NCBI GenBank assembly: GCA_022797995.1
Contig: JAAWLQ010000004.1
Span: 1-33,738, forward strand
DNA length: 33,738 bases
Direction: 5' to 3'
Source: Lachnospiraceae bacterium
GTDB taxonomy: Bacteria > Bacillota > Clostridia > Lachnospirales > Lachnospiraceae
Shown here: in pieces, positions 1-33,738 of the stretch
Position numbering within the stretch: the stretch's first letter is position 1
Layout: every line of letters begins with the position of its first letter
Position numbers and translations under genes: made by a program
The notes under the pieces: model-generated
Databases searched by the model: none
The model's input: only the letters and a program-made list of their open reading frames with translations
What the model was told of the DNA's origin: nothing

Positions 1-101
1 CTGTACTCCCTGTTCTACAATCTTATTCGTCTTTGCCATTTTCACAAAAGGAACCCGGCGCGCCTTTTTCCCGGGAAGGTTCCGGCTCCTTTCTGAAATC
101 T

Positions 102-473
102 TTATTCCATTTTCAAAAATCTGCTCATGATCTGCTGCTTGTAGTCATCACCCACTGTTTTCTTTACCGGTTGGTATTCCTTCGCTACTTCCCGCACCAG
201 TGCATGTTCTAAAGCTTCCTGCGTGGTATATCCATAATCATTGCAGTATTTATCAACATACCTTTTAAAATCTGCGGACTGGCGGTACAGTTCTGCAGTC
301 TTCTCATCCTCTATATGGCCCCTGATAAGCTCCATTATCTTCTCTTGGGCCACTCCGAAACCATAAGCCGCGGAAAGACTGCTATAACGTATGTCATTAT
401 CGTTCAATCCATTGATAATTTCTTCCTTCGGATACTCCATTTCTAAAATTTCCTGTAAAATCTTTTCTAACAT
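102..473 (-). CDS. Hypothetical phage protein
   Basis: 123-aa ORF in the minus-strand phage operon, overlapping the next ORF by a few bases; purine-rich GAAAGGAT upstream of the start. Confidence 0.65.
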   Translation of the reverse strand: MLEKILQEILEMEYPKEEIINGLNDNDIRYSSLSAAYGFGVAQEKIMELIRGHIEDEKTAELYRQSADFKRYVDKYCNDYGYTTQEALEHALVREVAKEYQPVKKTVGDDYKQQIMSRFLKME

Positions 474-697
474 CCTTTCACTCCTGTCTTCTCCAGATAT
501 AGCACATTCCGGCGCCTGGTAATAATCACATCATAGATATGTTTCCGGCTCATCAGGTTCAGCATAGCTTTTTGTGCTGACCATGCTTCATGCTCTTCTG
601 GAAACTCTTTTTTCTGCTTCTTCTCCCCTGAGCGGTAAAACCTCCAGAAGAGTTTTGCATATGTCCCCCAGGGGACTTTTTCTTTTACCATTATCAC
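467..697 (-). CDS. Hypothetical phage protein
   Basis: 76-aa basic ORF, translationally overlapped with its neighbours in the operon. Confidence 0.55.
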   Translation of the reverse strand: MIMVKEKVPWGTYAKLFWRFYRSGEKKQKKEFPEEHEAWSAQKAMLNLMSRKHIYDVIITRRRNVLYLEKTGVKGC

Positions 698-918
698 TGC
701 TTCCTCTTTTCCACCTGCTTATAAAAAATCTGAAATACATCCAGCAGATTTCTGCACAGTTCCTCCACTGCTTCACCCTGGGCCCGGTATCTTATAACCA
801 ACTTCTGTCCGGTATTGATGAAGTCTTCCCACTCTGCATCTCCCATTTTCCGAAATTTGTATTTTGCTGCCAGTCTCCATACATCCACAACCAGCATGTA
901 AATAACATTCTTCATCAC
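694..918 (-). CDS. Hypothetical phage protein
   Basis: 74-aa ORF with 4-bp overlap on both sides, typical of a phage operon. Confidence 0.6.
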   Translation of the reverse strand: MMKNVIYMLVVDVWRLAAKYKFRKMGDAEWEDFINTGQKLVIRYRAQGEAVEELCRNLLDVFQIFYKQVEKRKQ

Positions 919-1307
919 AGCTCCTCTATCCGGATATAAATTCCCGGAATATCTGCCCAGAACTTCTCTACAATCTCGCTCGCCACCAGTGCATCATCTT
1001 TCCAGAAACAGGCAGTTGTCATACAATCCTTCAAAAGTTTCTGCAGGTTATCGGTATCCGGCTTTGTGGTCCGGTATTCGCCGTTTCTGTGCCGCCCTTT
1101 CGGGAAGCACCATTTCACTGTCAGGCGGACTCCATGCACATACATTTCTTTCGGCCTATGCTTTGCCAGATGACCTATCAGTTTTAGTCTTGCCGCATTT
1201 ACTTCCGGCGGATCATAAAATACCGGCTTCCCATTGATGACTGTAACCTTCTTCTCCTGATATGTGCATGTCGGCGGATCCATTGCCATGAAGAACTCCG
1301 TTGCCAT
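915..1307 (-). CDS. rusA: RusA-family Holliday junction resolvase
   Basis: 130 aa with KPDTDNLQKLLKDCMT...WKDDALVA, the RusA-type D-x-DN...DD signature. Confidence 0.85.
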   Translation of the reverse strand: MATEFFMAMDPPTCTYQEKKVTVINGKPVFYDPPEVNAARLKLIGHLAKHRPKEMYVHGVRLTVKWCFPKGRHRNGEYRTTKPDTDNLQKLLKDCMTTACFWKDDALVASEIVEKFWADIPGIYIRIEEL

Positions 1308-1339
1308 AATGCTTCACTCCTTTTTCTTTTCCCTGCTCA

Positions 1340-1590
1340 AGGTTTGGTGCCCCTCGTGTGCGGGGTGTGTGGTGGTGTCGTGCGAAAGCTACCGCACGAC
1401 AACCACTGCATACCCCCGCATGAGGGGGTGCGCATAACCCTATACGTAAGTATAGGTGTTGCGCACCCCTTTTGCTCCCCTGCGCATGACCTAATTGTGC
1501 GCACTAATGAGCACCCGTGCACATGACTGCACACAACCTGATTGTGCGCACTGCGCAATACTGCTCAAGACTTAGTTCTGCGCACTCCTT
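1340..1590. repeat. Cluster of inverted repeats and TGCGCA-containing repeats in non-coding DNA
   Basis: Hairpins at 1372-1406, 1413-1428 and 1425-1469; direct repeats ACCTAATTGTGCGCACT (1489-1505), ACCTGATTGTGCGCACT (1536-1552) and ACTTAGTTCTGCGCACT (1570-1586). Confidence 0.8.
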
Positions 1591-3827
1591 CTTATGTACG
1601 TTTTTCCATCTTCACCTATGTATTTTTCAAAGTCCTTTTTCAAATCCCGTTTCTGGCGTTTTCCATCCCCAAACCATGCAAGCAGCTCTTTAGATGATGT
1701 CTCCAGCTTATCCGCCAGCTCCTGTGCAGAAACTTCCCGGCCGTCCAGCTCGATATTCGAGAATTCTATCTCAAATTCATTCCGCTTTTTCAGACGCTTG
1801 TCTTCCGCCTGCTTTTTTCTGTTCTCTGCCGCCTTCTGCCATACTGGTTTTTCTGCATCCGGCTGAATATCCTTTAAACTTCCCACATCATCAAGCCTGT
1901 GTACAGGATAATCGAACCACAGATTTAACGGCTCAAATTTCTGGAACTCCCGCAGCGTGCCGTCAATGCGCCACGCCGTCATCTTTTTGACTTTATCCGC
2001 CACAGCAAAGCATATGGCATTCAGATCACTGTACTGCGCTTTGGAAAGCTTCTTTTTGCAGTAGTCAAGCATCTGTACGCTGCTGAGCATGTCATCCAGA
2101 GATACATCCTCTTCCCAGTCGGAGAAATGCCTGTTCAGATACTGCTTACAGGCTTCACAGACCGCCTTGTTTTCTTCCTGTTTTATCAGCGCTTCCGTTG
2201 TCTCCAGCTCAATCAGGTCAAGAAGCGCGTCAGGGTCCCTTGCAAACACTCCTGAGCCGGAGGCCCGGTCCATGGACTTCTTTCCGCCCTGACTGCCTTT
2301 GCTGTGGTGATGACAGTAAATTACCGCACATCCCAGCTCCGTACATACCTTGTCAAACTGATTGCAGAAAGCCGCCATCTGGTCCGCGCTGTTCTCATCA
2401 CCAGTGATGACTTTATAAATGGGATCTATAACGACGGCCACATAATCCTTCTTCGCCGCCCTCCGGATGAGTTTGGGCGCCAGCTTATCCATAGGAACTG
2501 ATTTTCCTCTCAGGTTCCAGATATCAATATTTGCAAGCCCGGAAGGACTCCATCCGAGGGTATCATATACATCCCGGAAACGGTGCAGGCAGCTGGCCGG
2601 GTCAAGCTCCAGATTTACATACATCACCTTGCCTTTTGCACACTGCCACTGAAGCCACCGGCGCCCTTCTGCAATGGCAATACACAGTTCAATCTGCAGA
2701 AAGGATTTTCCTGCCTTTGACGGCCCTGCAATCAGCATCTTATGGCCTTTCCGAAGAACGCCGTCTATCAGGCATGGAGAAAGCTCCGGCAGATGATCCC
2801 ATACGCTTTCCAGGCTCTCAGGCTCTGGCAGATCATCGTTAATGCTTTCAATCCACTCATACCATTCATTCCAGGATGCTTTTCCTATGTTGGTATCTAC
2901 AAGAAACTGCTTTTTACCGTTGCGCATAATACCGGGCATTCTGGAAAGACGGGAAGGATTCTTATTCTGTCTGTCGACCTGGAGTCCGTTCTTATTACAG
3001 ATATGATATAAATAGTCAACCCGTTTCCTGTATTCCTGATAGTCTGCTGCATCTACACGCACAACGGCGTGTAAGCTCTTGTCTCCACTATGGACTAGAC
3101 ATGCTACTGGCAACTCCAGTTCTCTGATGACAGCATTCTGTTTTTCAATTTCCATGGAATCGGATTCCACCAATGCATAACGGAATTCCGTGACATTCTC
3201 GTTTTTGATTCCTTTTCCGTCCAGGGGATTGAAACGTATCCAGGCCCCTACCTCCTGATCATAATCTCCTATTACATCCAGCATATCGCTGCATTTATAA
3301 AGCTCCTGGATAAGCTGTCCCGCCGTGCGGTCCCATACTCCTTTTGACGGCATATGCTTTCCATCCTTTTCAAAAGAATGGGTGACATATCCTACATTCT
3401 CAGTGGAGTCAAACAGCGTCTCAAGGTATTTTATCAGCTCCTGTTTGGGATTCCAGGAAGCAGGAGCCGAAACCTCCCGCTCCTCAATCCACCCGGTATC
3501 TATGACCTGCTTTTCATCCAGGTTAATCATGTCGTCCCAGTCCAGCTCATGGCCCGGATTACGCTCCGGCACCCATCCGCGCTCTTTTGCCATCTGCACA
3601 ATGGTACCTCCGGTTACCGGAGTTCCAGAACCGTTGAAGCTGTTCCATTTCCGCACACACTCTCCCCGGTGGTATCTGGCACTGTCTCTCATGCTCCAGG
3701 CTTCCCAGTCAGCGGCAGAATACCCTTCTTCCTTCAATGCCATCCCTATATTGATCCAGTCCTGGTATTCCAGTCCTACAGGATCTATGTATTCCAGTAA
3801 TTCAAGAAGGTTTGTCTGTCGCTCCAT
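1572..3827 (-). CDS. Phage primase-helicase: PriCT-2-like N-terminus, RepA/AAA_25-type ATPase
   Basis: N-terminal 'LLEYIDPVGLEYQDWINIGMALKEEG...' PriCT-like; Walker A GPSKAGKSF; Walker B VAVVIDPIYKV; C-terminal basic region. Confidence 0.8.
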   Translation of the reverse strand: MERQTNLLELLEYIDPVGLEYQDWINIGMALKEEGYSAADWEAWSMRDSARYHRGECVRKWNSFNGSGTPVTGGTIVQMAKERGWVPERNPGHELDWDDMINLDEKQVIDTGWIEEREVSAPASWNPKQELIKYLETLFDSTENVGYVTHSFEKDGKHMPSKGVWDRTAGQLIQELYKCSDMLDVIGDYDQEVGAWIRFNPLDGKGIKNENVTEFRYALVESDSMEIEKQNAVIRELELPVACLVHSGDKSLHAVVRVDAADYQEYRKRVDYLYHICNKNGLQVDRQNKNPSRLSRMPGIMRNGKKQFLVDTNIGKASWNEWYEWIESINDDLPEPESLESVWDHLPELSPCLIDGVLRKGHKMLIAGPSKAGKSFLQIELCIAIAEGRRWLQWQCAKGKVMYVNLELDPASCLHRFRDVYDTLGWSPSGLANIDIWNLRGKSVPMDKLAPKLIRRAAKKDYVAVVIDPIYKVITGDENSADQMAAFCNQFDKVCTELGCAVIYCHHHSKGSQGGKKSMDRASGSGVFARDPDALLDLIELETTEALIKQEENKAVCEACKQYLNRHFSDWEEDVSLDDMLSSVQMLDYCKKKLSKAQYSDLNAICFAVADKVKKMTAWRIDGTLREFQKFEPLNLWFDYPVHRLDDVGSLKDIQPDAEKPVWQKAAENRKKQAEDKRLKKRNEFEIEFSNIELDGREVSAQELADKLETSSKELLAWFGDGKRQKRDLKKDFEKYIGEDGKTYIRRSAQN

Positions 3828-3832
3828 TCCTT

Positions 3833-5422
3833 TTATGCCTCCCTATACTCTTGTGGGTTGATTCCCTGTGGGATCCGCCAGCCGTTTGCCGCTATTCTGT
3901 CAATCATCTTTCTTGCTGTATCAAACTGCCATGTTCCCACATGCTGGAATCCCCTACCTTCCAGAAAACGGATCTGCTTTGGTGTGGTCAGCCCTTCCAT
4001 CCGCCGTTTGTCAAGCCTGTCCAGCAGCTTTGCCGCCTTTCCGGCATTGTCTATTTCATCTGGAAGAATCCCCAGCTTTTCAAGGGTACTTTTCTGCTTA
4101 TCTGACGGCGGGGCCATCTCCCAGCCAAACGCCGGCACATAACCTGATAAATCTTCCGCCTGAATACTCATCTCAAACTGGAGCGGATCCACAAGCTTCT
4201 TTTTCCGGCGCTTCATCTCCTCCAGCTGTTTTGCCAGGGCTTCTTCCCGCTGTGCTACCACATCCTCGGCGGCCTGTTTTTCCGCCGCTTCAATGTCTAC
4301 CGGCATTCCTGCCTCTTCGATATTTGTCGTCATCTGCCTGGCCACTTCTTCATCCTGGCAGATCAGGCTTGCAGGGTGGCACAGCTCATGCCTCTCTGTA
4401 TGCCACAGGAAATCCAGCAGTAGCAGGTGGTCTTTTCCCGGATACAGCCGGGTACCCCGTCCCACCATCTGGCTGTATAGACTTCTCACATTCGTTGGCC
4501 GCAGCACCACGATGCAGTCCACAGACGGGCAGTCCCACCCTTCTGTCAGCAGCATGGAGTTGCAGAGCACGTTGTAGTCTCCCCTGTCAAATGCCTCCAG
4601 CACCTCTGTCCGGTCTGCGCTGTCTCCGTTCACTTCTGCGGCACGGAATCCCCGCTCATTCAGAATGTTTCTGAATTTCTGGCTGGTTTTTACCAGCGGC
4701 AGGAACACCACGGTTTTCCTGTCCATACAGTATTTCACCATTTCATCCGCTATCTGATACAGATAAGGGTCCAGTGCCGTACCGATGTCTCCGGCTTTAA
4801 AATCTCCCGCCTGAATGCCCACGCCGGTCAGATCCAGCTTAAGCGGAACGGTCAATGCTCTGATCGGTGACAGGTATCCGGATTTGATTGCTTTGGGAAG
4901 AGTATACTCGTAAGCCAGAGATTCAAAAAATTCTCCCAGGTTCCGCATGTCCCCTCTGTCCGGTGTGGCCGTCACTCCCAGCACCTTTGCACCCCTGAAA
5001 TGTTCCAGAACCCTTTGATAGCTGTCTGACAGACAGTGGTGTGCCTCATCAATGATGATTGTATGAAAATACCCTTCCGGGAACTGTGACAGGCGTTTCT
5101 CACGCATCAGAGACTGTACGGAGCCCACGGTAATCCGGAACCAGCTGCCTATACAGGTCTGCTCTGCTTTTTCCGTGGCACAGCCCAGGCCTGTTGCTTT
5201 CTGGATTTTATCGGCCGCCTGGTCCAGCAGCTCCCCCCTGTGGGCCAGAATGAGCACGCGGTCTCCGCCGCGTACGCATTCTTCCGTCACTTTGGCAAAT
5301 ACAATCGTTTTCCCGCATCCGGTCGGCAGTACAAGCAGAGTCCTCTTAATTCCTTTTTCCCATTCGGCAAAAATACTCTCCTTTGCCTCTTTCTGGTAGT
5401 CTCGAAGCTCCATTCCCATCAA
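3833..5422 (-). CDS. DEAD/DEAH-box superfamily 2 helicase
   Basis: LPTGCGKTIVF, IIIDEAHH, GVTATPDR and QMVGRGTRL motifs. Confidence 0.92.
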   Translation of the reverse strand: MMGMELRDYQKEAKESIFAEWEKGIKRTLLVLPTGCGKTIVFAKVTEECVRGGDRVLILAHRGELLDQAADKIQKATGLGCATEKAEQTCIGSWFRITVGSVQSLMREKRLSQFPEGYFHTIIIDEAHHCLSDSYQRVLEHFRGAKVLGVTATPDRGDMRNLGEFFESLAYEYTLPKAIKSGYLSPIRALTVPLKLDLTGVGIQAGDFKAGDIGTALDPYLYQIADEMVKYCMDRKTVVFLPLVKTSQKFRNILNERGFRAAEVNGDSADRTEVLEAFDRGDYNVLCNSMLLTEGWDCPSVDCIVVLRPTNVRSLYSQMVGRGTRLYPGKDHLLLLDFLWHTERHELCHPASLICQDEEVARQMTTNIEEAGMPVDIEAAEKQAAEDVVAQREEALAKQLEEMKRRKKKLVDPLQFEMSIQAEDLSGYVPAFGWEMAPPSDKQKSTLEKLGILPDEIDNAGKAAKLLDRLDKRRMEGLTTPKQIRFLEGRGFQHVGTWQFDTARKMIDRIAANGWRIPQGINPQEYREA

Positions 5423-5880
5423 AACTCACCTGCCTTGTAGGTGGGGGCAGCCTGTCCCGCCCCTTCCTTTGGATAAAACCGTTTAATATCATTAGATCTG
5501 CGCTCTTCGCCATCTCTGTTTTTGTAAGTATGAATTCCAACTTTAGCTCTGCCGGTAGAACCGGGCACACGTCCCCAGTCCATGCGGAGTGGTTCCCCTT
5601 TCTTTTTCTGACCGATGCTGGAGAAGAAAGCTGACAGCATTCCTTCCGTGATGGTATGCAGGAACAGGTTGTGGTTTATGTAAGCCGTTCCCTGTTCCGA
5701 ATCAATCCGTAGTTTCAGAACTGCCTTGTTGCAGGGAGGGAGTTTCTCACTCCCGTTATGCCTTGCCCGTTCAAAGCTCTCTACCGTGAAATCGTAATCC
5801 CCTTCCTGCAGAAGTACAAATTCACTGGCATCCTTTTCTATGACATCATCCCATTGAAGCTCTTTTTCATTTTCGATCAT
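5419..5880 (-). CDS. DUF669-like phage protein
   Basis: 153 aa; 'GDYDFTVESFERARHNGSEKLPPCNKAVLKLRI' and its position between the helicase and the Sak4-like ATPase are typical of DUF669. Confidence 0.75.
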   Translation of the reverse strand: MIENEKELQWDDVIEKDASEFVLLQEGDYDFTVESFERARHNGSEKLPPCNKAVLKLRIDSEQGTAYINHNLFLHTITEGMLSAFFSSIGQKKKGEPLRMDWGRVPGSTGRAKVGIHTYKNRDGEERRSNDIKRFYPKEGAGQAAPTYKAGEF

Positions 5881-5898
5881 AAGTCTCTGTGTCCTCCT

Positions 5899-7065
5899 TT
5901 AATTGAACGGAATTTCTCCGCTTTCTTTCATCTCTTTGATCATTGCATATACCTTCTGCCAGGCTCCCACTAAAACGCCATGGATGAATCCGGGATCATA
6001 TTTCTCGATGGGCGTATCCGCAGGGTAATATCCTCTGGCACCCACCACGTTCTGAATATCCCATTCACAGACACCGTTGGACATCATGAGATCTTTCAGG
6101 TTCTGCGGAATGTTATCCGGATTGCTTTCCCAGATCATGGAGGACTGCTTCCCGGTCTCCTGCTGCACATTTGCTGTGTTGGTTTCTGCAGGAGAATTCT
6201 GAGCAGATGCATCATTGCGGTGGTCTGCAGATGCTTCTTCTGCTGTTTCTGACGGTGAATTTATGCCTGTGGAAGGTTCCTGTTTCTGTTCTGCTGTCTC
6301 TGACGGGATACGGCCTCCTGCAGCTCCTGCTTCAATGATGCCGGCGATTCCTGCATAATCAAACGGCATCTCTTCCGGGAGCCCGTACCGGTTCTTTGCA
6401 TCCCAGCAGGGGTGATGAGAGGTGTACATCACCCGTTTCCCTCCCTGCGCTTTGTTTTTTCCCTTCTGAGCCCCCTGTCCGTCTACATTTATAACCATAG
6501 TCTTATAGTTGGCAAAAAGAAGAAGGTCACCCCATTCCTTTACAAGCGGCGCCGTCTGAGAGGTGGTTTTCTTCCCCAGCTTTAATTCCCACCTGTCATA
6601 GGATCCCATCTCATCCGGCTGTTCAAATTTCCGCATCTGGGCATGGGCGGTAAGCACCACATTGATTCCTGCATTTACTACCTCTGTCAGCTTGTTCAGA
6701 AAACGTCCAAACTCTTCTTTTGTATAGACATATCCGGTTCCATACCCGAAATCTTCAATTCCGCGTTTCTGGTGCTTCGCACAGATATGCTCCACGCACA
6801 TCTGCTCTGCCCAGTCTATGGTATCCACCACCAGCGTCCTGCAGATCTCCGGGTGGGTCCGCACATACTCTGCCTGCTCCAGCAGCATGGCCCAGGAAAT
6901 GGGATCCGGCGTCCTCGCCACATCCATATCCTTTGTGCTTCCCTCTGTGTCGATAAACAGCGGCTCCGGAAACTGTGCCGCGAAAGTGCTTTTTCCGATG
7001 CCTTCTGGGCCATAGCAAACCACTTTTTTTGCTCCTGGCCTTTTCCCTCTGATAATTTCCATCAA
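5899..7065 (-). CDS. Phage AAA ATPase, Sak4-like (RecA-type single-strand annealing-associated)
   Basis: Walker A YGPEGIGKSTFA; LVVDTIDWAEQM Walker B; phage NTP-binding family pattern ending in a DUF-like C-terminus. Confidence 0.8.
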   Translation of the reverse strand: MMEIIRGKRPGAKKVVCYGPEGIGKSTFAAQFPEPLFIDTEGSTKDMDVARTPDPISWAMLLEQAEYVRTHPEICRTLVVDTIDWAEQMCVEHICAKHQKRGIEDFGYGTGYVYTKEEFGRFLNKLTEVVNAGINVVLTAHAQMRKFEQPDEMGSYDRWELKLGKKTTSQTAPLVKEWGDLLLFANYKTMVINVDGQGAQKGKNKAQGGKRVMYTSHHPCWDAKNRYGLPEEMPFDYAGIAGIIEAGAAGGRIPSETAEQKQEPSTGINSPSETAEEASADHRNDASAQNSPAETNTANVQQETGKQSSMIWESNPDNIPQNLKDLMMSNGVCEWDIQNVVGARGYYPADTPIEKYDPGFIHGVLVGAWQKVYAMIKEMKESGEIPFN

Positions 7066-8360
7066 AATTCACCCGCCTTCCATTCTGTTTTCTTATCTTC
7101 CATCACAGGATGCTCCTGGCCCACCACATATCCGTCGGATATGATAATGGAGCATTCCTCTCCGGTACTTACCCGGGTTGCGATTGCCTGCAGGCCTTCT
7201 TTCTCCAGCCAGGCACCGAACTCCCGCAGAGTCTGGAGGTCCATCTGTTCCAGCTTGTCCAGCAATACAAAACCGCATTTTGGATTCAGTTTCCGGACAA
7301 TCGCTGTTGCCACTTTCAGCCGGTCGGATCCGGACATGTTATCCCATTTCTGGCCGTTATAAATCAGATCTCCGTCTTCTACAGACAGGCCGGGAAGAGG
7401 GAGCTCCGCTGACTGCAGGAGGTCAATCTTATTTTTTCTTACCTGGTTGATCTCTGTTGTCAGTTCGCTGTACTGATTCTTATATGCCTGAGCATCTTCT
7501 TCCGCCTTTTCCTTATCCAGGTTTGCCCGCACCTTCCGGTTGATTTCCTCGATATTGGCAATGCTTTCTTCCAGCTCTGCCGTTGACTGATCCTGCAGAT
7601 TTGCGGTATCCATAGTCGCTATATTTAAGGATGTCTTTGCCTCCTCCAGCTCTTTCTCCTTCTTTGACAGCTGCTCCCGCATGGCTTCTACTTCCTGTGA
7701 CAGAAAAGCAACTGACTGCCGGAATCTGTCCGCATTATCTCTCTTTCTCTGGTTCTCCCCGTTCTTTGCTAAAATGTCCTGCTGCCTGCGGATCAGTTCT
7801 GTCGGAGATACCGGCTCCTTCGGGGCCTCCGGATAATAGGTCTGTTCTTTGGCAAACTTTGCTTTCTGGTCTGCAATCTGTCCAATGGCAAGCCTGCGGT
7901 TATACAGCTCTTTCTCCTGCTGTTCCATCTCAGCCAGCCTGTTCCCGATGCCGATAATCTGCAGGAGCGTTCTTGCTTTTTCCTGACTGGAGGATTCCAT
8001 AAATTTGGGCAGATCTATGGCAAGCTGCTCCACAAATTCATTTAAAAGCTGCTGGCCGCCCCTCTTTCCGGCGGGATCCGTTACCTTCAGATCGCTGTTC
8101 TTTCCTTTTCGTTCCACAATCAGCCCATTGTTCATTACAATGTGAAGTGTGGGCGGAATCACGGATTCATGCCGCTGCGCTTCGGAGGGCCGATAACGGT
8201 CCCCTCCCAGTGCCCAGGCAATGGAATCCAGTACGGATGTCTTCCCCTGATTATTGTTTCCGCCGATAATGGTCAGGCCGTTTGCTGTCGGCTCCAGTTT
8301 CACTGCCTTTACTCTTTTTACGTTTTCGATTTCAAGTTTGTTAATTTTCATGGTTTCCAT
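7062..8360 (-). CDS. RecF/SbcC-like AAA ATP-binding protein
   Basis: MKINKLEIENVKRVKAVKLEP...GGNNNQGKTSVLDSIAWALGG, coiled coil, C-terminal SGSDRLKVATAIV signature. Start moved to 8360 because GGAAGGA lies just upstream; the longer listed ORF lacks homology-like sequence. Confidence 0.85.
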   Translation of the reverse strand: METMKINKLEIENVKRVKAVKLEPTANGLTIIGGNNNQGKTSVLDSIAWALGGDRYRPSEAQRHESVIPPTLHIVMNNGLIVERKGKNSDLKVTDPAGKRGGQQLLNEFVEQLAIDLPKFMESSSQEKARTLLQIIGIGNRLAEMEQQEKELYNRRLAIGQIADQKAKFAKEQTYYPEAPKEPVSPTELIRRQQDILAKNGENQRKRDNADRFRQSVAFLSQEVEAMREQLSKKEKELEEAKTSLNIATMDTANLQDQSTAELEESIANIEEINRKVRANLDKEKAEEDAQAYKNQYSELTTEINQVRKNKIDLLQSAELPLPGLSVEDGDLIYNGQKWDNMSGSDRLKVATAIVRKLNPKCGFVLLDKLEQMDLQTLREFGAWLEKEGLQAIATRVSTGEECSIIISDGYVVGQEHPVMEDKKTEWKAGEF

Positions 8361-8398
8361 TTGACTTTTCCTTCCCGTGCCCTTATAATAAAAGCACA

Positions 8399-8552
8399 TC
8401 ATTTTTTTAATTCTGGTCCCTTTGGCTTGCCGGCAGAGGGACCTATTTCTTTGCAACAGATTCCATTTTCCATAACTTCCAGAATTCCCAGCCTGATCAA
8501 ACCCATAATCCATGACTCTGGAGCTCTGGGAATCGCAATAATTGGTTCCTTC
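8399..8552 (-). CDS. Hypothetical small phage protein
   Basis: MKEPIIAIPRAPESWIMGLIRLGILEVMENGICC..., preceded by GGAGAAAAAGAG. Confidence 0.5.
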
Positions 8553-8674
8553 ATCTCTTTTTCTCCTCTCCCCGTGCCCTCCGCGCGGTGCACGGCCTAT
8601 GACGGACCGCACACCTTTTGATAAGGGGGAATTGTGGTTATGCACCACGCGCAGGACACGGTATATTAATTGAT

Positions 8675-8953
8675 TTACTTTAGCTGCGGAAACAGGCTGA
8701 GCCGTTCCTCTTCTGACATTTCCAGAAAACGGAACAATTTAAGGATATCACCATATGTAAAGGTGTCTTTAGGCTTTCCGTTTTTCTGTTTCCTTTTCCT
8801 TTGGCCATAGGCCTGCGGAGTGATTCCGAGTAGTTCCGCCAAATCCTTCTGGGTCTTTCCCTTTTTCTTAGCCTCCTTCTCAAGAAAGAACGGAAGGTCG
8901 GCCACCATATACTCCTCTTTCTGTTCCGGACACAATGCAATCCTTCTGGACAT
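8675..8953 (-). CDS. XRE-family helix-turn-helix protein
   Basis: 'KKKGKTQKDLAELLGITPQAYGQRKRK' HTH; AGGAGGT RBS directly upstream of the ATG at 8953. Confidence 0.75.
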   Translation of the reverse strand: MSRRIALCPEQKEEYMVADLPFFLEKEAKKKGKTQKDLAELLGITPQAYGQRKRKQKNGKPKDTFTYGDILKLFRFLEMSEEERLSLFPQLK

Positions 8954-8966
8954 CCCGCTCACCTCC

Positions 8967-9149
8967 TTAATCCGGACATTCCTCTTCTTCCACCGATAAT
9001 ACACGATACATTCCCGGGAACCCCTTGCCGAGGTGGGTATAAACCCTATTTACCTTTAAAGTGTTGAGATACCGGCATATTTTTCTCTCACGCTTTCCTC
9101 TTTTTCCGTCTGGATACTCTTTTACTACTGTGTATACATACTGTTTCAT
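8967..9149 (-). CDS. Hypothetical small phage protein
   Basis: 60-aa ORF in operon order with an AGGAGGC-type RBS upstream (ggatgcctcc on + strand). Confidence 0.5.
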   Translation of the reverse strand: MKQYVYTVVKEYPDGKRGKRERKICRYLNTLKVNRVYTHLGKGFPGMYRVLSVEEEECPD

Positions 9150-9159
9150 GGGATGCCTC

Positions 9160-9318
9160 CTATCTCAATACCCCGGCCAGACACAGCACTACCACAAAGG
9201 CCAGTGCAAAGCCCAAAATCTCCGCAATGATTCCCACTGCGTAATTCAGCAGCATGTGGAGCCGCGCGTCCGTCATCGGCTCCCGGTCTCTTTTAGACCG
9301 CAATCTGATTTCATCCAT
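9160..9318 (-). CDS. Hypothetical 52-aa single-TM protein (not in supplied ORF track)
   Basis: Read directly: MDEIRLRSKRDREPMTDARLHMLLNYAVGIIAEILGFALAFVVVLCLAGVLR*, preceded by GGAGGAAAATTTT. Confidence 0.6.
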   Translation of the reverse strand: MDEIRLRSKRDREPMTDARLHMLLNYAVGIIAEILGFALAFVVVLCLAGVLR

Positions 9319-9384
9319 AAAATTTTCCTCCATTTCAGAACATTTGTTCTTGCCAATGCAGGAAAAATATGGTAATATAATCCT

Positions 9385-9445
9385 GCAACGGCTACTTGCT
9401 TAGCTTGTTGCCATGCTCCGGGGTAGTCGCGTACCGCCGGGGCAA
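9385..9445. other. Structured intergenic segment with competing stems
   Basis: TTGCC(9408-9412)/GGCAA(9441-9445) enclosing CCGG/CCGG and GGTA/TACC; alternative GCAAC(9385-9389)/GTTGC(9407-9411). Confidence 0.45.
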
Positions 9446-9452
9446 TTTCAAT

Positions 9453-9671
9453 TCAGAAAAGAACTTCCCGAACATATCTGCTGTAATTGAATCCTGATAA
9501 ATCTACATATCCGTCAGTAAGAATTTTTCTGAACAATTCTTCTGTCTGTTCTCCAGTGGTATACTTTTTTCTTTGCCCTGGAATCCCAATAGCGGATTCA
9601 TCTTCAAGCATTATTACTTCTTCGATTTCCTTTATCACTAAGGAGCATCCCTCTTTAACAAGAATTCGCAT
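9453..9671 (-). CDS. Hypothetical phage protein
   Basis: 72-aa ORF in early minus-strand operon; upstream GGTGAG-like RBS. Confidence 0.5.
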   Translation of the reverse strand: MRILVKEGCSLVIKEIEEVIMLEDESAIGIPGQRKKYTTGEQTEELFRKILTDGYVDLSGFNYSRYVREVLF

Positions 9672-9692
9672 GCTGCTCTTTTTCTCACCTCC

Positions 9693-9878
9693 TCAATCAT
9701 TAATCCAATTTGTGCATTCTGTTACTTCAGATTCCGCATTATTTCTTTCAGCGAATACTTGATAGGCTTCTATAAGGAATCTCCGTATACTCTCCCGCTC
9801 GCTTTTACTTGTGCATCTGCGGAGCCGGACTGTTTCATCGAACATTGCCTGGTACAGGATCGCGTCCACCTGCTCCAT
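9693..9878 (-). CDS. Hypothetical phage protein
   Basis: 61-aa ORF in operon order, charged composition. Confidence 0.45.
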   Translation of the reverse strand: MEQVDAILYQAMFDETVRLRRCTSKSERESIRRFLIEAYQVFAERNNAESEVTECTNWIND

Positions 9879-9945
9879 GCTCGTTTCGGTAAATACTGTT
9901 TCTACAAAATCCGTTTGCCCTCACCTCCTTTATTCCACCAGCTAC

Positions 9946-9975
9946 TTGCACTGCCTTACTCTTGTCTGGTATAAT
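9946..9975 (+). promoter_or_regulatory. Sigma-A-like promoter for the 10004 ORF
   Basis: TTGCAC (9946-9951), 18-nt spacer, TATAAT (9970-9975). Confidence 0.6.
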
Positions 9976-10003
9976 TCTCCTATAAAGAGAAAGGAGAGCC
10001 GTA

Positions 10004-10267
10004 ATGAGCAAAATACCCTTGACACCTCCGCCGATTCCACCATTGCCAATCGAGGATGACATCAATAACATTGGCTGGGAAAAACTCAAACAGAATCCCA
10101 CCAATAAAAAGTATGAAAAGCTCCTCGCCGAACAAATCCAACAGAAAGCCGACAAAGAACTGAAACGAAAAAAGGAGCGGCGTTCTGATTGGTGGAAAAC
10201 AAACGCAATCGGCATCGTAACGCTTATAATTGCCTTAGCAACTTTAATAGTAACAGCGTTAAAATGA
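10004..10267 (+). CDS. Small proline-rich, C-terminally membrane-anchored protein
   Basis: 87 aa with N-terminal PLTPPPIPPLP, charged middle and C-terminal TM 'NAIGIVTLIIALATLIVTALK'; AAAGGAGAG RBS. Confidence 0.7.
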   Translation: MSKIPLTPPPIPPLPIEDDINNIGWEKLKQNPTNKKYEKLLAEQIQQKADKELKRKKERRSDWWKTNAIGIVTLIIALATLIVTALK

Positions 10268-10361
10268 GATATGTTACTTCATTAATAAGCAATGTCACCT
10301 GAACGAATTTCAGCATGGTCTTAATTTTTGAAATATCTTCCCTCGTCTGTTTTACCTCCTT

Positions 10362-10589
10362 TCATTTTTGCACTATGCAACTTTCTCTGTAAAAAAAATA
10401 AACAGCAAAATCCTTAGGCTCAATATGCAATAAATCCGAAAGTTTCTCGGCTTCATTTAAATCCATAGGACGAATATTGTTTATTTTCTGATTAACAGTG
10501 GGCTGTGCAAGGCCTAATGAGTTTGCAACATCCTTTTGAGTTATCTGTAATTCTGCCATTCTTCCCTTGATTTTATTTGTGTTAATCAA
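10362..10589 (-). CDS. Cro-like XRE HTH protein
   Basis: 'LQITQKDVANSLGLAQPTVNQKINNIRPM' HTH. Start set at TTG (10589) after AAGGAGG, since the upstream ATG overlaps the promoter. Confidence 0.75.
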   Translation of the reverse strand: MINTNKIKGRMAELQITQKDVANSLGLAQPTVNQKINNIRPMDLNEAEKLSDLLHIEPKDFAVYFFYRESCIVQK

Positions 10590-10615
10590 AGCAATTCCTC
10601 CTTTCTTCATTTTCA

Positions 10616-10644
10616 ATAGTAGCACTGCGCAATTTATATGTCAA
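10616..10644 (-). promoter_or_regulatory. Early (PR-like) promoter
   Basis: Minus strand TTGACA (10644-10639), 17-nt spacer, TACTAT (10621-10616); operator-like TTGCGCAGTGCT inside the spacer. Confidence 0.75.
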
Positions 10645-10685
10645 TAGCTCTACGCAACTTTTTTTAATTAATTTTGTTTTAGCTA

Positions 10686-10714
10686 TTGCATTGTGCAATA
10701 ATATGTAATATAAT
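10686..10714 (+). promoter_or_regulatory. Repressor (PRM-like) promoter overlapped by a palindromic operator
   Basis: TTGCAT (10686-10691), 17-nt spacer, TATAAT (10709-10714); palindrome ATTGCA-TTG-TGCAAT overlaps the -35. Confidence 0.75.
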
Positions 10715-10739
10715 GTCTGTCATAGAGAGGTGATTCAAT

Positions 10740-11168
10740 ATGACGAATGCAGAAATAGGTAATAGAATCAAATATGCTCGTGACCTTAGGGATGCAACTT
10801 TGGATGATATCGCCAAAAAAGTGGGAGTTACAAAATCCACCATACAGCGTTATGAAACAGGGAAAATTACTACAATAAAGCTTCCTGTCGTTGAAGCAAT
10901 AGCAATAGCATTAAATGTAAATCCGGCATGGGTTGTTGGAAAATCAGATGAAATGGAACTTCCATCTCAAAAAACACCCAAAATCATGCAGTATTACGAA
11001 CTTCTCAATGACATAGGCAAGCATGAAGCCACGAAGAGGGTTGAGGAGCTGACCCTGGTTCCGAGGTATGTAAAGGAAGAGACTACATATGTAAAGGCCG
11101 CACATGCAATAGAAGGGGCATCAGAAGAAGATAAGAAATATGATGAAGATATTATGAAAAACTTTTAG
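10740..11168 (+). CDS. cI-like XRE repressor
   Basis: 'IGNRIKYARDLRDATLDDIAKKVGVTKSTIQRYETGKI' HTH; divergent to the cro-like gene. Confidence 0.85.
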   Translation: MTNAEIGNRIKYARDLRDATLDDIAKKVGVTKSTIQRYETGKITTIKLPVVEAIAIALNVNPAWVVGKSDEMELPSQKTPKIMQYYELLNDIGKHEATKRVEELTLVPRYVKEETTYVKAAHAIEGASEEDKKYDEDIMKNF

Positions 11169-11212
11169 TCCGTTTTATTGTACTCAATTTTTGTTACTGT
11201 ATCATAAAAGGG

Positions 11213-11680
11213 GTGATTTCTGTGCTTACTTACGATGATATATTGGTAGAAGCAGACGATAACAATCTGATAACAAAAGAGAAGCCATTAAAAGCGCACA
11301 AAGGTTTAATTGATGGAAGAAATATAGCAATTAAAAGGGATATGACGGAAACAGAAAAGAAATGCGTTATGGCGGAGGAGCTGGGGCACTATTACACTGG
11401 AACAGGAGATATCCTTGACCAATCCTCCATATCCAATAGAAAACAGGAGTTACAAGGCCGTATCTATGCATATGACAAGCTTATTGGACTTATAGGAATT
11501 ATAAAAGCATATAAAAACCGCTGCAGTAATCTTTCAGAAACTGCAGAATACCTTGATGTTACAGAAGAGTTCCTAGCTGATGCATTGAAATATTACAAGG
11601 CAAAGTACGGAAAAGGGGCCTACATTGATAACTATATGATTTACTTTGAGCCTTATCTGGGAGTGTTTGAAATGATATAG
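11213..11680 (+). CDS. ImmA/IrrE-family metallopeptidase
   Basis: 155 aa with 'KKCVMAEELGHYYTG' zinc-site signature; immediately follows the repressor. Confidence 0.8.
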   Translation: MISVLTYDDILVEADDNNLITKEKPLKAHKGLIDGRNIAIKRDMTETEKKCVMAEELGHYYTGTGDILDQSSISNRKQELQGRIYAYDKLIGLIGIIKAYKNRCSNLSETAEYLDVTEEFLADALKYYKAKYGKGAYIDNYMIYFEPYLGVFEMI

Positions 11681-11732
11681 TTTAAACCGCTATGGCGATT
11701 TAATAAAAATCCAAAGAAAAGAGGGAATTATT

Positions 11733-12530
11733 ATGGCACTTATCAACTGTCCTGAATGTGGAAAAGAAGTATCAGAAAATGCTACAACATGTCCTAACTG
11801 CGGAAATCCAATAAACAAAAAAGGGATAAGCGCAAAGACAACAGCTCCACTTCCTCCTCCGACCTATGAACAGATTCCCAAAAAAATATGTAAACATTGT
11901 AAAGCGGAAATTCCAAAAGTAGCAAAAGTATGTCCAAACTGTAATAAAAAGCAAAGCGGAATTTTGAAATGGGTGATCATAGGGGTTGTGGCTGTTGCAG
12001 TTATTGGAGCAGCTGCCGGAGGAAATGATGATAAACCAAAAGAAGATAGCAATATGCAATCAGAACAAAGTGAACCGCAGGAAATAAAAGAGAATGATAC
12101 AGATTCTTCCGAAACCAAACAGGAAGGAATACAAGTGGAAGAAAAAGATAAGTATCATGTGGGCGATATATGGGAAAATAAAACATTAAGAATTACATAT
12201 ACTTGTTGTTATGAATTCACTGACTACAATCAATACAATGCACCTGCTGATGGAAATAAAATCATATGTGCGGAATTTGAATTTGAAAACATAGGAAACT
12301 CTGACACAACAGTAATGTATACAGATTTTCACGGATATGCAGATGGGTATGAGGTAGATCAAAGCTATGCACCAGAAGGAACTGGGCTTGATTTTTCTGT
12401 AAAAATGTCTTCTGGAAGAAAAGGCACTGGAAAAGTAGCATTTGAAGTACCAGAGAATGCACAGGAGATAGAAATTGAATTCAGCCCTAACTTTTGGACT
12501 TCCGAGAATATAATTTTTGTATACGAATAA
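11733..12530 (+). CDS. Zinc-ribbon single-TM protein with DUF4352-like extracytoplasmic domain
   Basis: Two zinc ribbons (CPECGKEVSENATTCPNCG, CKHCKAEIPKVAKVCPNC), TM 'WVIIGVVAVAVIGAAAGG', C-terminal beta-rich domain. Confidence 0.75.
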   Translation: MALINCPECGKEVSENATTCPNCGNPINKKGISAKTTAPLPPPTYEQIPKKICKHCKAEIPKVAKVCPNCNKKQSGILKWVIIGVVAVAVIGAAAGGNDDKPKEDSNMQSEQSEPQEIKENDTDSSETKQEGIQVEEKDKYHVGDIWENKTLRITYTCCYEFTDYNQYNAPADGNKIICAEFEFENIGNSDTTVMYTDFHGYADGYEVDQSYAPEGTGLDFSVKMSSGRKGTGKVAFEVPENAQEIEIEFSPNFWTSENIIFVYE

Positions 12531-12535
12531 ATACA

Positions 12536-12686
12536 AAACCGCCCGGTGCGCCAACACCGAACGGCTTTAGATATATCCCGGAGGGATACACATTACTCAA
12601 TGATATTGTATCATCTCCGGGAGCAGCCTGCAAGCGTTTTTTCGCTGGCTGTTATTTTTATACTCAATTTTAAGGAGGATGATGTC
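12536..12686 (+). promoter_or_regulatory. Structured leader/attenuator-like region upstream of integrase
   Basis: AAACCG..GGTG/CACC..CGGCTTT hairpin; TATCCC-GGA-GGGATA (12574-12588) competing with TCCCGGAG (12576-12583)/CTCCGGGA (12615-12622); CAGCC..AGCG-T6-CGCTGGCTG (12624-12651) followed by TTATTTTTAT. Confidence 0.6.
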
Positions 12687-13682
12687 ATGAAAATCGAAAA
12701 AAGAGGTACTGACAGCTACCGCATTCGTAAGATGTATAAGGGCCAGATGTATACCGTTACCTTTGACCACAAACCCACCCAAAAGGAAGCAATGCTGGCT
12801 ATGGCGGATGAACTGAACAAAATAAAGACCGCTCATACTCAAATGACCTTCCAGCGAGCGGCGGAAAGCTATGTCGACATGAAACGCAATGTGCTCTCCC
12901 CCAGAACGATAAAGGAATATTCTGAAAGCGTGAATCGGTTCCCTGAGTGGTTCCGGAAACTACCGATATCTGATATTACACAGGTAGAGATCAATAAATT
13001 AATCAATGAACTTTCAAAGGGAAGATCTCCGAAGACTGTAAGAAATTACCATGGGTTCCTGACAGCGGTCCTGGGAACTTTTTATCCTAGTCTCAAGATT
13101 TCCACCACCTTACCGCAAAAAGTTAAATCTGAACCTTATACGCCATCTCAGGAGGATGTAAAAAGGATACTGGAATCTGTCAAAGACACTGCTTATGAGA
13201 TACCCATCACCTTAGCATGCTATGGAATGCGTCGATCAGAAATATGTGCGCTGCAGGCGGAGGATATTGAAGGGGATATTGTACATATCAATAAAGCTTT
13301 GGTTATGGATGAAAACAAAAAATGGGTTATTAAAAATACAAAGACCACAGAGAGTACCAGAGATATTATTATTCCAAAAGAGCTGAGCGAAAAAATCAGG
13401 AAACAAGGATATGTCTATAACGGATATCCGGAATCCATAACAAGATGCTTGACGCGTATAGAAAAAAAGATAGGGATTCCACATTTTTCCCTTCATAAGT
13501 TAAGGCACTATTTTGCTAGTGAAATGTCTGCTCTGGGAGTTCCGGAGGCCGATATACTTCGCATGGGTGGATGGGAGACGGACCATGTGATGAAGTCTGT
13601 CTACAGGCACTCTATGATGGAGAAAGAGGAAAAAGCTAAAAGAGATGCAGCCGAAAAGCTTCGGAATGTTCTTTTCAGTTAG
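12687..13682 (+). CDS. int: Tyrosine recombinase/phage integrase
   Basis: Catalytic motifs 'CYGMRRSEICAL', 'HKLRHYFAS', 'VYRHS'; AAGGAGGATGATGTC RBS supports the start at 12687 rather than 12546. Confidence 0.92.
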   Translation: MKIEKRGTDSYRIRKMYKGQMYTVTFDHKPTQKEAMLAMADELNKIKTAHTQMTFQRAAESYVDMKRNVLSPRTIKEYSESVNRFPEWFRKLPISDITQVEINKLINELSKGRSPKTVRNYHGFLTAVLGTFYPSLKISTTLPQKVKSEPYTPSQEDVKRILESVKDTAYEIPITLACYGMRRSEICALQAEDIEGDIVHINKALVMDENKKWVIKNTKTTESTRDIIIPKELSEKIRKQGYVYNGYPESITRCLTRIEKKIGIPHFSLHKLRHYFASEMSALGVPEADILRMGGWETDHVMKSVYRHSMMEKEEKAKRDAAEKLRNVLFS

Positions 13683-13764
13683 GGCGCCATGGACAAAATT
13701 TGGACAAAACATTCATAAATTTTTATATTGTATAGACTAAATGATAGTTTATTTTTAAGTATAG

Positions 13765-13819
13765 AAAAAGCCGCAAATCATTGATTTTACTTAGAAAATC
13801 CAGAATTTACGGCTTTTTG
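13765..13819 (+). terminator. Terminator-like hairpin after integrase
   Basis: AAAAAGCCG (13765-13773) ... CGGCTTTTT (13810-13818), with inner GATTTT/AAAATC pairing. Confidence 0.6.
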
Positions 13820-13838
13820 AAAATATATGGTATTCATG

Positions 13839-13858
13839 TTCAAATCCTGTCGCGCCGA
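13839..13858 (+). other. attR-like core: 3' end of a tRNA gene fragment
   Basis: TTCAAATCCTGTCGCGCCGA matches T-loop, T-stem 3' side, acceptor 3' strand and discriminator A; no tRNA body lies upstream. Confidence 0.7.
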
Positions 13859-13861
13859 TTT

Positions 13862-13890
13862 AAAAAGCCTGTGGTTGCAGGCTTTTTAAT
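13862..13890 (+). terminator. Intrinsic terminator downstream of the tRNA-end fragment
   Basis: AAAAAGCCTG-TGGTTG-CAGGCTTTTT followed by AATTTT. Confidence 0.75.
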
Positions 13891-13921
13891 TTTCAGGAAA
13901 TGACATTATTATAGCTTTTTG

Positions 13922-13990
13922 ATAATAGAAGCCTTTTTTGGCTTCTATTATATAATTTTGATAATAGAAGCTTATTTTGGCTTCTATTAT
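13922..13990. repeat. Two tandem hairpins, 39-bp period
   Basis: ATAATAGAAGCC-T6-GGCTTCTATTAT (13922-13951) and ATAATAGAAGC..GCTTCTATTAT (13961-13990). Confidence 0.9.
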
Positions 13991-14051
13991 ATCATCCTCT
14001 GATTTTGCAGTCAACACTTGCACATTTTTTCGAATGTCTCTCTATTCTCCG

Positions 14052-14080
14052 TTGACTCTCCTCCCATTTCATGCTATAGT
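14052..14080 (+). promoter_or_regulatory. Sigma-A-like promoter
   Basis: TTGACT, 17-nt spacer, TATAGT, about 90 bp upstream of the 14169 gene. Confidence 0.6.
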
Positions 14081-14168
14081 AGGCAAAGACAGGAATATAA
14101 GCTGAAATATATCTCTTAAGCAAATTAAACACCACAAAAATACTCTGAAATTATAAGAATCTGGAGGG

Positions 14169-15020
14169 GTGCATTTGGACAGCAGAGATTATGAAAAAAT
14201 CCTGGACAGTATGCCTGAAACCGGCGTCTATGTCATTCAGGAAGAGAATCACAGCATATTATATTTTAACAGACAGGTACGGCAGGTATGTCCAGACATA
14301 CGGGAAGGAATGGCCTTCCATGATGTATGGGGAGGCTCCTGCGAAAATTGTCCCCTTAAGCTGATGCAGGGCAGGCAGGAATTTCGTTCTGTCAGATACA
14401 GTGCTCTGTTCGGCGGAGAAGTTGACATGATTGCAGCCAGAACAATGTGGAAGGATACCATTCCGGCTTTTGTCATTACGATAACCCCTCGTGCATCAGA
14501 TATCAGGGGCATACATAACATACCATGGGATATATCGGAAAGCAGCCGCCCCGCCACCTTTAGTGAAAAGGACAGTGATACTATAGGTCAGGGACTTATG
14601 CTGAGCCCTCAGTCCATGCAGGACAGAACTTATATTATCGCCAGTCTGAGCAGCCTTTTTTTCTCCACATATTATGTCGATCTGGAGCAGGATACTTTTC
14701 GCGTGGTATCTCAGCTCAGCAAAGTCGGTGATATCCTGGGAGAGAAGGTGAACTGTACCGCAGCATTGCAGATATATGCAAATAATTTTATCTGTGCCGA
14801 AGATCGGGACAGATATCTGAATGTAATGAACATTCAGAACTGGTCGGAAACCCTGCGTTGGTGGCATCCTTATGTGACAATAGAATATCGCACAATACTC
14901 GACAATCCCGATATCAGTTCGGAAGAATATGCCAGAGTGCGCGCCACCGCTGTGTTGGCTCGGACCGGGGCAGATGATTTGCCGAAAACGGTAGTATATG
15001 TCGCCCAAAATGTGACCTGA
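14169..15020 (+). CDS. PAS-like sensory protein without an obvious output domain
   Basis: PAS-type sequence 'KILDSMPETGVYVIQEENHSILYFNRQVRQV...CENCPLK'; upstream of REC-GGDEF. GTG (14169) or TTG (14175) start. Confidence 0.65.
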   Translation: MHLDSRDYEKILDSMPETGVYVIQEENHSILYFNRQVRQVCPDIREGMAFHDVWGGSCENCPLKLMQGRQEFRSVRYSALFGGEVDMIAARTMWKDTIPAFVITITPRASDIRGIHNIPWDISESSRPATFSEKDSDTIGQGLMLSPQSMQDRTYIIASLSSLFFSTYYVDLEQDTFRVVSQLSKVGDILGEKVNCTAALQIYANNFICAEDRDRYLNVMNIQNWSETLRWWHPYVTIEYRTILDNPDISSEEYARVRATAVLARTGADDLPKTVVYVAQNVT

Positions 15021-15055
15021 AACAAAGTAAATATCAGAAAGGATATGGATAAAGC

Positions 15056-15973
15056 ATGGATAAAGTATTGGTGATAGATGACAGTCTCGTACAGGCCGAA
15101 TATTTAAAGCTCATTCTGCAGGATGAGTATGAAGTGACCATATGTCAGACAGGGTCGGAAGGCTTTCTTCAGGCCATGTCAGGAGAATATTCCCTGATTT
15201 TCCTGGATGTAATTATGCCGGATATCGACGGTTTCATGTTGCTGAAAAAGCTGCAGGGAACCGTCCAGACCAAATACACGCCCGTTATCATGATTACCAG
15301 TCTCTCCGATGTTCAGCACGAAGAGAAAGGACTGACTCTGGGGGCCGTTGATTATATTTCCAAGCCTTTCAGTCCGGTTATTATCAAGGCCCGGGCAAAT
15401 ACGCACATTAAGCTGCATCATTACCAGATGCAGTTCAGACAGCAGGCCATGGTGGATGAGCTTACCGGCATCGCCAACAGAAGACATTATGAGGATGAAA
15501 GCCGGTCAAAATGGAGAGAAGCCGTTCGTCTGGGACTTCCTTTTACCATCTGCATGCTGGATATCGATAAATTTAAGGTTTATAATGATACCTTCGGCCA
15601 TCCCTCCGGTGATAAAGTGATATCCACCGTGGCCAGAACCATAGCCTCCCATCTCCAGCGCGCAACAGACTTTTTCGGCCGCTATGGGGGCGAGGAATTT
15701 GTTGCCATTCTCCTGGGCAATAATGCCAAGTCCGCTTATCAGTTCTTCAAAACCATACGGCAGGCTGTGGAGGATCTCCATCTGCCTCACAATCCTTCCG
15801 TTTCCGAGTGGGTTACCGTCAGTATCGGCGGTGTAACGCTTCTTCCCAAAGAGGGCGACGTGTATGATACTTATCTGAAAATTGCAGATATAATGCTCTA
15901 TGATGCGAAACGATTCGGCCGAAATATGGTGGTCTGGTCCAATGCAAATCAGGAACAATGGCGGGAGAAATAA
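15056..15973 (+). CDS. Response regulator with GGDEF diguanylate cyclase domain
   Basis: REC 'VLVIDDSLVQAEYLK...LIFLDVIMPDIDG...SKPF'; 'DELTGIANRRHYE', 'FFGRYGGEEFVAIL'. Confidence 0.92.
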   Translation: MDKVLVIDDSLVQAEYLKLILQDEYEVTICQTGSEGFLQAMSGEYSLIFLDVIMPDIDGFMLLKKLQGTVQTKYTPVIMITSLSDVQHEEKGLTLGAVDYISKPFSPVIIKARANTHIKLHHYQMQFRQQAMVDELTGIANRRHYEDESRSKWREAVRLGLPFTICMLDIDKFKVYNDTFGHPSGDKVISTVARTIASHLQRATDFFGRYGGEEFVAILLGNNAKSAYQFFKTIRQAVEDLHLPHNPSVSEWVTVSIGGVTLLPKEGDVYDTYLKIADIMLYDAKRFGRNMVVWSNANQEQWREK

Positions 15974-15989
15974 CCGCCATTGTTCTTTT
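15953..15989. terminator. Bidirectional-type terminator overlapping the GGDEF gene end
   Basis: GAACAATGGCGG (15953-15964) / CCGCCATTGTTC (15974-15985) followed by TTTTA. Confidence 0.75.
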
Positions 15990-16076
15990 ATTCATCACAG
16001 TAATAGACTCGCGAAGCGTAAATTCTATTGTTTTACCCGGAAAATTCACTCCCCGGCGCGGCGCAGAGAACCCTTG

Positions 16077-18275
16077 TCAGGCCATCTCTCTGGCAGCATA
16101 GAACATTTTCCGCAAGGTACAGATATCCCGTAGAAGGCTGTCCCTGTCCTCCCTTTCATGCAGCTTTCTGACCCAGGCATAGTATTCGTTGGCCAGCGGG
16201 GTAGTCAGCGCGGAGGTTTTACTGATATATCCTTTTCTGATGGCCTCATGAGATACACTTCTCATAAATTTCCAGAAATTATAGTAGGAAAGCTTGATTT
16301 TCGTCATATAGCCGGCGCTGTCCTCAATGACAAAGCCTTCGATTTTACGGCCTTCATATTCGTAATCAGGCTCCATGATGTCATAATACCAGTCAAAGAA
16401 TTCCTGCCAGCAGGCAATCTCAAATGCCTTCTCCTTGGTCTCCAGCCCGAACAATCCTGCCGTATGACACATATCACTGTATTCATACCGGGCAAATTCC
16501 ATCCGGTTATAGACAATATCCAGCAAAAACAATCTGCTCTCAGGATAGTCAATGATATGCGGATCATGTTCCATATCGACGCATTCGAAGACAAAGGATA
16601 CATCTTTTTCTTTACAATATTCCTTTATCCCTTCAAGATTTTCCGGAGTAACCTTTTTCCTCAGCATTTCCTGAAAATATCCTGCATACTGACTGTCTAT
16701 AGTGGACTTGCTGGCCGCAAAGAGGCTGTCCTCATACTCATTATAGCTTACAATCCCCAGAAACCCGTTTTCCTTTACATAGGCGGTCACAGGAAACTGC
16801 AGTTTATGCTGCAGCATCTCAAATTTCGTCTCCGGTCTTTCATTGATATTAAAGAATTTGTCATAGGCCCTGGCCACTACTTTTCCCTTTGCCGTATCGA
16901 GATACAGCCCTCTGGCTTTGGTGGTCTGGGCATCCCAGACTCTGTCATAAAACGCCTTATCCGTATAGTTGAAGGATGAGATATTGCCGAATTTCTTCTC
17001 CTGGATGTATTTGTTGCCGCGCAGGGAGATGATGGTATCCGCTATGGAGCTTTCCACAACGCCCTGCGCTTCCTGCATTTCCGGCGTCTTATATACTTCA
17101 TTCTCCATTTCGACACAGTGGATTCCCGATTCATTCACCTGTACGCAGCGCAGACAGCCACCATATTCCACCTGTCCTTCCAGGTTAAATACTCTGTCGT
17201 TTACCATTGTGGGCATTTGTTTTGTGTTCCGATGCCCGTGAATCTGATAACAGTTGTCCGGTGTCGTGTCAAAGAAAGTCTCGGCTATCTTTTCAAAATC
17301 ATCATAATTTCCCACACCCTTGATCATCTGCTCCGTGGCCACAAGGGACAGATTCTCCGGCAATGTGCTCAATCCTGCATGTGTGACCAGATAAATGTTT
17401 TCACCATATCTGTAATAGGCACACTGCCCGAATTTCCTGTACAGCTGCCTTACGTCCTTCTTGCTGATCCTCGCCGCATCCAGAGCAGGCTTTGTGATCA
17501 GCTCGAATTCCTTTGATCTTCCCGTACAGTCGTTTGCCCACAGCCAGAGCCACCTCTCGTGGTTCCCCTCCAGCATCAGCACATTTTTCCTGTTCATGAT
17601 GGAGATGAGAAATTTCACCACCTCCACATTCTCAACACCTCTGTCAATATAATCTCCCACGAAGATATACATCTCGTCATCTTTCAGGCCGCCGTTATCC
17701 TCCAGATACTTCTGTAAAACTGTGTTACAGCCGTGAATATCGCCGATATGATGTATCTTCTTATAGTTTGACATGTCAAACAGCTTCAGCCAGATGGTAT
17801 CCAGTTCATCCGGACGGATTACCTTGATTCCGGAAGGAATCTTCTGGGTTCTGAACCGGGAGTACATATTGTCGATAGCCTCTTCCGGCACCCTTTTAAA
17901 AGCTTCCCTGTTCGCATTTCTTCTCTTTACCTCTTCGATGGGAATATCCGTAAAGTCCACACAGTAAATCCGATAACGGTATGTCTCGCACATCTCCTTA
18001 TAGCGATTCATCTCGCTGGTCTTGGAATTCGTGGCGTCGATAACCGTAAAATCGCCTCTCTGCATCCGGATTTCCAGGATACTGAACAATGTCTTCCACA
18101 CTGTGCTGTCATTGCTCTGGCTGATACCTGTTGTCCCGTCTGCCAGCATCACCGGACTCTGGCACAGCAGCCTGATATCGTCCGCCGACAATGTATAAGG
18201 TTTTAAGCCATGCTGCGCAATCCAGGTAGACTTGCCGCAGCTGGCGGAACCCCGCAATAAAAGTAAAATTCTCAT
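16077..18275 (-). CDS. Three-domain RNA repair protein: polynucleotide kinase, calcineurin-type phosphatase, Rnl1-like RNA ligase
   Basis: Kinase P-loop RGSASCGKSTW and lid RRNANREAFKRVPEEAIDNM; phosphatase GDIHG, GDYIDRG, GNHE, THAG, HGH; ligase motifs KENG (K501), FVFECVD, EGFVIED, KIK. Confidence 0.85.
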   Translation of the reverse strand: MRILLLLRGSASCGKSTWIAQHGLKPYTLSADDIRLLCQSPVMLADGTTGISQSNDSTVWKTLFSILEIRMQRGDFTVIDATNSKTSEMNRYKEMCETYRYRIYCVDFTDIPIEEVKRRNANREAFKRVPEEAIDNMYSRFRTQKIPSGIKVIRPDELDTIWLKLFDMSNYKKIHHIGDIHGCNTVLQKYLEDNGGLKDDEMYIFVGDYIDRGVENVEVVKFLISIMNRKNVLMLEGNHERWLWLWANDCTGRSKEFELITKPALDAARISKKDVRQLYRKFGQCAYYRYGENIYLVTHAGLSTLPENLSLVATEQMIKGVGNYDDFEKIAETFFDTTPDNCYQIHGHRNTKQMPTMVNDRVFNLEGQVEYGGCLRCVQVNESGIHCVEMENEVYKTPEMQEAQGVVESSIADTIISLRGNKYIQEKKFGNISSFNYTDKAFYDRVWDAQTTKARGLYLDTAKGKVVARAYDKFFNINERPETKFEMLQHKLQFPVTAYVKENGFLGIVSYNEYEDSLFAASKSTIDSQYAGYFQEMLRKKVTPENLEGIKEYCKEKDVSFVFECVDMEHDPHIIDYPESRLFLLDIVYNRMEFARYEYSDMCHTAGLFGLETKEKAFEIACWQEFFDWYYDIMEPDYEYEGRKIEGFVIEDSAGYMTKIKLSYYNFWKFMRSVSHEAIRKGYISKTSALTTPLANEYYAWVRKLHEREDRDSLLRDICTLRKMFYAAREMA

Positions 18276-18288
18276 AAATTTTATTCTC

Positions 18289-19188
18289 CTAAATTTTTTC
18301 CTGTGGTTTCAGCAGCTGAGCAATCAGATGCTCCACTTCCTGCAGCTGCTCCCGTGAGCTCTCCCTGTGGCTCAGCCTGCGGTACTGGGAAGGGGACATT
18401 CCCTTCATGGCATGGAAAGCCTTCGTAAATACCAGCGCATCTCTGTACCCGCATGACAAAGCAATACTTTCTATGGGATAAGAAGTAGAGTCCAGCAACT
18501 CTCTGGCCTTTGTAATCCGAAACGTGGTGAGAAACTGTTGGGGGGACATCCCCAGATAATTCTGGAACAACGTATAGAGGTAGCTTCTGTTAATACATAC
18601 ATAATCCGCCACGTCCGTCACCTTGATGGGATTGCAGTAATTACTCTGGATAAAAGATACCGCTTTTTTCACATACTGGTTTCCCTTATCCTCTTCGTCC
18701 TTTGCCACAACTCCGGCGCTCTGGGCCAGAACGGACAGAAATACACCCAGCTGTCCGTTCCGACGCAGATCATCTGCCACACCGAACGTATTATGCTCCA
18801 TCATATCCCGGACAATGGAATAAAGCTCCTGATCCCTCTCACAGGAGAAAATGGGATGTCTGGCCGACAGTCCCATGGAATTCAGATATTCTCCCGCGCG
18901 GCTGCCGCCGAATCCCACCCACAGATAGCTCCATGGTTCCTTCTCATCCGCCTGATAAAAGGCCAGCTCATTGGGCTGAATCAGAAAGCCATAGCCCGCC
19001 TCCAACCGATATTCCTTGTCATGAAACCGGAAAATCCCCTTACCGCTGAGCACATAGTGAATCAGATAATGGGGCTTGGAAGCCGGGCCAAAACTATGGA
19101 GGCTTTCTGTCTGGGAACAGCCACAGCAATTTACATACAGACTTCCGACTTTATCGTTCTCAAAGTCCAGCTTAAACGCTTTCTCCAT
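18289..19188 (-). CDS. AraC-family transcriptional regulator
   Basis: N-terminal cupin-like AraC binding domain; C-terminal 'VTDVADYVCINRSYLYTLFQNYLGMSPQQFLTTFRITKARELL ... GYRDALVFTKAFHAMKGMSPSQYRR'. AAAGGTGG RBS supports start 19188. Confidence 0.93.
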   Translation of the reverse strand: MEKAFKLDFENDKVGSLYVNCCGCSQTESLHSFGPASKPHYLIHYVLSGKGIFRFHDKEYRLEAGYGFLIQPNELAFYQADEKEPWSYLWVGFGGSRAGEYLNSMGLSARHPIFSCERDQELYSIVRDMMEHNTFGVADDLRRNGQLGVFLSVLAQSAGVVAKDEEDKGNQYVKKAVSFIQSNYCNPIKVTDVADYVCINRSYLYTLFQNYLGMSPQQFLTTFRITKARELLDSTSYPIESIALSCGYRDALVFTKAFHAMKGMSPSQYRRLSHRESSREQLQEVEHLIAQLLKPQEKI

Positions 19189-19211
19189 ACAGAAAACCAC
19201 CTTTCAGAAAT

Positions 19212-20348
19212 TTACAGAACAAATTCTTTCTTGTCCAGGTCTTCCTGCACCTTTACCAGATCTTCCCTGATATGCAGATTCTGGGGACAAACCTTCTCGC
19301 ACTTACCACATTTTACACAGTTTTTCGCCTGTTTTTCATCACCCAGCCCTTTTTCCCAGCTATGTTTGACCACATTATAATTCTGATACATATGATAGGT
19401 ATTCCACGCTCTGAAATTCCCGGGAATGTTCACCCCTGCCGGACAGGGCATGCAATATCCACATCCCGTACAACCGTTTTTCACACGGCTGTTGATCAAC
19501 GCCACAATCTCGTCAATGGTCTTGCTTTCCGTCTCGGAAAGGGGCTGGAAATCGGCAAATGTCTTCAGATTGTCCTCCACCTGTTCCATGGTGGACATAC
19601 CGCTCAATATTACCTTTACATTAGGCAGACTTCCCACCCAGCGAAGCGCATAGGAAGCGGTGGAAGCCTCCGGATTCAGCGCCCGGAATTTCTCCGTAAT
19701 GTCATCTGCAAAAGTAGCCAGGGAACCACCCTTGACCGGCTCCATAATGATTAGTGGAACATTTTTCTCCTCGGTGAGTTTGTAGCCCTTTAAGCCAGCC
19801 TGTGTGTCCGCATCCATATAATTCAGCTGAATCTGGCAGAAATCCCAGTCTTTGTAGGATATAATGTCTTCAAAGGCTTCATAATTATCATGGAAAGAGA
19901 ATCCCAAATATTTGATTTTTCCTTCTGCCTTCAGGCCTTCCAGATACTCGACCACGCCCAGATCCGCTATCTGGTGAAACTTTTCTTTGTTCATTCCATG
20001 GAGCAGGTAAAAATCTATGTAATCTGTCTGCAGTTTCCCCAGCTGCTCCTGGAACAATTTTTCCGCGTCTTCTTTTGCCTGTATATTCCAGCAGGGCAGC
20101 TTTGTGGCCAGATAGAAGGAACTCCTTTCATATTTTTTCAGGACCTTCCCCACAAAGGTCTCGCTTTTCCCTCCATGATAAGGATATGCGGTATCATAAT
20201 AATTTACCCCTGCCGCCATTGCTCTGTCCAGCATCCGTTCTGCTTCCGGCTCGTCTATCTCCCCCTCCGCCGTCACCGGAAATCTCATACAGCCAAATCC
20301 CAGAAGAGATGTCTCAATTCCCAGTTTTTCAATTTTTCTTTTTTCCAT
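19212..20348 (-). CDS. Aldo/keto reductase with C-terminal 4Fe-4S dicluster domain
   Basis: 'LGFGCMRFPV...YDTAYPYHGGKSE', C-terminal 'CTGCGYCMPCPAGVNIP' and 'CVKCGKCEKVCPQNL'. Confidence 0.92.
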   Translation of the reverse strand: MEKRKIEKLGIETSLLGFGCMRFPVTAEGEIDEPEAERMLDRAMAAGVNYYDTAYPYHGGKSETFVGKVLKKYERSSFYLATKLPCWNIQAKEDAEKLFQEQLGKLQTDYIDFYLLHGMNKEKFHQIADLGVVEYLEGLKAEGKIKYLGFSFHDNYEAFEDIISYKDWDFCQIQLNYMDADTQAGLKGYKLTEEKNVPLIIMEPVKGGSLATFADDITEKFRALNPEASTASYALRWVGSLPNVKVILSGMSTMEQVEDNLKTFADFQPLSETESKTIDEIVALINSRVKNGCTGCGYCMPCPAGVNIPGNFRAWNTYHMYQNYNVVKHSWEKGLGDEKQAKNCVKCGKCEKVCPQNLHIREDLVKVQEDLDKKEFVL

Positions 20349-20447
20349 TTTGCTATCCTCCTCGTTTTACTCCTGTTCCTTCACTTTGCTATTCTTATTC
20401 CGGAACTGATTTTCTTTCTGCCTTTTGAGACTCATCTGTCCAATCGG

Positions 20448-21644
20448 CTATCTATTTTTCAACAGCCCTTCGCTGTCGAATTCCACACCGAAATCCCTGC
20501 TGAATTCATTAATCCTGCCCAGAATTCTCTGCGCTTCTTCTCCCTCGGCCGGGGTCGGCTTGTAATCATTTCGGCTGGATATGGAACTGACAGAACATGG
20601 AATCACTTTGATCTCCCTGTCTTCCTGCTTTACACCGTCCACAAAGGTAAAAGTCTGCTGAAAAATCATACAGTCCTTATCCTCCGGATTCCGATTGGCG
20701 CCGAAGCAGAAGTTACCCAGACTGTAGATGATAAATTTACCCTGGTATTCTTCCACCCCCTGCAATACATGTGGATGATGCCCGATCACCAGATCCGCTC
20801 CCCAGTCAATGCATTTTCTGCCCAGACTTTTCTGATAGTCCTCCGGATAATTCTCCCTCTCTATTCCCCAGTGACAGCAGGTAAATACCAGGTCGGCACC
20901 CTCTTCCCGCAGCTGTGCGATCCCTTCTTCCAGGATCTTTTCCACGGCGTATCCCTGGCCCACTTCATTCACCGATATAATACCGATGTGTACTCCCTTT
21001 ACCTCATACATGCAGTAGTTATCGTCGTACGCATAAAGGATTCCCGCTTCATCCAGCGCGGCCACCGTATCCGCCGTGCCCTGTTCCCAATAATCAAGCC
21101 GATGATTATTGCCCATGCTGACCGCTTCCACACTTCCCGCCGTCAATATATTCACATATTCCGGGTCCCCGGAAATGCAGTATGTCTGCTCCTCTCTGCC
21201 GTTCTCCGACCGGGTCAGCGGACCTTCCAGGTTCACCAGCGTCAGATCATCCGCACTGAAAACAGGTGATACATTTTCGAAAAAGTATTCGTCACCCACT
21301 CCCTGATCATAGGTCTGCCGGAAAGAAACTTCATAACCCTGTCCCCGATAATTCCCCATTGTCACATCACCGGCGGCGGAAATCGTAATTTTAATCTCCT
21401 CCGGTCCCGCCTCCCCGGACTCCGGCATCTCATCGGAACCCTCCGGAGCCCCGTTGACGCCTTCCCCTGAAACAGTTCCATCGGCGAAAACCGGAATGCT
21501 CTCTTCGGAAGCTTTCGATTCCTCCTTCAGTTCAACAGGAGCAACTGTCATTACCGATGCAGGTACTCCCCCTGTGTCTCCACATGCGGTCAGCATTATC
21601 AGACTTGACAGACATATGCCAAATCCGGTCTTCTTTGTTCCCAT
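20448..21644 (-). CDS. CapA/PGA-synthesis-type lipoprotein (metallophosphatase fold)
   Basis: Lipobox 'LIMLTAC'; 'AAGDVTMG', 'VNLEGPLT', 'GNNHRLDY', 'VIGHHPHVLQGVEEY'. Confidence 0.88.
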   Translation of the reverse strand: MGTKKTGFGICLSSLIMLTACGDTGGVPASVMTVAPVELKEESKASEESIPVFADGTVSGEGVNGAPEGSDEMPESGEAGPEEIKITISAAGDVTMGNYRGQGYEVSFRQTYDQGVGDEYFFENVSPVFSADDLTLVNLEGPLTRSENGREEQTYCISGDPEYVNILTAGSVEAVSMGNNHRLDYWEQGTADTVAALDEAGILYAYDDNYCMYEVKGVHIGIISVNEVGQGYAVEKILEEGIAQLREEGADLVFTCCHWGIERENYPEDYQKSLGRKCIDWGADLVIGHHPHVLQGVEEYQGKFIIYSLGNFCFGANRNPEDKDCMIFQQTFTFVDGVKQEDREIKVIPCSVSSISSRNDYKPTPAEGEEAQRILGRINEFSRDFGVEFDSEGLLKNR

Positions 21645-21658
21645 TTCTCAGTTTCCCG

Positions 21659-21967
21659 TTATCTTCTTTTTAACAATTTCTTCTCTATTTTACCATAAAT
21701 CACTACCACGAGAACAGCCTCCACAATCAAAAGCAACGTGGACACCCCGCTGACCCAGCCTCTGAAGACAGCACCCACAAACAGGGTGATCTCCGCGGCG
21801 ACGCCGAACCCTATCACCAGGATGCCGCAGTATTTATTGTATTTTTTTACATCCACCACTTCAATGGGACGCTTGTTGAATACTTTGTTCCTCTCCTCGC
21901 TGCTCAGTATCTTCGCTCCCGTACTGAAACACATCACCGCCACAAAAGCCAATAAAATTACGTCCAT
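21659..21967 (-). CDS. Small membrane protein, DUF3784-like
   Basis: 102 aa with three hydrophobic segments; 'KRPIEVVDVKKYNKYCGILVIGFG'. Confidence 0.6.
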   Translation of the reverse strand: MDVILLAFVAVMCFSTGAKILSSEERNKVFNKRPIEVVDVKKYNKYCGILVIGFGVAAEITLFVGAVFRGWVSGVSTLLLIVEAVLVVVIYGKIEKKLLKRR

Positions 21968-21979
21968 TTTACTTCTCCT

Positions 21980-23605
21980 CTATTCTCCGTATATTTTTTC
22001 CTTCAGATACCTGATATTCGTATCGAAGTCTACTTCCAAAACCGCCATTTCGCGGATAGTCGCATCACTGTAAGTCCCCGGCTGGGGAATACTGTCCGAT
22101 ACAATGTCATAAGTGAGCAGTTTTCCCGCCATCAGACTCAGTCGGAAGCATTCGTACTGCGTCAGATTGGTAGTCAGATTCGGCAGAAGTCCGTCCATCA
22201 GCTCTCCCGCATTTGTCAGCATCACCGACGGCACCTTTTTGATTACGGCAGTCAGCACTTTCCTCTGGCGGTCCGTCCTCCCGAAATCTGTGCCAATATA
22301 GCGATTCCTGCTGTAAGCCAGAGCCTGAGGTCCGTTCAGATGTACCAGACCGCTGACAGAGGTGTCCATGTTGTCCGTTCCCTGAGGCCGATTGGTCAGG
22401 TTATTATATTCTACCAGATAGCCGTTGACATATTCTATTTCCTCTGTGGTCAGTTCCAGCTCAATTCCGCCCACCGTATCTACCAGATTGGCAAATCCTT
22501 CGAAGTTCACCAGCATATAGCGGTTTACCGGTATATCAAAATTCTTTTCCACGGTCTCCATCAAAAGCTCCGCTCCGCCAAAAGAGTATGCCGCATTCAG
22601 TCGATTGTTGTCATATCCCGGGATTTCCACATATATATCCCGCAAAAGTGAAGTCATATAAATGGTTTTGGTCTTGCTGCTGATAGACAGCAGTATCATG
22701 GCATCCGAACGTCCGTCCGTACCATTCTCGCGGGAGTCATTGCCAATCAGCAGAATATTGACCACTCCGTCCTCCTGCATGGACTCCCCTGTCACGGATG
22801 CAATTTCCTGATAGTTCATCTTCCCATATACGACACCTACTACCTGATACAGACCTGCTCCCACCAGTGCCACAAGAACAGCCGCAATGATCAGAAACTT
22901 TACCAGACGGAATTTCTTTTTCTTCTTTTTCTGAGCCTTTGAAGACTTCGAAGACTTTTTTGCCATCTGAGCATCCTCCTGAGGAATCTGTTTCCGGGTT
23001 TTAGACTGTTTTTTCTTCTTGCCAGGTTCTTCCTTCTGGAATTCCGGTTCCGCATAAACTGTTTTTTGTGCCGGTTTCCTGCCGGCACTGGTATTACTTC
23101 CAGGTATCGGTCTTATATTAGTACGTTTTTCCCTCCGGTATGTCGGTTCTTCGTAGTCCCAGTCTTCGGCCTCTGGCTCGCGGTTCCTGTAATCCCAGCC
23201 CTCGGCCTCCGGTTCGCGGTTCCTGTAGTCCCAGTCTCCGGCCTTCAGCTCGCGGTTCCTGTGGTCCCAGTCTTCGGCCTCCGGCTCGCGGTTCCTGTAA
23301 TCCCAGCCCTCGGCCTCCGGCTCGCGGTTCCTGTAATCCCAGCCCTCAGTCTCCGGTTCGCGGTTTTCGTAGCCCCAGTCGTCGGTCTCCGGCTCACGGT
23401 CCCTGTAGTCCCGGTTTGCTTCCCGTCTGCTTCGGTTTCCGTATATCGGATTCCCGTCCCGCCGCCTCTCTCTGTACGCCAGGTCGTCCGGCCCTTCCTT
23501 CCGCCTCCCACGCTCTGATGTGTCGATAATATCCAGTTCCTTTTCCAGAAAAGCCTCCAGACCCTGCTGGATCTGTTCCATTTCGTTATTGCTTTTATTA
23601 CTCAT
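21980..23605 (-). CDS. LytR-CpsA-Psr (LCP) family protein with repetitive cytoplasmic N-terminus
   Basis: TM 'FLIIAAVLVALVGAGLYQVV', LCP core 'NILLIGNDSRENGTDGRSDAMILLSI', 'SLLRDIYVEIPGYDNNRLNAAYSFGG', 'GRTDRQRKVL'. Confidence 0.92.
   Translation of the reverse strand: MSNKSNNEMEQIQQGLEAFLEKELDIIDTSERGRRKEGPDDLAYRERRRDGNPIYGNRSRREANRDYRDREPETDDWGYENREPETEGWDYRNREPEAEGWDYRNREPEAEDWDHRNRELKAGDWDYRNREPEAEGWDYRNREPEAEDWDYEEPTYRREKRTNIRPIPGSNTSAGRKPAQKTVYAEPEFQKEEPGKKKKQSKTRKQIPQEDAQMAKKSSKSSKAQKKKKKKFRLVKFLIIAAVLVALVGAGLYQVVGVVYGKMNYQEIASVTGESMQEDGVVNILLIGNDSRENGTDGRSDAMILLSISSKTKTIYMTSLLRDIYVEIPGYDNNRLNAAYSFGGAELLMETVEKNFDIPVNRYMLVNFEGFANLVDTVGGIELELTTEEIEYVNGYLVEYNNLTNRPQGTDNMDTSVSGLVHLNGPQALAYSRNRYIGTDFGRTDRQRKVLTAVIKKVPSVMLTNAGELMDGLLPNLTTNLTQYECFRLSLMAGKLLTYDIVSDSIPQPGTYSDATIREMAVLEVDFDTNIRYLKEKIYGE
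23156..23407 (-). repeat. 7 x 36-bp in-frame tandem repeat (12-aa unit YRNREPEAEGWD)
   Basis: Seven 12-aa units at residues 67-150 of the LCP protein. Confidence 0.9.
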
Positions 23606-24149
23606 GTACTGTCATATAGTCCTTTCCATGTGCCTGCTGCGTCTTACCATTGCTGTCTGTCATGTCACCGTTCATCCCGAGGCCGGTGACTTCGTTATCA
23701 CCTCGAACTATATCACATATTATAGCATGTGTCACAAAAGGAAACATTAAAATTTCGTAAATTCCTCTCGTTTCTCACAATCGATGTCCGCCGCCCACTT
23801 CATAGCCCGTAACCGTCTGGTTAAAACCGCATTTTAAATTTTGTTTTGAATTTAATATACAGAATTCCAATGACAGACAAATACCTGAACTGAGCCGGGA
23901 AACAGGTAACAATCGTTCATCCACTCAAAACCTGTTGTGAGAAATTGTTATGTACTTTATAAAGTTTAGCATATTGGCCGGGAAACCGCAAGTTATATTT
24001 TTCCCTTTATCTAGCCGCTTTGCACGCCGGATACGAATCTGCATATCTTGTCTCAGCTGTGCCGGCATGGTAAAATAAAATGCATCCATTCAGGGAAGGA
24101 GAAAAGCCAGCCGAAGGCAAATGCCAGCGGTGGATTTGCAAAAACAACC

Positions 24150-25100
24150 ATGATTTTAAGCGTCAGCAGAAGAACCGATATCCCCAACTATTACTTCGAC
24201 TGGTTCTGCAACCGGCTCCAGGAAGGATATCTGTATGTGCGAAATCCCATGAACGAACGGCAGGTCAGTCAGATAGACCTGTCGCCGGAGGTAATAGACT
24301 GTATCGTCTTCTGGACCAAAAATCCCGCGGCAATGATAGAGCGGCTTTCTGTCCTTGAAAAGTATCCTTACTATGTTCAGTTTACCCTGACCGGATATGG
24401 CAGAGATATAGAGCCGGGACTGCCGGATAAGCAGACCGTGCTGCCGGAGACCTTTCAAAAGCTTTCCTGGAGCATCGGAAGGAAACGTGTGATATGGCGC
24501 TATGACCCGATTCTGTTCCATCCGCTTTACACGCCTGCCTGGCATCTGAATACATTTGAGCGCCTGGCAAAAAAGCTGGAAGGACATACGGAGCGGGTCG
24601 TAATCAGCTTTGTGGATTTCTATGCCAAAATCCGGAAAAGCCTGTCCGCCTTGCAGATCCGGCAGCCGTCAAATGAAGAACTACTGCAGTTTGCCGGACA
24701 ACTGGCAGCTATTGCCGCCAGGTATGACCTTTCAGTGGAATCCTGCTCGGAGGCATTGGACCTGTCCACAGCGGGCATCCGCCACGGATGCTGTATCGAT
24801 TCCCGGCTGATTCAGGAAATCACCGGACGACGGATTACGGCAGGAAAAGATAAAAATCAGAGAAAGGAATGCGGCTGTGCGGAAAGTGTTGAGGTGGGAG
24901 CTTATAATACCTGTAAAAATGGCTGCCGTTACTGCTATGCCAATTTCAGCGAAAAAACTGTCCGTTCCCGCGTGGCCCAGTATGACCCCTGCTCGCCGCT
25001 CTTGTGTGGAAGGCTGCATCCCGAAGATAAAGTGACTGTGCGGAAGATGAAATCCCTGGCAGATAGTCAGCTCAGCTTATTTAATGCGCCGGGTAATTAA
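24150..25100 (+). CDS. DUF1848 family protein
   Basis: 'MILSVSRRTDIPNYYFDWFCNRL' N-terminus and C-terminal cysteine motif 'CKNGCRYCYANFS'. Start set at 24150 by the conserved N-terminus. Confidence 0.8.
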   Translation: MILSVSRRTDIPNYYFDWFCNRLQEGYLYVRNPMNERQVSQIDLSPEVIDCIVFWTKNPAAMIERLSVLEKYPYYVQFTLTGYGRDIEPGLPDKQTVLPETFQKLSWSIGRKRVIWRYDPILFHPLYTPAWHLNTFERLAKKLEGHTERVVISFVDFYAKIRKSLSALQIRQPSNEELLQFAGQLAAIAARYDLSVESCSEALDLSTAGIRHGCCIDSRLIQEITGRRITAGKDKNQRKECGCAESVEVGAYNTCKNGCRYCYANFSEKTVRSRVAQYDPCSPLLCGRLHPEDKVTVRKMKSLADSQLSLFNAPGN

Positions 25101-25354
25101 ACCTCTTACAGGAGAACTTTGCCCGGTTTTCATCACTTCTTCCGTATCAAAGCCAGTTCCACCCTCAAGTCCATTGCTTTTTCCCGAAAATCTGTCTAAA
25201 ATAGCAGTAAACGACAACAGAAAATCTCTCATTCGTTAGCCAAACTGCTGTATAATAACTCTATCACTAAACAGAAACAAGAATAGAAAAGCGAAAGTCA
25301 GCCGATACGTTTCATGATGCATTGGCGCCTTGCGCAGAAAGGTGAATTATAATT

Positions 25355-27310
25355 ATGAAAAAAATTTTTTCCAGACTGCTGCTTCCCTTCCTGATAACGG
25401 TCTTTCTTCTGCCACTTTCCGGCACAGCCGCCGCGGCGCCGGAACCCACGGGAAAGCAGGTAGACGTGCTCTTCCTTCATGACACCCACTCCCATCTGAA
25501 CAGCTTTCTCACGGTAGAAAACGGGCAGGATGTGACCCTGGGCGGCTTTGCCCATATCCGCACCCTGATTACTCAGGCCAAAGAGAAGAATCCTGACACC
25601 CTGATTCTGGACGCCGGAGATTTCTCCATGGGCACGCTGGTGCAGACCATTTTTCATACGAATGCGCCGGAGCTGAGAATGCTGGGGGCTCTGGAATGTG
25701 ATGCCACTACGCTGGGAAATCATGAGTTTGACTATCGCTCTTCCGGACTGGCCGGCGCGCTGAATGCCGCCAGAGAAAGCGGCGATCCGGTTCCTGCCAT
25801 GGTCCTGTGCAATATTGATTGGGAAGCCATGGAGGCCGAAGGCCTTACGGAGGACCAGCAGCTTCTGAAGGATGCTTTTGCCGCTTACGGAATGCGGGAT
25901 TACATTGTTCTAAACAAGGGGGATGTCAGAATCGCCGTTCTGGGTGTCTTCGGTGAAGATTCCCTGGCCTGCGCTCCTACCTGTGTATTGAAATTCCAGG
26001 ACATAAAAGAGGCAGCCGCCAGAACGGTAAAGGAAATCCGGGAAACAGAAGATGTGGACATGATTGTCTGCGTCTCTCACAGCGGTACCAATGAAGATCC
26101 GGATAAATCCGAAGACGAACTTCTGGCGAAGGCCGTGCCCGAGATTGATCTCATCATCAGCGGCCATTCCCACACCACACTGGAACAGCCTCTCCAGTAT
26201 GGCAATACCTACATTGTGTCATGCGGCTCCTATGCCCGCAATCTGGGTTCTCTCAGCATGTCCCGGACCCCGGACGGCCGCTGGACAATGGAAAATTATG
26301 ATCTGATTTCCATTACAGAAGCGATTGAGCCGGACAGACTGGCACAGGAGAAAATCGACAGCCTTATGGAAAAGGTAGATTCTTCCTATCTGTCCCAACT
26401 TGGTTACACAAGAGATCAGGTGCTGGCACAGAATACCGTCAAATTTTCCACCTCCGAAGATCTGTACAGCCTTCATGAGGAGCACAACCTGGGAAATTTA
26501 CTGGCCGATGCCTTTGCCTACACGGTAAATCAGGCCGACACTCCTGACAGTCATCCCGTGGACGTAGCCATTGTGCCCTCCGGCTGTGTCCGTGATACCT
26601 TTGTGACCGGCGAGATTACAGTAGAAGATGTGTTTAACGCCTATTCCCTGGGCATAGGAGCTGACGGCATCCCGGGCTATCCCCTGATCAGCATCTATCT
26701 GACCGGGGCAGAACTGAAAACCGGGGCGGAAATCGATGCTTCCGTATCTGATTTCATGCGTTCCGCCCGGCTTTACCTCAGTGGAATTCATTTTTCCTTC
26801 AATCCCAACCGTCTGATTCTCAACAAAGTGACTGACTGCTATATGGTTGACGAAGCGGGGAATCGGATTGAAATCGAAGACGACAGACTTTATCGCGTTG
26901 TATGCGACCTCTACAGCGGCCAGATGCTGGGGGCTGTGACGGATGTGTCCTATGGCATTCTGTCTGTCCAGCCCAAATTCGCGGACGGCACTCCCATTGA
27001 AGACATAGAAGATGCCATCATCACCTCCGGCGGCCGGGAAGTCAAGGCATGGGCCGCTATTGCAGGATATCTGGACTCTCTGGAAGACACAGACGGGGAC
27101 GGCATCTCCGACATACCGGAATACTACGCAGGCACCCAGGGGCGCAAAATCGTAGAGGACAGCAAAGCCCTGAGCGACCTGGTAAAGCATCCCAACAAGT
27201 TCACTTTTATCATCCTGGGGGCGGTTCTCCTGGTACTGGTTCTGGTTGTATTGCTGATTTTGCTCATTATAAAACTGGTGAAGAAAATTATGCGGCGGCA
27301 TAAAAACTGA
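25355..27310 (+). CDS. Bifunctional metallophosphatase/5'-nucleotidase, secreted and C-terminally TM-anchored
   Basis: Signal peptide; 'DVLFLHDTHSHLN', 'ILDAGDFSMGT', 'TLGNHEFDY', 'ISGHSHT'; C-terminal TM 'FIILGAVLLVLVLVVLLILLIIKLVKK'. Confidence 0.9.
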   Translation: MKKIFSRLLLPFLITVFLLPLSGTAAAAPEPTGKQVDVLFLHDTHSHLNSFLTVENGQDVTLGGFAHIRTLITQAKEKNPDTLILDAGDFSMGTLVQTIFHTNAPELRMLGALECDATTLGNHEFDYRSSGLAGALNAARESGDPVPAMVLCNIDWEAMEAEGLTEDQQLLKDAFAAYGMRDYIVLNKGDVRIAVLGVFGEDSLACAPTCVLKFQDIKEAAARTVKEIRETEDVDMIVCVSHSGTNEDPDKSEDELLAKAVPEIDLIISGHSHTTLEQPLQYGNTYIVSCGSYARNLGSLSMSRTPDGRWTMENYDLISITEAIEPDRLAQEKIDSLMEKVDSSYLSQLGYTRDQVLAQNTVKFSTSEDLYSLHEEHNLGNLLADAFAYTVNQADTPDSHPVDVAIVPSGCVRDTFVTGEITVEDVFNAYSLGIGADGIPGYPLISIYLTGAELKTGAEIDASVSDFMRSARLYLSGIHFSFNPNRLILNKVTDCYMVDEAGNRIEIEDDRLYRVVCDLYSGQMLGAVTDVSYGILSVQPKFADGTPIEDIEDAIITSGGREVKAWAAIAGYLDSLEDTDGDGISDIPEYYAGTQGRKIVEDSKALSDLVKHPNKFTFIILGAVLLVLVLVVLLILLIIKLVKKIMRRHKN

Positions 27311-27341
27311 TTCTAAGGCATACACTCTGTTCTCATCGCCA

Positions 27342-27366
27342 AAAGGGGGCTAACCGCCCCCTTTGA
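27342..27366 (+). terminator. Intrinsic terminator
   Basis: AAAGGGGGC-TAACC-GCCCCCTTT followed by GATTTTT. Confidence 0.75.
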
Positions 27367-27379
27367 TTTTTCACCGGAA

Positions 27380-27405
27380 TGAACCTTTTGTACCATCCAC
27401 CCGTC
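27380..27405 (+). promoter_or_regulatory. ECF-sigma-type promoter (putative autoregulation)
   Basis: TGAACC (27380-27385), 16-nt spacer, CGTC (27402-27405); directly upstream of an ECF sigma gene. Confidence 0.6.
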
Positions 27406-27452
27406 TATATAAGTGAAACCGGTTTTATGACAGACAGATTGGAGGTGATGAT

Positions 27453-28742
27453 ATGGATGATTTTGAGCAAATGCTGCAGACCGAGCGCGTATCCCTGGAG
27501 CGATTTGTGCGATATCGTCTTCCTGCCAGAGAAGATGCCGACGACGTACTCCAGGAAATATACCTGACAGCCTATCGAAAATTTCCACAGCTGAAAAACA
27601 AAGCTTCCTTCAAATTCTGGCTCCTGGCCATTGCCAGAAATAAATGCAACGACTATTTCCGAAGAAAAGCCACACAGCTGGAAATTCCCGTGGATGAGCT
27701 GACAGAAACCATACTTTCCGACAGCAGGCAGGGGATTTCCGAGCAAAGTTCCGTGCGGGAAACTCTGAGCCGGCTGGGGGATAAGGACAAACAGATTCTT
27801 TATCTGTACTTCTGGAGGGAAATGCCCCAGGCAGAAATCGCCAAAAAGCTGAATATCCCTGTGGGAACCGTAAAAAGCAGACTTCACACGGCAAAGCAGA
27901 ACTTCAAAAATAAATATCCACATCCCACCGGTTACACGTATCCCAGCACTGGGACGAAAGGAGAATATAATATGAAAAAACTACCTGAATTGATTCCGGA
28001 ATATAAGATTGAAGAAAACAGCGAAGCCCCCTTTTCCGTAAAATGGGAAGAGCTCATGGGATGGTTTCTTGTCCCGAAGCCGGGAGAGAAGCTTTCCTGG
28101 GGCATGTATGATATCCCCTCCCGCAAATGCAGCCATATTTATGATATGGAAGTCACCGGAAAGGCAAAGGTACATGGCATTGAAGGGGTGGAGCTCACAG
28201 CAAGAGAGGCCTCTTATTCAGATAAAAACGATGTAATTAACCGCACCTTTGTAGCCCAGCTAACCGATACTCATTGCCGGTATCTGGCAACGCTGCGAAA
28301 TGACGGTGGTGTCAGAAATTACATTACCTTCCTGGACGGCGATGAATTCATGCCTAACTGGGGATTCGGCGAGGACAACTGCGGAAATGAGACAAACCTG
28401 TCCCCAAAAGGGGATATCCAGCGAACCGGAGCCATCGTCACAAGTATTGACAAAGACTTTCTGCTGGACATTGTGGGAAGATATACCGTGACAATTGGTG
28501 GAAAACGTTATGACACCATCTGCGTCATGGATATCGAAACCTATAACTGCGGAGTGGTATCGGAGCAGTTCCTGGATGAGAACGGCAGAACCATTCTCTG
28601 GCGCCGTTTTAACCGCGATGACTGGGCCATCGACCACTATCACAAGAAATGGAGCGAACAGCTTCCGGGAAATGAACGGCTCACTGTCAACGGGACGCTT
28701 TATGTTCACTGGTATGACTGTATTACGGATTATATTCTTTAA
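27453..28742 (+). CDS. ECF sigma-70 factor with ~250-aa C-terminal extension
   Basis: Sigma-2 'REDADDVLQEIYLTAYRKF...FWLLAIARNKCNDYFRRK'; sigma-4 'LYLYFWREMPQAEIAKKLNIPVGTVKSRLHTAKQNFK'; then a soluble domain beginning MKKLPELIPEYK. Confidence 0.85.
   Translation: MDDFEQMLQTERVSLERFVRYRLPAREDADDVLQEIYLTAYRKFPQLKNKASFKFWLLAIARNKCNDYFRRKATQLEIPVDELTETILSDSRQGISEQSSVRETLSRLGDKDKQILYLYFWREMPQAEIAKKLNIPVGTVKSRLHTAKQNFKNKYPHPTGYTYPSTGTKGEYNMKKLPELIPEYKIEENSEAPFSVKWEELMGWFLVPKPGEKLSWGMYDIPSRKCSHIYDMEVTGKAKVHGIEGVELTAREASYSDKNDVINRTFVAQLTDTHCRYLATLRNDGGVRNYITFLDGDEFMPNWGFGEDNCGNETNLSPKGDIQRTGAIVTSIDKDFLLDIVGRYTVTIGGKRYDTICVMDIETYNCGVVSEQFLDENGRTILWRRFNRDDWAIDHYHKKWSEQLPGNERLTVNGTLYVHWYDCITDYIL
27957..27974 (+). 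promoter_or_regulatory. Internal RBS and in-frame ATG within the sigma gene
   Basis: AAAGGAGAATATAATATG, ATG at 27972 in the same frame (codon 174). Confidence 0.65.
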
Positions 28743-28768
28743 TATTATTTAAAAGGTCAGAAAAAAGG

Positions 28769-28806
28769 AAAGGACACGGTGGAAAATGGGCCATCCGTGT
28801 CCTTTT
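28769..28806 (+). terminator. Intrinsic terminator
   Basis: AAAGGACACGG ... CCGTGTCCTTTT. Confidence 0.8.
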
Positions 28807-28857
28807 GTTTCAAAACTCATTTCCATACCAAACTTCGGCAAAACAGCCAAACAGCAC

Positions 28858-28887
28858 TTGCGAATTCCCAGAGTTTTATTGTATAAT
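28858..28887 (+). promoter_or_regulatory. Sigma-A-like promoter for the hybrid kinase
   Basis: TTGCGA, 18-nt spacer, TATAAT. Confidence 0.5.
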
Positions 28888-29007
28888 GTGACCATATTCC
28901 CGCCATCAGAACGGCCGGATAACTGTAAATGTAGTTCCAGAGAGGAGGGGAAGGCGCATTTTTGATTCTTCCATTTCAGCCGGACAGAGCCACTTGCGTC
29001 AGAATAT

Positions 29008-32000
29008 ATGAAACAATCGATTAAGACATGGAAACCGATTCTCTACGCACTTCTTTTTCTGACTGCCGTACTTGTTTTATTTTATATTTATACCACGCAG
29101 AACGAGGCGCGTATTCAGGAACAGAATAAAGTATATGCGGAAGACTGTGCCAGGCAGACAGCAAGCCGCATTACAAGCGAATTTGATAACGCTCTGCAGC
29201 GCATCCAGAACAGTGCCTATCTTGTCAGCTCAGAAAAAAGCGAACCGGAAATCAATTCCGAAGTGCTGAAAGAAATGGAAAACAATACTACCTTTGATGC
29301 CATCCGTTTTACCAATGTGGATGGGCTTAATCTGGCCTCCAACGGAGATACCAACAACAGCGCGGACCGGGATTATTTCGCCCGCGGAATGCAGGGGGAA
29401 AGCGGTCTCGAGACTGTGGCTGAATCCAGACTTACAGGAAAACCCATGATGGTTTTCTATGCTCCAATATATGGCAATAGCAAAATTGCAGGAATGTTCT
29501 TAGGACTGTACTTTGCCGAGGATTATCTGCGGGATATGCTTACCGCCACGTACTTCGGCGAGAAAGCGGATGTGTTCCTCTGTACCCGGGAGGGAAATGT
29601 CATTGCCAGTTCGGGCGGCGGAAATTATGGAGACAACCTGCTTACTTCCCTGACGGAGGCAAACGTAATCGATGCCGAAACCGCCCAGGCAGCCCAGACC
29701 GTGTTTACGGAAGGCGGCCGGGCGTCTCTGCTCTGCGGCAAAGGCTGTAAGACAGACAATCTCTGTGTCATGGGCCTCTCGGGATATGATTATGTTCTCG
29801 TACAGGCATTCCCGAAAAACGTCACCCAGTCCATGGTATCCAGGGCAAATATGGCCGGTGTGATATTAGAGATCTGTTTACTGGTTTTGTTCGTCATCTA
29901 TATCATTTTTCTGATTTTCCGTGCCAGAAGAGGACGAAAGAAGCTGGAAGCGGAGAATAAACTTTTCAGCGATATGCTGCGCGGCGTAAATATTATTTTC
30001 TCTTCCCGCTATCTCATAGTAGATCTGGAGAATGACCGCTACACTTATCTGGCAGGAATCGAGTCTCTGAATACCAATATCCCAATAGAAGGTGTATACA
30101 GCGAATTCATTCGTATTCATACCGCAGATGTTATCGGTGACGAGGAAAAGGCTTCCTTCTCACATTTTTCCCAAATCGAGACACTCAGAGAAAGTCTTGC
30201 GGCAAAGGATTCCGCTGTTCATGAATGTCACGTTTCCCGTCAGGGGAAGGAGGACTGGGAGCACTTGCTTGTGGCATGTCTGGAGCGGAAAAACGGGATT
30301 CCTGTCAGAGCCTTATATGTCCGCCAGAATATCACTGAGCTGAAGCAAAAAGAACTGCAGGCCCAGCGGGAACGGGCCGTGCTGAACCGCAAGGAACAGC
30401 AATACCGGATTGCCATTATGTCCAATTCTTTCAGTACATTTGAATGCAATCTGACAAAGGACCGGATCGAGCAGAATATTACATATAGCATTCAGGGGAA
30501 AGAAGTATCATTGTTGAAGCTGGCTGGATTATCCGCTCCATGTAAAATTTCAGAATGTTTTGACAAATGGAAACGTTTTGTTCTGCCGGAATCAGAGGAG
30601 GATTATACCACAGTCGTAAACGTGGATTATCTGAAAGCCCAGTATGAACAGGGAAATATGGAAGTGACTGTGGATTATTGGAGCAAAATGGATAAGGATG
30701 AGTCCATGTGTGTCCGCCAGTCCTTTATTCTGACCAGAGATGAAGACAGCGGAGACCTGATCGCCATGGTGGTATCCAAAGATATCACAGAGCAGGTCAG
30801 AAAGCAGCGGGAACAGACACAGGCCCTACAGGATGCCCTGATGCAGGCTCAGCACGCCAATCAGGCCAAAACCACTTTCCTGTCCAATATGAGCCACGAT
30901 ATCCGTACACCGATGAACGCCATCATCGGCTTTGCCACCATTGCCGCCAGTCATATGGAGCGCACGGACCAGGTACAGGATTGCCTGCACAAAATTCTTT
31001 CCTCCAGCAATCATCTGCTTGGACTGATCAACGATATCCTGGATATGAGCCGTATCGAGAGCGGAAAACTGCAGATCCATAATCAGGAGTGCAATATCCC
31101 TGAACTGATGCACAATCTGGTGAACATCATTCAGCCTCAGGTAAAGGCCAAACAAATGGAGATGTTTATCGATACCTTTGAAGTTGTCAACGAGGATGTC
31201 ATTACAGATCCTCTGAAACTGAATCAAATATTTATCAATCTGATGAGCAATGCCGTCAAGTATACGCCTGCGGGAGGAACGGTGTCTTTCCGTATCACCC
31301 AGCACACTACCTTTCGGCATGGGTGGGGAGATTACGTTTTTATCATCAAAGACAACGGCATCGGCATGTCTCAGGAGTTCGTGGAGCATATCTTCGAGCC
31401 CTTTGAACGGGAATCCACTGCCACAAGAAGCGGCATACAGGGCGCCGGTCTGGGCATGGCGATCACGAAAAACATTGTGGATATGATGGGGGGAGAGATC
31501 TCCGTTGAAAGCGCAGTGGGAAAAGGGAGCACCTTCACTGTAAAACTGCCTCTGCAACTGCAGGATCTGGAAAAAAATGCGGAACAGATCAAAGAATTGG
31601 AGGGACTGCGTTCCCTGGTTGTGGATGACGATTTCAATGTCTGCGACAGCGTAAGCAAAATGTTAAAGAGTATCGGTATGCGTTCAGAATGGACCACTTC
31701 CGGCAGAGAGGCAGTATACCGGGCCAAATCCGCCTGTGAAGACGGAGATCCTTACCAAACCTACATCATTGACTGGCAGATGCCGGAGATCAGCGGAATT
31801 GAAACTGCCAGAAAAATCCGAAGTGCCGTAGGCGAGGACGCATCCATTATTATTCTCACCGCCTATGACTGGACAGACATCGAGGAAGAAGCAAAAGAGG
31901 CGGGAGTGACCGCATTCTGCGCCAAACCGCTGTTTATGTCCGATTTAAAGGCAGCGCTTTTAGCGGCAAATCATATCGGCGATGCCAGGACTTCCGGATC

Positions 32001-32409
32001 AGAAGCCGGCTGGACAGAGGCTGACTTCGGCGGAAAACGAGTCCTCCTGGTGGAAGATAACGAACTGAACCGTGAGATCGCCAGCGTCATTTTGGAAGAA
32101 ACAGGCTTCGTAATTGAATCTGCGCCTGACGGTACCGATGCAGTGTCCATGATAGAGCAATCCGCGGAAGGGTATTATGATGCCATTCTAATGGATGTAC
32201 AAATGCCTGTCATGAACGGTTATGAGGCCACGAAAGCGATCCGGGCCATGTCTCGCAGGGATGTAAAAACTCTGCCTATCATCGCCATGACAGCCAATGC
32301 CATGGAAGAGGATAAGGAAACGGCGCTCAAAAGCGGTATGAACGCCCATATTGCCAAGCCGATTGACATTGAGCAGCTTATGAGCGTATTGTGTCAGTTT
32401 CTGCATTGA
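29008..32409 (+). CDS. Hybrid sensor histidine kinase (Cache-like sensor, HisKA, HATPase, two REC domains)
   Basis: Two TMs flanking an extracellular domain; 'SHDIRTPMNAIIGFA' H-box; 'NAVKYTPAGG', 'DNGIGMS', 'GAGLGMAI'; REC aspartates in 'YIIDWQMPEI' and 'ILMDVQMPVM'. Confidence 0.93.
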   Translation: MKQSIKTWKPILYALLFLTAVLVLFYIYTTQNEARIQEQNKVYAEDCARQTASRITSEFDNALQRIQNSAYLVSSEKSEPEINSEVLKEMENNTTFDAIRFTNVDGLNLASNGDTNNSADRDYFARGMQGESGLETVAESRLTGKPMMVFYAPIYGNSKIAGMFLGLYFAEDYLRDMLTATYFGEKADVFLCTREGNVIASSGGGNYGDNLLTSLTEANVIDAETAQAAQTVFTEGGRASLLCGKGCKTDNLCVMGLSGYDYVLVQAFPKNVTQSMVSRANMAGVILEICLLVLFVIYIIFLIFRARRGRKKLEAENKLFSDMLRGVNIIFSSRYLIVDLENDRYTYLAGIESLNTNIPIEGVYSEFIRIHTADVIGDEEKASFSHFSQIETLRESLAAKDSAVHECHVSRQGKEDWEHLLVACLERKNGIPVRALYVRQNITELKQKELQAQRERAVLNRKEQQYRIAIMSNSFSTFECNLTKDRIEQNITYSIQGKEVSLLKLAGLSAPCKISECFDKWKRFVLPESEEDYTTVVNVDYLKAQYEQGNMEVTVDYWSKMDKDESMCVRQSFILTRDEDSGDLIAMVVSKDITEQVRKQREQTQALQDALMQAQHANQAKTTFLSNMSHDIRTPMNAIIGFATIAASHMERTDQVQDCLHKILSSSNHLLGLINDILDMSRIESGKLQIHNQECNIPELMHNLVNIIQPQVKAKQMEMFIDTFEVVNEDVITDPLKLNQIFINLMSNAVKYTPAGGTVSFRITQHTTFRHGWGDYVFIIKDNGIGMSQEFVEHIFEPFERESTATRSGIQGAGLGMAITKNIVDMMGGEISVESAVGKGSTFTVKLPLQLQDLEKNAEQIKELEGLRSLVVDDDFNVCDSVSKMLKSIGMRSEWTTSGREAVYRAKSACEDGDPYQTYIIDWQMPEISGIETARKIRSAVGEDASIIILTAYDWTDIEEEAKEAGVTAFCAKPLFMSDLKAALLAANHIGDARTSGSEAGWTEADFGGKRVLLVEDNELNREIASVILEETGFVIESAPDGTDAVSMIEQSAEGYYDAILMDVQMPVMNGYEATKAIRAMSRRDVKTLPIIAMTANAMEEDKETALKSGMNAHIAKPIDIEQLMSVLCQFLH

Positions 32410-32448
32410 AGAGGGCCTGACTGCGCCTTCCACTATCTCAGCGGCTTT

Positions 32449-32482
32449 GGAACTGCACACCAATTCATGGTGCAGCAGTTCC
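32449..32482. repeat. Inverted repeat between the kinase and permease genes
   Basis: GGAACTGCACACCA-ATTCA-TGGTGCAGCAGTTCC; near-perfect 14-15 bp stem. Confidence 0.75.
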
Positions 32483-32588
32483 ATCGCCCAATGGCATCGG
32501 CAAGTAGCGCTCCCAGGGCTTCAAAGCGCTGTGCTCCGCGCTGATCAGCGTGCCGTCAGCCCTGTCAATCACTACCTTTGACTCATTT

Positions 32589-33665
32589 CTATAAGACCTG
32601 ATGCTTTGCGAAAATTCTGCGGGAAAAAATACCCCCAGCCACAATAAGGATCAACGCCGCAGGAACAGCCCAGACTGCATACAGGAGTATACCACTTATC
32701 TGCTCCACAGACATGAGGGAAATGAACTGTGTATGGTAGGCAGGAAGAAGTACGACCACCCGAAACAGCGCGCTTGTTTCTGCCATCGGTATCAATAGTG
32801 GCAGAGCGTATACAGCAGCAGAAGCCACTAATGCAATCATCTGGTTCTTGCAGGCGGCAGAAAAGAGCAATGTAATGCCAGTCACCCCAATAGCGCCCGT
32901 AATAGCCAGTACAGATTGATATGCCAGTAATGTGCCGCAAGTGATGTTGAAAGGGATTCCCCCTTCAATGTAGGTCAGCTGGGCAAAAAGGATGCTGCAA
33001 TCCAGGCCCTCACTTCCGTAAAAGACGAATGCCATCAGGAGGTTCACCGTTAAAACTATGGCGGTTGTAATCAGGGAAGCCATAATGCCTGCAATCACCT
33101 TTGCCGCCGCACATTTTGTCCTTCCGTATTTGCTGGATAAGATAATATTGTCAACTCCGCTGTATTCACCGCAAAAAACCGGGGCGATCATCATCATGAT
33201 AAAGAACGAGAAGATCACCAAAACCCTGGTCATGTTCTGGCTTGTACTCAGCCAGCCGTCCACATATCCAATTTTAATGCTTTCGTCACCGAACACATCC
33301 GAAACACGCAGACCATTCCAATTCCCATTTATATCGGAAAAACGGGCGGACACAGCAGACTGTATGGTGTTCCGATAAAGGTATATTGCATTGAGCCCAT
33401 TTTCTCCGGATTTTGGAACGATCTCTGAGATCATCTGCTGCACCTTCTCGTCCGTCAAAATCCCGGAATATCTTGCGGCAATCGCCTTATCAATTTCTAC
33501 GGCGGTCCGGCCAGTTCCCTCATTGCCCCCGCCGTCAGAGGCATACTTATTCTGCCGGGTTGAAAAGGCAAGAAATGCCGACAAAAGCAACACCACAGCC
33601 AAAGCAAGCTGTGTAAGGCGTTTGGAAAAAATTTTCCGCAATTCAAGTCGAATCAGCTTTTTCAT
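32589..33665 (-). CDS. ABC-2 type transporter permease
   Basis: 358 aa, six or more TMs, N-terminal 'MKKLIRLELRKIFSKRLTQLALAVVLLLSAFLAF'. Confidence 0.85.
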   Translation of the reverse strand: MKKLIRLELRKIFSKRLTQLALAVVLLLSAFLAFSTRQNKYASDGGGNEGTGRTAVEIDKAIAARYSGILTDEKVQQMISEIVPKSGENGLNAIYLYRNTIQSAVSARFSDINGNWNGLRVSDVFGDESIKIGYVDGWLSTSQNMTRVLVIFSFFIMMMIAPVFCGEYSGVDNIILSSKYGRTKCAAAKVIAGIMASLITTAIVLTVNLLMAFVFYGSEGLDCSILFAQLTYIEGGIPFNITCGTLLAYQSVLAITGAIGVTGITLLFSAACKNQMIALVASAAVYALPLLIPMAETSALFRVVVLLPAYHTQFISLMSVEQISGILLYAVWAVPAALILIVAGGIFSRRIFAKHQVL

Positions 33666-33738
33666 TGTCCATCCTCCCCCTTGAAGTAGTATAAGAACAA
33701 ATCCTCTAAATTGGGCTGTACTTTGACCGCACCGGCTA
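33662..33738 (-). CDS. ABC transporter ATP-binding protein, C-terminal fragment (continues beyond window)
   Basis: Read directly: ...AGAVKVQPNLEDLFLYYFKGEDGQ*, with ATGA stop/start overlap with the permease. Confidence 0.75.
   Translation of the reverse strand, partial: AGAVKVQPNLEDLFLYYFKGEDGQ

Follow-up and report, generated by a model that had tools for sequence, protein, structure and literature searches.

A predicted single-chain RNA end-healing and sealing enzyme of apparent phage origin in Acetatifactor-group Lachnospiraceae

Which function can be attributed to a gene that joins a polynucleotide kinase, a phosphatase and an RNA ligase in one chain, and how did it come to lie in a Lachnospiraceae genome? 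The question was raised by a locus in the window analyzed here, i.e. the whole stretch of 33,738 nucleotides of contig JAAWLQ010000004.1 (assembly GCA_022797995.1). Bacterial RNA end-healing is known so far mainly from Hen1-coupled complexes, and phage RNA repair mainly from the two-protein pair of T4. A widespread one-protein version, independent of Hen1 and of a separate ligase, would show how phages, and some of their hosts, undo tRNA-cutting immunity in one step, and a single enzyme that would both heal and seal RNA is a possible reagent. The analysis leads us to consider it probable that the gene encodes one chain that both heals and seals RNA ends, that it came from phages and that it is now maintained as an accessory gene in Acetatifactor-group Lachnospiraceae.

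Gene and domain organization

The gene starts with an ATG at position 18275, preceded by AGGAG, which resembles a ribosome binding site, and runs over 732 codons on the minus strand. The preliminary description of this DNA, which gave no strand, had named the open reading frame and a series of motifs; all were found at the residues that it indicated. The features are as follows:

16077 to 18275, minus strand: three-domain RNA repair enzyme (kinase, phosphatase, Rnl1-type ligase), 732 aa, predicted from Pfam, phrog_8238 and the AF2 model
17787 to 18275, minus strand: predicted 5'-OH polynucleotide kinase domain, residues 1-163 (AAA_33; Pnkp kinase; T4 Pnk)
18228 to 18251, minus strand: P-loop GSASCGKS, residues 9-16 (motif and alignment)
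17091 to 17786, minus strand: predicted calcineurin-type 2',3'-cyclic phosphodiesterase / 3'-phosphatase domain, residues 164-395 (Metallophos and fold)
17052 to 17090, minus strand: linker, residues 396-408 (low model confidence; split point in a viral relative)
16080 to 17051, minus strand: predicted Rnl1-type RNA ligase domain, residues 409-732 (RNA_lig_T4_1, fold, hhalign)
16773 to 16775, minus strand: codon of Lys501, the predicted AMP-accepting lysine, aligned with T4 Rnl1 K99 (K in 61 of 61 sequences)

The domain order proposed earlier is borne out by Pfam as well as by the fold matches of the AF2 model. Three Pfam families exceed their curated cut-offs: AAA_33 at residues 4-142 (71 vs 27 bits), Metallophos at residues 173-301 (50 vs 21.5 bits) and RNA_lig_T4_1 (PF09511) at residues 453-665 (146.6 vs 28.3 bits), which is the sole Pfam match of the ligase part. 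In the kinase, D32 and R35 are spaced after the P-loop as are D35 and R38 in T4 Pnk. The phosphatase domain carries GDIHG (178-182), GNHE (237-240) and GHR (347-349), and the ligase domain KENG (501-504), FVFECVD (561-567), EGFVIED (646-652) and KIK (659-661). The catalytic motifs are complete in all three domains. The ligase domain is closed by a short helical C-terminus (residues 663-732), about 70 residues past the nucleotidyltransferase core. In 61 non-redundant full-length relatives K15, D32, R35, N238, H299 and H348 are invariant, as are the ligase residues R455, K473, K501, E564, E646, K659 and K661; the remaining catalytic residues are nearly so. H181 varies in some phage members (Q in three), a change that could weaken the opening of the cyclic phosphate in these proteins. 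Pairwise dN/dS ranges from 0.03 to 0.16, host copies included, which excludes a chance or decayed reading frame.

The AF2 model has a mean pLDDT of 92.1 and is poor only at linker residues 400-407. A viral relative (L120:4992-7258) is split at this very linker into two frames, one for kinase and phosphatase and one for the ligase, which share 4 bases; this supports a modular reading of the enzyme.

Unusual layouts were observed in three other relatives. At the viral locus L099:4002-8135 (IMG/VR 3300029959_000005), insertions resembling inteins were seen at two sites. The first, in the kinase P-loop (RGAPA[C...TGN]CGKS), has a LAGLIDADG match, and the second lies in the GNHE motif of the phosphatase ([C...TGN]C); both begin with Cys and end with TGN before a Cys. 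In viral locus L118:4971-6908 the phosphatase domain is interrupted by a long insertion that looks helical, and the ligase frame stops early. On an Aneurinibacillus plasmid (L126:5001-6209), a kinase-phosphatase without ligase is followed, with a 4-base overlap, by a gene for an HD-domain protein.

Comparison with known RNA repair enzymes

The preliminary description held that the ligase half is closer to T4 Rnl1 than to the ligase of Clostridium thermocellum Pnkp. Structure and profile comparisons agree with this; among solved structures, the ligase domain of the fungal enzyme Trl1 is closer still. In a Foldseek search of the PDB with the AF2 model, the first matches were fungal Trl1 ligase domains (9qw7, 8rbj, 6n0t; E about 1e-16), followed by T4 Rnl1 (2c5u; E 4e-12). 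Ranked after T4 Rnl1 were lambda phosphatase (1g5b), for the phosphatase domain, and the kinase (4gp6, 4mde and 4jst; E about 1e-9) and phosphatase (4j6o; E 2.5e-9) of C. thermocellum Pnkp. The kinase domain also matched C. thermocellum Pnkp kinase 4gp7 by sequence.

A profile built from 54 relatives was then compared with named references by hhalign. The Pnkp of Deinococcus psychrotolerans, which is of the C. thermocellum type, was matched at 99.7% (E 9e-27) over residues 4-381 only, i.e. kinase and phosphatase, and the ligase-part profile gave no match to the Deinococcus Pnkp ligase. The kinase part matched T4 Pnk, and the ligase part matched T4 Rnl1 at 97.6% (E 4e-12, 213 columns). In this alignment R455, K473, K501, K523, E564, E646, K659 and K661 fall on T4 R54, K75, K99, K119, E159, E227, K240 and K242, all of them important in the T4 enzyme. 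The TIGR04075 model of C. thermocellum-type Pnkp is reached with 81 bits against a cut-off of 750, over residues 4-398 only, which places the protein outside that family. As judged from sequence and model, the protein is a chimera of Pnkp-type healing and Rnl1/Trl1-type sealing parts, because its healing half matches Pnkp while its ligase half matches Trl1 and T4 Rnl1 and not the Pnkp ligase.

Pnkp-type kinases and phosphatases can also act on DNA ends, and one of the matched structures, 4mde, is the C. thermocellum Pnkp kinase bound to DNA, so that processing of DNA or other nucleic-acid ends instead of RNA repair has to be weighed. However, the ligase domain falls in the RNA-ligase families Rnl1 and Trl1, and the histidine motifs of the phosphatase are those of a 2',3'-cyclic phosphodiesterase, the substrate ends of which occur in RNA only. 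We therefore regard a role on DNA ends as highly improbable.

If the enzyme acts on RNA, four characterized systems offer themselves for comparison. The C. thermocellum-type Pnkp has the same domain order and homologous kinase and phosphatase, but another type of ligase, which an insertion domain keeps shut as long as Hen1 is not bound (PMC4411300); the window enzyme has neither this ligase nor the Hen1 partner. T4 Pnkp and T4 Rnl1 (pseT, rnlA), whose kinase and ligase are related to those of the window enzyme and for which the same chemistry is expected, mend PrrC-cut tRNA-Lys by removing the cyclic phosphate, phosphorylating the 5'-OH and sealing (PMC3400036). They are two proteins with an aspartate (DxDxT) phosphatase (PMC3400036), whereas the window enzyme is one chain with a calcineurin-type phosphatase and a shorter ligase C-terminus than T4 Rnl1. 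Fungal Trl1 is likewise a single trifunctional chain and supplies the nearest solved ligase domain, but its order is ligase-kinase-cyclic phosphodiesterase instead of kinase-phosphatase-ligase, and its 2H phosphodiesterase leaves a 2'-phosphate needed by the ligase (PMC3400036). The bacterial Pnkp1-Rnl-Hen1 system of Capnocytophaga gingivalis also combines kinase, phosphatase and ligase, in three proteins forming a heterohexamer that includes Hen1 (PMC4411300); its Rnl corresponds to the Pnkp-type ligase, unlike the Rnl1 type found here.

Relation to a phage protein family

Over its entire length the protein matches phrog_8238, "RNA ligase" (744.5 bits, E 2e-223, residues 1-728 on 1-732 of 737). 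A tblastn search retrieved 113 phage records at a coverage of 80% or more, from SPbeta-like, Twort-like, Brochothrix, Alicyclobacillus and other phages; their annotation varies between RNA ligase, polynucleotide kinase and phosphatase. Proteins of this family, found in SPbeta-like phages, Twort and related Staphylococcus phages, Brochothrix A9, Alicyclobacillus KKP_3916 and Fusobacterium Fnu1, agree with the window enzyme along their full length in the content and order of the three domains. The window enzyme is 35-47% identical to those of the named phages and up to 80% to those of viral contigs; unlike these phage copies, its gene is chromosomal and belongs to a host clade. The family, which is large and intact, is thus already catalogued in databases, and its architecture differs from that of each characterized system. 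Literature searches in openly accessible sources found no characterized member; the window protein is a new host-resident member of a catalogued, apparently unassayed phage family.

From IMG/VR, 74 family loci were drawn. A maximum-likelihood (ML) tree was built of 61 sequences, 13 of them of host origin. These 13 are nested within an otherwise almost wholly viral tree, and the group of the window gene comprises 8 non-redundant host sequences and no viral members (support 95/90). Long branches make the deep order unsure and leave the host nesting unaffected. The host copies are apparently of phage origin, the clade of Acetatifactor-group Lachnospiraceae sitting inside the phage tree, and the earlier view of a specifically chromosomal enzyme gives way to that of an old phage family.

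Search for partner genes

It had been noted, correctly, that neither Hen1 nor RtcB is encoded beside the repair gene, and the wider search extends this observation. No Hen1 scored over the cut-off in the 15 carrier genomes; weaker matches were confined to the profile's methyltransferase half and were read as generic methyltransferases. RtcB, the usual bacterial alternative for RNA repair, is missing from the genome of the window and from 10 of the 14 other carriers, and present in 4. Since the genome of the window is 80% complete, an absence there alone is weak; the agreement across carriers is stronger. An RtcB gene near L009 was set aside, as RtcB was seen at no other family locus scanned. 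No PrrC-type nuclease was found over the cut-off in the carrier genomes, and weaker AAA_13 matches were read as generic P-loop or coiled-coil proteins.

The survey of homologue neighbourhoods suggested by the preliminary description yielded no hen1 in the DNA flanking the scanned family loci, although the control L124 was detected and the D. psychrotolerans Pnkp control has a Hen1 gene next door. It did yield tRNA genes beside a few phage copies. Two phage loci (L068 and L069) have 7 and 8 tRNA genes starting 72-121 bp after the repair gene, and phage Fnu1 (L048/L111), of an unrelated lineage, has 5 tRNA genes about 0.9 kb after it; most other phage loci have no tRNA gene within about 5 kb. 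These clusters are suggestive of a tRNA substrate.

Distribution and maintenance in the host

Among named genomes, that of Acetatifactor muris is nearest (93%). The repair gene is present in 15 of 101 congeners, in one other of 299 genomes sampled across the family, as a fragment only, and in one of 398 further genomes of the phylum. A remnant in a different genus of the family (G143:C149:42687-43214; L003, L004) consists of fused kinase and phosphatase pieces, with the middle and the ligase missing and the P-loop altered.

One gene adjoins the repair gene directly upstream:

18289 to 19200, minus strand: AraC-family regulator, separated from the repair gene by a 13 bp gap

The adjacency mentioned in the preliminary description is thus real, but it carries no functional clue: of 101 congeners, 37 have the AraC gene, most of these lacking the repair gene, and 6 of the 15 carriers do not have it. 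It was rejected as a functional partner. In one Acetatifactor clade the repair gene follows an aldo/keto reductase gene and this AraC gene. Relatives that lack the repair gene retain both, followed by unrelated genes, which indicates that the repair gene is an accessory insertion. Elsewhere it adjoins an AI-2E-type permease gene (L013/L020; read from its sequence) or an HD-GYP gene (L016/L017), or lies in phage-like loci (L015/L021).

Variable insertion spots of this kind, integrases close to L019 and at a distance of 2.4 kb from the repair gene of the window, a phage-rooted tree, and near relatives present both in viral contigs and at a matching Lachnospiraceae-type genome locus (L015/L024/L028, L021) would fit phage cargo in transit, i.e. 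prophage or island remnants that serve phage counter-defence without benefit to the bacterium. We consider this unlikely: the clade of 8 non-redundant host sequences has no viral members, the neighbours are ordinary chromosomal genes in the window, L005-L013 and L016, and dN/dS is near 0.04 between copies with dS above 1. As estimated from dN/dS values of 0.04-0.16 among them, the host copies are under strong purifying selection and hence maintained.

Such selection on chromosomal copies, together with the synteny common to one Acetatifactor clade and the lack of RtcB in most carriers, could also be expected of a housekeeping gene. The resident copy would then mend RNAs that toxin-antitoxin RNases of the cell itself, or stress, have broken, or take part in RNA processing, with no special link to phages or competitors. 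The patchy distribution given above and the very wide occurrence of the gene in phages argue against a housekeeping role, which we likewise judge doubtful.

Proposed mechanism

For the reading that we prefer, a maintained accessory RNA repair gene of phage origin, the following course is proposed. A transesterifying RNase would leave a 2',3'-cyclic phosphate and a 5'-OH. The calcineurin-type domain would open and then remove the cyclic phosphate to give a 2',3'-diol, and the P-loop domain would phosphorylate the 5'-OH. In the Rnl1-type domain Lys501 would be adenylated, the AMP moved to the 5'-phosphate and the break sealed. Sealing is expected to proceed without Hen1 and without an added 2'-O-methyl mark, because an Rnl1-type ligase stands in place of the Hen1-gated Pnkp ligase and no Hen1 was found. 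From sequence comparison and the predicted fold we infer the three activities and the Hen1-independence, and strongly so the chemistry.

The likeliest substrates would be tRNAs whose anticodon loop has been cleaved by anti-phage nucleases or by those of competitors. The self-sufficient action and the role against tRNA-cleaving toxins suggested in the preliminary description are thus plausible. This substrate and a counter-defence benefit are proposed by analogy, from the homology to the T4 enzymes and the tRNA-gene clusters beside a few phage copies. Counting against it, most phage loci have no tRNA gene nearby, no PrrC-type nuclease passed the cut-off in the carriers, and the C-terminal domain of T4 Rnl1, its tRNA-specificity part, is not preserved at length in the repair enzyme. 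A more far-reaching scenario, which we put forward tentatively, is that phages, in joining C. thermocellum-type healing domains to an Rnl1-type ligase, created a single repair protein independent of Hen1, and that a clade of gut Lachnospiraceae domesticated the product as a shield against tRNA-cutting effectors, in replacement of RtcB.

Other observations in the window and around host copies

PADLOC did not flag the repair enzyme as a known defence gene. In L017:624-9839 a Cas12a gene and repeats resembling a CRISPR array are followed downstream by the repair gene; this arrangement is absent from L016, which has the same downstream gene. In the window, positions 10740-13682 encode an HTH regulator, an ImmA/IrrE-type protein, a zinc-ribbon DUF4352 protein and a tyrosine integrase, and are probably a small integrated element or its remnant. 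At 14169-15020 a 283-aa protein lacks an internal stretch of its 540-aa relative in L005, the ends aligning at 72-78%. Several host copies have a tRNA-Pro (CGG) gene downstream, at a distance of 0.07 to 7 kb (L012:12273, L009:13518, L005:16296, L013:18612 and L010:19358), and its neighbourhood is possibly an integration hotspot.
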